Part shown: piece by piece, positions 1 through 51,357 of the stretch
How positions within the stretch are numbered: position 1 is the stretch's first letter
Layout of the letters: each line of letters opens with the position of its first letter
Assembly: GCA_027064005.1 (NCBI GenBank)
Contig: JAMOQM010000052.1
Location: forward strand, 1-51,357
Source of the DNA: Candidatus Cloacimonadota bacterium
Lineage (GTDB): Bacteria > Cloacimonadota > Cloacimonadia > Cloacimonadales > JAMOQM01
Length of the DNA: 51,357 nt
Reading direction: 5' to 3'
Position numbers and translations under genes: made by a program
The notes under the pieces: model-generated
The model's input: the letters and a program-made list of their open reading frames with translations, nothing else
Database searches by the model: none
Told to the model about the DNA's origin: nothing

Positions 1-21
1 GGAGTTCGCTCCACTTTTTTT
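1..21 (+). terminator. Rho-independent terminator, left edge
   Basis: A GGAG-TTCG-CTCC hairpin with a stable UUCG-type tetraloop (1-12) is followed by AC and seven T (15-21). It presumably ends a plus-strand gene lying left of the window. The stem may extend beyond base 1, so the hairpin is seen only in part. Confidence 0.6.
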
Positions 22-35
22 GAAGAGGAAATATT

Positions 36-476
36 ATGAAATTTTGGTTAAAACCCGGAAGTTTTTCAATAAGATTAGATCAATTGTTAGTTGCTGTCGG
101 TCTGTTTGAATCCAAATTACTTGCCGGTAAACAAATAAAAAAAGGGCTTGTTTCTGTTAACGAATCAACCGAGTTCGATTATGCAAGAAAATTAGTTGAG
201 AATGATAAGATTCGATTTGGTGATAATTTCTATTATATTGCGATGAAAAAAGATGATAGATTTCTCAAAAAATCAGACCACAGAAAACCGGATTACGGGA
301 AACCTGATTATAGAAAATCAAACGAAAGAGAAAATACAAGACACGATTTTACTAACCATGAAAATTCTGATGAACCGCCTAAGTTTAATCATTATAATAA
401 AGATTCTTCTGCGATTGAACATAATAATAAAGTTCGAAAATGGGTAGAAAAACCGATAAAATTAAAAAAGAAATAG
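36..476 (+). CDS. S4-domain RNA-binding protein with basic disordered tail
   Basis: 146 aa. Residues about 11-70 form an S4 domain (RLDQLLVAVGLFESKLLAGK, then GLVSVNE), the fold that binds structured RNA in RluA-type pseudouridine synthases, Hsp15 and RqcP. No catalytic domain follows. Residues about 75-146 are hydrophilic, rich in Lys, Asn, Asp and Tyr, with short repeats of the type KPDYxK. GAGGA ends 5 bases before the ATG. The size and single S4 domain fit the Hsp15/RqcP group, which recycles peptidyl-tRNA on split 50S subunits, but plain S4 proteins of unknown role look alike. The next gene starts 8 bases after the stop, so the two are probably co-transcribed. Confidence 0.8.
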   Translation: MKFWLKPGSFSIRLDQLLVAVGLFESKLLAGKQIKKGLVSVNESTEFDYARKLVENDKIRFGDNFYYIAMKKDDRFLKKSDHRKPDYGKPDYRKSNERENTRHDFTNHENSDEPPKFNHYNKDSSAIEHNNKVRKWVEKPIKLKKK

Positions 477-484
477 AGGATTTT

Positions 485-1711
485 ATGAAGGCTGCGTTAT
501 TGTCGATCGGAAATGAACTTTTACTTGGAAAAACCATAAATACGAATTTTGCTTTTATCGGGAAAAGTTTGGCCAAGATTGGAATTTATCTCGATAAAGA
601 AATTACTATTCCGGATACAGAAAAAGCTATTTCGGAATCTTTAGATTTGCTTTGGAAAAATTATGACTTAGTTCTCACAACCGGTGGACTCGGTCCTACA
701 AAAGACGATATTACTAAAAAAACGATTGCTGATTTTTTCGGAAAAGCATTATTTTTTGATTATAAAGTTTGGGAAAATGTGCAATTTTTATTTTTGAAAA
801 AGAAAAGGAAAATGCCTAATTTGAATCGCAATCAAGCACTTGTTCCCCAAGATTTTGTAGCAATTGAAAATAAAATGGGTACTGCTCCCGGTTTAGCTTA
901 TCACAAAGATAATAAATTTCTTTTTATGATGCCGGGTGTACCAAAAGAAATGGAATATTTGATGACTGAACATATTCTAAATATTCTGAAAAAAGCGTTT
1001 AAGTTGCCAAAAATAGATATTACCACAATTCATACAAAAGGTATTGCCGAATCTGCCATTGCCGAACTTATTGATGATATTGTTGTGGAAGAACCGGTAA
1101 GATTGGCTTTTTTACCTCAAACCGGAAGAGTTGATCTTCGAGTTTATGGCACAAATCCTGTAAAAAATAAAAAGGTTGTGGAGGAAATTAAAGAGCGTCT
1201 TCATCATAAAATTTGGGGTGAAAATGTTTCCTCGCCCGGAGAACTTATTCATCAGAAATTTCTTGAAGAAGGTTTTACGCTTTCTTTGGCGGAATCTTGT
1301 ACAGGCGGAATGGTTCAAGAAATATTAACTTCCTTTCCGGGAGCTTCAAAATATTTTCTCGGAGGAATTGTCAGCTATTCAAATCAAGCAAAAATTAACC
1401 TTTTAAAAGTCCAAGAAAATACTTTGAATAAATATGGTGCGGTTTCCGAAGAAACTGCAATAGAAATGGCTCAAGGTGTAAAAAAAATATTTAAAAGCGA
1501 TTTCTCAGCTTCTGTTACCGGTGTTGCCGGACCTGACGGAGGGACTTTTGAAAAACCTGTCGGAACTGTTTTTATCTCGGTTGCAAATAATGATAAAACA
1601 ATGACCAAGAAATTTGTTTTTTCAGGAAATAGAAAGAGGATTCGTCAAATGTCAGCTGAAAATGTATTTTTTATGTTGATGGATTTATTAAAAAAATCGG
1701 GAAATAAATAA
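485..1711 (+). CDS. cinA: CinA family protein
   Basis: 408 aa from the ATG at 485, which is preceded by AGAGGA; a longer in-frame start at 440 would overlap the S4 gene and lacks homology. The N-terminal MoCF-like domain (from MKAALLSIGNELLLGKTINT, with GGLGPTKDD near residue 70) is that of the ADP-ribose/CoA pyrophosphatase CinA. The C-terminal CinA domain (LAESCTGGM, GGIVSYSN, TGVAGPDGGT) is the nicotinamide-nucleotide amidohydrolase type (PncC). A full-length two-domain CinA therefore probably salvages NMN to NaMN and clears pyridine nucleotide by-products. The often adjacent recA is not in this window. Confidence 0.95.
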   Translation: MKAALLSIGNELLLGKTINTNFAFIGKSLAKIGIYLDKEITIPDTEKAISESLDLLWKNYDLVLTTGGLGPTKDDITKKTIADFFGKALFFDYKVWENVQFLFLKKKRKMPNLNRNQALVPQDFVAIENKMGTAPGLAYHKDNKFLFMMPGVPKEMEYLMTEHILNILKKAFKLPKIDITTIHTKGIAESAIAELIDDIVVEEPVRLAFLPQTGRVDLRVYGTNPVKNKKVVEEIKERLHHKIWGENVSSPGELIHQKFLEEGFTLSLAESCTGGMVQEILTSFPGASKYFLGGIVSYSNQAKINLLKVQENTLNKYGAVSEETAIEMAQGVKKIFKSDFSASVTGVAGPDGGTFEKPVGTVFISVANNDKTMTKKFVFSGNRKRIRQMSAENVFFMLMDLLKKSGNK

Positions 1712-1782
1712 AATTTATGTTGTCAAAATAATCTATGATTAGATTTTCATAACTTAAAATAAAAAATAAATTGGAGTTTTTT

Positions 1783-3048
1783 TTGAGTAATAAAAAAATA
1801 TTAATTATTGGGAGTGGTGGAAGAGAACACGCATTAATTCGTAAATTCAAAGAAAGTAATAAGATAGACACGATTTTTGTTACACCCGGGAATCCGGGAA
1901 TGAAAAAAGATGCTGTCGTTTTAGGGAAATTATCCTATCCGGAAATTATTGATTTTTATAAAAAAAACGAGATTTATTTTATTTTTGTTGGTCCGGAACA
2001 GCCATTATCGGAAGGTTTTGTTGATTTATGTCAACTTGAAAATGTTAGAATTATTGGTCCAAATAAAAAAGCTGCTCAAATAGAAAGCAGTAAAATCTTT
2101 GCAAAAAATCTAATGAAAAAATATAATGTTCCAACCGCCGATTATTTCATTTTTGATAATTTCGAAAAAGCAAAATCATTTTTAAAATCATGCAAATATC
2201 CTCAAGTTTTGAAAGCTGACGGATTAGCTGCCGGAAAAGGTGTGAGTATTGTTGGAAATTATGCTGAGGCAATTTCCGAACTTAATAAAATTATGATTGA
2301 TGAAAAATTTGGTGAAGCCGGTTCTAAAATAGTAATCGAAGAATTTATGGAAGGTTGGGAAGCATCTATTTTTGCTTTTTGTGACGGGGAACATTTTGTA
2401 TCTACTATTTTTTCTCAAGACCATAAAAGAGTTTTTGATGGCGATAAGGGAGAAAATACCGGAGGAATGGGAGCTTACGCACCTGTTTTGAAAGCAAATA
2501 AATATAAGAAATTTATTGATGAGAATATTTTTACGCCGACTTTACAAGGTTTAAAAGCTGAAGGTGCAGCCTTTTCAGGAATATTATTCGCCGGACTAAT
2601 GTTTACAAAAGCAGGTCCGAAAGTTGTTGAATTTAATTGTCGATTCGGGGACCCGGAAACAGAAGTTATTTTGCCACTTTTAAAAACCGATTTATTTAAA
2701 ATTTCCGAAGCTATTATAAATCAAACTATCGACAAAATTGAGCCGGAATGGAAAGATAAATTTGCTGTAACTGTTGTTGCCGCCTCGAAGGGATATCCGG
2801 GAAAATATGAAAAATCAAAAAAAATTTTTATTGATTTGGAAGAGGACGCAGAAAATTTTATTAACTTTGCCGGTGTTAAAGAAGTTGCCGGGGAAATTTA
2901 TACAAACGGCGGAAGGGTATTAATGGTTACTGCGGTTGATGATGGAATAAAAAAAACAGTTAAGAAAGTATATAAAAATATAGAAAATGTCAAATTTGAA
3001 GGGATGTTTTTTAGAAAAGATATTGCAAAACAAGCATTAACAGATTAA
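1783..3048 (+). CDS. purD: Phosphoribosylamine-glycine ligase (GARS)
   Basis: 421 aa. Catalyses the second step of de novo purine synthesis, joining glycine to phosphoribosylamine with ATP. It shows the N-domain motif GSGGREHAL, GPEQPLSEG, the ATP-grasp core KADGLAAGKGV, DGDKGENTGGMGAYAP and FNCRFGDPETE. I choose the TTG at 1783, because GGAG (1773-1776) sits 6 bases upstream and the protein then begins directly at the beta strand KKILIIGSGG; an in-frame TTG at 1771 would contain the ribosome site itself. No other purine gene is nearby. A 71-base gap from cinA suggests its own promoter, but I see no clear one. Confidence 0.96.
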   Translation: MSNKKILIIGSGGREHALIRKFKESNKIDTIFVTPGNPGMKKDAVVLGKLSYPEIIDFYKKNEIYFIFVGPEQPLSEGFVDLCQLENVRIIGPNKKAAQIESSKIFAKNLMKKYNVPTADYFIFDNFEKAKSFLKSCKYPQVLKADGLAAGKGVSIVGNYAEAISELNKIMIDEKFGEAGSKIVIEEFMEGWEASIFAFCDGEHFVSTIFSQDHKRVFDGDKGENTGGMGAYAPVLKANKYKKFIDENIFTPTLQGLKAEGAAFSGILFAGLMFTKAGPKVVEFNCRFGDPETEVILPLLKTDLFKISEAIINQTIDKIEPEWKDKFAVTVVAASKGYPGKYEKSKKIFIDLEEDAENFINFAGVKEVAGEIYTNGGRVLMVTAVDDGIKKTVKKVYKNIENVKFEGMFFRKDIAKQALTD

Positions 3049-3061
3049 GGATGCAGAAAAT

Positions 3062-6000
3062 ATGAAAAGGATTTTATCGCTACTTTTATTTTGCCTAATT
3101 TATTTTAATTTGTCGGCAGAAGTCAAAATTGAAAAGATGACGGCTAATGAAATTATCCTAAATTATAGTTTATCGGACTCGGAATATGAAATCAAAACAA
3201 TCAATAATTCCGGTCAAAAATTTTCTTTAATTGAAGGGAAATTTGACGGGGCAACATCAAAAGAAGGCTTCCCAAAAATTCCTTATATTTCCGAATTAAT
3301 TGGAATTCCGGTAAATGGCTCTTTGTCGTATTCAGTATTATCAAAAGAAAATGAGATTAAAAAATTAAAATATGAACCGATGCCAATCTCGACAATGTCG
3401 TTTAGGAATAACAAACAATCTTATAAAGTGATAAAAAATTTAAAAGCTTACAACCAAATAATTTACCCTTCTAAAAATGTCCGAATCGGGAATTCAGCTT
3501 TTATGGGATTGAGCCATTACTCTTCAATCAACATTTATCCTTTTCAATATAATCCTCAAAAGAAAGAACTTATCTTAACCAAAAATATTAGAATTAAAAT
3601 AACAATTAATGGCGATAAAACTCCTTCTAAAAATTGGCAAGAAGAGAATTCCAGAAATTATGATTATGCAGGGAATATTTTTATTAATGAAAAATATTCG
3701 CGAAAATGGATGAAAGAACGAGTTAAAGCTTCTCAAACAAATAATGACAGATATGTTGCAAATTACGTAAATACAATCCAATTCTTGGTTGGAAAAGAAG
3801 GTATTTATAAAATTGATTATGACTATTTGATCGATTCTTTAAACGTTCTCCAAGATTCTTTGCAATTCAACTGGGCTTTCGATTGGAATACGGTTAATCC
3901 TAAATATTTTGAATTAAGCGATAAAAATGGTCCGGTTCCAATTCATTTCCACGGGGAAGAAGACGGCTCTTTTGATCCGGGAGATTACTTTGAATTTTAC
4001 GGCGATATTAATCATGGCGAAACTTCCTATTATAATGAATATACTTCTGAAAACATCTACTCCTTAAAATTAGTTGATCACATCGGAAGCCGAATGGCTA
4101 TTGAAAATGGCGGTTTGACAGTTTTTGACCCTTCAAAATATTATATCCCGACAGCTTTTCAGCAAAAAGTTCATTTTGAGCAACAAAATAATATGGAAAG
4201 ATTGGGGCATAGCTCCGATACACCGCGAGAAGATATTTGGTTTTGGAAAGACGTTTTAGCTCCAAGTATGATTTCTATTCCTTTTCAATTGGAATATCCT
4301 AAAGATTCCGGTATTGATACTTTTGATGCCGATGTTTGCCTTTTCGGAATTACCTATCCTGAAGACTATATTCCTGAATATGATCACCACGCAATTATTA
4401 GAATGAATTCAAGCTTGATTGACGAAAAAACTTGGTTTAGACAAAATCAACAGATGTTTTCCACGAGCAACGAACTTCCTAACAGTTTTTTGCATAATGG
4501 ACAAAATGACTTATATATCAGTTTACCGGGTGATACTCCAATGGAAAATGAAAAAGTTGCTTTGGATTATTTTGACGTAAATTATTGGCGAGAATATAAA
4601 ACGGATCAAGATTATTTGAAATTTACTAAACCAAAAGACAGACCTTTCGGACTTTATCAATTTCAATTGTACAATTTTTCCAGCGATGACGTAACTGTTT
4701 ATAAACTTGGATCATCCATCATGGAAAATTTACAAATAACTTCTTTTTCATCAAACGGAGCTCCGTATTCAGTTACTTTTCAAGATAGTGTGGTTTCCGA
4801 TAATATCCAATATTATGCGGTAACTGAAGCAAATAAAAAGAAACCGCTGGAAATTAAAGTTGATATTCCTTCTGACTTGAAATCACAAAATAACGCTGCC
4901 GATTATGTCATTATTACGATTCCTGATTTTGTTAATGATGAAGGAACGCAAATGTTAAAACAAACTTGGGAAGATCAAGGACATTCGGTGCAAATAGTTT
5001 CCACTCAAGATATTTATGATGAATTTAATCACGGTTTGAGATCTGCTCAAGCAATAAAAGATTTTATAGATTATGCTTATAACAATTGGTCTTTCCCGCA
5101 TTTGAATTATGTAGAATTACTTGGGGACGGATTGTCGGACGAAAGGGATAACAGTGTCTATCGGAAAATGAATTTAATCCCTTTTAAAAATATTTGGACG
5201 TGGAAATACGGTGCAACTCCGAGTGATAATTGGTATGCTTGTTTGGTTGGAGAAGATACGGTTCCGGATGTTTGTATCGGTAGAATAAATGTTTGGGAAA
5301 AAGAACAAATTATGCCCGTAGTTGAGAAAATAGAACACAATCTTAACTCACCGAATTACAACGATATGTGGCATTCTCACGTAACTTTGGCTGCCGGCGG
5401 AAAATCTGATGACACTACAGATATTTTTGCCATTCAAAGCGAGCGAATCCGAAAATACTATATCCCGAAAGATTATGTGGTAAGTCGAGTTTATACTGCA
5501 ACTCAAACGGTTTCTCCTGAATATCATGGCGGAACTTTTACTTTGAAAGATAATATTAATGATGGAACCGTATTCCTGCAATTTATGGGTCACGGTGGTG
5601 GTCAAATTTGGGCTGATTATAATCTTTTTAACTATAATGATGTTGAGACTTTGACAAATTCAGATTATCCGATAGTTGCCAGTTTGGCATGTTATGCTTC
5701 GGCATTTAACACACCCGGTGGTGCTTGTATGGGGGAAGCTTTGGTTTTGACACCGGAAAAAGGTGCTGTTGCAACAATTGGTTTCACAGGTTTGGGATAT
5801 TTATATGATGATGAATATTTCGGGCAATCTTTATCAGACGGTATTTTTACTAAACGATATGAAAATGTTGGAGAAGCTTTGCGATATACTTTAGGGAAAT
5901 TTTATTCCGTAATATCTCCCGGAGCACCTTCGAGAACTGCGTTAACTCAAGGATGTGCATTAATTGGTGATCCTCTTTCTCCAATTCATCTTCCAAAAGT

Positions 6001-8017
6001 TGCTTTGCAGGTAAATCTTAATAAATACAATTTTGCAGAAGGTGATACGGTTCATATTTCAGCAAATTTAGATTCTTCGGTTCACGGTGTTAAGATTGTT
6101 ATTTCTGATGAATTGGAAATTACGCAAAATATTCCTTATGAAATTCCGGTTGTGAATGGTAATTTTGATTATAGTTATGTAATTCCTCATAATGAAGATC
6201 AAAGTATTTATACTAGATTTGTGAAAGTTTTGGCTTATTCCGATTCTAAAGAATATCTTGGAATTTCGAATTTCACTATTGGTAAATCGGCTTTTGTTGA
6301 TAATAAAATATATCCGGCAAATCCGGTAGAAACTGATAGTGTTCGAATTACTATTAAATGTTTTGATGAAGATGGCGTTCAAAATGTAGTTTGTAAAAGA
6401 TTTATCGGGAACGATACCTATGTAGATTATAATATGATCTGGAATGCCGACAGTCTTTATTATCAAACAATTAATTCCTTTCCCCCGATGAATACCGGAG
6501 CAAATGTGTATTACAAATTTGAATTGATTGATAATAATAATGAAGCTCATTTATCAGACAGATATAGTTATCAGGTAAATGGTCCGGAGTTGGATATTTC
6601 AGATATGTCGTTTGAATATTATAACAATTTGCCTGCAATAAAAGTTATGGTTCAAAATATCGGTAATTCCAGTTCAAAAGCTTGTGATATCAAATTATTC
6701 AAACAGGTTCCAGACACAAAAAATTTTGAAATTATTTATGACGGGATGATTGATATTTTACAACCTTTAGAAAGAAAATGGTGTTACTTGACGTTACCTG
6801 TTTCTCAAGGAAATTTCCAATTAAAAGCAGTTGTAAATCACGATAATTATTTTAACGAAAGTAATGTTTTAAACAATAGTATTCAGCACAATTTTACCTT
6901 TAATCAATATGATCTTGGAGTCCAATCTTCCGAAATGATTTCGGCTGATTCAAACCTTGTGGTAACAACTCCAAGCGGACTTTTATCCGAAAATGCTGTT
7001 TTTGAACTCAACACGGTAAATAATATTCAGGCGATAAATCAACCGGATGCTCATCCGATTCAATTAAAAAATGGTGAAAGCAATGCTTTTTATGAGATAA
7101 AAACAATTAGAACCGATTTACTGGCTGATTCATTAGGACATTTTCCGCAAGAGGGGAAAATTACTTTGACTTATTTTTACGATCAAACTGACAGTTTAAC
7201 AAATTATCTTGCTGCGAACGGTGATTTTGCCGTTTATAGATGGCAACCGGGATTTTCTAAATGGATTAGAAAAGGTGGAAATATTTCTCTTGAAAATAAT
7301 AAATTTGTGGCTGAGGTAAATCAAACCGGTATTTACGGTCTCTTTAATAATACGGACAAAATTAAACCTTCCATTGATGTAAATGTTCAAGACCAAGAAT
7401 TTACTTATGGAGGTTATGTTTCGAGCGACGGTGTTTTATCGTTTATTTTTTCCGATGCCAACGGTATTGATCTTTTCGACAACGATGTGAAAATTTATAT
7501 CAATGGTGATGAGGTAGATAAATCAAAGTATTCCACTGTTTCGATTCCGGGACATCTCACAAATATTCCGGTGAAATTTCAATTGGATTTAGCTCCGGGA
7601 ACTTATACTTTGATGAGTTCTTGCGTTGATGTCGATGGGAATTATAATTCAACTGAAATCAATTTTGAAGTAAATAGCAAATTTGAAATGAAAAACGTAG
7701 CAAATTATCCAAATCCTGTTGTTTATAAAACAATTGATAGCATTAATCGGGGGAGAACACGTTTCACTTATGTTTTAACTGATGATGCTGATCGAGTTTA
7801 TATGAAAATATATACTGTCAGTGGAAGATTAATTAAGACTTTTGAAAACTTACCGAGCTCGGTTGGATATCACGAATTTCCGCGAACTGTTTTAGGATGG
7901 GATTGTCGGGATGATGGAGGATTTTATTTGGCCAATGGAGTTTATTTCTATAAAATTATTGCAATTAAAAACAATAAATCTTACGAAAAAATAAATAAAA
8001 TGGCAATACTAAAGTAA
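3062..8017 (+). CDS. Gingipain-like C25 protease, PorU-like type IX sortase
   Basis: 1651 aa exported protein with a signal peptide (about 1-19). The centre holds a peptidase C25 caspase-like domain: catalytic His844 in GHGGG and Cys877 in ASLACYAS. They are 33 residues apart, the same spacing I recall for gingipain RgpB. Beta-rich domains follow, including a CARDB-like stretch (about 1180-1290). The last ~90 residues (from NYPNPV to INKMAILK) resemble FlgD-like type IX C-terminal sorting domains. PorU, the surface sortase that cleaves such domains and attaches cargo to LPS, has this architecture and needs PorV. The PorV-like gene starts 9 bases downstream, favouring PorU over an ordinary secreted protease. 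At 1651 aa it is longer than the ~1100-1300 aa PorU proteins I know. GGATG precedes the ATG. Confidence 0.8.
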   Translation: MKRILSLLLFCLIYFNLSAEVKIEKMTANEIILNYSLSDSEYEIKTINNSGQKFSLIEGKFDGATSKEGFPKIPYISELIGIPVNGSLSYSVLSKENEIKKLKYEPMPISTMSFRNNKQSYKVIKNLKAYNQIIYPSKNVRIGNSAFMGLSHYSSINIYPFQYNPQKKELILTKNIRIKITINGDKTPSKNWQEENSRNYDYAGNIFINEKYSRKWMKERVKASQTNNDRYVANYVNTIQFLVGKEGIYKIDYDYLIDSLNVLQDSLQFNWAFDWNTVNPKYFELSDKNGPVPIHFHGEEDGSFDPGDYFEFYGDINHGETSYYNEYTSENIYSLKLVDHIGSRMAIENGGLTVFDPSKYYIPTAFQQKVHFEQQNNMERLGHSSDTPREDIWFWKDVLAPSMISIPFQLEYPKDSGIDTFDADVCLFGITYPEDYIPEYDHHAIIRMNSSLIDEKTWFRQNQQMFSTSNELPNSFLHNGQNDLYISLPGDTPMENEKVALDYFDVNYWREYKTDQDYLKFTKPKDRPFGLYQFQLYNFSSDDVTVYKLGSSIMENLQITSFSSNGAPYSVTFQDSVVSDNIQYYAVTEANKKKPLEIKVDIPSDLKSQNNAADYVIITIPDFVNDEGTQMLKQTWEDQGHSVQIVSTQDIYDEFNHGLRSAQAIKDFIDYAYNNWSFPHLNYVELLGDGLSDERDNSVYRKMNLIPFKNIWTWKYGATPSDNWYACLVGEDTVPDVCIGRINVWEKEQIMPVVEKIEHNLNSPNYNDMWHSHVTLAAGGKSDDTTDIFAIQSERIRKYYIPKDYVVSRVYTATQTVSPEYHGGTFTLKDNINDGTVFLQFMGHGGGQIWADYNLFNYNDVETLTNSDYPIVASLACYASAFNTPGGACMGEALVLTPEKGAVATIGFTGLGYLYDDEYFGQSLSDGIFTKRYENVGEALRYTLGKFYSVISPGAPSRTALTQGCALIGDPLSPIHLPKVALQVNLNKYNFAEGDTVHISANLDSSVHGVKIVISDELEITQNIPYEIPVVNGNFDYSYVIPHNEDQSIYTRFVKVLAYSDSKEYLGISNFTIGKSAFVDNKIYPANPVETDSVRITIKCFDEDGVQNVVCKRFIGNDTYVDYNMIWNADSLYYQTINSFPPMNTGANVYYKFELIDNNNEAHLSDRYSYQVNGPELDISDMSFEYYNNLPAIKVMVQNIGNSSSKACDIKLFKQVPDTKNFEIIYDGMIDILQPLERKWCYLTLPVSQGNFQLKAVVNHDNYFNESNVLNNSIQHNFTFNQYDLGVQSSEMISADSNLVVTTPSGLLSENAVFELNTVNNIQAINQPDAHPIQLKNGESNAFYEIKTIRTDLLADSLGHFPQEGKITLTYFYDQTDSLTNYLAANGDFAVYRWQPGFSKWIRKGGNISLENNKFVAEVNQTGIYGLFNNTDKIKPSIDVNVQDQEFTYGGYVSSDGVLSFIFSDANGIDLFDNDVKIYINGDEVDKSKYSTVSIPGHLTNIPVKFQLDLAPGTYTLMSSCVDVDGNYNSTEINFEVNSKFEMKNVANYPNPVVYKTIDSINRGRTRFTYVLTDDADRVYMKIYTVSGRLIKTFENLPSSVGYHEFPRTVLGWDCRDDGGFYLANGVYFYKIIAIKNNKSYEKINKMAILK

Positions 8018-8026
8018 GGAGGAAAA

Positions 8027-9034
8027 ATGAAAAAAATATCTTTAATATTAATCCTGATTATCTCAACAACTTTCCTTTTTGCAGGTAGTTATGCCGGAGA
8101 TTTTATGGCTATCGGAGCCGGAGTTAGAGCTTTGGGAATGGGTGGAGCTTACGCTTCAATTGCCGATGATGGTTCCGCGATATATTGGAATGTAGCTGGT
8201 CTTTCTAAAATGAAAGAATCTGAGATTTCCTTGATGCACGCTTTGCTTTATAAAAATTTGGCGACCTATGATTATTTTTCTTTCTGTCAGCCTTTACCAA
8301 ATGATGTAACAATTGGATTTAATTGGACGCGGTTGTCGATAAATGACATTCCTTATTTTGATGAAAAATATTTGGTCGGTACAAATATTGATCAAAGAAT
8401 CCTGTTCCCCGGATTGCATTTGCCGGGTGTTCCTGATGATAAATTTAATAGTACAGATGATTTATTGCAATTTGGTTTTTCAAATCACGTTCATTATGAT
8501 GCGAATATGGGCTGGATATTCTTTAAAATTCCGACGGATTTTTATATCGGAGGTAAAATCAAATATATTAAAAGGTCTATCTATAAAAATCTCGGTACCG
8601 GAACAGGTTTTGATGTTGGCTTTATTTCGGTAACACCTTTAGCACCGATTTTTGATTTGGAATGGTTGGGTGATTTTAATTTCGGAATAAATATGCAAGA
8701 TGTTGGCGGGACTACGATAACCTGGGATACTGAAACCGATCATCAAGATAAGATTCTTTTTAACGCCAAAGTCGGATATTCTTTAACGCAACCAATTCCA
8801 AAATACAAAACTAAATTGATTTTTAGTATTGATAATGATTATGTTTACAATAAAATTCATCATTATGGTTTTGAATACCAATACAATAAAAAGATATTTG
8901 CACGTTTGGGTTATTTTGATAAAAATTGGACGACCGGCGTGTCTGTAAAAGTTAGATCTTTTTTTATTGATTACGCTTTTGTTTCAAATGAATTAGGTAA
9001 CTCAAATAGAATTGGCTTGAGAATTAGATATTAA
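8027..9034 (+). CDS. PorV/PorQ family outer-membrane barrel (UPF0164)
   Basis: 335 aa with a signal peptide (about 1-19) and the family hallmark right after it: AGDFMAIGAGVRALGMGGAY, then SIADDGSAIYWNVAGLS. The rest is amphipathic beta-strand repeats ending in an aromatic-rich strand with terminal IRY, typical of an outer-membrane barrel. In type IX secretion PorV shuttles cargo from the translocon to the PorU sortase. Its position 9 bases after the PorU-like gene with a strong AAGGAGG site argues for a PorUV complex. PorQ-type paralogues share the fold, so the exact subfamily is inferred from context. Confidence 0.85.
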   Translation: MKKISLILILIISTTFLFAGSYAGDFMAIGAGVRALGMGGAYASIADDGSAIYWNVAGLSKMKESEISLMHALLYKNLATYDYFSFCQPLPNDVTIGFNWTRLSINDIPYFDEKYLVGTNIDQRILFPGLHLPGVPDDKFNSTDDLLQFGFSNHVHYDANMGWIFFKIPTDFYIGGKIKYIKRSIYKNLGTGTGFDVGFISVTPLAPIFDLEWLGDFNFGINMQDVGGTTITWDTETDHQDKILFNAKVGYSLTQPIPKYKTKLIFSIDNDYVYNKIHHYGFEYQYNKKIFARLGYFDKNWTTGVSVKVRSFFIDYAFVSNELGNSNRIGLRIRY

Positions 9035-9044
9035 GGGGGATTAC

Positions 9045-9815
9045 ATGAAAATTATAAAATTATTTGGAATCGGAATTTTTTTACTAACAAGCTTGTTAAT
9101 TTTTTCTTGTTCCGGGGAACAGACTTTGGAAGGCGATAAAACTCCTCCTTTAAAGCCTGATTTGATTGAACATCTCGGTGATGCCGGAGATAATGATGTG
9201 ATGTTTGAAGGAGAATTGATTACTTTGACTGACGACAATAACGGCATTGATGCAGTTCCGGAAAGTGATTGGTTTAGGATTTCCTGGAAACCGTTATTGG
9301 ATAGTGATATTGATTTTTTAAGGATTTTTAGATATAATGATTATGATGTACCTGAGCCGATTGAAGTTGATTCTTTAACATATAATTCTATTTTGACGCA
9401 TTATGTTGATTCAAATTGGCAGAATTATTCTTCTTCTGTCTTAAATAAAACGTGGTACTATTTTATAGAAGCGATAGATACAAGTGGAAACTCAACTATC
9501 TCTGATACCGTAAGTTATAGATTGTTGCCAAAAGTTTCGGCAATCTATCCTACCACTAATTTAGTGCTCGAAAATTCGGATAATTTATACTTTAAATGGC
9601 AAGAAACCCAGGCTTTACATTATCGGGTTTTGCTTTATAATGAATCACATAATCTTATTTGGCATAATGATTTATACGTTACCCAAACTTATAGTGATTC
9701 TTTAAAATATTCCGGACCGGCAATAAGCAATTCTTCTTTTTCTTGGAGGGTTGATAGTTTTGATGGTAGCGATGCCGGCTCTGAATCTAGAGAACAAAAT
9801 TTTTATATTCAATAA
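9045..9815 (+). CDS. Lipoprotein with fibronectin-like repeats
   Basis: 256 aa. A type II signal peptide ends in LIFSC with the lipobox Cys at residue 22. The following SGEQTLEGDKTPP linker leads into two beta-sandwich-like segments (about 70-160 and 165-256) with Trp/Tyr spacing like fibronectin type III modules (WFRISWKP, WYYFIEAIDTSGN, YFKWQETQALHYRVLLY, FSWRVDSFDG). No catalytic motif is visible. It starts 10 bases after the PorV-like stop with a GGGGG site, so it is in the same operon. It may be a surface or periplasmic accessory of the secretion or polysaccharide machinery, but the function is unknown. Confidence 0.75.
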   Translation: MKIIKLFGIGIFLLTSLLIFSCSGEQTLEGDKTPPLKPDLIEHLGDAGDNDVMFEGELITLTDDNNGIDAVPESDWFRISWKPLLDSDIDFLRIFRYNDYDVPEPIEVDSLTYNSILTHYVDSNWQNYSSSVLNKTWYYFIEAIDTSGNSTISDTVSYRLLPKVSAIYPTTNLVLENSDNLYFKWQETQALHYRVLLYNESHNLIWHNDLYVTQTYSDSLKYSGPAISNSSFSWRVDSFDGSDAGSESREQNFYIQ

Positions 9816-9829
9816 ATGAGAGGTTAATT

Positions 9830-10318
9830 ATGAAAAAAATAGTCATTTTTGTATGTTTAATAGTGCTACTTACGTTAAGTTTGGCTGCACAACAAACTCA
9901 ACAAAATTATCAATCTGCCAATAACTCATCAGCTTATATGTATTCCGGAACAATCACCGGAGCTGAACAACTAAAAATATATGCTTACATTTGGGGACAA
10001 ATTAGGAAACCCGGGCTTTATATTGTTCCTGATGATACCGATTTATTAACAATTTTATCATTAGCCGGTGGTCCAACCGAAACGGCAAAATTATCTCAAA
10101 TAAAAATAATCCGACCAACAGCCGGAAAAGAAAAAGTGTTTCTGGTTAATTTAAAAAAATATATGGAAACCGGTGATGAAAAAATGATCCCTGTTTTGAA
10201 ACCAGGTGATACTATTGTTGTCTCAGGTACGGTATTTTACGGCTTCACTAAAATAACGGATTTTATTTCGAAAGTCGCTGTTATTCTAAGCGTTTATCTA
10301 ACAATTTCGAAATTATAG
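9830..10318 (+). CDS. SLBB-domain protein, polysaccharide export accessory
   Basis: 162 aa. After a signal peptide (1-20) and a Gln/Ser/Tyr-rich spacer comes one SLBB domain (about 45-130: YAYIWGQIRKPGLYIVPDDT, LLTILSLAGGPTETA, LKPGDTIVVSG). A hydrophobic C-terminal segment (about 140-160) probably spans the membrane. SLBB domains occur in Wza-type outer-membrane polysaccharide exporters. This protein lacks the N-terminal Poly_export (PES) domain and is too short to be a full Wza. It lies 8 bases before the Wzc-like kinase, so it likely works with it in exopolysaccharide or capsule export. Confidence 0.8.
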   Translation: MKKIVIFVCLIVLLTLSLAAQQTQQNYQSANNSSAYMYSGTITGAEQLKIYAYIWGQIRKPGLYIVPDDTDLLTILSLAGGPTETAKLSQIKIIRPTAGKEKVFLVNLKKYMETGDEKMIPVLKPGDTIVVSGTVFYGFTKITDFISKVAVILSVYLTISKL

Positions 10319-10326
10319 GAGTGTGA

Positions 10327-12564
10327 ATGGAACAAAATAATAACTTTAACGAAGAAGAAATCCAATTAAAAGATTATTTAATAATATTATTAAATTATAA
10401 ATGGCTGATATTAAGCGTTTTCCTTGTAGTTAGTATTGCCACCGCAATTTATACTTTTAGACTACCTAAAATTTATGAAGCAAGTTCGATGGTTATGATT
10501 GAGAAGAAATCCGGTTCAGATATGTTTATGTTAGGTGGAAGCATCGGACCAACAACCTTGAACAACACAATGGAAATTATTAAATCTCGTCCTATTAGCG
10601 AAATTGTGCTGAAGATGCTGAAGAAAAATAAAGATTATAAGAATTTTCCAATTAGTGAGTCATTAGATCCAATTCGCACTTTGATGGGGGGGATTAAGGT
10701 TGATTCTAAACGCGAAACAGATATTTTAACGCTGAAATTTGATTCAACAAATCCTGAAGAAGCAAAGATAATCGTTAACGCTTTTGCGAATGCAATTGTG
10801 CAAAAAAAGACGGAATATGCTCGAGTTGAATTATCCAATATTAGACAATTTCTTGAAGATCAAGTAAGTACAATCAAAAGAAGATTACAAAATTCGGAAG
10901 AAGATTTAAGGACATATAAAGTAGAACACGGAATATCAATTTTATCGGAAGAAACGAAAAACTTAATAGAAAAATCTTCCGATATGGAAGCTAATCTAAA
11001 AGCTGCCGAAACAGAATATCAAGTTGCGGAAAAAAAATATCTTTATCTCAAAAATGAACTAACTAAACAGGATTCTCTTTTGGGGAACGTAAATTCTATT
11101 TTAAACTCTCCATTGTTGGAAAAGCTTAGAACAGAAGTTGTTGATACTCAAACCAGATTATCTAAATTACTCACTAAACAAAATTATACGGAATCTCATC
11201 CTGAAATTATTTCATTAACAAAAGAGTTGGAACGTGCTAAGAAAAATCTTAAAAAAGAAATTATAAAAAATATCGCGGTAAAATCAGGATCTGCTGACCC
11301 GTTGGTTTATCGATCGGAATTAATAAAAAATATTGCAGTTACGGAAACCGAGGTGACTGTCTCAAAAGCAAAATATAATAGTTTAAGGGAATCGGTTAAG
11401 GATTATCAAAGTAAAATTAATCTTCTTCCTGATACTGAACTTGATTTGGCTCGTCGTCAAAGAGCCTTCCAAATGAATGAAAAAATCTATGGAATGATGG
11501 TTGAAAAATATGAAGATGCCAAAATTGCTGAACAAGGTAAAATGGGTAATATCAGGGTTATTGAAGAAGCAATAACACCGGAAAAACCAATCAAACCAAA
11601 TAAAAAAATGAATATATTAATAGGATTGGTTTTAGGCTTTGGTCTGGGATTAGGTTTAGCGTTTTTGATTCATTCCGTAGATAACAGAATTCATACTTTG
11701 GATGATGTGGAGAAAAATGTTAATTATCCGATTGTTGGAACAATCCCAAAAATTGAACTCGATGAAGAAGAATATAAAAAGCGAATGGAGAAAATTAAGG
11801 AAGGAGATGAAGGGAACCAATTATTGGAATCGGAAGAATCGGCTCGGTTGATTTCTCATTATGCTCCAAAATCTCCGATTGCCGAATCTTATAGAACTTT
11901 ACGTACAAATTTAATCTCTCGTAGAAAAACGGAAGAAACACTCACCATTATGGTAACAAGTCCCGGACCACAGGAAGGGAAATCAACTACGGTTTCAAAT
12001 ATTGCCATAACTTTAGCCCAAATGGGATCAAAGGTTGTTTTAATAGATTCAGATTTAAGAAAACCTGTTCTTCATGAGATATTTAACCTGAAAAAAGAAG
12101 TTGGTTTGAGTAATTATTATGATGAGACTGATAAATATAAATTGGACGATATAATTAAAAAAACAGCTGTAAAAAATTTATTTTTAATTACGAGTGGATA
12201 TTTACCTCCAAATCCTTCAGAAATATTAGCCTCCAAAAAAACGGAAGAATTAATATCCAAATTAAAAGAAAATTTTGAATTTATCGTTTTCGATACACCA
12301 CCCATTATTGCAGTAACAGATGCTATGATTTTAGCTAAAAAAGTTGATCAAAAACTTTTGGTTTTTCGTGTTGGTAAAACTGAAAAAGGTGTTATCAAAA
12401 GAGCATTGGAAATGATGGAAAATGTCAATGTGAATATTGATGGTGTTATTGTTAATGGTATTGATGTAAAAAAATACTATCGAGGATACAGCTACTATTA
12501 TTACTACTATTACTATTATTATGGGAAAGATGAAAATAAAAATAGAAAGAAAAAGCGACATTAG
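10327..12564 (+). CDS. Wzc-like polysaccharide co-polymerase and tyrosine autokinase
   Basis: 745 aa. A Wzz chain-length domain has transmembrane helices at about 26-45 and 428-449 with a long periplasmic coiled coil between them (about 170-400). A cytoplasmic BY-kinase domain follows: Walker A SPGPQEGKST (545-554), Walker A' VLIDSDLRKP (571-580), Walker B FIVFDTPPI (652-660). The C-terminus is the autophosphorylated tyrosine cluster: Tyr717, 718 and 721, then ten consecutive Tyr at 723-732, then a Lys/Arg-rich end. Such proteins control polymer length and export through phosphorylation cycles. No cognate phosphatase or glycosyltransferase is in the window. The 3' end overlaps the next gene by about 44 bases. 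Confidence 0.93.
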   Translation: MEQNNNFNEEEIQLKDYLIILLNYKWLILSVFLVVSIATAIYTFRLPKIYEASSMVMIEKKSGSDMFMLGGSIGPTTLNNTMEIIKSRPISEIVLKMLKKNKDYKNFPISESLDPIRTLMGGIKVDSKRETDILTLKFDSTNPEEAKIIVNAFANAIVQKKTEYARVELSNIRQFLEDQVSTIKRRLQNSEEDLRTYKVEHGISILSEETKNLIEKSSDMEANLKAAETEYQVAEKKYLYLKNELTKQDSLLGNVNSILNSPLLEKLRTEVVDTQTRLSKLLTKQNYTESHPEIISLTKELERAKKNLKKEIIKNIAVKSGSADPLVYRSELIKNIAVTETEVTVSKAKYNSLRESVKDYQSKINLLPDTELDLARRQRAFQMNEKIYGMMVEKYEDAKIAEQGKMGNIRVIEEAITPEKPIKPNKKMNILIGLVLGFGLGLGLAFLIHSVDNRIHTLDDVEKNVNYPIVGTIPKIELDEEEYKKRMEKIKEGDEGNQLLESEESARLISHYAPKSPIAESYRTLRTNLISRRKTEETLTIMVTSPGPQEGKSTTVSNIAITLAQMGSKVVLIDSDLRKPVLHEIFNLKKEVGLSNYYDETDKYKLDDIIKKTAVKNLFLITSGYLPPNPSEILASKKTEELISKLKENFEFIVFDTPPIIAVTDAMILAKKVDQKLLVFRVGKTEKGVIKRALEMMENVNVNIDGVIVNGIDVKKYYRGYSYYYYYYYYYYGKDENKNRKKKRH

Positions 12565-13381
12565 TTTAAAATCTTTTGCAAAAATAAATCTTTCTTTGCA
12601 AGTATTAGGTAAACTTGAAGATAACTATCATCAGATAAGAACGGTTTTTTCTGAAATTGATTTATTTGATGTTTTAAGTTTTACTTTGACAAAAAATAGC
12701 GGAATCAAAGTTTTGTCAAACATAGTGTCTTTGAAACAAGAAGACAATTTGATATATAAAATAGCGGTCTTTATAAAAGATAATTATAGAGTGAAAAATG
12801 GTGTTATAATTGATCTAAAAAAAAATATTCCTATCGCTGCCGGTTTAGGCGGTGGTAGTAGTAATGCAGCAATGACAATTCTTGCTCTCTCTGATATTTT
12901 TGATCTTAATTTACCTGATTCGGAACTTCATCTTATTGCTGAAAAATTTGGAAGTGATCTGAATTTTTTCCTTGTCGGCGGAACGGCATTAGGATTTGGT
13001 CGAGGTCAAAAAATACAAAAACTGGATTTCAAAAAGATTGATAATATTCTTTTAATAAATCCCGGATTTGGTGTATCAAGTAGAGAAGCATATCAAAACG
13101 TCATTGAATCCGGAAATGATTGGAATAACTTTCAAAATACATTAGATATCCAATTTGCTTTTAATGATTTGGAAAAAGGGGTTGTTAAGCTTTATCCTGA
13201 GATAGGAGAGATAATTGATGATTGTAAAAAAATCGGAGCGGTTAATTCTATTTTATCGGGAAGCGGAGCAACCGTGATTGGCTTTTTTAATGATGAAATA
13301 ACTATAAAAAAAGCTAATGAATTTTTCAAACGGAAAGGTTATTGGGTTAAAATAACAAAAACTATAAGGAGAACTTCATGA
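12521..13381 (+). CDS. ispE: 4-diphosphocytidyl-2-C-methyl-D-erythritol kinase
   Basis: 286 aa GHMP kinase of the MEP isoprenoid pathway, phosphorylating CDP-ME at the 2-hydroxyl. Visible motifs are SFAKINLSLQVLGK, the ATP loop PIAAGLGGGSSNAA and the C-terminal glycine loop LSGSGATVIGFF. The start lies inside the 3' end of the kinase gene. An ATG at 12530 is an alternative, giving 283 aa; neither has a convincing ribosome site, which suggests translational coupling. It overlaps the following spoVG by 4 bases (ATGA). The order ispE-spoVG-prs is a widely conserved arrangement. Confidence 0.94.
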   Translation: MGKMKIKIERKSDISLKSFAKINLSLQVLGKLEDNYHQIRTVFSEIDLFDVLSFTLTKNSGIKVLSNIVSLKQEDNLIYKIAVFIKDNYRVKNGVIIDLKKNIPIAAGLGGGSSNAAMTILALSDIFDLNLPDSELHLIAEKFGSDLNFFLVGGTALGFGRGQKIQKLDFKKIDNILLINPGFGVSSREAYQNVIESGNDWNNFQNTLDIQFAFNDLEKGVVKLYPEIGEIIDDCKKIGAVNSILSGSGATVIGFFNDEITIKKANEFFKRKGYWVKITKTIRRTS

Positions 13382-13662
13382 ACATCACAGATGTGAAAGT
13401 CTTTGTTCGCAACAACAAACAATTAAAAGCATTTGCTAATATTGTTATCGATGATGCTTTTATTGTTAAGAATCTTAAATTGATCGAAGGTAAAAACGGT
13501 TTGTTTGTGGCTATGCCAAGCAGAAAAAACAAAATTGGTGAATATCAAGATGTTGCTCATCCAATAAATGCGGAAACACGCATTTCTATTGAAAACATTG
13601 TCATTGCTAAATATAATGAAGTTAAGGATTTAGAACAGGAACAGGTTCAGGAAGAACTTTAA
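13378..13662 (+). CDS. spoVG: SpoVG family RNA/DNA-binding regulator
   Basis: 94 aa, the usual length. It matches the family throughout: MNITDVKVF at the start, KAFANIVIDDAFIVKNLKLI, GLFVAMPSRKNKIGEYQDVAHPI and INAETR. SpoVG proteins bind nucleic acid and modulate gene expression in many non-sporulating bacteria, so the name does not imply sporulation. It is translationally coupled to ispE through ATGA and lies 22 bases upstream of prs. A Glu/Gln tail (DLEQEQVQEEL) ends the protein. Confidence 0.95.
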   Translation: MNITDVKVFVRNNKQLKAFANIVIDDAFIVKNLKLIEGKNGLFVAMPSRKNKIGEYQDVAHPINAETRISIENIVIAKYNEVKDLEQEQVQEEL

Positions 13663-13684
13663 ATAAAAGAAGGATTGGCTGTTT

Positions 13685-14632
13685 ATGTTTTCCAAGTTAA
13701 AAATATTTACCGGTAAGGCAAATATTGAGTTGGCTGAAAAAGTTGCTCGATTTGCCGGTGTTCCTTTGGGTGATGCCAAAGTTACTAAATTTTCTAATGA
13801 TGAGAGCTTTGTTAAAATTAACGAGAATGTACGGGGAACTGATGTTTTCATAATACAGCCTACTTGCGAGCCTGTAAATGATAATTTGATGGAGCTTCTT
13901 ATAATGATTGATGCTCTTAAAAGAGCATCTGCGAGAAGAATTACCTGCGTTATTCCATATTTTGCATATGCAAGATCTGATAAAAAAGATCAACCGAGAG
14001 TTCCAATTACTGCAAAATTGGTTGCGGATTTATTAACTGTTGCCGGTGCTGATCGAGTTGTTACTATTGATCTTCATGCTGATCAAATTCAGGGATTTTT
14101 TAATATTCCGGTTGATCATTTGGAATCTACTTCAACTTTTGCTCGACAATTTAAATCCACTCTTGACTTAAAAAATGTTGTTGTTGTTTCCCCTGACTCG
14201 GGTGGTGCAAAAAGAGCTAGAGCTTTAGCTCAAAAATTACATTGCAGTATGGCTATTGGCGATAAAAGAAGAACTGGAAATGATGATAATGCGGAAATAT
14301 TAAACATTATCGGGGACGTTAAAGGTAAAACGGCGATTCTCTTTGATGATATAATAGATACTGGCGGGAGTATTTGTAAAATGACCGATGCCCTTGTAAA
14401 AAAAGGTGCCGGAAAGGTTTATGCAGCTTGTGTTCATGGTGTATTATCCGGAAATGCTATTGAAAATATTACAAATTCCAAGCTGGAAAAACTTTATATT
14501 ACAGATACTGTCAGAGTATCGGCGGAAAAGAAAAAATGTAAAAAAATCGAACAATTATCTATTGCTGAAATGCTGGCAATTGCTATAAAAAAGATTCATA
14601 TTGATGAATCAATCAGCATTCTCTTTAGGTAA
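13685..14632 (+). CDS. prs: Ribose-phosphate pyrophosphokinase
   Basis: 315 aa, the standard length. Makes PRPP from ribose 5-phosphate and ATP for purine, pyrimidine, NAD, His and Trp synthesis. It shows the catalytic flexible-loop region PYFAYARSDKKDQPRVPITA, the Mg site TIDLHADQIQGFF and the PRPP-binding loop LFDDIIDTGGSI. GAAGGA lies about 10 bases before the ATG. It sits in the conserved spoVG-prs-L25-pth order and also feeds purD and nadA in this window. Confidence 0.97.
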   Translation: MFSKLKIFTGKANIELAEKVARFAGVPLGDAKVTKFSNDESFVKINENVRGTDVFIIQPTCEPVNDNLMELLIMIDALKRASARRITCVIPYFAYARSDKKDQPRVPITAKLVADLLTVAGADRVVTIDLHADQIQGFFNIPVDHLESTSTFARQFKSTLDLKNVVVVSPDSGGAKRARALAQKLHCSMAIGDKRRTGNDDNAEILNIIGDVKGKTAILFDDIIDTGGSICKMTDALVKKGAGKVYAACVHGVLSGNAIENITNSKLEKLYITDTVRVSAEKKKCKKIEQLSIAEMLAIAIKKIHIDESISILFR

Positions 14633-14655
14633 ATTAGTTATTTAATGGAGGAAAA

Positions 14656-15261
14656 ATGAGACTGAAAGTCGCAGCTGAATTAAGAAACAAACAAAACAAA
14701 AAAAGTTATCTTAAGACACTACGTAAAAACGGTAAAATTCCTGCTGTAATTTATGGTCAAGGTGACAAACCTACATTGATTACTTTAAAGGAAAACGTTT
14801 TCACAAAGTTATACAAAAAAAGTATCGGAGAATTTACTTTTTTTGATATAGAACTTAATGGCGAAACATTTAGAACAATTATTCGTGAAAAACAAATCGA
14901 TCCTGTAAAAAGAAATATTTTACATGTTGATTTCTTAAATCTTCACGCAGGGGTTCCTATTGATGTTAAAATTCCATTCAAATTTATCGGTGATCCAATC
15001 GGGGCTAAATTAGGTGGAGTTGTTGAAGTTAATGAAAGATTTATCCATATCCGTGCTATTCCTAAAAATATTCCGGATGATGTAGTTGTTGATCTTTCAG
15101 GAATGAATATTGGTGATTCAATCCATATCAGGGATATTAAAATTGAAAACGCAGAAATCTTTTCAAATTTAAATGATTCTATCGTGTCTTTAAACTTACC
15201 AAGAGGTGAGGATGAAGAAGAAGAAGCTGCGGAAGAAGAAGTAGAAGAAACTACCGAATAG
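14656..15261 (+). CDS. rplY: Large ribosomal subunit protein bL25 (Ctc form)
   Basis: 201 aa two-domain Ctc-type bL25 that binds 5S rRNA. The N-terminal L25 domain (about 5-90: AELRNKQNKKSYLKTLRKNG, IPAVIYG, DFLNLHAGVPIDVKIPFKF) is followed by the TL5/CTC C-terminal beta domain (about 95-185: GGVVEVNERFIHIRAIPKNI, SIHIRDI). It ends in an acidic Glu-rich tail, common in this form. The start follows ATGGAGG. The stop is directly abutted by the pth start, a typical L25-pth pairing. Confidence 0.96.
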   Translation: MRLKVAAELRNKQNKKSYLKTLRKNGKIPAVIYGQGDKPTLITLKENVFTKLYKKSIGEFTFFDIELNGETFRTIIREKQIDPVKRNILHVDFLNLHAGVPIDVKIPFKFIGDPIGAKLGGVVEVNERFIHIRAIPKNIPDDVVVDLSGMNIGDSIHIRDIKIENAEIFSNLNDSIVSLNLPRGEDEEEEAAEEEVEETTE

Positions 15262-15876
15262 ATGAAATTTGTGATTGGATTGGGAAACCCCGGTGTTCAA
15301 TATAAATTGAGTAGACATAATGTCGGGTTTCTATCTTTGGATAATTATGCGAAAAAGCATCGATTAGTTTTTTCCAAAGAAAAAAAATACTACTTAGCAA
15401 AACGTCGTGATACTTTATTTATTAAGCCAACGACATTTATGAACTTAAGCGGTGATATTATTGCTCCGCTGAAAATGAAATATTCAATTGAAGATATTCT
15501 TGTCATTGTTGATGACATTAATATCCCGTTAGGACAAGTTAGAATTCGCAAAAAAGGTGGAGATGGCGGACACAACGGATTAAAATCAATTGAAAATGCC
15601 CTAAACTCAAACGAGTATAAAAGAATTCGAATAGGGGTTGGCAGTAACCAAGAAAAAAATCTTTCGAACTATGTACTGTCAAATTTTTTAGATGATGAAC
15701 TGGAGATATTAAAAGAAACGTTTAATTTTGTTTCTAATATTCTGGATTTATATATCTATAGAACTTTTCCCGAAATGCTAAATTATTATAGCAAAAATTT
15801 GAATTCCTATTCTGATAAAATTAATGAATATCAGAATCTTATGGCCAAAGGAGGAAAAAGTGAATCAAAAATATGA
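15262..15876 (+). CDS. pth: Peptidyl-tRNA hydrolase
   Basis: 204 aa, full length. Releases the peptide from dropped-off peptidyl-tRNA. Catalytic and substrate motifs are GLGNPGVQYKLSRHNVGF with the essential His about residue 20, FIKPTTFMNLSG, and DDINIPLGQVRIRKKGGDGG followed by HNGLKSI. The start codon immediately follows the L25 stop, and the 3' end overlaps the S6 gene by 17 bases, so translation is coupled at both ends. Confidence 0.97.
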   Translation: MKFVIGLGNPGVQYKLSRHNVGFLSLDNYAKKHRLVFSKEKKYYLAKRRDTLFIKPTTFMNLSGDIIAPLKMKYSIEDILVIVDDINIPLGQVRIRKKGGDGGHNGLKSIENALNSNEYKRIRIGVGSNQEKNLSNYVLSNFLDDELEILKETFNFVSNILDLYIYRTFPEMLNYYSKNLNSYSDKINEYQNLMAKGGKSESKI

Positions 15877-16150
15877 AAGCATGATCATAATTGATCCAAA
15901 GCTTCCGCAAGAAGAAGCTAAAGCTGAAAATGAAAAATTCGTCGAATTTATGAAATCTGAAAACGGCGAACTTATTGAAACTAACTTTATGGGAAGAAGA
16001 AGGTTAGCTTTTGAAATAGAAAAGAAAACAGAAGGTTATTATTTCGTTAACTATTTCAATTTCGAAAATCAGAAAATAAACGTCATTGATCGTTATTATA
16101 AATTAAATGAAAATATTTTTAGACATAATATTCTTCGTATAGAAGATTAG
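15860..16150 (+). CDS. rpsF: Small ribosomal subunit protein bS6
   Basis: 96 aa from the GTG at 15860, which has an excellent AAAGGAGG site (15847-15854) inside the pth 3' end. A longer reading from 15824 would add residues foreign to S6. Family features are YESMIIIDPKLPQEE, GRRRLAFEIEKKTEGYYFVNYF and RHNILRIED. It binds 16S rRNA as a dimer with S18, whose gene is two genes downstream, in the classical S6-ssb-S18-L9 order. Confidence 0.95.
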   Translation: MNQKYESMIIIDPKLPQEEAKAENEKFVEFMKSENGELIETNFMGRRRLAFEIEKKTEGYYFVNYFNFENQKINVIDRYYKLNENIFRHNILRIED

Positions 16151-16158
16151 GAGTTATC

Positions 16159-16602
16159 ATGGCCGGAGAACTTAGATTTCCAAGAGTAAATATGGTTATT
16201 ATTTCAGGTAGATTAACTAGAGACATAGAACTTAGATATACACCCAAAGGAACAGCGGTTGTAGCAATACCGATTGCTTTTGACAGATATTATAAAGATG
16301 AAACTGGGGCTGATAAAACAATTGCAAGTTTTATTGATGTAATTGCTTGGACTAAAACAGCAGAGTATTGTGCTAAAAATCTTCATAAAGGAAGTCCTAT
16401 CTTGGTTGAAGGATATCTTCAAACCAGAACTTATACAAATAAAGATAATCGGAATATAAAAATAACTGAAATTGTTGCAGCTCGGGTGAATTTATTAGAG
16501 AAGAATTTTGAAAAAAACACCAATAATATTTCTGAGATCCCTGAGACATATAATAACGATTATGCAACTAAAAATGATACAGAGGACGATATTCCGTTCT
16601 AA
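16159..16602 (+). CDS. ssb: Single-stranded DNA-binding protein
   Basis: 147 aa. One OB-fold (about 8-115: MVIISGRLTRDIELRYTPKG, FIDVIAWTKTAEYCAKNLHK, LVEGYLQTRTYTN) followed by an Asn/Thr-rich linker and the acidic tip DDIPF, which recruits replication and repair proteins. It lies between rpsF and rpsR as in most bacteria. AGGAGT precedes the ATG by about 7 bases. Confidence 0.97.
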   Translation: MAGELRFPRVNMVIISGRLTRDIELRYTPKGTAVVAIPIAFDRYYKDETGADKTIASFIDVIAWTKTAEYCAKNLHKGSPILVEGYLQTRTYTNKDNRNIKITEIVAARVNLLEKNFEKNTNNISEIPETYNNDYATKNDTEDDIPF

Positions 16603-16619
16603 TGAAAGGAGAATAAAAA

Positions 16620-16853
16620 ATGGCTTACGATAAAAGAAAAAAGTTTTTCAAGAAAAAATCTTGCAGATTCTGCGGGAACAGTCAGATTAAAATAGATTAT
16701 AAGAATTCAGATATGTTAAAAAATTACATTTCTGAAAGTGGTAAAATTGAACCGAGACGGTTAACAGGTACTTGTGCAAAACACCAAAGAGCTTTAAGTA
16801 CAGAAATCAAAAAAGCTCGTCAAATGGCTTTATTACCTTACGTAAATAAATAG
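16620..16853 (+). CDS. rpsR: Small ribosomal subunit protein bS18
   Basis: 77 aa. Family motifs are [29 protein letters not shown] and [20 protein letters not shown], then ARQMALLPY. It forms the platform heterodimer with S6. The Cys pairs (CRFC and the Cys in GTCAKH) keep the zinc-type S18 pattern in part. The following gene begins 2 bases after the stop. Confidence 0.97.
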
Positions 16854-16855
16854 AC

Positions 16856-17734
16856 GTGATAGTAATTTCTTTCATTACAGTTTTGTTGAGTATTGTTTCT
16901 CCCGCTTTGGGTTTGATTTATTTTATTCCTTCGGGAGGTAAAATATTTATTGAGAATCCAAAAATAAGAAAATATGTCTTTCCTCAAATACTGATTTTGA
17001 TTTTTTCAGCTATTTATTTCAAAGTGATAAGTTTGCCGGAAGGGATTGATGTTGTTTTAACTTATTCAATTTCCTTGCCGATATTCTTTTATTTTTTAAT
17101 AAAAAAAATGGATTATGGAAAATCATTAGAAATATTCGGAGGGTTGACCACGATATTTATCTCATTAAAATTCTTTCTTTTGAAAAATTATATTATTCAA
17201 AATTGGGAAACTTCAATAGAAAATATCAGTAAACTTATGGAGAAAATGAATATTACTGCTGAGCAAAAAGAAATTTCTCAACAATTAATTGTTTCGTCAA
17301 AATATGTTTTTATTCATTATACCGTGGCCATAACAACAGTTTCATTAATTTTAGCTTTGTATATTGGTTCATTGGTACTAAATAAAAAAATAATCATTAA
17401 ATGGAATTATAGCAAACATAGTTTTAGCTTTGAGATTGTATATTTATTAATAATAGCAATCTTATGCTCACTATTTAGCATTAGCCATTATATCGGAATA
17501 AACCTTTTAATAATATTGGGTAGTTTTTTCTTAATTCAAGGTTTAGCTATTTTGAATTATTATTGGGGCGGATTTATGAGAAGATCGAAAGTTTTTACTT
17601 TCTTTTTTATCCTTACCCTGATTTTAAATCCTTATGTTTTGTTATTAATTGCGTTAGTAGGATTAATGGATATGTGGTTTGATATAAGAAAAATAAGAGA
17701 AGTGGAGGAATCGAATGAAGATAATCCTAATTAA
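16856..17734 (+). CDS. DUF2232-like multi-pass membrane protein
   Basis: 292 aa with about seven or eight hydrophobic segments (for example 3-25, 40-60, 65-85, 95-112, 155-178, 195-215, 220-240, 250-280). The gene begins with GTG 2 bases after rpsR and overlaps rplI by 20 bases. A YybS/DUF2232 protein at exactly this place between rpsR and rplI is common in many phyla, and the topology and length fit. Its molecular role is not established; the position suggests a translation- or envelope-linked housekeeping role. Confidence 0.75.
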   Translation: MIVISFITVLLSIVSPALGLIYFIPSGGKIFIENPKIRKYVFPQILILIFSAIYFKVISLPEGIDVVLTYSISLPIFFYFLIKKMDYGKSLEIFGGLTTIFISLKFFLLKNYIIQNWETSIENISKLMEKMNITAEQKEISQQLIVSSKYVFIHYTVAITTVSLILALYIGSLVLNKKIIIKWNYSKHSFSFEIVYLLIIAILCSLFSISHYIGINLLIILGSFFLIQGLAILNYYWGGFMRRSKVFTFFFILTLILNPYVLLLIALVGLMDMWFDIRKIREVEESNEDNPN

Positions 17735-18158
17735 AGATATGGAAAACCTCGGATTAGCGGGTGACGTAAAAGTTGTTGCTAACGGTTATGCCAGAAATTA
17801 TCTTTTACCTAGAAAATTGGCTATTTTAGCTACACCATATAGTTTAGGGAAAATTACTGCTATCCAAGAAAAAGCAGTTGAAGAAAGAAATGAAAGAACT
17901 AATAATTTGAAAAGCATTGCCGGAAAAGTTGATGGCACTGAATTATCATTTACCAGAAAAGTTGATAGCAATGAAAAAATGTACGGTTCAATCTCTGAAG
18001 TTGATATCTTTAACGAATTAATTAAACTGGGATTTGACGTAAAAAAATCAAATATAGTTTTAGAAAAACATATCAAAGAACTTGGCGAATTCAACGTAGA
18101 AATTAATTTTGCACCTGAAATAAAAGCTAATATTAAAATATTGGTTGAAAAAGAATAA
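17715..18158 (+). CDS. rplI: Large ribosomal subunit protein bL9
   Basis: 147 aa. The N-terminal RNA-binding domain (MKIILIKDMENLGLAGDVKV, ANGYARNYLLPRKLAILAT) is joined by a helix (about 45-75) to the C-terminal domain (KMYGSISEVDIFNEL, HIKELGEFNVEINF). GTGGAGG lies 7 bases before the ATG, inside the end of the DUF2232 gene. It closes the S6-ssb-S18-L9 cluster. Confidence 0.97.
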   Translation: MKIILIKDMENLGLAGDVKVVANGYARNYLLPRKLAILATPYSLGKITAIQEKAVEERNERTNNLKSIAGKVDGTELSFTRKVDSNEKMYGSISEVDIFNELIKLGFDVKKSNIVLEKHIKELGEFNVEINFAPEIKANIKILVEKE

Positions 18159-18179
18159 CTCCAAAATAGGGGGAATTAA

Positions 18180-18740
18180 ATGAATAACACTTTAAAGACT
18201 ATCGGACAAATTGCCGGTTGGTTGGGATTATGGGCTGTTTTTTCATCGGTTGGTTTTGCAACTGATAACCCTCAATTAATGGTTCCTGCTTACGCAATTT
18301 TTTTCTTATTGGTTTTTGGATTGGTTTTGATTTATGTTAAAAGCCATAAGCAAGTTTTGGTGACTAATAGTAAATCTACCGTAAAGATTAAAAAAATTTC
18401 AGGAGCTTTTTTAGTTGGATTATCTTTTTATATGCCAACTTTGTTTGTGAAGGGAGCTCATTTTACTTCCGGGATATATATTTTGATAACAGCGTTAACA
18501 ATTGTTGCAGTTGCAATTTCTGTTGGTGCAATAATGTTAATAAATAAAAATAGGCAGAAAAATATTGCACTTGAAATAGTGGGATATTTAATTCTTGTTC
18601 TTGTTTCTACACTTCCGGCGATAGCTATGGTTCAGTATGACAATAGTTATAGTGCTTTAGGAACAGCTTATTACGCTGCTTTGGCAGTGGCGACACTTTC
18701 TTGGTGGGGAATCAGTTTATTTACTGCTCGAGAACAATAA
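18180..18740 (+). CDS. Hypothetical membrane protein
   Basis: 186 aa with five predicted membrane spans (about 10-25, 33-52, 75-95, 97-120 and 133-180 as one or two helices). No family is recognised and there are no charged catalytic motifs. GGGGG lies about 6 bases before the ATG. It lies 6 bases upstream of the DciA-like gene and may share its transcript. Function unknown. Confidence 0.7.
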   Translation: MNNTLKTIGQIAGWLGLWAVFSSVGFATDNPQLMVPAYAIFFLLVFGLVLIYVKSHKQVLVTNSKSTVKIKKISGAFLVGLSFYMPTLFVKGAHFTSGIYILITALTIVAVAISVGAIMLINKNRQKNIALEIVGYLILVLVSTLPAIAMVQYDNSYSALGTAYYAALAVATLSWWGISLFTAREQ

Positions 18741-18746
18741 GAAGAA

Positions 18747-19037
18747 ATGTCTTTTAAGAAAGCCGGTAATATTTTCCACAGTCTTTTATTTAGATTGGCA
18801 GGTGCAAAATATAGAGATTTTGTCAGACTGGTTTTAGTTTGGGAAGATGTTGTTGGCCATCTTTTAGCTGAGAAAGCAAAAATATATAAGGTTGATGGAA
18901 ACGTTGTTTTTGTCAAAGTTGATAATAATATCTGGATGCAAGAATTAGTTTTGCTAAAACCGGAAATTAAAAAAAAATTAGAAAGACAATCCGGAATAAA
19001 AATTAAAGAGATTGTCTTTTTTATAAAAAATAATTAA
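18747..19037 (+). CDS. DciA-like DUF721 protein
   Basis: 96 aa. The pattern LVLVWEDVVGHLLAEKAKIY, then VDGNVVFVKVDNNIWMQEL, then LLKPEIKKKLERQSG, is that of the DUF721 (DciA) domain. This small KH-like domain loads or operates the replicative helicase DnaB in most bacteria that lack DnaC. It has only the core domain, without a long tail. Replication genes are not adjacent; rpe follows after 9 bases. Confidence 0.8.
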   Translation: MSFKKAGNIFHSLLFRLAGAKYRDFVRLVLVWEDVVGHLLAEKAKIYKVDGNVVFVKVDNNIWMQELVLLKPEIKKKLERQSGIKIKEIVFFIKNN

Positions 19038-19046
19038 GAGTATAAT

Positions 19047-19685
19047 ATGAAAATAGCCCCTTCAATTTTATCATCTAATTTTGTTAGACTTGAAGAAGAG
19101 ATAAAGAAAATTGAAAAAGACGGAGCAGATATTGTTCACTTAGATGTGATGGACGGTCATTTTGTGCCTAATTTAACATTTGGGATGCCGGTTATAAAAC
19201 AAATACGTAAAATAACAAAACTTCCTTTAGATGTCCATTTAATGGTGCAAAATCCTGAAAATTACATAAATGATTTAGCTCAAATCGGAGTAGAATATGT
19301 TTCTGTTCATCAAGAATCGTCTGTTCATCTTCACAGATTAGTTACCGAAATTAAATCAAAAAATATCAAAGCAGGTGTTGCTTTAAATCCAAGTACGCCA
19401 GTTGAGATGCTTTATCCTATTCTAAAAGATATGGATTTTGTTCTTTTGATGAGTGTTAATCCCGGTTTTGGCGGACAATCTTTTCTTCCTTTAGTGTATG
19501 ATAAAATGGATAAATTACAGAAAAAGATTAATGAATATAATCTTTCTTTGGAAATTGAAATTGATGGTGGAGTTAATTCTGAAAATGCTCCCATTTTGGG
19601 AAAACATGGTGCCGACATTTTAGTTGCCGGTTCTTATGTTTTTAAAAGTGGTGATTATTCGCAAGCGATAAGGAGTTTAAAATAA
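19047..19685 (+). CDS. rpe: Ribulose-phosphate 3-epimerase
   Basis: 212 aa TIM barrel interconverting ribulose 5-phosphate and xylulose 5-phosphate in the pentose phosphate pathway. Motifs: KIAPSILSSNFVRLEEE, HLDVMDGHFVPNLTFGMPV (metal His and Asp), LDVHLMVQNPE, LLMSVNPGFGGQSF and EIDGGVN. The stop overlaps the ffh start by one base (TAATG). Confidence 0.96.
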   Translation: MKIAPSILSSNFVRLEEEIKKIEKDGADIVHLDVMDGHFVPNLTFGMPVIKQIRKITKLPLDVHLMVQNPENYINDLAQIGVEYVSVHQESSVHLHRLVTEIKSKNIKAGVALNPSTPVEMLYPILKDMDFVLLMSVNPGFGGQSFLPLVYDKMDKLQKKINEYNLSLEIEIDGGVNSENAPILGKHGADILVAGSYVFKSGDYSQAIRSLK

Positions 19686-21010
19686 TGTTTGGAGAACTTA
19701 CAGATCGTCTTGACGATGTCTTTAGGAAACTTAAAGGTCACGGTACTTTAACAGAAAAGAATATCAAAGATTCTTTGAGAGAAATTCGAAGAGCTTTGTT
19801 GGAAGCGGATGTTAATTTTAAAATCGTAAAAAAATTTATTAAAGATGTTGAAGCTAAAGCAATCGGTGTTGAGGTTTTAAAATCTCTCCAACCCGGTCAT
19901 CAAGTTGTAAAAATTGTTCATGAAGAATTAATTAAATTGATGGGCGATAATCAACTGAAAATTAGATTATACGATAATAAAATTACAAAAATAATGATGG
20001 TTGGATTGCAAGGCTCCGGTAAAACAACAACCTGTTCCAAATTGGCTAATTATTTTCGCAAGAAAAGTAATGCCAAGCCTGTAATGGTTGCTTGTGATGT
20101 TTATCGCCCGGCTGCTATTCATCAACTTCAAGTTCTTGGAAAAGGTCTCAATGTCCCGGTAATCTCTGATGAAAGTACTAAAGATGTAATAAAAATTGCT
20201 GATTCCGCAATGAAATATGCTGACAAAAATATGCTTAATTTGGCTATTTTTGATACTGCCGGACGTTTGCAAATTGATAAAGAAATGATGAAAGAAGTTA
20301 GAGATTTGAAAAAATTTCTCAAACCTGATTTTATCTTTTTTGTTGCAGATGCAATGACCGGTCAGGAAGCTGTTAATGTTGCGAAAGAATTTAACGAGCA
20401 ATTGGAAATTTCCGGAGTTATTTTAACTAAAATGGATGGTGATGCTCGTGGTGGTGCTGCCTTATCAATTAAAGCGGTTACAGACAAACCAATCAGTTTT
20501 ATCGGTACCGGAGAAAATCCAAACGATATTGAAGAATTTTATCCTGATAGAATGGCTTCTCGAATTCTCGGAATGGGCGATATTCTCTCATTTATCGAAA
20601 AAGCTGAAGAAACAATTGATGCAAAAAAAGCAGAAAAATTAGCAGAAAGATTAAAGAAAAACAAATTTACTTTTTCTGATTTTTTAGACCAATTACACCA
20701 AATTCAAAAGATGGGACCTTTAGAACAAATTATGGGAATGATTCCCGGAATGAACACAAAAGCATTAAAAGATGTTAAAGTGGATCCTAAAGAAATCAAA
20801 CATATTGAAGCTATAATTTACTCTATGACTTTGAGGGAAAGAGAAAAACCTGAATTAATTAATGGACAACGAAGATTGCGAATTTCCAAAGGAAGTGGTA
20901 CTTCGGTTCAAGAAGTAAACAGGTTACTAAAACAGTTTTCTCAAATGAAAAAGATGATGAAAAAATTTAATAATCCGAAAATGTTAAAAAGAATGTATAG
21001 GTCAAGATAA
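19685..21010 (+). CDS. ffh: Signal recognition particle protein Ffh
   Basis: 441 aa. N domain (1-90), SRP GTPase G domain (G1 GLQGSGKTTTCSKLANY, DVYRPAAIHQL, G3 DTAGRLQID, G4 TKMDGDARGG) and methionine-rich M domain (about 300-441, with IPGM and RRLRISKGSGTSVQEVNRLL) that binds 4.5S RNA and signal sequences. Full length with all GTPase motifs intact. It handles the exported and membrane proteins encoded around it. The ffh-rpsP order is a common conserved neighbourhood. Confidence 0.97.
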   Translation: MFGELTDRLDDVFRKLKGHGTLTEKNIKDSLREIRRALLEADVNFKIVKKFIKDVEAKAIGVEVLKSLQPGHQVVKIVHEELIKLMGDNQLKIRLYDNKITKIMMVGLQGSGKTTTCSKLANYFRKKSNAKPVMVACDVYRPAAIHQLQVLGKGLNVPVISDESTKDVIKIADSAMKYADKNMLNLAIFDTAGRLQIDKEMMKEVRDLKKFLKPDFIFFVADAMTGQEAVNVAKEFNEQLEISGVILTKMDGDARGGAALSIKAVTDKPISFIGTGENPNDIEEFYPDRMASRILGMGDILSFIEKAEETIDAKKAEKLAERLKKNKFTFSDFLDQLHQIQKMGPLEQIMGMIPGMNTKALKDVKVDPKEIKHIEAIIYSMTLREREKPELINGQRRLRISKGSGTSVQEVNRLLKQFSQMKKMMKKFNNPKMLKRMYRSR

Positions 21011-21018
21011 AATAAAAC

Positions 21019-21045
21019 TTGACGATAAACATCGCTTTTTATGAC
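21019..21045 (+). promoter_or_regulatory. Possible promoter for the rpsP operon
   Basis: The 75-base gap between ffh and rpsP contains TTGACG (21019-21024) and TATGAC (21040-21045). The 15-base spacer is short and the -10 match is weak, so this is only a candidate. A second AT-rich -10-like stretch (TATTTAATA) follows at about 21053. Confidence 0.25.
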
Positions 21046-21085
21046 TTTCAAATATTTAATACAAAAATAAAAAAAAGGAGATAAA

Positions 21086-21391
21086 ATGGTCAAATTAAGA
21101 CTAAGAAGAATGGGTGCAATCGATAAACCGTTTTATCGTATTGTAGCAGTTGATTCAAGATTAAAAAGAGATGGAAAATACCTTGAATCTGTTGGCTATT
21201 ACGATCCGAAGACAAATCCATTAACTTTAAAAGTTGATACAGATAAAGTTATTAAATGGTTACAAGTTGGTGCACAACCAACAGATACAGTTCGTTCTTT
21301 ATTTAGAAAAGCAGGTGTCCTTGAAATATGGCACAAAATGCGTTATGTAAAGACAGAAGAAAATCAAGCTGAAACAGTAAAAGAAGCTTAA
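21086..21391 (+). CDS. rpsP: Small ribosomal subunit protein bS16
   Basis: 101 aa. Family motif [20 protein letters not shown] at the start, then [20 protein letters not shown] and [18 protein letters not shown] precedes the ATG by 6 bases. First gene of the conserved rpsP-khpA-rimM-trmD-rplS operon for ribosome assembly and tRNA modification. Confidence 0.97.
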
Positions 21392-21408
21392 TTCTCAGAG
21401 GAGAAATA

Positions 21409-21639
21409 GTGAAAGACCTGGTAGAATTTATAGTAAAAGCGCTGGTTGATGATCCTGACAAAGTTGATATAACTGAGGTTGATGGTGAAAAAACTACGAC
21501 TTTTAAACTTAAAGTTGCGAAAGAAGATATTGGTAAAATAATTGGGAAAAGAGGTAGAACAGTTGGTTCAATACGAACTATTTTAAATGCTGTTTCTACA
21601 AAAAACGGGAAGCGAGCGGAATTAGAAATAGTTGAGTAA
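21409..21639 (+). CDS. khpA: KH-domain RNA-binding protein KhpA
   Basis: 76 aa, GTG start with GAGGAG 6 bases upstream. A single KH domain with the invariant loop [18 protein letters not shown]. KhpA usually acts with KhpB as a small-RNA/mRNA chaperone linked to cell elongation. KhpB is not in the window. The stop overlaps the rimM ATG by one base. Confidence 0.95.
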
Positions 21640-22148
21640 TGAAAGTAACCGATTTGATTCCTATTGGTAGTTTAAGTGCTGTTTTAAATAGTAACGATTT
21701 GGTCTCTTTCAAACCAAATCGTAATTTTATTGATGAATTTTTGGACATTTCAGATGTCTTTGTGGTCTTTACAGATGATAGAGTGAGATATTTAACTATT
21801 GAGCAGGTTTTGAATAAGAACAACAAAATTCTGCTCAAATTTATTGAAGATGAAGTCTTCGATGAAATAGCTGAATCAACCGGTGTAAAACTGATGCTTG
21901 ACCCGGAAACCGCTTCAAAGTATGATTATGATTTTTTTAATTATGAAGGAATGAAAGTCGTTTTTGAAGATAAAACTTTCGGGAAAGTTGTGGATAGTTT
22001 CTACAATTCTCAATATATGATTTTTAATGCGGTTGATGGGAATGGTAATGAAATTATGATTCCGAATGTTGAAGCTTATATTTCGAAGATTGATTTTGAA
22101 AATAGAGTTATTTATACAAACTCAGTTGATCTTTTAAAAGATATATGA
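21639..22148 (+). CDS. rimM: Ribosome maturation factor RimM
   Basis: 169 aa. N-terminal RimM beta barrel (about 1-80) plus PRC-barrel-like C domain (about 90-165: YDYDFFNYEGMKVVFEDKTF, IPNVEAYISKIDFENR). The N-terminal half is divergent from the usual RimM sequence, but length and position between khpA and trmD make the call firm. It assists 30S head assembly through S19. It overlaps trmD by 4 bases. Confidence 0.88.
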   Translation: MKVTDLIPIGSLSAVLNSNDLVSFKPNRNFIDEFLDISDVFVVFTDDRVRYLTIEQVLNKNNKILLKFIEDEVFDEIAESTGVKLMLDPETASKYDYDFFNYEGMKVVFEDKTFGKVVDSFYNSQYMIFNAVDGNGNEIMIPNVEAYISKIDFENRVIYTNSVDLLKDI

Positions 22149-22822
22149 TAATAGATGTGTTAACGTTGTTTCCGAATATGTTCTCATCAGTTTTGAATGA
22201 AAGCATTGTTAGGAGAGCCTTAAAAATGAATGCGGTTGAAATAAACATTACAGATATTCGTGATTTTACTTTCAACAAAAATCGTCAGGTCGATGATTAT
22301 CCTTATGGCGGTGGAGCGGGAATGGTTATTAAAGCCGAACCTATTTCCTTAGCACTGGATTTTGTTTTGAAGGCAGAAAAACCGCCTGTAATTTATTTTA
22401 CCCCTCAAGGTAGATTATTGAAGCAGAAGGTTGTGCGTGAGTATTCAAAGGAGGAAAGAATTGTTCTTCTTTGTGGACACTATAAAGAGATTGATCAAAG
22501 GATTAGAGATATCTACGTTACGGATGAAATATCGGTCGGAGATTATGTTCTTTCCGGTGGAGAAATTCCGGCAATGATGATGATAGACGCTTTAGCAAGA
22601 CTTCAAGAAAATGTCTTGAGCGATATTGAATCAGCATTAACGGATTCTCATAATTCAAATCTTTTGGGTTGTCCGCATTATACTCGTCCTAACAATTTTA
22701 AAGGAAATTTTGTGCCTGCTGTTTTGATATCGGGAAATCACAAAAAAATTGCTGAGTGGAGAAATAAAAAAGCTATGGAATTAACAAAAAAAAGAAGACC
22801 GGACTTATTAAAAGATGAGTAA
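22145..22822 (+). CDS. trmD: tRNA (guanine-N1)-methyltransferase
   Basis: 225 aa SPOUT enzyme making m1G37. Hallmarks are IDVLTLFPNMF, DDYPYGGGAGMVI, LLCGHYKEIDQRI and the trefoil-knot SAM site SVGDYVLSGGEIPAMMMIDA, plus HYTRPNNFKG. It overlaps rimM (4 bases) and the following methyltransferase (8 bases). Confidence 0.97.
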   Translation: MIIDVLTLFPNMFSSVLNESIVRRALKMNAVEINITDIRDFTFNKNRQVDDYPYGGGAGMVIKAEPISLALDFVLKAEKPPVIYFTPQGRLLKQKVVREYSKEERIVLLCGHYKEIDQRIRDIYVTDEISVGDYVLSGGEIPAMMMIDALARLQENVLSDIESALTDSHNSNLLGCPHYTRPNNFKGNFVPAVLISGNHKKIAEWRNKKAMELTKKRRPDLLKDE

Positions 22823-23426
22823 TTCATTATATCTTGGTTTGGTACATTACCCTGTTTATAATAGGAAAAATGAGATTGTTACAACTTCAATTACTAATCT
22901 TGATTTGCATGATATTGCCAGAAGTTGTAAAACTTATGGAGTTAAGACTTTTTTTTGTATTAATCCTTTGGAAAGTCAAAATATTTTGATGTCGAAGATT
23001 AAAGATTTTTGGCAAACAGATGCAGCTTTGAAATTTAATAGTGACCGAGTGGAAGCTTTTAAAATTCTGCAATATTCGAAAGCAATTGAAGACGCAAAAA
23101 AAATGATAATGAATCAGGAAGGATATGATCCGATTGTTGTTACAACAACAGCTATGGTCGTTGATAATCAAATAGCAGTAAATGATCTTGTTGAAATACA
23201 AGAAAACATAAATCGCCCAATACTTTTACTTTTTGGTACCGGTGGCGGGTTGGTAAAAGATATACATGATTCTGTAGATTATACTCTTCTGCCTTTAAAT
23301 GGTGTAGATAATTATAACCATTTAACTGTAAGAAGTGCCGTAGCCATATATTTGGATCGTTTTTCTTCTGAAAAATATAGGAGGAATTATGGATATAGTT
23401 CAAGTGTTAGGAAAGGAAAATCTTAG
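22815..23426 (+). CDS. TrmD-associated knotted RNA methyltransferase (PF09936-type)
   Basis: 203 aa. [20 protein letters not shown] and [19 protein letters not shown] at the N-terminus, and [11 protein letters not shown] with [20 protein letters not shown] at the C-terminus, form a SPOUT-like SAM-binding knot. This matches the SAM-dependent RNA methyltransferase family found between trmD and rplS in several deep-branching phyla. The RNA target is unknown to me. Its last 38 bases overlap rplS, including the rplS ribosome site, so the last ~12 residues are constrained by that gene. Confidence 0.88.
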
Positions 23427-23736
23427 AACGGATTTACCAGATTATAAAGTTGGTGATACTGTAAAAGTTCACTACAAAATTAAAGAAGGGAATAAAGAAA
23501 GAATTCAAATCTTTCAAGGAATTGTAATTCAAAAACGCGGTGCCGGAATTTCCCAGACATTTACAGTTAGAAAAATTAGTAATGGTGTTGGTGTTGAAAG
23601 AATCTATCCTCAACATTCTCCACTTATCGCTAAACTTGAAGTCGTAAGATTTGGACGCGTTAGAAGAGCTAAATTATTTTATCTTAGAAAAGTTAAAGGT
23701 AAAGCAGCTCGCGTTAAAGAAAAAAGAAAATATTAG
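23389..23736 (+). CDS. rplS: Large ribosomal subunit protein bL19
   Basis: 115 aa, standard length. Motifs: [39 protein letters not shown] and [20 protein letters not shown], then [16 protein letters not shown] ends 5 bases before the ATG. Last gene of the operon; a strong terminator lies 7 bases after the stop. Confidence 0.97.
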
Positions 23737-23743
23737 TATAATC

Positions 23744-23767
23744 GGGAGTCATAAGACTCCCTTTTTT
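23744..23767 (+). terminator. Terminator of the rpsP-rplS operon
   Basis: GGGAGTC (23744-23750), loop ATAA, GACTCCC (23755-23761), then six T. A perfect 7-bp stem with a T-tract; a textbook intrinsic terminator. Confidence 0.93.
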
Positions 23768-23773
23768 ATTTTT

Positions 23774-24226
23774 ATGTTTATAGATTATTTGGATTCAGTT
23801 GTCGGTAAAATTAAAATTTCCGCTGATGAAAATTATCTAAATGAAATTCAATTTGTAGATTCCCAAAATTCTAAAATAAATTGCAATAAAATTACCGACG
23901 AAGCCAAAAGACAATTAACAGCCTATTTTCAACGAAAAATTATCGAATTCAATCTTCCTCTAAAACTGATAGGAACGGAATTCCAAAAAAAAACTTGGAA
24001 AGAAATTGCCAGGATTCCTTTTGGGAAAGTTCGTACTTACGGTCAAATTGCCATTTCTCTCGGAAATAAATATTATTCTCGTGCTGTGGGAAATGCAGCC
24101 GGTAAAAATAAATTTCCGATAATAATTCCTTGTCATCGTGTTGTCGCAAATTCACACATCGGAGGATTTTCTTCCGGAGTTGATAAAAAGATTATTTTAT
24201 TAAAATTTGAAAAATATATAAAGTGA
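23774..24226 (+). CDS. ogt: Methylated-DNA-protein-cysteine methyltransferase
   Basis: 150 aa. Suicide repair of O6-methylguanine. The acceptor is Cys120 in PCHRV, preceded by FGKVRTYGQIA and followed by the GGFSSG turn; all match the Ogt/AGT active-site domain. I choose the ATG at 23774 because upstream codons in frame run through the rplS terminator. That leaves only 6 bases between the T-tract and the start and no clear ribosome site, so initiation is probably weak or relies on read-through transcripts. Confidence 0.93.
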   Translation: MFIDYLDSVVGKIKISADENYLNEIQFVDSQNSKINCNKITDEAKRQLTAYFQRKIIEFNLPLKLIGTEFQKKTWKEIARIPFGKVRTYGQIAISLGNKYYSRAVGNAAGKNKFPIIIPCHRVVANSHIGGFSSGVDKKIILLKFEKYIK

Positions 24227-24233
24227 GGTTAAA

Positions 24234-25163
24234 ATGAAATATTTATTTGGTCCTGTTCCTTCTCGAAGATTAGGAATTTCACTTGGTGTAGATTTAGTGC
24301 CATTAAAAGTGTGTACACTAAATTGTGTTTATTGTGAGGTTGGACGCACAACAACTCTTACAACTGAAAGAAAAGAATATGTCCCAATTGATGATGTTAT
24401 TGCTGAATTGGATGAATATCTTTCTGAAAATCACGTATTGGATTATGTTACTTTTTCCGGTCAGGGAGAACCAACTCTTAACAGCGGAATTGGGAAGATA
24501 ATTAAATTTGTTAAAGAAAAATATCCTCAATATAAATTGGCTTTAATTACAAACGGTACTTTATTTTATGATGAAAAATTGCGTAAAGAAGTGCTGGATG
24601 TTGATATGATTTTACCATCTTTAGATGCTGTAATAAAGAATTCTTTTATCAAAGTAGATCGACCTTCCCCAAATCTTAAATTAGATAAGATTATAGGTGG
24701 TTTGATTTCTTTGCGTCAGGAATTTAAAGGTCAAATTTATTTGGAAGTCTTTATTGTGCCGGGCTTGAATGATTCTGAAAAAGATATTAAAGCTTTGAAA
24801 GAAAATATTGAGAAGATTAATCCGGATTTGGTTCAGTTAAATACTTTGGATAGACCGGGAACAGAATCTTGGGTGATGGCGGAATCTATTGATACTTTGA
24901 AAAAAATTGCGGAAGAATTGTCTCCAATCAAAGTTGACATTATCTCAAAATATCATGCTCGTACTGAGATTGAAAGCTATGATAAAAACATAGAAGAATT
25001 TATTTTGAAAACAATTCAACGCCGACCCTGCACAGATATTGATTTGAAAGATATCCTAAATATCCATATAAATGAAATAAATAAATATCTCTCTCAAATG
25101 TTAGATGATGGGAAAATTATTGCTGAAGAAAGCGAAAGAGGAACTTTTTTTAGAATAAAATAA
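24234..25163 (+). CDS. Radical SAM protein (COG0731-like)
   Basis: 309 aa. A CxxxCxxC cluster at Cys27, Cys31 and Cys34 (CTLNCVYCEVGRTT) binds the 4Fe-4S/SAM centre; GPVPSRRLGISLGVDLVPLK before it and TFSGQGEPTLN and NGTLF after it are typical of the COG0731 group. The last ~60 residues look like a winged helix (CTDIDLKDILNIHINEINKY and on). The family is often annotated as Fe-S oxidoreductase or wybutosine-like, but the substrate in bacteria is unknown. GAGG precedes the ATG. It lies 7 bases after ogt. Confidence 0.88.
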   Translation: MKYLFGPVPSRRLGISLGVDLVPLKVCTLNCVYCEVGRTTTLTTERKEYVPIDDVIAELDEYLSENHVLDYVTFSGQGEPTLNSGIGKIIKFVKEKYPQYKLALITNGTLFYDEKLRKEVLDVDMILPSLDAVIKNSFIKVDRPSPNLKLDKIIGGLISLRQEFKGQIYLEVFIVPGLNDSEKDIKALKENIEKINPDLVQLNTLDRPGTESWVMAESIDTLKKIAEELSPIKVDIISKYHARTEIESYDKNIEEFILKTIQRRPCTDIDLKDILNIHINEINKYLSQMLDDGKIIAEESERGTFFRIK

Positions 25164-25175
25164 AAAGAGGTAATA

Positions 25176-25931
25176 ATGATTAAAATCAAAACTAAAGATG
25201 AAATAAAAAAAATGAGACGGGTTGGAAAACTTGCATCGCACCTGTTAGATTATATAACCCCATTTGTCAAAGAAGGCGTTTCGACCCAATATTTGAACGA
25301 TCTTTGCGAAGAATTTGCTCAAAAAAATAATGCTATTTCCGCACCGCTAAATTATGAAGGATTCCCGAAAAGTATTTGTACTTCCATAGATAATGTTGTT
25401 TGTCACGGTATCCCTTCAAAAGATGATATTCTTAAGGATGGACAGATAGTTAATATTGATGTAACTCTTATCTTGGATGGATATCATGGTGATACTTCCA
25501 GAACTTTTCTAATTGGAAATGTTTCCGAAGATGTGAGAAATTTAGTAGATAGAACTGAAAAAGCGATGTATAAAGGTATTAATGCCATTAAACCGGGAAA
25601 ATATCTTTATGAAGTTGGGAAAGCTATCGAAAAATATATTTCAAAATTCGGTTATTCAATTGTACGCGATTATGGTGGTCATGGAATCGGAAAAGAATTT
25701 CATGAAGAACCTCAAGTTTATCATAATTATACCAGAGAAAACAAAATTCTTTTAAAAGAAGGAATGATTTTTACTGTTGAACCAATGATAAATATGGGTA
25801 AATCTTATAAAGTTGTTACATCTCCAATCGATGGCTGGACTGTTACCACAAAAGATAATAGCGTTAGTGCACAATTTGAACATACTGTTCTGGTAACAGC
25901 TAAAGGTGCCGAAATTTTAACCAAAAGTTAA
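25176..25931 (+). CDS. map: Methionine aminopeptidase, type I
   Basis: 251 aa. Removes initiator Met. Metal-binding residues lie in NIDVTLILDGYHGDTSRTF (two Asp), GHGIGKEFHEEP (His), FTVEPMIN (Glu) and AQFEHTVLVT (Glu). Length fits type Ia without an extra zinc-finger domain. AAAGAGG precedes the ATG. It lies 12 bases after the radical SAM gene. Confidence 0.97.
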   Translation: MIKIKTKDEIKKMRRVGKLASHLLDYITPFVKEGVSTQYLNDLCEEFAQKNNAISAPLNYEGFPKSICTSIDNVVCHGIPSKDDILKDGQIVNIDVTLILDGYHGDTSRTFLIGNVSEDVRNLVDRTEKAMYKGINAIKPGKYLYEVGKAIEKYISKFGYSIVRDYGGHGIGKEFHEEPQVYHNYTRENKILLKEGMIFTVEPMINMGKSYKVVTSPIDGWTVTTKDNSVSAQFEHTVLVTAKGAEILTKS

Positions 25932-25943
25932 GGAGTTATTGGA

Positions 25944-27401
25944 ATGAAATACGATGATATTTCGTTAGATAATTTGGATGAATTTTTTCCTGAAAATTTT
26001 ACTGATGAAGAAAAATCAGAAGCAAAAACAATATTTTTGAAAAAGATTTCTTTGGAAGCTCATAAGTTTTATAAAGGTAAAATTCAAGTAGTCCCAAAAG
26101 CCGGTGTTTATGGATTTAATTGGTTTAATGTTTGGTACACTCCGGGCGTTTCTAAAATTTCCACTTCAATTAGGGACAATAATCTTCTTTCTTATGAAAC
26201 AACTAATCGCGGAAATTCTGTGGCTGTGGTAAGTGATTCCACTCGTGTTTTAGGTGATGGTGATGTAACGCCTGCCGGAGGAATGGGAGTGATGGAAGGG
26301 AAAGCTTTTTTAATGAAATATCTGGGTGGAATTGATGCAATTCCGCTTTGTATTAATTCTAAAGATAAAAAAGGAAATCCTCAACCTCAAAAAATCATTG
26401 ATTTTGTAAATATGGTTTCACCTAGTTTTGGGGCGGTTAATTTGGAAGATATTTCTCAACCGAATTGTTATCGGGTTCTCGATGATTTACGGGAGAATTG
26501 CGAAATTCCGGTCTGGCATGATGATGCTCAAGGTACTGCCTGTGTAATTTTAGCCGGATTGATAAATGCAGTTAAGTTGGCTGGCAAAACTTTGGGTTCG
26601 ATAAAATTGGTGATGATGGGAGCCGGTGCGGCAAATTCTACAATTGCCGGGATTTGTATCAAAGCTGGTGTAAATCCGAAAAATATCATAATGTTCGATA
26701 AAGACGGTTCGTTGAATTCTGATCGAAAAGATTATGAAGAAAACGAAAAATATTATCATCAATGGGAATTGTGCCGAACAACTAATCCAAATAAAATTAA
26801 TAATATTGAAGATGCTTTCAAAAATGCCGACGCAGTTATTGCTTTATCAAAACCGGGACCGGATACAATTAAACCGAGTTGGATAAGTATGATGAATGAA
26901 AAATCTATCGTCTTTTCCTGTGCAAATCCCGTACCTGAAATTTATCCTTTCGCTGCTAAAAAAGCGGGAGCATTTATTGTAGGAACCGGACGGGGAGATT
27001 TCCCAAATCAAGTGAATAATTCTATAGGTTTTCCGGGGATATTAAAAGGTACTTTGATTGTTAGATCTTCCAAAATAACCGATAATATGGCAATTGCCGC
27101 CGCTAAAGCTCTTGCTGAATTTGCAGAAAATAGAGGGATAAATCCGGATAATATTGTTCCTAAAATGCAAGAGAGGGATGTTTTCCCGTTTGTTGCGTCA
27201 AAAGTAGGTGTTCAAGCAATTAATGATGGCGTAGCCAATCTTATTAAGTCTGAGAAAGAAATCTATTTAGAAGCTGAAAATGATATTAAAAAATCCTTGG
27301 AACTAATTGAGATGATGACGGATAATAATTTAATTAAAAAACCTCCGATTTCATTGATAAAAGAAACCATTGATTGGACGATAAAAATGATAAAAAAATA
27401 G
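25944..27401 (+). CDS. Malic enzyme, oxaloacetate-decarboxylating
   Basis: 485 aa. Converts malate to pyruvate and CO2 with NAD(P). The malic N-domain shows VWYTPGVSKIS, VAVVSDSTRVLGDGDVTPAG and the metal site NLEDISQPNCYRVLDDLR with PVWHDDAQGTACV. The NAD-binding domain has VMMGAGAANSTIAGICI and VFSCANPVPEIYP. It is of the short prokaryotic type without the phosphotransacetylase-like domain. AAGGAG precedes the ATG. A terminator follows at once, ending this gene string. Confidence 0.94.
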   Translation: MKYDDISLDNLDEFFPENFTDEEKSEAKTIFLKKISLEAHKFYKGKIQVVPKAGVYGFNWFNVWYTPGVSKISTSIRDNNLLSYETTNRGNSVAVVSDSTRVLGDGDVTPAGGMGVMEGKAFLMKYLGGIDAIPLCINSKDKKGNPQPQKIIDFVNMVSPSFGAVNLEDISQPNCYRVLDDLRENCEIPVWHDDAQGTACVILAGLINAVKLAGKTLGSIKLVMMGAGAANSTIAGICIKAGVNPKNIIMFDKDGSLNSDRKDYEENEKYYHQWELCRTTNPNKINNIEDAFKNADAVIALSKPGPDTIKPSWISMMNEKSIVFSCANPVPEIYPFAAKKAGAFIVGTGRGDFPNQVNNSIGFPGILKGTLIVRSSKITDNMAIAAAKALAEFAENRGINPDNIVPKMQERDVFPFVASKVGVQAINDGVANLIKSEKEIYLEAENDIKKSLELIEMMTDNNLIKKPPISLIKETIDWTIKMIKK

Positions 27402-27425
27402 CCTGCATAAAAACAGGCTTTTTTT
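27400..27425 (+). terminator. Terminator after malic enzyme
   Basis: AGCCTG (27400-27405, overlapping the stop codon), 8-base loop, CAGGCT (27414-27419), then T6. A clear intrinsic terminator at a convergent gene boundary. Confidence 0.9.
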
Positions 27426-27454
27426 GAATTAAATTGATCTCTCGTTAAAGAAAT

Positions 27455-27730
27455 CTATTCATCGGCTAATTCGAAATCTTCGACTTTAACTCCATCGATA
27501 TAAAGGAGTTTTGGATTTGAAGGCATTCCCGGTTTTTGGATTTTTTCCGAATCATTTTCTTCAACCATTCGCCAAATTTCCCACTGATCTTCATCTCCAT
27601 CTACGCAAAAACTTACATTTTTCTTTACAAAATCATCAATAATAAATTGAATTTGCGGTAAAGGTTCTGCTTTTGTAACAGGGATACAAAAGTCTTTTTT
27701 ATGATAAACATATTTCTGTTTACTGCTCAT
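27455..27730 (-). CDS. Hypothetical acidic small protein
   Basis: 91 aa from the ATG at 27730, which has a strong AGGAGG site; a longer frame from 27769 would swallow that site. The protein is acidic, with YHKKDFCIPVTKAEPLPQI near the start, two Cys (about residues 14 and 41) and a DGDEDQWEIWRMVEEND segment. No signal peptide or membrane span. No family recognised. It stands alone between the malic enzyme terminator and the SDR gene. Confidence 0.7.
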   Translation of the reverse strand: MSSKQKYVYHKKDFCIPVTKAEPLPQIQFIIDDFVKKNVSFCVDGDEDQWEIWRMVEENDSEKIQKPGMPSNPKLLYIDGVKVEDFELADE

Positions 27731-27866
27731 TTTTCCTCCTAAATTATTAAGTTTAATTTGATTTATCATTTATCAGTGTCAATAAAAAAAACGATTATTT
27801 TGAAAATAAATTTGTAACTTATTGAAAAACAGTAAAATATGATACAGGTATAATCTTTGATACAAT

Positions 27867-28607
27867 CTAAAGACTCCCCCCCGTCAAAAAAAATTCTTCG
27901 CCGGTTATATATTTATTCTCTTCAGAAATAAGAAAGTTTACTAATCCAAAAACATCTTCAAAAGAAGCCAATCTTTTTAATGGAATGGAATTTAGTTTTT
28001 CCGAATAATATTTTTGACGAAATTTAACATATTCTTCCGGGAATTGGCTGTTATCAATTTTAACAGGTCCGGGCGAAATTGCATTAATAAGAATATTGGG
28101 TTCTTCTTGAGCCAAAGTTCTGACCAAATTTGAAATTGCGGCTTTTGATGCTGAATAGGCTGAACCGTTTGGAAGTCCGATACGCGTTACATTTGAAGAG
28201 AATAAAATAATTTTTCCTTGAGATTCACGTAAATAAGGTATTGTTTTTTTTAAAATATAATAAGTTCCCAAAAGATTTACTTTGATGATTTTTTCCCAAA
28301 ATTCTGAATTTGTCTCCGATAGTTTTTTTGAATCAGAGCTTCTTAATGATGAAAAATGTATAAGATTATTTATCGCAAAACCACTTTTATTTATAATTTC
28401 TTCAATTCCGTTTTCGACGGATTTTTCCGATTCCAAATTAATTTTTTCAATGTAAATTCGGGAAGGATATTCTGCTTCTAAATCTCTAATTCGAGAATCA
28501 TTTTTATGAATTAATAAGAGAAGATTGTGATTTTTTTCAATCAATTTCTGAGAAATGAAAGAGCCAATATTACTATTTGCTCCCACAATTAAGGTCGTAT
28601 TTTTCAT
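27867..28607 (-). CDS. Short-chain dehydrogenase/reductase
   Basis: 246 aa classical-type SDR. The cofactor loop TLIVGANSNIGSFISQKL has GxxxxIG form in place of the usual GxxxGIG, and the catalytic set is Ser in ILFSSNVT, then YSASKAAISNL (Tyr and Lys). NAISPGPV and GGSL match the family C-terminus. The acidic residue deciding NADP versus NAD is unclear, and so is the substrate. The start lies 2 bases after the coaBC stop, so the two genes are translationally coupled. A run of seven G near the 3' end codes for the GGS. Confidence 0.88.
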   Translation of the reverse strand: MKNTTLIVGANSNIGSFISQKLIEKNHNLLLLIHKNDSRIRDLEAEYPSRIYIEKINLESEKSVENGIEEIINKSGFAINNLIHFSSLRSSDSKKLSETNSEFWEKIIKVNLLGTYYILKKTIPYLRESQGKIILFSSNVTRIGLPNGSAYSASKAAISNLVRTLAQEEPNILINAISPGPVKIDNSQFPEEYVKFRQKYYSEKLNSIPLKRLASFEDVFGLVNFLISEENKYITGEEFFLTGGSL

Positions 28608-28609
28608 AT

Positions 28610-29785
28610 TTAATTTTCTTGTGTTGAGATAGTTGTTAAAATTTTATTAGCCAATTCAAGTTTACTTCCGGTAAAATCCATCATAGAATTTTTAGAAAGA
28701 ATTATCGCTTTTGTTTCATCATTACCTGAAACATTCAAATGATTTGATACTATCCAATCCAGATTTTTTTTCTCTAATTTCTTCAAACCGTTTTCGATAA
28801 TATTTTCGGTCTCGGCTGCAAATCCAACCAAGGTTTGCGAATCGGTTTTATCTTTTCCTAATTGAGCTAAAATGTCTTTTGTACGAATGAGTGATAAGTT
28901 TAGATTTCCTGATTTTTTTATTTTACTTAGACTAATTTGAGCGAATTTATAATCGGTAACAGCTGCACTCATAATTATGATGTCGTTTTTCGGAGCTTCT
29001 TCCATCATAACCTCGTACATTTCATCAGCAGAAATTGCTTGAATAGAATCTATATAATGAGGCTTTTCAACCGTGATTACGGAATGAACTAAAGTTACTT
29101 TTGCTCCTCTTAAAGCTGCAGAACGGGCGAGAGCTATTCCCATTTTTCCGGAAGAATGATTTGATATAAATCTCATCGGATCCAGAGATTCTCGGCAGGC
29201 TCCGGCGCTAATCAAAATATTTTTGCCTTCTAAATCTTTGGTGTGATTGAGATAAAGTTTTATGGCGGAAATTATTTCTAATGTTTTCGGATAACGACCT
29301 TTTCCTATTGTTCCACAAGCTAAAATTCCCGATTCCGGTTCGAGAAAATAGTAATTTAAAGATTCTAAATATTTGATATTTTTTTGGACAATTGGATTCG
29401 AATACATATTAATATTCATTGCCGGAATGAAAAGAACAGGTTTACGAGAAGCAATAATTGTGCTGGTAAGTAAATCATCAGCAATGCCGTTGGCAATTTT
29501 TCCAATCACATTTGCAGTTGCCGGAGCGATAACAATTAAATCAGCCCAATCGGATAAATAAATATGAGGAATTAAAGTATCATCATCAAAATTATCAATA
29601 TATGGTTTGTTGCCGGATATGGAATGGAAAACTATCGATGAAACAAATTTTAGAGCATTTTTTGTAAGAATGACATTAATATTTGCTCCGTTTTTTTTCA
29701 AAGTACTAACTAATTCAATAGCCTTATAAGCGGCAATTCCACCTGTAACACAAACGAGAATTTTTTTATCTTTAAGCATTTTCAT
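28610..29785 (-). CDS. coaBC: Bifunctional phosphopantothenoylcysteine decarboxylase/synthetase
   Basis: 391 aa. CoaC domain (about 1-180: KKILVCVTGGIAAYKAIELV, PAMNINMYSNPIVQKN, LEPESGILACGTIGKGR) and CoaB domain (about 188-391: NILISAGACRESLDPMRFIS, NHSSGKMGIALARSA, and KIKKSG, which fits the CoaB CTP-binding KxKK motif). It makes 4'-phosphopantetheine for coenzyme A. An ATG at 29779 is an alternative start 2 codons in. The GAGG at 29786-29791 is closer to ideal spacing for that second ATG. Confidence 0.96.
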   Translation of the reverse strand: MKMLKDKKILVCVTGGIAAYKAIELVSTLKKNGANINVILTKNALKFVSSIVFHSISGNKPYIDNFDDDTLIPHIYLSDWADLIVIAPATANVIGKIANGIADDLLTSTIIASRKPVLFIPAMNINMYSNPIVQKNIKYLESLNYYFLEPESGILACGTIGKGRYPKTLEIISAIKLYLNHTKDLEGKNILISAGACRESLDPMRFISNHSSGKMGIALARSAALRGAKVTLVHSVITVEKPHYIDSIQAISADEMYEVMMEEAPKNDIIIMSAAVTDYKFAQISLSKIKKSGNLNLSLIRTKDILAQLGKDKTDSQTLVGFAAETENIIENGLKKLEKKNLDWIVSNHLNVSGNDETKAIILSKNSMMDFTGSKLELANKILTTISTQEN

Positions 29786-29966
29786 ACCTCACGGTCTTTT
29801 TTATAATCTTTTTTCAGGTGTTTTTAATGTCAAATAAAATACGCCGATTATCCTTAAATAAGGATATTTGTGAGTTCTATTCTTAAACTAATCAAAGTTA
29901 ATTTTATTTCTTTGTTATTATCATCTGAGATTCATTTTGTAAATTTCAAAAAGACAAAACCGGATT
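29786..29966. other. Gene-free leader of coaBC with a palindrome
   Basis: From 29786 to 30107 (322 bases) I see no intact gene. It holds the coaBC leader, with a minus-strand TTGACA at 29833-29828 and GATTAT at 29808-29803 (19-base spacer, weak promoter candidate), the 18-base palindrome at 29849-29866, and repeat copy A (listed separately). The short frame reading into copy A has no start or homology I recognise. Confidence 0.5.
29849..29866. promoter_or_regulatory. 18-bp palindrome upstream of coaBC
   Basis: TATCCTTA-AA-TAAGGATA is a perfect inverted repeat. It lies about 16 bases upstream of the candidate -35 of the minus-strand coaBC-SDR pair and about 100 bases before repeat copy A. It is the right size for a dimeric repressor or activator site. 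No regulator gene is nearby. Confidence 0.4.
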
Positions 29967-30067
29967 TCTATATGAGAACAATCTGTCGGATTGTTTATTA
30001 GATTTATCAACCTCTAAAAATCTTTTTGAAAAGTTGCCACTTTTTCGAAAAATTTCGGGGAATCCAA
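29967..30067. repeat. Direct repeat copy A (about 100 bp)
   Basis: Matches copy B at 31910-32010 with about nine differences by eye; the last 38 bases are identical. Internal symmetry: AACAATC-TGTCG-GATTGTT, then the palindrome TTTTTCGAAAAA and the overlapping CGAAA-AA-TTTCG. In one forward frame it encodes FYMRTICRIVY and a stop. Confidence 0.85.
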
Positions 30068-30107
30068 ATTCAATTTTCCCATTGACAATATTTTTTCAAA
30101 ATTTTAA

Positions 30108-30338
30108 ATGATTTTAAGTGATCTTGGAGACCTTTTGGAAGAAATAACTAAAAACGAAATAATGCCAATTCGTTCTCGGCTAAAAACCTTTGCAACTCAC
30201 TTATTAGAACAAGGAGAAGATTTGAGAAAGATTATAAAATTTTTAGGTAACAAAAGTATTCTAACAATAGAAATATACACCCACATAATTTCAAAAGCAT
30301 TTGAAGGATTAAAAATTCCTTTAGAAGAATTAAATTGA
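30108..30338 (+). pseudogene. C-terminal remnant of a tyrosine recombinase
   Basis: 76 codons. Residues about 27-62 (FATHLLEQGEDLRKIIKFLG, then SILTIEIYTHI) are the last helices of an XerC/IntI-like integrase, including the nucleophile Tyr in IYTHI, and the tail GLKIPLEELN resembles integrase ends. The HxxR catalytic pair just before FATHLL has become R and L, and the usual Gly-His before the nucleophile helix is Gly-Asn. The N-terminal three quarters are missing. It is therefore a dead fragment. A TTGACA (30082-30087) 17 bases from TAAATG lies upstream, probably by chance. Confidence 0.75.
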
Positions 30339-30357
30339 AATGATCTCAAAAATGGTA

Positions 30358-30379
30358 AAAAAGTTATAACGAACTTTTT
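30358..30379. terminator. Hairpin after the recombinase remnant
   Basis: AAAAAGTT (30358-30365), loop ATAACG, AACTTTTT (30372-30379). An A/T-rich 8-bp stem followed by a further T-rich stretch; it could act as a weak terminator. The loop contains GTTATAAC, a palindrome that recalls recombinase core sites. Confidence 0.4.
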
Positions 30380-30485
30380 ATATTTTTGTCAGGATAAATG
30401 TTACAAGCAATAATTTCTTATAGTGATATTTATTATTTACAAAAATATACATTAAAAAATTTATAAAAAAAATATGGATATATAA

Positions 30486-31508
30486 ATGGAAATCATTGAA
30501 AGCGTTAATATTGAAAATTTAATTGATGAAATACAGCATTTAGTTTATTCTTCTCGAAGGAGAGTTATAGCCAATGTAAATAAGGAGCATCTTTTAACTT
30601 ATTGGAATATCGGAAAAATAATTATAGAGAAAGAGACAAAATCTCATATTAATAATCAAACAAGCCGGAAAATAATTCTACATATTTCAAAGATACTTAC
30701 TAAAAAACTTGGCAGGGGTTTTTCTCGTTCTAACTTATTTAATATGAGGAAGTTCTATTTGTCATACCCAAATGTCCAGACGCTGTCTGGACAACTTACA
30801 TGGTCAATTTATTGTGAGTTATTAGCTATTTCAGATTTAAATAAGCGTGCTTTTTATGAAAAAGAAAGCCAAAATGCAAATTGGACAGTTCGAGAGTTGA
30901 AAAGACAAATAAATAGTTCCTTATTTGAAAGATTGCTACTTTCAAAAGGGAAAAATAATAAAAAAACTATTCTAAAATTAGCAAAAGAAGGGCAAATTAT
31001 TAGCAACCCTGACGATCTAATAAAAGATCCTTATGTTTTTGAATTTTTAGGAATTCAGGGAAATAAACCTATTTTAGAAAAGGATTTAGAAAAACGACTG
31101 ATTAAGCATATTGAAGATTTTCTTCTTGAACTCGGTAAAGGATTTATGTATATCGGTTCACAACAAAGAGTTACTATTAATAATACTCACTATTATGTTG
31201 ATATGGTTTTCTATAATAAAATTTTAAAATCATACGTTCTAATTGAATTAAAAACAAAAAAGCTTCAAATATCTGATGGTGGTCAAATGAATACATATTT
31301 AAATTATTACAAAACGGAAATAAATGATGATAATGATAATCCACCTATTGGAATCATTATTTGTGCAGAAAAAGATGAAATTGCCGCTGAATATATTCTT
31401 GGCGGTTTAACAAATAGTATTTTTGCATCACAATATACTTATGTGCTTCCAAATGAAGAACAACTTATTCACCAAATAGAAGAAATTATTATAGATAATA
31501 AGGAATAA
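30486..31508 (+). CDS. YhcG-type DUF1016 PD-(D/E)XK nuclease
   Basis: 340 aa. The DUF1016 N-domain (about 10-150: YSSRRRVIANVNKEHLLTYW, NIGKIII, GFSRSNLFNMRKFYLSYP, QLTWSIYCELLAISD) and the C-terminal nuclease domain (about 175-330) are complete. The nuclease core shows Asp239 in VDMVFYN and Glu254-x-Lys256 in LIELK, with GGQMNTYLNYY next. YhcG proteins occur beside type I restriction systems and in mobile islands. The biochemical role is not well defined, though the fold predicts DNA cleavage. No restriction, antitoxin or methyltransferase partner is present here. The ribosome site is poor. Confidence 0.88.
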   Translation: MEIIESVNIENLIDEIQHLVYSSRRRVIANVNKEHLLTYWNIGKIIIEKETKSHINNQTSRKIILHISKILTKKLGRGFSRSNLFNMRKFYLSYPNVQTLSGQLTWSIYCELLAISDLNKRAFYEKESQNANWTVRELKRQINSSLFERLLLSKGKNNKKTILKLAKEGQIISNPDDLIKDPYVFEFLGIQGNKPILEKDLEKRLIKHIEDFLLELGKGFMYIGSQQRVTINNTHYYVDMVFYNKILKSYVLIELKTKKLQISDGGQMNTYLNYYKTEINDDNDNPPIGIIICAEKDEIAAEYILGGLTNSIFASQYTYVLPNEEQLIHQIEEIIIDNKE

Positions 31509-31509
31509 T

Positions 31510-31607
31510 ATGAAAAATATTCCAATTAAACCGATAACAAAAGCACCCACAATCAGCAAGAAGAATCGTGGCGTTCTCTGAGCATTAGCCGAAATACAGT
31601 AAGATGA
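31510..31607 (+). pseudogene. Possible IS21-type transposase HTH fragment
   Basis: In the frame ending at the TGA 31605-31607 the codons read RSLSISRNTVR, which resembles the recognition helix of IS21 IstA transposases (typically LGISRNTVR). Nothing else of IstA is readable. The stretch 31565-31600 is visibly less AT-rich than its surroundings. A different frame gives a 23-codon ORF (31510-31581) with a plausible AAGGA site but no recognisable product. I treat the stretch as debris. Confidence 0.3.
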
Positions 31608-31617
31608 GGAATAATTA

Positions 31618-31944
31618 ATGGAAGATTATGTTTCAAAATACGGATTTACGGAAAATTCAATTCAACAAGAAGATGGAAATTTTATAAACTTCTTTATAAA
31701 AAACGATAATAAATCCAAAAAACCTAAACCTCTTTTTATATACATAATGGGTTCGGGAGCTTGCTCAATTATGATGAGAGTAGGAAATCAAACTGTTTCA
31801 TCAATAATATTCAATTTAAGAGAAATAACAGAAAAATACCAACTTGTGATTTTAACAAAACCCTTCATTCCTTTTTATACTAATAACGACTTTCAAATTC
31901 CTCAAAATTTTTATATGAAAACAATTTGCCGGATTGTTTATTAA
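31618..31944 (+). pseudogene. Truncated alpha/beta-hydrolase-like gene
   Basis: 108 codons, start with GAGGA 8 bases upstream. KPLFIYIMGSGACSIM followed by a helix and YQLVILTKPFIPFY resembles the first strands and oxyanion loop of a lysophospholipase-like hydrolase. The nucleophile elbow and the catalytic Asp and His are absent because the frame runs into repeat copy B and stops there after FYMKTICRIVY. I infer truncation by the repeat. A short real protein cannot be excluded. Confidence 0.5.
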
Positions 31945-32010
31945 ATTTATCAACCTGTTAAAATCTTTTTAGAAAGTTGCCACTTTTTCGAAAAATTTCG
32001 GGGAATCCAA
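31910..32010. repeat. Direct repeat copy B (about 100 bp)
   Basis: Second copy of the repeat at 29967-30067. The inverted pair is AACAATT-TGCCG-GATTGTT (one wobble pair), followed by the same TTTTTCGAAAAA palindrome and the same 38-base 3' block ending GGGGAATCCAA. The stop codon of the upstream truncated hydrolase is inside the repeat. Confidence 0.85.
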
Positions 32011-32088
32011 GTTTTTATTTAACCTCGTTGACAACTTTATAAGGTATCAAAATGTTGTAAAAACAAAATAAATTAAGGAGTAATATCT

Positions 32089-33615
32089 ATGAATAAGATT
32101 TATATTGATGGTAATTCTCTAACACTTGAGCAAATATGGGACATTGCGGTTAATGGTAAAGAAATAGCTTTAACAGCAGATTCTGAAAAAAAAATCAAGA
32201 TTTGTCGTGAATATGTGGACAAGTTAGTTTCTGAAAATGAAGTTGTCTATGGTTTAACAACCGGTTTTGGTAAGTTTGCAACAATTAGCATTCCGGCGGA
32301 CCAAATTGAAGAATTACAAGAAAACCTTATTTTAAGTCATGCAACGGGAGTTGGTGATTTATTTTCTAAAGAAGAAACAAGAGCAATAATGCTTTTGAGA
32401 ATTAATGTAATGGCAAAAGGTCATTCAGGAATTAGATTAAAAACAATTCAGACCTTAATTGATATGCTCAATAAAGGCGTTCACCCTTGCATTCCTGAAA
32501 AAGGATCTGTTGGGGCAAGTGGCGATTTAGCTCCATTATCACATTTAGCATTGGTTTTATTAGGTAAAGGTGAAGCTGAATATAAAGGTAAAATTCTTTC
32601 CGGAGCCGAAGCAATGTCAAAAGCGGGAATAAAACCTATTCATCTGGCAGCTAAAGAAGGGCTTGCTTTAAATAATGGAACCCAGGTTATGACAGCTGTT
32701 GGAGCTTTAGCTTTATTACGAGCAGAAAATCTTGCCAGAATTGCAGATATTAATGCTGCAATGACAGTCGATGCTTTGTTGGGAACACCAACTGCATTTG
32801 ACCCATTAATCCATAAATTAAGAGCTTATAAAGGGCAAGCGGAATCAGCCCAAAATCTTACAGCTTTATTAAAAGGCAGTTCATTAAGAGAATCTCATCG
32901 AAATTGCAAGAATGTTCAAGATGCGTATAGTTTGCGTTGCACACCTCAAGTCCACGGTGCGGTAAGAGATTCCTTGGCACATGTTCGAAAAGTCCTTGAA
33001 ATCGAAATTAATTCTGCAACTGATAATCCCTTAATTTTCCCTAAAGAAGGTAAAGTTCTTTCAGGTGGAAATTTCCACGGCGAACCTGTTGCTTTTGCTA
33101 TGGATTTTTTAGGAATGACAACAACCGAATTAGGAAATATTTCCGAGAGAAGAATGGAACAAATGTTCAATCCGGCTTTAAATAGAGGCTTAAATCCATT
33201 TTTAGCACCTCGCCCGGGTTTGGATTCAGGATTTATGATTGCTCAATTAACAGCGGCATCATTAGTTTCCGAGAATAAAGTTCTTGCACATCCTGCTTCT
33301 GTAGATTCAATTCCAACTTCTGCCAATCAAGAAGATCATGTAAGTATGGGAACAATTGGAGCTGTTAAAGCTAGAAATATGATAAATAATACAGCTTTTG
33401 TTTTAGGAATAGAATTAATGGCAGCTTGCCAAGCAGTAGATAATCGCGAATATCAAACTTCAAATGTTTTAGAAGCGGTCAAAGAAGAAGTTAGAAAATA
33501 CGTAGAAATCATTTTAAAAGATAGAGTTATAAAAAATGACATCAATAAAATGAAAGAAATTGTTGATTCTGAAAAATTGGTTAATCTTGCAAAAGAATAC
33601 ATAAATATAGTTTAA
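32089..33615 (+). CDS. hutH: Histidine ammonia-lyase
   Basis: 508 aa. Deaminates histidine to urocanate. The MIO cofactor forms from Ala143-Ser144-Gly145 in GSVGASGDLAPL; Tyr54 (VYGLTTGFG) and His84 (LSHATGVG) match the positions known in Pseudomonas HutH. The Ser-His pair favours histidine over tyrosine or phenylalanine. VDSIPTSANQEDHVSMG near the end is also HAL-like. AAGGAG precedes the ATG. A TTGACA at 32028-32033 lacks a good -10. No hutU, hutI or hutG is in the window. It directly follows the repeat-bounded island and ends in its own terminator. Confidence 0.95.
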   Translation: MNKIYIDGNSLTLEQIWDIAVNGKEIALTADSEKKIKICREYVDKLVSENEVVYGLTTGFGKFATISIPADQIEELQENLILSHATGVGDLFSKEETRAIMLLRINVMAKGHSGIRLKTIQTLIDMLNKGVHPCIPEKGSVGASGDLAPLSHLALVLLGKGEAEYKGKILSGAEAMSKAGIKPIHLAAKEGLALNNGTQVMTAVGALALLRAENLARIADINAAMTVDALLGTPTAFDPLIHKLRAYKGQAESAQNLTALLKGSSLRESHRNCKNVQDAYSLRCTPQVHGAVRDSLAHVRKVLEIEINSATDNPLIFPKEGKVLSGGNFHGEPVAFAMDFLGMTTTELGNISERRMEQMFNPALNRGLNPFLAPRPGLDSGFMIAQLTAASLVSENKVLAHPASVDSIPTSANQEDHVSMGTIGAVKARNMINNTAFVLGIELMAACQAVDNREYQTSNVLEAVKEEVRKYVEIILKDRVIKNDINKMKEIVDSEKLVNLAKEYINIV

Positions 33616-33622
33616 TGATAAT

Positions 33623-33644
33623 GGGAGGAGTTCCTCCCTTTTTT
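33623..33644 (+). terminator. Terminator after hutH
   Basis: GGGAGG (33623-33628), loop AGTT, CCTCCC (33633-33638), then T6. Strong intrinsic terminator; the next gene's GGAG ribosome site starts one base after the T-tract. Confidence 0.92.
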
Positions 33645-33654
33645 GGAGTTTATT

Positions 33655-35514
33655 TTGAAATTGAAAATTTTCCATTTAACATTTATTATTTTAATAATAA
33701 TATCCGGTTGTGTTTATTACAATACGTTTTATAATGCCAAAAATTACTTTGATGAAGCTAAAGCAAAATCCTTAAAAGACAATGGAAGACCGTCACCTCA
33801 GGCTATTTCGCTTTACAATAAATCAATGAAAAAATGTGGGATTATTCTTACTGATTATAAAGATAGTAAATATAGCGATGATGCTCTTTTTTTGTTAGCA
33901 AAATGTCTTTATAATAAGCAAAATTATATGCTGGCAAAAGAACAATTCGAAAATTTTCTGAAGAAATATCCCCAAAACGAACTTTGTCCGGAAGCAATTT
34001 TATATTCTGCCAAATCAGATTTTTTTCTTGGGAATAAACAGGAAGCTTTCACAAGATTAGAAGAATTTTTATTAAATGATAAAATGAAAAAATTTCACCC
34101 GAAAGCGTATTTAGTGTTATCGGAATATTATTTTCATGATAAATTATACTATTCCTCAGTAAAATATTTACAAGAGCTGATCAAGAAATACCCTGATTCT
34201 GAAGAATATGAAGAGGCTTTTTTTAGACTTGGAGAAATATATAACATTGCTAAAGATTATGAAAAATCATCAAAAGAATTTAAAAAATTTTTAAAGCACA
34301 GATTTTCCAGAAATAAAAAATTAGATGCCAGATATTATATAGCTTATAATAACATTATGTTTGATAAAGCAGACCTTGCCTTAAAACAAATTAAAAAACT
34401 TTTAAAAGATGAATATCGCGAAGATAAAATTCCCAGAATAAAACTAATTGAAGCCAGAGCAAATGCTAAACTTGGGAATTATAAAAAAGCTGAAACCGAA
34501 TTTGATAATATTATTAAAGATAATCCTCGAAAAAAAATAGCAGCTTCCGCCTCATATTTTTTGGGAGAGATGTATTTCAGAAAACTTCATGATTACGAAA
34601 AAGCGATCACGTATTTTAATAAAGTTAAAACAAATTATAGAAAATCGGAATATATTACAAAAGCTCTTGAAAAAAGTACAATTGCCAGTCAAATCCTTCA
34701 ATATAATTCTTCCGATAATAAAGATGTTAACACGGAAAAACTGGTAAGTCAGTCTTTTAAATTGGCTGATCATTATCTAAATATTCTAAATCTTCCTGAT
34801 TCATCATTGACAGTTTATAATCAAATTATTAAAAATGATAGTTTGATGAAGTTAAAAATTGATTCTCTTAAAACTCAGATTTCCGATATTTCAGATTCTA
34901 CCGATTCATTGATTGTTGCACATCGAGATTCTTTAAAAACATCATTAACAAAATTTTCCAAAACGCTCAATCTTTACGAAAATCAATTTGTTCCTTTTGC
35001 TAATTTTTTGAAATTGTGGATTTATAAAAATGTTAAGAATGATACGGTAAATGCTAATAAAACGTTTGAGATTTTGCAAAAACAATTCCCTGAAAATAAA
35101 TATTATTTTGCAGCTAAAAAAGTTATGGAAAATCAAAAAGTAGATGAAATTATTTCTCCTCAAGAAAAGGCATTGAAGGAAAAATACGATGCGATAATTA
35201 GCCAATCAATTACAAAACCCGATTCTTCCATTATTCAATTAAAAGCTTTAGATATTTCGCAAGATTCAGATATTTATTGGAAGAAGATTTTTTCGCTTGG
35301 ATATATTTATTATTTTGATTTGAAAGATACCAGCTCGGCTAAACCGTATTTTAATCAATTATTAGAGAGAAATTCGGAAGATGATTATTCAAAATTTATT
35401 AAGAATTTTTATGATGGGAAATCTTTTACAATTACAGATTCATTAGAATATCTAAACAAGCTACTTAGAGAAGAGAAGGCGAAAGCAGATACAACTAAAA
35501 AAGATGAAAAATAA
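33655..35514 (+). CDS. TPR-repeat lipoprotein
   Basis: 619 aa from the TTG at 33655, with GGAG 6 bases upstream; an in-frame TTG at 33643 lies in the terminator T-tract. Lipobox IISGC puts the lipid Cys at residue 19. Repeats of TPR type run through residues about 50-370 (for example DALFLLAKCLYNKQNYMLAK, KYPQNELCPEAILYSAKSDF, EAFFRLGEIYNIAKDYEKSS), resembling BamD/YfgC-like scaffold proteins, then a Ser/Asp-rich segment and more helical repeats. The C-terminus is Lys-rich. It probably works as a periplasmic assembly scaffold. It overlaps the next gene by 11 bases. Confidence 0.82.
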   Translation: MKLKIFHLTFIILIIISGCVYYNTFYNAKNYFDEAKAKSLKDNGRPSPQAISLYNKSMKKCGIILTDYKDSKYSDDALFLLAKCLYNKQNYMLAKEQFENFLKKYPQNELCPEAILYSAKSDFFLGNKQEAFTRLEEFLLNDKMKKFHPKAYLVLSEYYFHDKLYYSSVKYLQELIKKYPDSEEYEEAFFRLGEIYNIAKDYEKSSKEFKKFLKHRFSRNKKLDARYYIAYNNIMFDKADLALKQIKKLLKDEYREDKIPRIKLIEARANAKLGNYKKAETEFDNIIKDNPRKKIAASASYFLGEMYFRKLHDYEKAITYFNKVKTNYRKSEYITKALEKSTIASQILQYNSSDNKDVNTEKLVSQSFKLADHYLNILNLPDSSLTVYNQIIKNDSLMKLKIDSLKTQISDISDSTDSLIVAHRDSLKTSLTKFSKTLNLYENQFVPFANFLKLWIYKNVKNDTVNANKTFEILQKQFPENKYYFAAKKVMENQKVDEIISPQEKALKEKYDAIISQSITKPDSSIIQLKALDISQDSDIYWKKIFSLGYIYYFDLKDTSSAKPYFNQLLERNSEDDYSKFIKNFYDGKSFTITDSLEYLNKLLREEKAKADTTKKDEK

Positions 35515-36142
35515 GTTTTTTGATTTAAAATATCAAAATTTTTTTATTAAAAGTTTAGTGGTTTTAGCTTCGATGATTGCTGTTAATTTGCCTCTAAATA
35601 TGCCTTTGTTATTTTTGGGGACTTTGTTTTACTTTTTACCATTTGCTAAATATCTCAAATTTTGGTTGAAATCGACGCTGTTTTTATTACCGTTTTTCAT
35701 TTCATATTTGATTTTGGGAATGATATTCAACACGGATTTTTTTGAACAATTACGTTTTATCATAAAAATAATTTTTCTTGTTTTAATGTCGGTTTATTTT
35801 ATCAAATCTTTGGATGTTGATAGACTTTTGACAGATTTTAAAGTTTTGCTAAGATTTAATTTTATCAAAAAAATAATGATTTTCCTTATTGCTTTGATAG
35901 AAATTACGCCATTTTTTTATGACAGTTTTCAAGCTAAAAAAGAGAAAGTTAAGAAAACAAATCTCTCAATTGCCTTTCATATTTTTATTAAAACTTTTTC
36001 CGAAGTTTTTTCTAAATTAGATGAAATAGAGATTATTGTCGTAGAAAAAATGGAGGATTATACGGAATCCAAATCGGCTCTAATAATGAATTTATACTCG
36101 CTAATAATGTTTATAACTCTCTATTTTTCAATCACATATTAG
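35504..36142 (+). CDS. Hypothetical membrane protein, faintly EcfT-like
   Basis: 212 aa with about six hydrophobic segments (17-33, 35-50, 57-75, 83-100, 118-137, 193-210). Overall plan and size recall EcfT/CbiQ transmembrane subunits of vitamin transporters, including a cytosolic helical stretch (about 138-185), but the Ala-Arg-Gly coupling motifs are not visible and no ECF ATPase is nearby. Translationally coupled to the TPR lipoprotein by an 11-base overlap. Function open. Confidence 0.6.
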   Translation: MKNKFFDLKYQNFFIKSLVVLASMIAVNLPLNMPLLFLGTLFYFLPFAKYLKFWLKSTLFLLPFFISYLILGMIFNTDFFEQLRFIIKIIFLVLMSVYFIKSLDVDRLLTDFKVLLRFNFIKKIMIFLIALIEITPFFYDSFQAKKEKVKKTNLSIAFHIFIKTFSEVFSKLDEIEIIVVEKMEDYTESKSALIMNLYSLIMFITLYFSITY

Positions 36143-36151
36143 AAGGATTTT

Positions 36152-36952
36152 ATGAAAAGAATTGCACTTCGAATAGCTTATGACGGAACAAATTATCACG
36201 GATGGCAAATCCAACCTAATGGGATTACCGTTCAGGAAATTTTGGAAAATGCTCTCTCTGAAATTGCAAAAATTAAAATAAAAATAAATGGCTCCGGTCG
36301 AACTGATAGCGGGGTGCACGCCTTAAATCAAATCGCTCATATTGATTTTCCAATTAATATGACTTGTGAACAAATAGTTAAAGCGATTACCCAAAAATTG
36401 CCCAACGATATTAAAATTTTAAATGCTTTGGAAGTTGAGGATGATTTTAATTCTCGATTTGATGCTCGTGAAAGGAGATATTTTTACTTTATCTCGAAAG
36501 AAAGAAATCCCTTTAACTCGCGATATAAAACACATTTTGCTCGAAAAGAAATCTTAGCGGATTCTATTCCGAATTTTTGTAAACAATTTTTGGGTGAACA
36601 TGATTTTAGCGCATTTAGTAAACCAAATCCGGATGTTCCAAATCATATTTGTAATATAAAACAGCTGAATTTTTATGAACGAAAAAATGATTTTTACTTT
36701 GAAATTTCTGCGAATAGATTTCTTCATAATATGGTTCGGAGAATTGTTGGAACAATTATTAATCTTACCAATAAAGATTTTTCTCCGGAAATAATTTCCG
36801 AGTTATTGTTATTAAAATCAGCTAAACAACAATACATTTTTACTGCACCTCCCACCGGATTATTTTTAGCAAAAGTTTCTTATCCAAACCAAAGTATGAA
36901 AAAAGAAATGCTTCTTGCTGAAAAATTTTGTCAGGATTTTTTGGAAATTTAA
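36152..36952 (+). CDS. truA: tRNA pseudouridine(38-40) synthase
   Basis: 266 aa. RIALRIAYDGTNYHGWQIQP at the start, the catalytic Asp in GSGRTDSGVHALNQIAHI, RFDARERRYFYFI and the C-terminal RFLHNMVRRIVGTII are all TruA signatures. AGAAGGA precedes the ATG. It lies 9 bases after the membrane protein gene. Confidence 0.97.
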   Translation: MKRIALRIAYDGTNYHGWQIQPNGITVQEILENALSEIAKIKIKINGSGRTDSGVHALNQIAHIDFPINMTCEQIVKAITQKLPNDIKILNALEVEDDFNSRFDARERRYFYFISKERNPFNSRYKTHFARKEILADSIPNFCKQFLGEHDFSAFSKPNPDVPNHICNIKQLNFYERKNDFYFEISANRFLHNMVRRIVGTIINLTNKDFSPEIISELLLLKSAKQQYIFTAPPTGLFLAKVSYPNQSMKKEMLLAEKFCQDFLEI

Positions 36953-37063
36953 AGCGTTATTTTAAAGATATTTTCCAAGAGATCTATCTGTAAATTAGAT
37001 TAATTCTTGACTTTTATTCTTGTAAATAATGTTTGATTTTAATCTAAAATTAAGGAGTTTATA

Positions 37064-37537
37064 ATGAAACGTCCAAGTTGGCATGAATATTTTATGAGAA
37101 TGGCATTTTTAGTTTCGGAACGCTCTACTTGTTTGAGAAGAAATGTCGGGGCAATAATTGTAAGAAACAATCAAATATTATCATCCGGATATAACGGTGC
37201 TCCCAAAAACGTTCCTCATTGTGAAGAAACAGGATGTCTTAGAGAACAATTACATGTTCCGTCCGGTGAGCGTCATGAGCTTTGTAGAGGTGTTCATGCC
37301 GAACAAAACGCTATTATTCAAGCAGCTATAAATGGGACATCAATAAGAAACAGCAGTTTATATTGTACTCATCATCCTTGCTCCATCTGTGCAAAAATGT
37401 TAATAAATGCCGAGATAAGAGCTATTTATATTGCCAATGATTATCCGGATAAACTTGCAAAACAAATGCTCAAAGATGCTGAAATCGATTTATATCTATA
37501 TGATAAAGAGACGGACGAAATTATAAAACTTCTTTAG
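37064..37537 (+). CDS. dCMP/CMP deaminase (ComEB-like)
   Basis: 157 aa zinc deaminase. Catalytic His78-Ala-Glu80 in GVHAEQNAI and zinc ligands Cys106 and Cys109 in PCSIC, with the insert [20 protein letters not shown] characteristic of dCMP deaminases. It supplies dUMP for dTMP synthesis; a dUTPase (48090-48524) is also in the window. AAGGAG precedes the ATG. A 111-base gap upstream contains TTGACT near 37010 without a clear -10. Confidence 0.92.
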
Positions 37538-37553
37538 AAGAAAGTTATTATAG

Positions 37554-37598
37554 TTTTCCACAGACTTATCCACATCAATGTGGATAGATAGTGTATAA
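37554..37598. promoter_or_regulatory. Cluster of four DnaA-box-like sites
   Basis: TTTTCCACA (37554-37562) and TTATCCACA (37566-37574, the exact consensus) read on the plus strand. TGTGGATAG (37579-37587) and AGTGTATAA (37590-37598) read as boxes on the minus strand, each one mismatch from TTATNCACA. The middle two form the palindrome TATCCACA-TCAA-TGTGGATA. All lie in a 119-base convergent intergenic gap. Confidence 0.6.
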
Positions 37599-37615
37599 GC
37601 TGATTTATAACAAAA
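37588..37615. other. Possible dif-like XerCD site
   Basis: A 28-base stretch with the layout of a dif site: an 11-base arm ending GTATAA (37588-37598), a 6-base centre GCTGAT, and an 11-base arm beginning TTATAAC (37605-37615). The inner arms are inverted (TATAA/TTATA). By eye 13 of 22 arm bases agree with the Escherichia coli site. Weak, but placed at the point of strand switch. Confidence 0.2.
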
Positions 37616-37645
37616 AAAGAGCAAATGACCTTTGCTCTTTATTTT
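37612..37645. terminator. Bidirectional terminator between convergent genes
   Basis: AAAGAGCAAA (37616-37625), loop TGACC, TTTGCTCTTT (37631-37640): a perfect 10-bp stem with A-runs to the left and T-rich sequence to the right. It can serve the deaminase gene on the plus strand and the hydrolase gene on the minus strand. Confidence 0.88.
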
Positions 37646-37656
37646 GGGGAGAGATT

Positions 37657-39177
37657 TTATTTTGCGATAGTTTCTAAAACTATTTTATTTGCCCAAAGAG
37701 CTTTACGGTCTTTATTTTCCATAAAATTCTTCAACATAAATTCCTTATCAAAACCAATCTTTTTATGAAAAACTTCTCTACCGTTGATATTCACAATTAT
37801 CGGGATTTCCATATTTATCATTTTAGGATTTATATAAAGGCAGATTTCCCCAACTCGTGAAGTTTGAATATCAAACTCGTTTCCAAAATATTTAGCTTTA
37901 ACAGCTCCGGAAATTTTTCCATAATGAAAAGCTTCATAATGAACAGCTTCAGGAAATTTTCCTTTCAAAAGAATTTCTTTATTATTCCTCAAAACGGTCA
38001 AAGTAACTTTTTCCCCTCGACTTGTTTGTGATTTATATTTATAAATATCGTTTGATTTCTCGACATTTTTACCGTCAAATTTAATAATAATATCATCTTT
38101 TTTAAGCCCCATTTTTTCTGCTAAAGAATTCTTATTTACTTTTAAAACATGGTCACCCTTTTCACTAAAATTTCTGTCGGGAAAATAACCGAAACTAAGA
38201 CGCTCGTCGATTAATTCCGCACTATATTGTGTTTGCCAGTCTTGTTTGATTGCAGAAGTATCCAATTTTGTGATTGCCAGCCAATCGCATTTTCCGTATT
38301 CAACATCATCACATTCCCAATATAATTGTGATTTAAAAATATTTCGGGGATTTGTTTTCATAAAATTTATTATATTTGGATATGCTTCTTTCCAATAATC
38401 ATTGCAATGTCCCATTCCCCAATATTCAGAATAGAAAAGATTTGCTCCGGCATCTAAAGCAACAGAGTATAATTTTCTCATATCTTTTGCCGGATATAAA
38501 GTGTCTTCATTAGTATTAATTGCGGCGAGAAATCTATTCCTTAAATTAGGTAAATAAATAGGTCGATTTGATTCTCCGCAACCAACTAAAATATCTCCGT
38601 TTTGAGGATAAAATGACGCAAAATCATCAGGTTTTGACAGTGAAATTGTGAAAGTTCCTGAACCACCGTCGGAGAATCCGGTGAGAAAGATTTGATTGTC
38701 ATCCAAATTGTAATTATCTTTTACAAATCTAATTTGCTGTGAAATATTTTTCATTCCGACAAGATTCCACCAAAAACTTTTTTTATTGGCATTTGGAAAT
38801 AAAACAAACCAATTGTTAGCTTTGGCAAATTCCAAAAATTGATTTTCTTTAATATATTCATCAAAATTTTGGGGAAAGTTTTTTCTGCCAATTCCACCGT
38901 GAAGATAGATAACCAGCGGGGTACGTTTATTGGCATCATATTTTTCAGGGATATAAAGATAATACGGAGCCTTTAACGAATCATTAATCACATTTACAAA
39001 ATTTTTAACAATGCCTAATGAATCCGGTTGAGAATAATTATCCCATTGAGATATCCGATTAAATAACGTTTTCCCGTCTAAATTTTTACTTATTTGTAAA
39101 ATTCCATCAGTTAAATTTCCTGCCAATAAAATTCCTGAACCTAAAACAGCGATTAAAAACAATAACATTTTTTTCAT
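37657..39177 (-). CDS. Secreted alpha/beta hydrolase fused to a PDZ domain
   Basis: 506 aa with a signal peptide (1-19). Residues about 68-270 form an esterase/depolymerase-like alpha/beta hydrolase: YLHGG oxyanion loop (91-95), nucleophile Ser169 in GFSDGG, candidate acid Asp225 and His257 in GMGHCND. Residues about 335-410 form a PDZ domain (GDHVLKVNKNSLAEKMGLKK, DDIIIKFDGKNV). A beta-rich C-terminal part (about 415-506) follows. Probably a periplasmic or secreted esterase, peptidase or depolymerase; PDZ suggests binding of protein C-termini. Substrate unknown. Confidence 0.82.
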   Translation of the reverse strand: MKKMLLFLIAVLGSGILLAGNLTDGILQISKNLDGKTLFNRISQWDNYSQPDSLGIVKNFVNVINDSLKAPYYLYIPEKYDANKRTPLVIYLHGGIGRKNFPQNFDEYIKENQFLEFAKANNWFVLFPNANKKSFWWNLVGMKNISQQIRFVKDNYNLDDNQIFLTGFSDGGSGTFTISLSKPDDFASFYPQNGDILVGCGESNRPIYLPNLRNRFLAAINTNEDTLYPAKDMRKLYSVALDAGANLFYSEYWGMGHCNDYWKEAYPNIINFMKTNPRNIFKSQLYWECDDVEYGKCDWLAITKLDTSAIKQDWQTQYSAELIDERLSFGYFPDRNFSEKGDHVLKVNKNSLAEKMGLKKDDIIIKFDGKNVEKSNDIYKYKSQTSRGEKVTLTVLRNNKEILLKGKFPEAVHYEAFHYGKISGAVKAKYFGNEFDIQTSRVGEICLYINPKMINMEIPIIVNINGREVFHKKIGFDKEFMLKNFMENKDRKALWANKIVLETIAK

Positions 39178-39179
39178 AA

Positions 39180-39800
39180 TTATATTTCCTTTTTTTGACT
39201 TAGATTTCGTTCAAACAAATTACATTGATGAACTCGTTTAAATTGTTTTTTTATTTTTTCATCGTCCTCACCGACATAATGAGCGAAAGTTGTACATACA
39301 TATAATTTTGGGATTTTGCTTTTTGATATTTCATCGCACTCCTCATCTTCAGCAAAAACGTGTAAATATGATTCTTTTCGGTTGAAGTTATGTGATTGAT
39401 ACCATTGCAAAACCCATTTATCATCGCGAGTCCATGCTTGAAGAATTTTAATATTATTTTTATGAAGAACTTCAATCGCTGATTTTAGAAGATTTGAGGC
39501 GATTCCCTGATTTCGATATTCAGGTAAGACGGCTAAATGCCAAATAACAGCTCCTAATTCTGTGGATTTATAAGCTACATCTCCAATATTTTTTTCAAAC
39601 TCGATATCGATTAATCCCACAATTTTATCATCACATTCAGCGACAAGTTCAACAGCCGGATTGTTATAGACTTCTTTTTTCCGTTTCACATCATCAAAAT
39701 AAGCGGAATCTAAAAATGAAAGTACTCGACATCGAAGCCACGAAAGTTCTTCCTCTTTTCGCTCATAATTGTATTTTCTGATTTTTACAAAATTGTTCAA
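39180..39800 (-). CDS. GNAT family N-acetyltransferase
   Basis: 206 aa, TTG start 4 bases after the DUF58 stop, ribosome site weak. The acetyl-CoA loop is in VIWHLAVLPEYRNQGIASNL (Q/RxxGxG form with Ala for the last Gly), followed by the AIEVLHKNNIKILQAWTRDD strand and WYQSHNFNRKESYL. The last ~45 residues are an unusual extension. The substrate cannot be told. Confidence 0.85.
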   Translation of the reverse strand: MNNFVKIRKYNYERKEEELSWLRCRVLSFLDSAYFDDVKRKKEVYNNPAVELVAECDDKIVGLIDIEFEKNIGDVAYKSTELGAVIWHLAVLPEYRNQGIASNLLKSAIEVLHKNNIKILQAWTRDDKWVLQWYQSHNFNRKESYLHVFAEDEECDEISKSKIPKLYVCTTFAHYVGEDDEKIKKQFKRVHQCNLFERNLSQKKEI

Positions 39801-39804
39801 CGGC

Positions 39805-40686
39805 TTAAAATAGTTTTTGACGAGTAACTAAATATTCTGTCATTAATTTTTCAAAAGGTTCGTCCACCGTAAATGTATGGTATTCAATATTGTTAAACAA
39901 ACATTCTTCTTTAATATTTTGATAAAATTTTTCCTTTGATTCCAAATAAGTTTTTCTAATTTGCCACGGTGAAACTACGATTGATTTTTCTGTCTCAGAA
40001 TCGATAAATTCTGTTTCGCTTTTAAATTGGAAATCCCGTTCATTCTTATCTTGAATATGAAAAACCATCAAAGTATGTTTGTTATATCTAAAATGTTTAA
40101 AACCGCTAATCAGCTTTTCAGGGTCATCCAATAAATCAGAGATGAGAATAATCAGACTTCTTCGTTTGATTGATTCCGCCAAATTATGCAATATTTCTGA
40201 AGAAGATGTCTTGCCTTCCGCTTTTAATTTTACAAGATTTTTAACAATAATTTTTAGATTTGATTTTAACGCTTTCGGTGGAATTCGGTTTGTTATTTTA
40301 TCATTAAAAGTAATAATTCCGGCAGCATCGTGTTGGCGAATAGCCAGATAAGAAATCGCTCCGGCAATTTTTTTGGCAAATTCAAGTTTGCTGTTTTCAC
40401 TCTTATCAAAATCCATTGATTTACTATGGTCCAGTAAAATATAGACCTTCAGATTAGTTTCTTCTTCATATCGTTTGATATAATATCGTTCCGTTTTCGC
40501 AAATACTTTCCAATCGATTTTTTTTATTGAATCACCTTGATTATATTGTTGATAATCGGAAAATTCGACACTAAATCCATGATAAGGTGATTTATGCAAA
40601 CCGGTCATAAATCCTTCCACAATATTTTTTGTTTGAAGATTAAATCGGTTTAGACGAGCAATCAGCGAATCATCAAGAATTTTCAT
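39805..40686 (-). CDS. DUF58 domain protein with VWA-like fold
   Basis: 293 aa. GLHKSPYHGFSVEFSDYQQY, DSIKKIDWKVFAKTERYYIK and RYEEETNLKVYILLDHSKSM are the DUF58 signature; the DHSKS segment stands where a MIDAS DxSxS would be. No membrane span, so it is the soluble short form. DUF58 proteins normally sit next to a MoxR AAA+ ATPase in chaperone-like systems; none is within this window. It overlaps the upstream small membrane gene by 4 bases. Confidence 0.9.
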   Translation of the reverse strand: MKILDDSLIARLNRFNLQTKNIVEGFMTGLHKSPYHGFSVEFSDYQQYNQGDSIKKIDWKVFAKTERYYIKRYEEETNLKVYILLDHSKSMDFDKSENSKLEFAKKIAGAISYLAIRQHDAAGIITFNDKITNRIPPKALKSNLKIIVKNLVKLKAEGKTSSSEILHNLAESIKRRSLIILISDLLDDPEKLISGFKHFRYNKHTLMVFHIQDKNERDFQFKSETEFIDSETEKSIVVSPWQIRKTYLESKEKFYQNIKEECLFNNIEYHTFTVDEPFEKLMTEYLVTRQKLF

Positions 40687-40871
40687 TCTTTATTTTTTTT
40701 CATAAACCCTATCATAATTCCGAGCGGAAAAAGAATGACATAAGCAATAACTAAAATTATCGGAGAAATTACGCTATCTCCTGTTCCCATAATAACATAT
40801 CCTATAATTGTAAGTATTACCGCTATCGATAAAATAATTTTATTTGATTTTCCGAATTGAAATCTTTCCAT
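40683..40871 (-). CDS. Small two-helix membrane protein (DUF3098-like)
   Basis: 62 aa from the ATG at 40871, which follows AAGGAG; the longer frame from 40895 would include that site. Two membrane helices (about 12-30 and 34-54) with a short MGTGDS turn between, and a Lys-rich end. This layout resembles DUF3098 proteins. Coupled to DUF58 by ATGA. Confidence 0.7.
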   Translation of the reverse strand: MERFQFGKSNKIILSIAVILTIIGYVIMGTGDSVISPIILVIAYVILFPLGIMIGFMKKNKE

Positions 40872-40872
40872 T

Positions 40873-42747
40873 TTATTTCTCCTTAAAATATTCATTTAAT
40901 TTATTGTTTGCACTAATTACAGCGTCTTTCTCAGTATCAAGAATTATAGCTTGTTTAAAATAGTATTTGGAATCAGATATCCTACCTAATTTGAAAAAGA
41001 TTTCGCCAAGATGATAAGCAATTGTACTACTTTGAATTTTGTCCAAACTGTCCGGCGGAAAAGTTTCCAGAGCTTTTTTGAATTTTCCTTGTTTATAATA
41101 TAACCACATCAAACTATCCCAAACATTATCAGAAGTTGAATCAAGTTTTGTAGCTTCCAAAAGATATTTTTCGGCAACATCAAGTTTTATATTATTTTCA
41201 GCCATCATATATCCCAAACCATTTAAGATTTTAGAATTATGAGGATATTTTTTATTTGCGATTTCTAAAATATCGAGTGCTTTTTCAATCTTTTTATCCT
41301 TTTCCAAAATTGAGGAATAGAATAAATAAGCATCAATGTTTTCGTTTTGACTAATTTCTAATTTTGAGAATTTTTCTGCTTTTTCGAAATCTTGCTTTGC
41401 CAAATAGAAATAAGCTGTAAACAAATTAAAAGATTCTTTCACAGACGGTATTTTTTGGAAAATGATTTTAGCATTTTCTAAATCATTGTTATTGAGAAAA
41501 ATATCGACAATATATACCGCATTATTTTTACTAATTTTACTAAAATCAATTTGTTTTAAAAATTCGTAACTATCGGAAGTTTTCTCCTTATCCAAACAAT
41601 ATTGAAAAAATAATTTAAAATTTTCATCTAAATTTTTGGAATTCAGATACGCTTTTTTTATTTTCGGAAAGTCATTGTTTTCATTTGTTAATCTAATTTT
41701 TTCAATCAGATATTCTATTTTAGCAAAGTCTTTTATTTTGGATAATGTTTCGATTGCTTTATCAATATTTCCTTGTTTCAAATATGTATTGGTCAAAAAG
41801 AAATATAAAATTTGCTGATCCTTTTTTTCAATAGAATAATTTGCGAAAATATTGTTCATTATTTTAGCCGCTTTATCATAATTTTTTAAATCATCTTCTA
41901 TAGAAAAAATAGCTTTATCTATTCTAATATCTTTGAAACCGGTAAAGTAGTCTGAATATTTATCAATGGTTTTATTCTCTTTGTTTTGGATAAGAATTTC
42001 AAACAGGGAAATAGATATTTTTCGCGAAACTTTCTTTTTATGATCGATTCGTTTTAAGGTTTCTTTAATAAAACTATCTGTAAATTTATACTGAATAAGA
42101 TTTTCTGCGTAATAATCAAAAGTTGTTTCATCATCCCATTTTTTATAGATAATTTTTGCCGCTTCCAGCACTATTGGATTTCTCATTCGGGTTAGATTTT
42201 CTAAAATGAAAATGTCATATTTTTCATTATCGCTTAATTTAATCGCTTTTTTGAGATTTTCAAGATTAGGTTTTTTATCTACGAAACCTTCCAATAAAAA
42301 TAATTTATAATATTTTTCAGAAGTAGGTTTTATTTTGATAGATTCTTTCAATTCCGTAATTGCTTCCTTAAAATTATGATTTGTAATTAAAGCATTAATT
42401 CTTGAGAGGTATATTTTATCGCTTTTAAATCCTTCTTTGATAAATTTATCGGAAAGTTTGAGTAATTTGTCAATTTGAGTTTTATCTTGTTTAGAAAGTG
42501 CATCAAGAGAAAGAATTAACATCTCTTTTATTTCAAGACTTTTTGGATCATCTTTTTCTGCTTTTTCAAAAAGCTGTACCGCATTTTTATAATCTCCGTT
42601 TTGATAAGCCATATCGGCAATTGAAAAAGACATGATTGAATTAGCATTAAAATGCGGTTGCTCTGCGATTTTTTTCTGATTCTGCATTTGTAAATTTGAG
42701 CAAGATACAATGAAGATTACAGGAATTATTATTAATAATTTTTTCAT
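40873..42747 (-). CDS. TPR-repeat lipoprotein
   Basis: 624 aa from the ATG at 42747 (GGTGG upstream; two codons downstream of a longer frame). Lipobox IVSCS with lipid Cys at residue 16. About a dozen TPR/SEL-like helical repeats cover most of the chain, clear in SIADMAYQNGDYKNAVQLFE and in the C-terminal LNGLGYMMAENNIKLDVAEK and AYHLGEIFFKLGRISDSKYY segments. Probably an inner-leaflet outer-membrane scaffold. It follows the YjbH-like gene by 6 bases. Confidence 0.85.
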   Translation of the reverse strand: MKKLLIIIPVIFIVSCSNLQMQNQKKIAEQPHFNANSIMSFSIADMAYQNGDYKNAVQLFEKAEKDDPKSLEIKEMLILSLDALSKQDKTQIDKLLKLSDKFIKEGFKSDKIYLSRINALITNHNFKEAITELKESIKIKPTSEKYYKLFLLEGFVDKKPNLENLKKAIKLSDNEKYDIFILENLTRMRNPIVLEAAKIIYKKWDDETTFDYYAENLIQYKFTDSFIKETLKRIDHKKKVSRKISISLFEILIQNKENKTIDKYSDYFTGFKDIRIDKAIFSIEDDLKNYDKAAKIMNNIFANYSIEKKDQQILYFFLTNTYLKQGNIDKAIETLSKIKDFAKIEYLIEKIRLTNENNDFPKIKKAYLNSKNLDENFKLFFQYCLDKEKTSDSYEFLKQIDFSKISKNNAVYIVDIFLNNNDLENAKIIFQKIPSVKESFNLFTAYFYLAKQDFEKAEKFSKLEISQNENIDAYLFYSSILEKDKKIEKALDILEIANKKYPHNSKILNGLGYMMAENNIKLDVAEKYLLEATKLDSTSDNVWDSLMWLYYKQGKFKKALETFPPDSLDKIQSSTIAYHLGEIFFKLGRISDSKYYFKQAIILDTEKDAVISANNKLNEYFKEK

Positions 42748-42753
42748 ATCCAC

Positions 42754-43509
42754 CTAAAATTTCATTTTGTAATTAATTTGAATAGATCTATCCATTCCAA
42801 TCGTTTTTGAGCTATTTTCAAGAATGTCATAAGCAATAAATCTTGCGTCAAGGAAATCGGTAAATCTCACGATTATTGCTGCATTTAAATAACCTTTCCC
42901 TGCTACTTTGAAGGAATCGGTGGAACTTATTTTATCTCCATTATCATTAAATGCCGGATCGTAATCGGCAACAAAAGTTACTGCATTCCCGATAGTTTTA
43001 TCTATACCGACGAAAAAATCGATATCTTTGTCATTATCTTCATTTTCCATACTATAATTTGCTCCGGCATGAAGTCCGAAATTTCCCATAAAAAGATAAT
43101 TACGACTTGCAACAGCATAAAATCCTTTAGATTTAATATCGTATCTTTCCAAATTTTTAAGATAAACTCCGTGTCCTTGTGAATCATAACCCAAAACAAT
43201 TGCCGGCATCTTTGGTCCTTCGTCTATAATTCTAAATTTTGCGGAAAATTCTATATTGGGATGCCATTTTGGTTTTTCATTCCCGACAACTTGTTCCGCA
43301 CCATAACTTACTCCAAACATAAATCTTGGGAAAAGTCCAACCTTTGTTCCGCATAAAACTCCATTTTCACGATATATTTTTGTGAAAACTTCAGCTTCAC
43401 CTTTTTGTAAAATTCCGCCGGTTGGTGCATTTGCCAGCGTTTTTAATTCATAAGCATTAAGAAAGGTCATTAAAAAAAACAGTCCCGATATCAAAAAAAA
43501 TTTTCGCAT
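42754..43509 (-). CDS. YjbH-like outer-membrane beta-barrel protein
   Basis: 251 aa from the ATG at 43509, with CGGAGG 6 bases upstream. Signal peptide (1-19) then NAPTGGILQKGEAEVFTKIY, GVLCGTKVGLFPRFMFGVSY and VLGYDSQGHGVY, which resembles the YjbH-type porin-like family. Many alternating strands and terminal INYKMKF fit a barrel. YjbH proteins are associated with exopolysaccharide systems; the capsule-type genes at 9830-12564 are distant. Confidence 0.72.
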   Translation of the reverse strand: MRKFFLISGLFFLMTFLNAYELKTLANAPTGGILQKGEAEVFTKIYRENGVLCGTKVGLFPRFMFGVSYGAEQVVGNEKPKWHPNIEFSAKFRIIDEGPKMPAIVLGYDSQGHGVYLKNLERYDIKSKGFYAVASRNYLFMGNFGLHAGANYSMENEDNDKDIDFFVGIDKTIGNAVTFVADYDPAFNDNGDKISSTDSFKVAGKGYLNAAIIVRFTDFLDARFIAYDILENSSKTIGMDRSIQINYKMKF

Positions 43510-43556
43510 TTTATCCTCCGTATTTATTAAACACAATTTCTATATTTTTATAACAA

Positions 43557-44600
43557 TTAATTTTTCATTTCAATAGTATTACTAATTATTTGAAGTTGGA
43601 TTAAACCGGTCAATTTATATCCGGCAGGGAAATAAATTGAATTATCAACGATAACGGCAGTTTGTGATTTTTCATCGTAAAAGGCAAAAGCTTGGAAAGC
43701 TCCACCGATATAATATTTTTTATTTTGCCAACGTCCAATAATTTTCCATCCATCTCTCTGATTGATTTTAGATTTTTGAATACGAATATCGTCTTTAGAA
43801 AATTCATCTTGATCATAAACTTTCCAAGCGAGTTTTTTTCTGGTTTTTATCAGCCAATCAGCGTTGACACTATCTTTAGCCATTTTTTCATAATAAACGG
43901 TTATGTAACGATCATAGCCATCTTTAACAATTCTTTTAATAAATGAAATATAATGCTCTTCAGGTTTATTTTTATAAATAAAAAATATCTTTGGAATTTT
44001 AAGTTTGAAGGGGAATTTGGCGAAAGTTGAGTCAGGGAGAGTTTTAATCCCCAAAATATTTGTAGCTTCTCGATCAATTAATTTCTTTTTAAAAACATTA
44101 AAGATTTTCTCAGATTGGAGAATATTTAGTTTGAGAAGATTTCGCTCATTATTTCCCATCAAAATGACAACTTGTTGATCTCTAGCCCATAAATCATTTT
44201 TGGCAAAAAGTCCCACCGATTTCTTTTTCACGTCTTCGATAATTGCAGGATTTAATCTTGATTTGATATAATTTGAAACACTGTCTTGAGCTGCAACGTT
44301 AACCAAAAAAATCAGATTCTTATATTTATAAAATTGACTGATATCGCTAATATCGGCTCTTTTCACATCAAAGTAATTTTCATTTTGAGATGTAAAAACA
44401 TTTCTTGCCAAAGATTTTTTTAAAGGTGTTTGAGCATATTTCCAAATGTGATTGCTGGCAAAGACATAAATAGTTTGTTTTTGCCCCCACGATAATGGTT
44501 TTGAATAATCAATTTTATTTCTGTTAGAATTGTTTGAGGAAGTTTTTCCGCATCCGAAAATAGTTAGAAATATGATGAATAATAAAGCGCTTTTTTTCAT
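43557..44600 (-). CDS. DUF4837 family lipoprotein
   Basis: 347 aa from the ATG at 44600, which begins a lipoprotein signal ending IFGCG (lipid Cys at 17); an upstream in-frame start would lie in pgsA. LSWGQKQTIYVFASNHIWKY in the N-half and GWKIIGRWQNKKYYIGGAFQ and IYFPAGYKLTGLIQLQ at the C-end match DUF4837, a family seen in Bacteroidetes-like genomes. Function unknown. It overlaps the end of pgsA by 4 bases. Confidence 0.8.
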   Translation of the reverse strand: MKKSALLFIIFLTIFGCGKTSSNNSNRNKIDYSKPLSWGQKQTIYVFASNHIWKYAQTPLKKSLARNVFTSQNENYFDVKRADISDISQFYKYKNLIFLVNVAAQDSVSNYIKSRLNPAIIEDVKKKSVGLFAKNDLWARDQQVVILMGNNERNLLKLNILQSEKIFNVFKKKLIDREATNILGIKTLPDSTFAKFPFKLKIPKIFFIYKNKPEEHYISFIKRIVKDGYDRYITVYYEKMAKDSVNADWLIKTRKKLAWKVYDQDEFSKDDIRIQKSKINQRDGWKIIGRWQNKKYYIGGAFQAFAFYDEKSQTAVIVDNSIYFPAGYKLTGLIQLQIISNTIEMKN

Positions 44601-45169
44601 TTTTTGGCTCCAAGTTGAGTAAAATAATTTGCCCCGGAAAGAACTGTAACTAAGGCAACAATCCAAAAATAATATCTAAAAATTTTAAAAACCACTAAAT
44701 TGTAATTTACTAATTCTTTGAAAATAAAAGTTAAAGAAATATAAACCAAGGCGGCAATAATCCCTGTCAATTGCAAAACTGTTTTAAGTTTTCCCCATTT
44801 ATTTGCAGCGATAAAAATTTTTTTCTTCATATAATAATTTCTCAAAATAGTAACAGCTACTTCTCTGATAATAATGATAATTATTACAGCCATTGGAATG
44901 AAATAATATGTTTTAGTTGAAAGGGCGAAAAGAGCCGAAATCACTAAAAATTTGTCAGCTAAAGGATCCATAATTTTACCAAAATTGGAAATGATTTTAT
45001 ATTTTCTCGCTAGCATACCGTCAAAATAATCTGTAATACTGGCAGTAACAAACACAAAAAGACTGGCGAATGCTGCAATTGATTTTGGTTCAAAATAGAA
45101 CATAAAATAAATGAATACAGGTACCAGTGCAATCCTGAATAGCGTTAAAATATTAGGTATATTTTTCAT
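44597..45169 (-). CDS. pgsA: CDP-diacylglycerol-glycerol-3-phosphate 3-phosphatidyltransferase
   Basis: 190 aa. The CDP-alcohol phosphatidyltransferase signature D-x2-DG-x2-AR-x8-G-x3-D-x3-D is complete, running from DYFDGMLARK to GKIMDPLAD. Four or five membrane helices. It makes phosphatidylglycerophosphate. AGAGGA precedes the ATG. The start abuts the stop of the FtsX-like gene. Confidence 0.94.
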   Translation of the reverse strand: MKNIPNILTLFRIALVPVFIYFMFYFEPKSIAAFASLFVFVTASITDYFDGMLARKYKIISNFGKIMDPLADKFLVISALFALSTKTYYFIPMAVIIIIIIREVAVTILRNYYMKKKIFIAANKWGKLKTVLQLTGIIAALVYISLTFIFKELVNYNLVVFKIFRYYFWIVALVTVLSGANYFTQLGAKK

Positions 45170-45933
45170 TAATTTCCTCTTCTTATATTTTTTAAATAAA
45201 CTAATAATCCCGGGAAAAACAACATTCCAATTTGACTTGGAACATTGAATTTACTAATTTGAAGATGATAAATTTTGGCAATATAATTTTCCATAATTAT
45301 GCTAATAATTGAAGCGACAAAAATCAGAGAGACGTTTTGGAAAATAAACTTAGTTGAACGTGTCTTTTTTTGTCCGCCGGTTGAATAAAAAATGTCCCAA
45401 AATTTATCTTCATTTTTTTCTAAAAGATTTTGAATTGTAAAGATAATCAGAATTCCCAAAAGCCATTCTGAAATCCAAACAATTGGTTTAAATTTATTTA
45501 TTTTTTCAATTTTAAATAATGATTTTTTAACCATATCCGGATGAAATATTTTTTGAGATTTTGATGTTGCAAGTATTTTATTTAATTTCAAAAATTTTGA
45601 ATTGTTTAGATTCTTCGGAGAAATTTTAACAGTCATAATATTTGGATAATTAGTTTCATCGATAAGATTAGAATATTTTTTTAGGCCATATTCTTTTATC
45701 AACATTGGAATTAAATCAGTTTTTTTTTGAATAATTATTTTGAAAGACGTTAGAGAATCTAACCTTGTTTTTAAAGATTCAAGACTTTTTAATGATTTAT
45801 CCGCAATGATAATCTTTTCAGACTTTATTTTATTCTCATTTATTTTTTGAATAAAATCAAGATTTGCATTTATCAAATCAAACGTAAAAATCAATGAGAT
45901 AAAGATGCTGAAGAGGATAAGATTTTTTTTCAT
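45169..45933 (-). CDS. ftsX: FtsX-like membrane protein
   Basis: 254 aa with FtsX topology: helix 1 (5-23), an extracytoplasmic domain (about 25-150) and three C-terminal helices (about 152-170, 195-215, 230-248). The loop contains DLIPMLIKEYGLKKYSNLI and YPNIMTVKISPKNLN, which parallel the PLP-x-S-hydrophobic region of FtsX ectodomains. The gene overlaps an FtsE-like ATPase gene by ATGA, the classical ftsEX order. FtsEX transmits a signal to periplasmic cell-wall hydrolase activators; an M23 protein is encoded about 4 kb upstream. Sequence is divergent, so the call rests on topology and context. Confidence 0.68.
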   Translation of the reverse strand: MKKNLILFSIFISLIFTFDLINANLDFIQKINENKIKSEKIIIADKSLKSLESLKTRLDSLTSFKIIIQKKTDLIPMLIKEYGLKKYSNLIDETNYPNIMTVKISPKNLNNSKFLKLNKILATSKSQKIFHPDMVKKSLFKIEKINKFKPIVWISEWLLGILIIFTIQNLLEKNEDKFWDIFYSTGGQKKTRSTKFIFQNVSLIFVASIISIIMENYIAKIYHLQISKFNVPSQIGMLFFPGLLVYLKNIRRGN

Positions 45934-46526
45934 TTTACCAGAAATCCATTTGAGATTTTATATGTTTTAGGAATTCGATCAATTTTGTTTTTGGCAGTAA
46001 AAATAAAACTTGTTCCGCTTTTGAGAGAATTTTCGATTAAAGAAATTACTTTGATAAATTTAATTTCGTCAAACATCAAGTCAAAATCATCAATGATAAT
46101 TAAATGTGGTTTTCTCGAAACGGCACGGATAATCTCGATTATTTTTTTATCAGAAAACGACATATTTTTGGGGTATAAATTATCAATATCTTCAAAATTA
46201 AAAATCTTAACCGAATCAAAAATTTTGCTTTTCAGGTTCTCACTTTTTCTTTTAAAGGGAATCAGAATATTTTTTAAAACACTAATTTCATCGATAAGAT
46301 TATCATTTATCCCGATTTTAATAATTATCGGTTTTTCTGTCAGAATTTCGAAACTATCTTCAAAACCATTTGGATGTGATAAAATAAAATCACAAAACAA
46401 ACTTTTCCCCGAATTGTTTCTCCCGACAATTTGAATAACTTCACTTTTTTCGAGAGTTAATTCTTTAATAGTTAAAAAATTTTCGCCAAAATAATTTCTA
46501 ATAGAACATTCTTTAAATTTTAGCAT
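45930..46526 (-). CDS. ftsE: Degenerate FtsE-like ABC ATPase
   Basis: 198 aa. Walker A is intact (GRNNSGKS, 35-42), so nucleotide binding is likely. Other motifs are lost: no Q-loop Gln in GINDNLIDEISVLKN, signature LSGGQ replaced by MSFSDKK (122-128), Walker B reads LIIIDDFD with Asp147 for the catalytic Glu, and the switch His is missing in SFIFTAKN (173-180). Length is a little under normal FtsE (about 220 aa). It overlaps the FtsX-like gene by 4 bases and the methyltransferase gene by 14. Function is probably structural or signalling without hydrolysis. Confidence 0.7.
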   Translation of the reverse strand: MLKFKECSIRNYFGENFLTIKELTLEKSEVIQIVGRNNSGKSLFCDFILSHPNGFEDSFEILTEKPIIIKIGINDNLIDEISVLKNILIPFKRKSENLKSKIFDSVKIFNFEDIDNLYPKNMSFSDKKIIEIIRAVSRKPHLIIIDDFDLMFDEIKFIKVISLIENSLKSGTSFIFTAKNKIDRIPKTYKISNGFLVK

Positions 46527-47145
46527 TTATAAATTCCGCGATAAAAAAGGATTTTTTAGTATTTTTAAGAATAGTTAAATTGAGTATTTTAAATTTATAG
46601 TACTGCATTTTTTCTTGAAATTCTTCCAGGCGAGATTTGGGATAAATTAAATAGCTTTTGCCATTTTCAGCTAATTTATTTTTCACCAAATTTAGCACAT
46701 CATCCATGTTACATAATATTTCATTTCGAGAAACAGCTCGTTCATAAATGGGGCTAATCCTTGTTTTCCCTAATTGGAAATAAGGTGGATTACCGATAAT
46801 CAAATCATAATTTTCATCAATAATATTTTGTGGATTTTTAATATCATCAACAAAGAAATTGATGTTTTGAGAAATTTCAACAGCATTTTTATTTGCCAAA
46901 TCAATCAGATTTTCCAGAATATCAAAAGCGGCGATTTCCCAATTTGATTTGTAATGAGAAAGCATTAAGGAAATTATACCGTTTCCCGTTCCTAATTCTA
47001 AAATTTTTTTGGGATCGTTCTTTTCATTATTAAGAATAGTTTGCACAAAATCTGACGTATCGGTTGTGATTGGTTGACCGTTGGAACTTTGATAAATTGT
47101 GCTTCCAAAAGGTAATAAAACCGGCGTTAAATCTTGTTTATTCAT
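46513..47145 (-). CDS. TrmN6-like adenine methyltransferase
   Basis: 210 aa from the ATG at 47145; a TTG at 47160 lies inside the nadA terminator hairpin. SAM site ILELGTGNGIISLMLS and catalytic NPPY in LIIGNPPYFQLGKTRISPIY mark it as a YfiC/TrmN6 relative that makes m6A37 in tRNA-Val. No good ribosome site is visible between the hairpin and the ATG. HemK-like relatives share NPPY, but lack the KTRISPIYERAVSRNE stretch. Confidence 0.85.
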   Translation of the reverse strand: MNKQDLTPVLLPFGSTIYQSSNGQPITTDTSDFVQTILNNEKNDPKKILELGTGNGIISLMLSHYKSNWEIAAFDILENLIDLANKNAVEISQNINFFVDDIKNPQNIIDENYDLIIGNPPYFQLGKTRISPIYERAVSRNEILCNMDDVLNLVKNKLAENGKSYLIYPKSRLEEFQEKMQYYKFKILNLTILKNTKKSFFIAEFINAKI

Positions 47146-47147
47146 AA

Positions 47148-47172
47148 GGAAAAAGCCCAAGAATCGGGCTAA
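47148..47172 (-). terminator. Terminator-like hairpin after nadA
   Basis: On the minus strand AGCCC (47170-47166), a 7-base loop, GGGCT (47158-47154), then TTTTCC. It lies between the nadA stop at 47176 and the methyltransferase ATG at 47145. A short stem, so it may attenuate more than stop. Confidence 0.65.
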
Positions 47173-47175
47173 TAT

Positions 47176-48081
47176 TTAAGATAATTCTAACATTGCTTCA
47201 ATGCTTTTTAAAGCACGTTTGGCAATTTCTGCATCAATAATTATTTCATCTGTTTCATTTTCCAAAGAATTCAAAACGTCTTTCAAAGTATTCTTTTTCA
47301 TATTTACGCAAATCGCTTTTTCGGAAAGTGCGGCAAATTTCTTTTCAGGATATTTTGCTTCCAATTGTCTAAGCAAACCAACTTCAGTTCCAATAATTAT
47401 TTTGTTATTTTCTTCAGAATAATCAGCCATCCCTTTAGTTGAGCCGACAATATCAGCCTTATTAAAAACTTCCGGTAAGGATTCCGGATGAACCAATAAT
47501 TTGTAGTCAGGGAAATTTTTACGAACCTTTTCAACATCTATTTTACTAAAATTATTGTTATGAACCGGACAAAATCCATCCCAAACGATAACTTTATGTT
47601 TGGTTTGTTGGGCAACGTAAGTACCAAGATTTTTATCAGGAACAAATAAGATTGTTTTGTCTTCAGGGACACTTTTCGCAATTTTTACCGCATTTGAAGA
47701 AGTACAACAAATATCAGATTCCGCTTTAACTTCAATCGAAGAATTAACATAACACATCACGGTAGAATTGGGGTGTTCCGCTTTAAAATCTTTTAATTGG
47801 TCAGCAGTAATCATATCAGCCATCGGACAGCCGGCATTTTTATTTGCTAAAACAACTTTTGTCTCGGGATTCAATAATTTTGCTGTTTCACCCATAAATC
47901 TAACTCCGCAAAATACAATCAAATCAGCTTCGACTGTTTTTGCTTTTTGAGCTAAAGCCAATGAATCTCCGACAAAATCCGCTACATTTTGAACATCCAT
48001 TGTTACGTAATTATGAGCCAAAATAACGGCATTTTTTTCTTTTTTTAATTTTATGATTTTTTCAACAATGTTATTTTCCAT
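47176..48081 (-). CDS. nadA: Quinolinate synthase
   Basis: 301 aa. Condenses iminoaspartate with dihydroxyacetone phosphate in NAD synthesis. The 4Fe-4S Cys are seen in FCGVRFMGETAK, ICCTSSNA (about 127) and in WDGFCPVHN; NAGCPMADM is also typical. HPESLPEV and GTEVGLLRQL complete the fold. AGAGGT precedes the ATG. nadB and nadC are not in the window. Confidence 0.95.
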   Translation of the reverse strand: MENNIVEKIIKLKKEKNAVILAHNYVTMDVQNVADFVGDSLALAQKAKTVEADLIVFCGVRFMGETAKLLNPETKVVLANKNAGCPMADMITADQLKDFKAEHPNSTVMCYVNSSIEVKAESDICCTSSNAVKIAKSVPEDKTILFVPDKNLGTYVAQQTKHKVIVWDGFCPVHNNNFSKIDVEKVRKNFPDYKLLVHPESLPEVFNKADIVGSTKGMADYSEENNKIIIGTEVGLLRQLEAKYPEKKFAALSEKAICVNMKKNTLKDVLNSLENETDEIIIDAEIAKRALKSIEAMLELS

Positions 48082-48089
48082 TTATACCT

Positions 48090-48524
48090 CTATGTTTTTG
48101 AATGTCCAAATCCTTTTTCATTTCGGACGGTTTCATCCAATTTTTTTACTTCAATAAATTCTGCAATTTCGTGTTTTGCAATTACCATTTGAGCAATTCT
48201 CATTTTTGGAGTTACTTCAAAATCTTTTTCGCCGAAATTATAAACAATAATCCCGATTTCACCTCGATAATCTGCGTCAATAGTTCCGGGAGAATTTAAA
48301 ATCCCAATGCTATTTTTTAATGCCAAACCGCTTCTCGGTCTTATTTGAGCTTCAAATCCAATAGGTAAGGAAATAGAAATACCGGTTGGAATTAATTTTA
48401 GCTTTCCGGCTTTGATAACAATTGTTTTTTCATTTGAGCTATAAAGATCATAGCCGGCTGCCGAATCGGTCATTCTTTTAGGAATTGTTGCATTTTCCGA
48501 TTTTCTTAGAATTTCTATTTTCAT
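48090..48524 (-). CDS. dut: dUTP diphosphatase
   Basis: 144 aa. All five trimeric dUTPase motifs appear: MTDSAAGYDLYS, RPRSGLA, GTIDADYRGEIGIIVYNFG, RIAQMVIA and GFGHSKT. It removes dUTP and provides dUMP. The start overlaps the ispA stop by one base (TAATG). It pairs functionally with the dCMP deaminase at 37064. Confidence 0.97.
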   Translation of the reverse strand: MKIEILRKSENATIPKRMTDSAAGYDLYSSNEKTIVIKAGKLKLIPTGISISLPIGFEAQIRPRSGLALKNSIGILNSPGTIDADYRGEIGIIVYNFGEKDFEVTPKMRIAQMVIAKHEIAEFIEVKKLDETVRNEKGFGHSKT

Positions 48525-49414
48525 TAAAATTTTCTCGTATAAATAAATTCTGTAAGAGTTTTGAGTGTTTCTGCTTTTTCGCCATAATAATCCAAAATTT
48601 TTAAGGCATCATCGATAAGTTTTCTTGCCATTTCTTTGGATTCATACAAACCGTAAATTGAGGGGAAGGTTGCTTTTCCTTCTTCAATATCTTTACCGAT
48701 AGATTTTCCAAGAGTTCCGGCACTTCCTTCAATATCCAAAATGTCATCAATAATTTGGAAAGCTAATCCCATTTTTTCGCCATATTTTTCCAATCTTGCT
48801 AAATCGTCTTTACTTGCTTTTGCAACCAAAGCTCCAAATCTAATTGCGAGAAGAAGCAATTTTGCTGTTTTATTATGATGAATAAATGTAAGCGTTTTTT
48901 TAGGAACTGTTTTTGTTTCAGAAATAATATCTACATATTGTCCGGCAATTAATCCTTGATCTCCGGCACATTCTGCCATTTCTTTTATCAATTTTAATTT
49001 TAGAGGAGCAGGTAAATCACAAGTGGAAAGAATTTGGAAAGAGTAACAAAGTAATGAATCTCCGGCCATTAATGCCAGATCAGGACCGTAAAGAACATGA
49101 CACGCCTTTTTCCCGCGTCTAATCTCATCATTATCAATTTCCGGCAAATCATCATGAATCAGGGTATAAGTATGAAGAGTTTCTAATGAGGCGGCGACAG
49201 GTTTAATTGTTTCAATATCGTCTTTAAAGAGCAAATAAGTTTGAATTGCGAGATATGGACGAAGTTTTTTCCCACCGGCAAATAAAGTATGTCGCAACGC
49301 TTTGTGAATGTCTTTTGGGTATTCATCTTTTCGTGGTAAAAATCTATCCAGATAAATATTGATCCATTCTTTTTTTTCTTTTAAATCTTTTTTTAAGATT
49401 AATTTCTCTTGCAT
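48524..49414 (-). CDS. ispA: Farnesyl/geranyl diphosphate synthase
   Basis: 296 aa short-chain trans-prenyl synthase. The first Asp-rich motif is DDLPEIDND and the second is FQIIDDILD; GKKLRPYLAI is the substrate-binding start. The residues before the first motif (LETLHTYTLIHDD) suggest a C15 product. TAATG links it to both xseB and dut. It uses precursors made with IspE (12521-13381). Confidence 0.94.
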   Translation of the reverse strand: MQEKLILKKDLKEKKEWINIYLDRFLPRKDEYPKDIHKALRHTLFAGGKKLRPYLAIQTYLLFKDDIETIKPVAASLETLHTYTLIHDDLPEIDNDEIRRGKKACHVLYGPDLALMAGDSLLCYSFQILSTCDLPAPLKLKLIKEMAECAGDQGLIAGQYVDIISETKTVPKKTLTFIHHNKTAKLLLLAIRFGALVAKASKDDLARLEKYGEKMGLAFQIIDDILDIEGSAGTLGKSIGKDIEEGKATFPSIYGLYESKEMARKLIDDALKILDYYGEKAETLKTLTEFIYTRKF

Positions 49415-49623
49415 TATTTCCCCTTATTTTCCTTCAATTTAGTAGAGATAATCTCAATTTCATTTTCAACTTTCTCAATTCTATTATGACAATATTCTGC
49501 CAAATCAGCACCTTCTCTATATAAATTCAAGATATCGTCCAGTTCATTATCTTCATTTTCTAATTTATCAACTACGTTTTCCAATTTTTTTAATGCTTCT
49601 TCAAACTTTATTTTCTTTCTCAT
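49414..49623 (-). CDS. xseB: Exodeoxyribonuclease VII small subunit
   Basis: 69 aa. KFEEALKKLENVVDKLENED and LYREGADLAEYCHNRIEKVE are the XseB coiled-coil signature. It binds the large catalytic subunit XseA, which is not in this window. Overlaps thiN by 4 bases and ispA by one. The xseB-ispA pairing is common. Confidence 0.93.
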   Translation of the reverse strand: MRKKIKFEEALKKLENVVDKLENEDNELDDILNLYREGADLAEYCHNRIEKVENEIEIISTKLKENKGK

Positions 49624-50261
49624 ATAACATCCTTTTCTGATACAATTATCATTAACAATCCTTTTTTATGAGTGATTTTTACCTCATTTTTTAACGCTAC
49701 ATTTGAGATTCCCCGCGAATGATAGAAAAATAAATTTTCATTATTTAGAGGATATTCTAATCCGTCCGTTGATATTCCTTCTACAACTTCAGTCAAAGGA
49801 ATCAATGAGATATTAACGCCTTTTTTAGTAGAAAAACTCATATTTTGAGCAATGAATATTTTTTGTTTTTGATTTACAATTTCTAAGTTAAGTCCTTTTT
49901 TATAAGCAAATATCAAATTTGCAATTAATCCTTGGATATGATCCAATCTATTTTGCATTGAATTAAAAATGACAACATCTTTTTTGTTATTTTCAAGACA
50001 CCAATTCAAACCTAATTCCGTATCAGTTTCATCTTTTTTTGAAGGATAAATTGCGACTTCTGTTTCTTTTTTAAAATAATCTAAAATGGATTTATCAATT
50101 GAATCCATATCTCCAATAATTAAATCAGGTTTAATTTTATTTGCGTATAATATATTTGTTCCACCGTCAATTCCTAAAATTGTATCAGACTTTTCGAGAT
50201 ACTTTTTCATAAAATTGATTTCCTGAAATGAGGAATCTGTAAATAAAAGAGTGAGGGACAT
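49620..50261 (-). CDS. thiN: Thiamine pyrophosphokinase
   Basis: 213 aa. Transfers pyrophosphate from ATP to thiamine. DGGTNILYANKIKPDLIIGD followed by MDSID, then YPSKKDETDTELGL, are the catalytic-domain motifs; the C-terminal thiamine-binding domain (about 140-213) has FSTKKGVNISLIPLTE and GISNVA. It starts 4 bases after the M23 gene stop. No other thiamine gene or TPP riboswitch is seen. Confidence 0.93.
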   Translation of the reverse strand: MSLTLLFTDSSFQEINFMKKYLEKSDTILGIDGGTNILYANKIKPDLIIGDMDSIDKSILDYFKKETEVAIYPSKKDETDTELGLNWCLENNKKDVVIFNSMQNRLDHIQGLIANLIFAYKKGLNLEIVNQKQKIFIAQNMSFSTKKGVNISLIPLTEVVEGISTDGLEYPLNNENLFFYHSRGISNVALKNEVKITHKKGLLMIIVSEKDVI

Positions 50262-50265
50262 CGGA

Positions 50266-51195
50266 TTATTTTCTAACTACAATATTATCATAAGATTTGT
50301 TTAAATAAGGTTTAGGATTTTTGATACGTCCATGTTTCCAAACTTCGTAATGAAGATGTGCTCCTGTGGATCTTCCTGTATTCCCCATAAATGCGATGAT
50401 TTGACCTCGTACAACATGATCGCCTTTTTGAACGATAATCTTATGTAAATGTGCGTATTTTGTTTTGTAGCTGAACTTATGCTTTAGAGTAACAAATTTT
50501 CCGAATAATTTTAGTCTTCCGGTTTCCGCAACAATTCCATCGGCAGTAGCATAAACGGGCGTACCAATTTTTGAGCCGATATCAACTCCATGATGGAAGG
50601 CACGTTTTTTGGTTACAGGATTTATACGCCATCCGTACCAAGAAGAAATTCTTCCAAATGCCGGGTAAATACACGGTGTCGCTCTCAAAAGTTCTGATTT
50701 CAAATTTAGGAAACTTAGTACTTTTTTGTGAGATTTTAAATCAAATTTAATTTTATTATCCAAGTGGTTAAGCTTTTGGGATAATTGCGTAAATTGAATA
50801 TTTAAAATCGGCGAAGTAAAAAGGGAATCAATAACCGGATAACCACCGGTTCCCATACTTCTTAAATCTTTTGGAATTTTTTTAAGATTTTCTTTAGATC
50901 TTATTTGATCTTCAAATTTATCTATGGCATCCATTTTTATCATTAATGAATCTAAATTATGATTTATTTTGCTTAATTGAGTTCTTAATTCCCTATTTTG
51001 ATTTTGTAAAATTGCCATTTTGTTTAAATCAACGCTTTTGTTTGAGATATAAAAAATCCCGAAAACAATTGAAAATACAAACAACGCAATGACGACTCCC
51101 AAAGAAATTAGAGTAATCTTTGAAATTGCAAAACTCATTGGTTCTGCAGAATCATTAGTAGAAAAATTTATATGTAACCTGTTACTTTTTGGCAT
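50266..51195 (-). CDS. Membrane-anchored M23 (LytM) endopeptidase
   Basis: 309 aa. A cytosolic start (1-20), one membrane helix (about 25-50), a coiled-coil stretch (about 58-105) and a C-terminal LytM domain (about 175-295). Zinc ligands are intact: His201 and Asp205 in HHGVDIG and His282 in HLHYE, with catalytic His249 in YAHLH. It should cleave peptidoglycan cross-links or, less likely, act as an activator. Architecture is like envelope hydrolases partnered with FtsEX, and an FtsEX-like pair is 4 kb downstream. AAGGA precedes the ATG. Confidence 0.92.
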   Translation of the reverse strand: MPKSNRLHINFSTNDSAEPMSFAISKITLISLGVVIALFVFSIVFGIFYISNKSVDLNKMAILQNQNRELRTQLSKINHNLDSLMIKMDAIDKFEDQIRSKENLKKIPKDLRSMGTGGYPVIDSLFTSPILNIQFTQLSQKLNHLDNKIKFDLKSHKKVLSFLNLKSELLRATPCIYPAFGRISSWYGWRINPVTKKRAFHHGVDIGSKIGTPVYATADGIVAETGRLKLFGKFVTLKHKFSYKTKYAHLHKIIVQKGDHVVRGQIIAFMGNTGRSTGAHLHYEVWKHGRIKNPKPYLNKSYDNIVVRK

Positions 51196-51357
51196 AATAT
51201 TCCTTATTTTATTTTTGTTTCTAGGAAAATTATCAAATACTCAATGTCAAGATTTTTTACTTTTCACTTACATCATTTTGAAATTTTAAGGAAAATGTTT
51301 TGCCGGGAAAAATATCTTATGACGGATGATTGTTTTGAATTTGTGATAATAAATAAA
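51196..51357. other. Upstream region of the M23 gene, no gene seen
   Basis: 162 bases to the window edge. On the minus strand TTGACA (51250-51245) could be a -35 box, but no good -10 lies 16-18 bases on; TTTGATAAT is only about 10 bases away. The sequence is otherwise AT-rich and unremarkable. Confidence 0.3.

Follow-up and report, generated by a model that had tools for sequence, protein, structure and literature searches.

An FtsE-like subunit without catalytic motifs stands beside FtsX in Cloacimonadota and is absent from several of its lineages

The stretch of DNA analysed here (the window, 51,357 nucleotides) comes from a 2.4-Mb draft genome of Cloacimonadota, in which it forms contig C52, and on its reverse strand it carries a gene for a degenerate ABC nucleotide-binding subunit followed by a gene for FtsX (Table 1), both frames being open and overlapping by 4 bases. 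The order methyltransferase, ATPase (where present), FtsX, pgsA-like gene and DUF4837 gene recurred with few exceptions in the loci read, and the relatives carrying this locus belonged by name almost entirely to Candidatus Cloacimonadota. In three loci of family f10 (L055, L056 and L059, from genomes G009, G021 and G044) the trmN-like methyltransferase was also gone, so that nadA abuts ftsX. One metagenome-assembled genome (MAG) titled Armatimonadetes (L181, JABMPU010000005.1) is probably misnamed, since its pseudo-FtsE/FtsX locus (the name is explained below) is typical of Cloacimonadota, whilst a match from 'Spirochaetales' (L208) proved to be an unrelated 497-aa ABC ATPase and was set aside as no orthologue. 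The DUF4837 lipoprotein-like protein keeps its place beside pgsA and FtsX across the loci of Cloacimonadota that were read, and may be connected with the envelope. Elsewhere in the window lie a 1651-aa protein that joins a gingipain-type Peptidase_C25 domain and its propeptide to a FlgD-like Ig domain at the C-terminus (3062-8017, + strand), recalling secreted proteins whose C-terminal region serves for sorting, a DUF1016/YhcG PDDEXK nuclease (30486-31508, + strand) and a membrane-anchored coiled-coil M23 endopeptidase resembling MepM/ShyA (50266-51195, - strand).

Table 1. Genes and sequence features of the pseudo-FtsE/FtsX locus, in window positions
Feature	Position	Strand	Basis
trmN-like methyltransferase, conserved upstream neighbour	46513..47160	-	profiles, relatives' loci
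pseudo-FtsE, degenerate ABC nucleotide-binding subunit, 198 aa	45930..46526	-	ORF, profiles, model
Walker A GRNNSGKS, aa 35-42, kept, second Gly lost	46401..46424	-	alignment
Q-loop region, aa 68-78, no Gln	46293..46325	-	alignment
Signature region MSFSD, aa 122-126, replacing LSGGQ	46149..46163	-	alignment
Walker B and D-loop, aa 141-153; Asp147 for catalytic Glu; D-loop FD kept	46068..46106	-	alignment
Switch region, aa 172-179; His to Ala, then conserved Lys	45990..46013	-	alignment
FtsX, 254 aa, 4 membrane segments and one large extracellular domain	45169..45933	-	ORF, model
FtsX extracellular domain, about aa 38-131	45541..45822	-	model secondary structure; orthologue PF18075 matches
FtsX cytoplasmic coupling segment TM2-TM3, aa 168-188, with FYSTGG	45370..45432	-	alignment to P. 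aeruginosa FtsX
pgsA-like CDP-alcohol phosphatidyltransferase, conserved downstream neighbour	44597..45169	-	profiles, relatives' loci
DUF4837 lipoprotein-like protein, conserved downstream neighbour	43557..44666	-	profiles, relatives' loci

Taken alone, the window FtsX matched only PF02687 (0.0089, below the cut-off). Among its orthologues, TIGR00439 (FtsX_Gneg) was matched by 20 of 59 (best 5.5e-9) and PF18075 (FtsX_ECD) by 15 of 59, above the cut-off in genome G002; across 40 genomes PF18075 found two proteins, both of them the FtsX of this locus. A profile of the family compared with the PDB gave significant matches to FtsX chains only (1.4e-8 and 1.5e-5), and the AlphaFold model (pLDDT 87) placed FtsX of Pseudomonas aeruginosa at the top in Foldseek (8i6o_A, 1.2e-6; also 8ymc_C and 8i6s_C), an FtsEX complex being among the top matches. 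Judged by these profile and fold matches, the protein is a true member of the FtsX family. The model begins with a long N-terminal helix, which is followed by an alpha/beta ectodomain (~95 residues) and three further long helices, and thus predicts the topology that the preliminary description had read from the sequence: TM1 and TM2 are separated by a single large extracellular domain, and the transmembrane segments number four.

The adjacent ATPase matched ABC_tran (5.4e-9), and its best NCBIfam family was FtsE, yet with 38 bits against a cut-off of 264.85 (TIGR02673). The same family matched all 43 ATPases of the locus far below its cut-off (~69 bits at best among the matches listed) and was usually, not always, the best one. 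In Foldseek, the ATPase model (pLDDT 93) found FtsE of Escherichia coli first (8hd0_A, 2e-14), then pneumococcal FtsE (9e-14), and the gene adjoined ftsX wherever it was found. The pair was thus rightly described as FtsEX in its make-up, with FtsE rather than a different ABC family giving both the best family match and the closest fold. That the two genes instead form another type VII ABC pair (LolD/MacB/YtrEF-like) would fit the low FtsE scores and the members scoring equally with other ABC families, such as CcmA for L080; against the FtsX_ECD and FtsX_Gneg matches of the orthologues, the restriction of PF18075 and of significant PDB profile matches to FtsX, and the top-ranking FtsE and FtsX folds, it is scarcely credible. 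The ATPase stands in the place of FtsE and has its fold, and it fails the catalytic definition of FtsE in all 43 cases; for this reason we call it pseudo-FtsE.

The window ATPase carries Ile at the position of the Q-loop Gln (13 residues before a conserved Asn), has IIIDD as its Walker B motif and reads FTAK, without His, at the switch. Among 43 distinct orthologues from the same locus, the Q-loop Gln, LSGG, the catalytic Glu and the switch His were each found in none, so that the losses first noticed in this one protein hold for the whole family. These losses are not an artefact of alignment, because six FtsE-like ABC ATPases aligned alongside (MacB, LolD and MlaF, from the window genome and a relative) keep GxSGxGKS, FQ, LSGG, DEP and TH, and the recurrence of the losses in all 43 sequences compared places them beyond chance. 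The Walker A motif, described at first as kept, is indeed present, yet it is atypical, having lost the second P-loop Gly in 41 of 43 orthologues and exchanged Lys41 for Arg in ten, a change carried by genus g28. Other positions are strikingly constant: Gly40, Lys/Arg41, Ser/Thr42 and Asp146, which are Mg/phosphate residues, were kept in 43 of 43, and Asn37, the D-loop Asp and Lys/Arg179 in 41 of 43 each. The pair Asp146-Asp147 (43/43) puts an invariant Asp at the position of the catalytic Glu, the second signature Gly is replaced by Ser125 throughout (43/43), and the first is mostly Phe, Tyr or Ser. No conservation was seen at the A-loop aromatic, whilst Ser125, Arg134, Pro140, Asp146 and Asp147 are invariant in the family.

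In an ABC dimer, the first signature Gly must accept the gamma-phosphate bound by the partner subunit. An ATP-sandwich dimer of pseudo-FtsE looks unlikely, because neither the A-loop aromatic nor the second P-loop Gly is kept, the Walker A Lys is Arg in ten orthologues and the first signature position is bulky; a homodimer would hold two dead sites. The constancy of the Mg/phosphate residues hints at residual binding of a ligand, which might be MgATP. The near-invariance of Ser125, Lys128, Asp147 and Lys179, all within motifs that line the normal ABC site, might be taken for a rewired site with new catalytic or ligand-binding function; we know of no chemistry that uses this set, its conservation could equally be structural, and we regard such a rewiring as highly improbable. 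The suggestion of the preliminary description, that this FtsEX signals by nucleotide binding alone, would have pseudo-FtsE bind ATP without hydrolysis, FtsX being moved either as the nucleotide binds and leaves or by the level of ATP in the cell. The residues Gly40, Lys/Arg41, Ser/Thr42, Asn37 and the Mg-binding Asp146 speak for it, as does E. coli, where the activating change is driven by the binding of ATP and reset by its hydrolysis (PMC12505981). However, a switch without hydrolysis would have no reset, an ATP sandwich should be blocked by Phe, Tyr or Ser at the first signature position, the A-loop and P-loop changes and the Arg in place of Lys41 in ten orthologues count against it, and several lineages dispense with the subunit altogether; the switch is therefore not favoured and seems unlikely to us.

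FtsX was present in 105 of 125 Cloacimonadota genomes. Three genomes of family f2 (G001, G011 and G018) had no FtsX match and did have an EnvC-like match; their FtsX is either lost or too divergent. The search for a second, canonical ftsE, proposed in the preliminary description, found none above the curated cut-off in the 125 genomes, against seven of 14 control genomes, the cut-off being strict enough that an eighth control scored strongly yet fell below it. Candidates were inspected one by one in G000, G009 (single-contig) and G022, where the best proved to be of MacB/LolD type beside large permeases, or of Mla type, and were rejected; the remaining genomes were judged by the cut-off alone. 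Two orphan ABC ATPases without an adjacent permease, Mla-like or unassigned, were seen at L117:1501-2214 and L151:1501-2217 (G000 and G009).

Pseudo-FtsE was itself missing at the locus in all 35 sampled genomes of family f10, in ten of 11 of family f13 (the judgeable ones) and in G022 (family f8), apparent absences at contig ends (L016/L113, L022 and L095) being left out. A family profile found no copy elsewhere in 13 locus-negative genomes, where scores reached at most 88 bits compared with 194-276 where the subunit is present, a gap that rules out relocation in these genomes. The absences correspond to three changes on a tree of neighbouring proteins, whose root is not fixed, so that the tree by itself does not separate gain from loss. 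Pairing of FtsE with FtsX is general in bacteria, and loss of the subunit is therefore the natural reading.

The cytoplasmic segment of FtsX between TM2 and TM3 is the predicted docking site of FtsE. This segment aligns with that of P. aeruginosa FtsX, which ends in VGG, and in the equivalent region of pneumococcal FtsX the contact with FtsE was shown by mutation (PMC7468199). In the 36 genomes taken as bearing pseudo-FtsE (two or three of them less surely so, lying at contig ends), the stretch after TM2 follows the consensus R..(F/Y)E.(K/R)...(F/Y)W.(I/V)(Y/F)..(S/A)GG, with the Trp in 33 of 36 and the two Gly in 35 and 33 of 36. Without the subunit, the motif is gone from FtsX in family f10, and family f13 retains a KW.LW stretch with loss of GG, a contrast that rests on two deep clades, and so on few independent events, the recent-loss genome G022 still having Trp and GG with its aromatic residue 178 changed to Lys. 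Conserved ectodomain positions persist in the FtsE-less group (Leu84 in 20 of 23, Pro97 in 19 of 23). Loss of GG together with retention of the ectodomain is what would be expected if pseudo-FtsE docks on FtsX and FtsX keeps its outer function alone.

Pseudo-FtsE is under purifying selection. In genus g28, its median dN/dS was 0.065 (NG86, 30 pairs, mean dS 1.14), below that of the neighbouring FtsX (0.129), methyltransferase (0.151) and PgsA (0.098), and this despite the Walker A Lys to Arg change in that genus; genus g23 was left aside, having only two ATPase pairs with unsaturated dS. These values, and frames that are intact across nine families, agree with the initial view of the overlapping genes as no pseudogene. 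Decay of a single copy among canonical relatives, the other outcome the preliminary description had allowed for, is ruled out by the same losses in all relatives (43/43). A related possibility is that pseudo-FtsE is a functionless vestige persisting by chance until deleted, as its repeated absence (two clades and G022) and its dispensability in present-day lineages might imply. Selection contradicts this, as do the intact frames, the five invariant residues and the co-conserved coupling segment of FtsX, and a vestigial subunit is in our estimation quite unlikely.

Candidates for the outward partners of FtsX could also be traced. In the window genome, an EnvC-like protein is encoded on contig C51 (14384-15466); it has a signal peptide, a coiled coil and a LytM domain, and its best NCBIfam families were DipM, EnvC and NlpD, all below their cut-offs. 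An EnvC-like match was present in 71 of 71 good genomes, some of these matches spanning the LytM domain only, and zinc ligands were lost in all 30 orthologues inspected; the LytM site of EnvC is itself degenerate (PMC11627006). Amidase_3 was found in 36 of 40 relatives scanned, and FtsX, the EnvC-like protein and the amidase are kept in lineages without pseudo-FtsE.

We consider it probable, from comparison of the sequences, that the FtsEX of Cloacimonadota is uncoupled from ATP hydrolysis and that pseudo-FtsE serves as a non-catalytic docking or scaffold subunit. In such an arrangement, pseudo-FtsE would dimerize under FtsX, docked on the coupling helix, and as a scaffold would place FtsX in the divisome and bias its conformation. 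The ectodomain of FtsX would hold the EnvC-like coiled-coil/LytM activator, which in turn would activate the amidase at the septum. In place of an ATP cycle, the assembly or mechanical state of the divisome would act as trigger, and the subunit could thus have been dropped once FtsX managed alone. Uncoupling must be weighed against the slow hydrolysis that Glu to Asp sites sustain in other ABC proteins (PMC7756269). Extended to the whole phylum, the proposal becomes one of amidase control by FtsX and EnvC without an ATPase, with pseudo-FtsE non-catalytic where present, FtsX alone where it is absent, and the signal coming from divisome assembly or mechanical tension; for this wider claim we judge the chances to be evenly balanced.

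The system resembles FtsEX-EnvC of E. coli, P. aeruginosa and Vibrio cholerae in the fold, ectodomain and coupling segment of FtsX, in the adjacent subunit with an FtsE fold, and in the presence within the genomes of an EnvC-like coiled coil with degenerate LytM and of an amidase. It differs in that the Cloacimonadota subunit keeps only partial Walker A and B motifs and the D-loop, and that some lineages do without it. For normal division, E. coli requires its FtsE both to bind and to hydrolyse ATP (PMC7343993, PMC12505981), whereas in one background the suppression of a separation defect depended on interaction with EnvC and not on hydrolysis of ATP (PMC7343993). Heterodimeric ABC exporters (ABCB2/B3 and TM287/288) likewise combine a Walker B Glu to Asp change and signature changes with a conserved, folded nucleotide-binding domain; there, however, as in known degenerate ABC sites generally, the altered site adjoins a canonical one, which in the exporters drives the cycle (PMC7756269), and no canonical partner was seen in Cloacimonadota. 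FtsX of Caulobacter crescentus apparently performs a function that viability requires and that is independent of FtsE, a precedent for an FtsX role without need of FtsE, although this species keeps FtsE for efficient constriction and separation (PMC5607218), whilst that of Cloacimonadota is degenerate or absent.

Our literature searches, with subscription papers mostly outside their reach, brought up neither a pseudo-ATPase FtsE nor a phylum that has FtsX and lacks canonical FtsE, and no paper that treats Cloacimonadota and FtsX jointly. FtsEX has been described as an ATP-powered mechanotransmitter, and the contribution of ATP hydrolysis is debated, whether to activation, to reset or mainly to septal synthesis. 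Cloacimonadota offer a natural experiment on this question, as FtsX is phylum-wide and its FtsE lacks catalytic motifs or, in several lineages, is missing. Ultimately, with matched natural variants in which pseudo-FtsE is present, absent or recently lost, these bacteria separate the need of FtsX for FtsE as a partner from its need for ATP.
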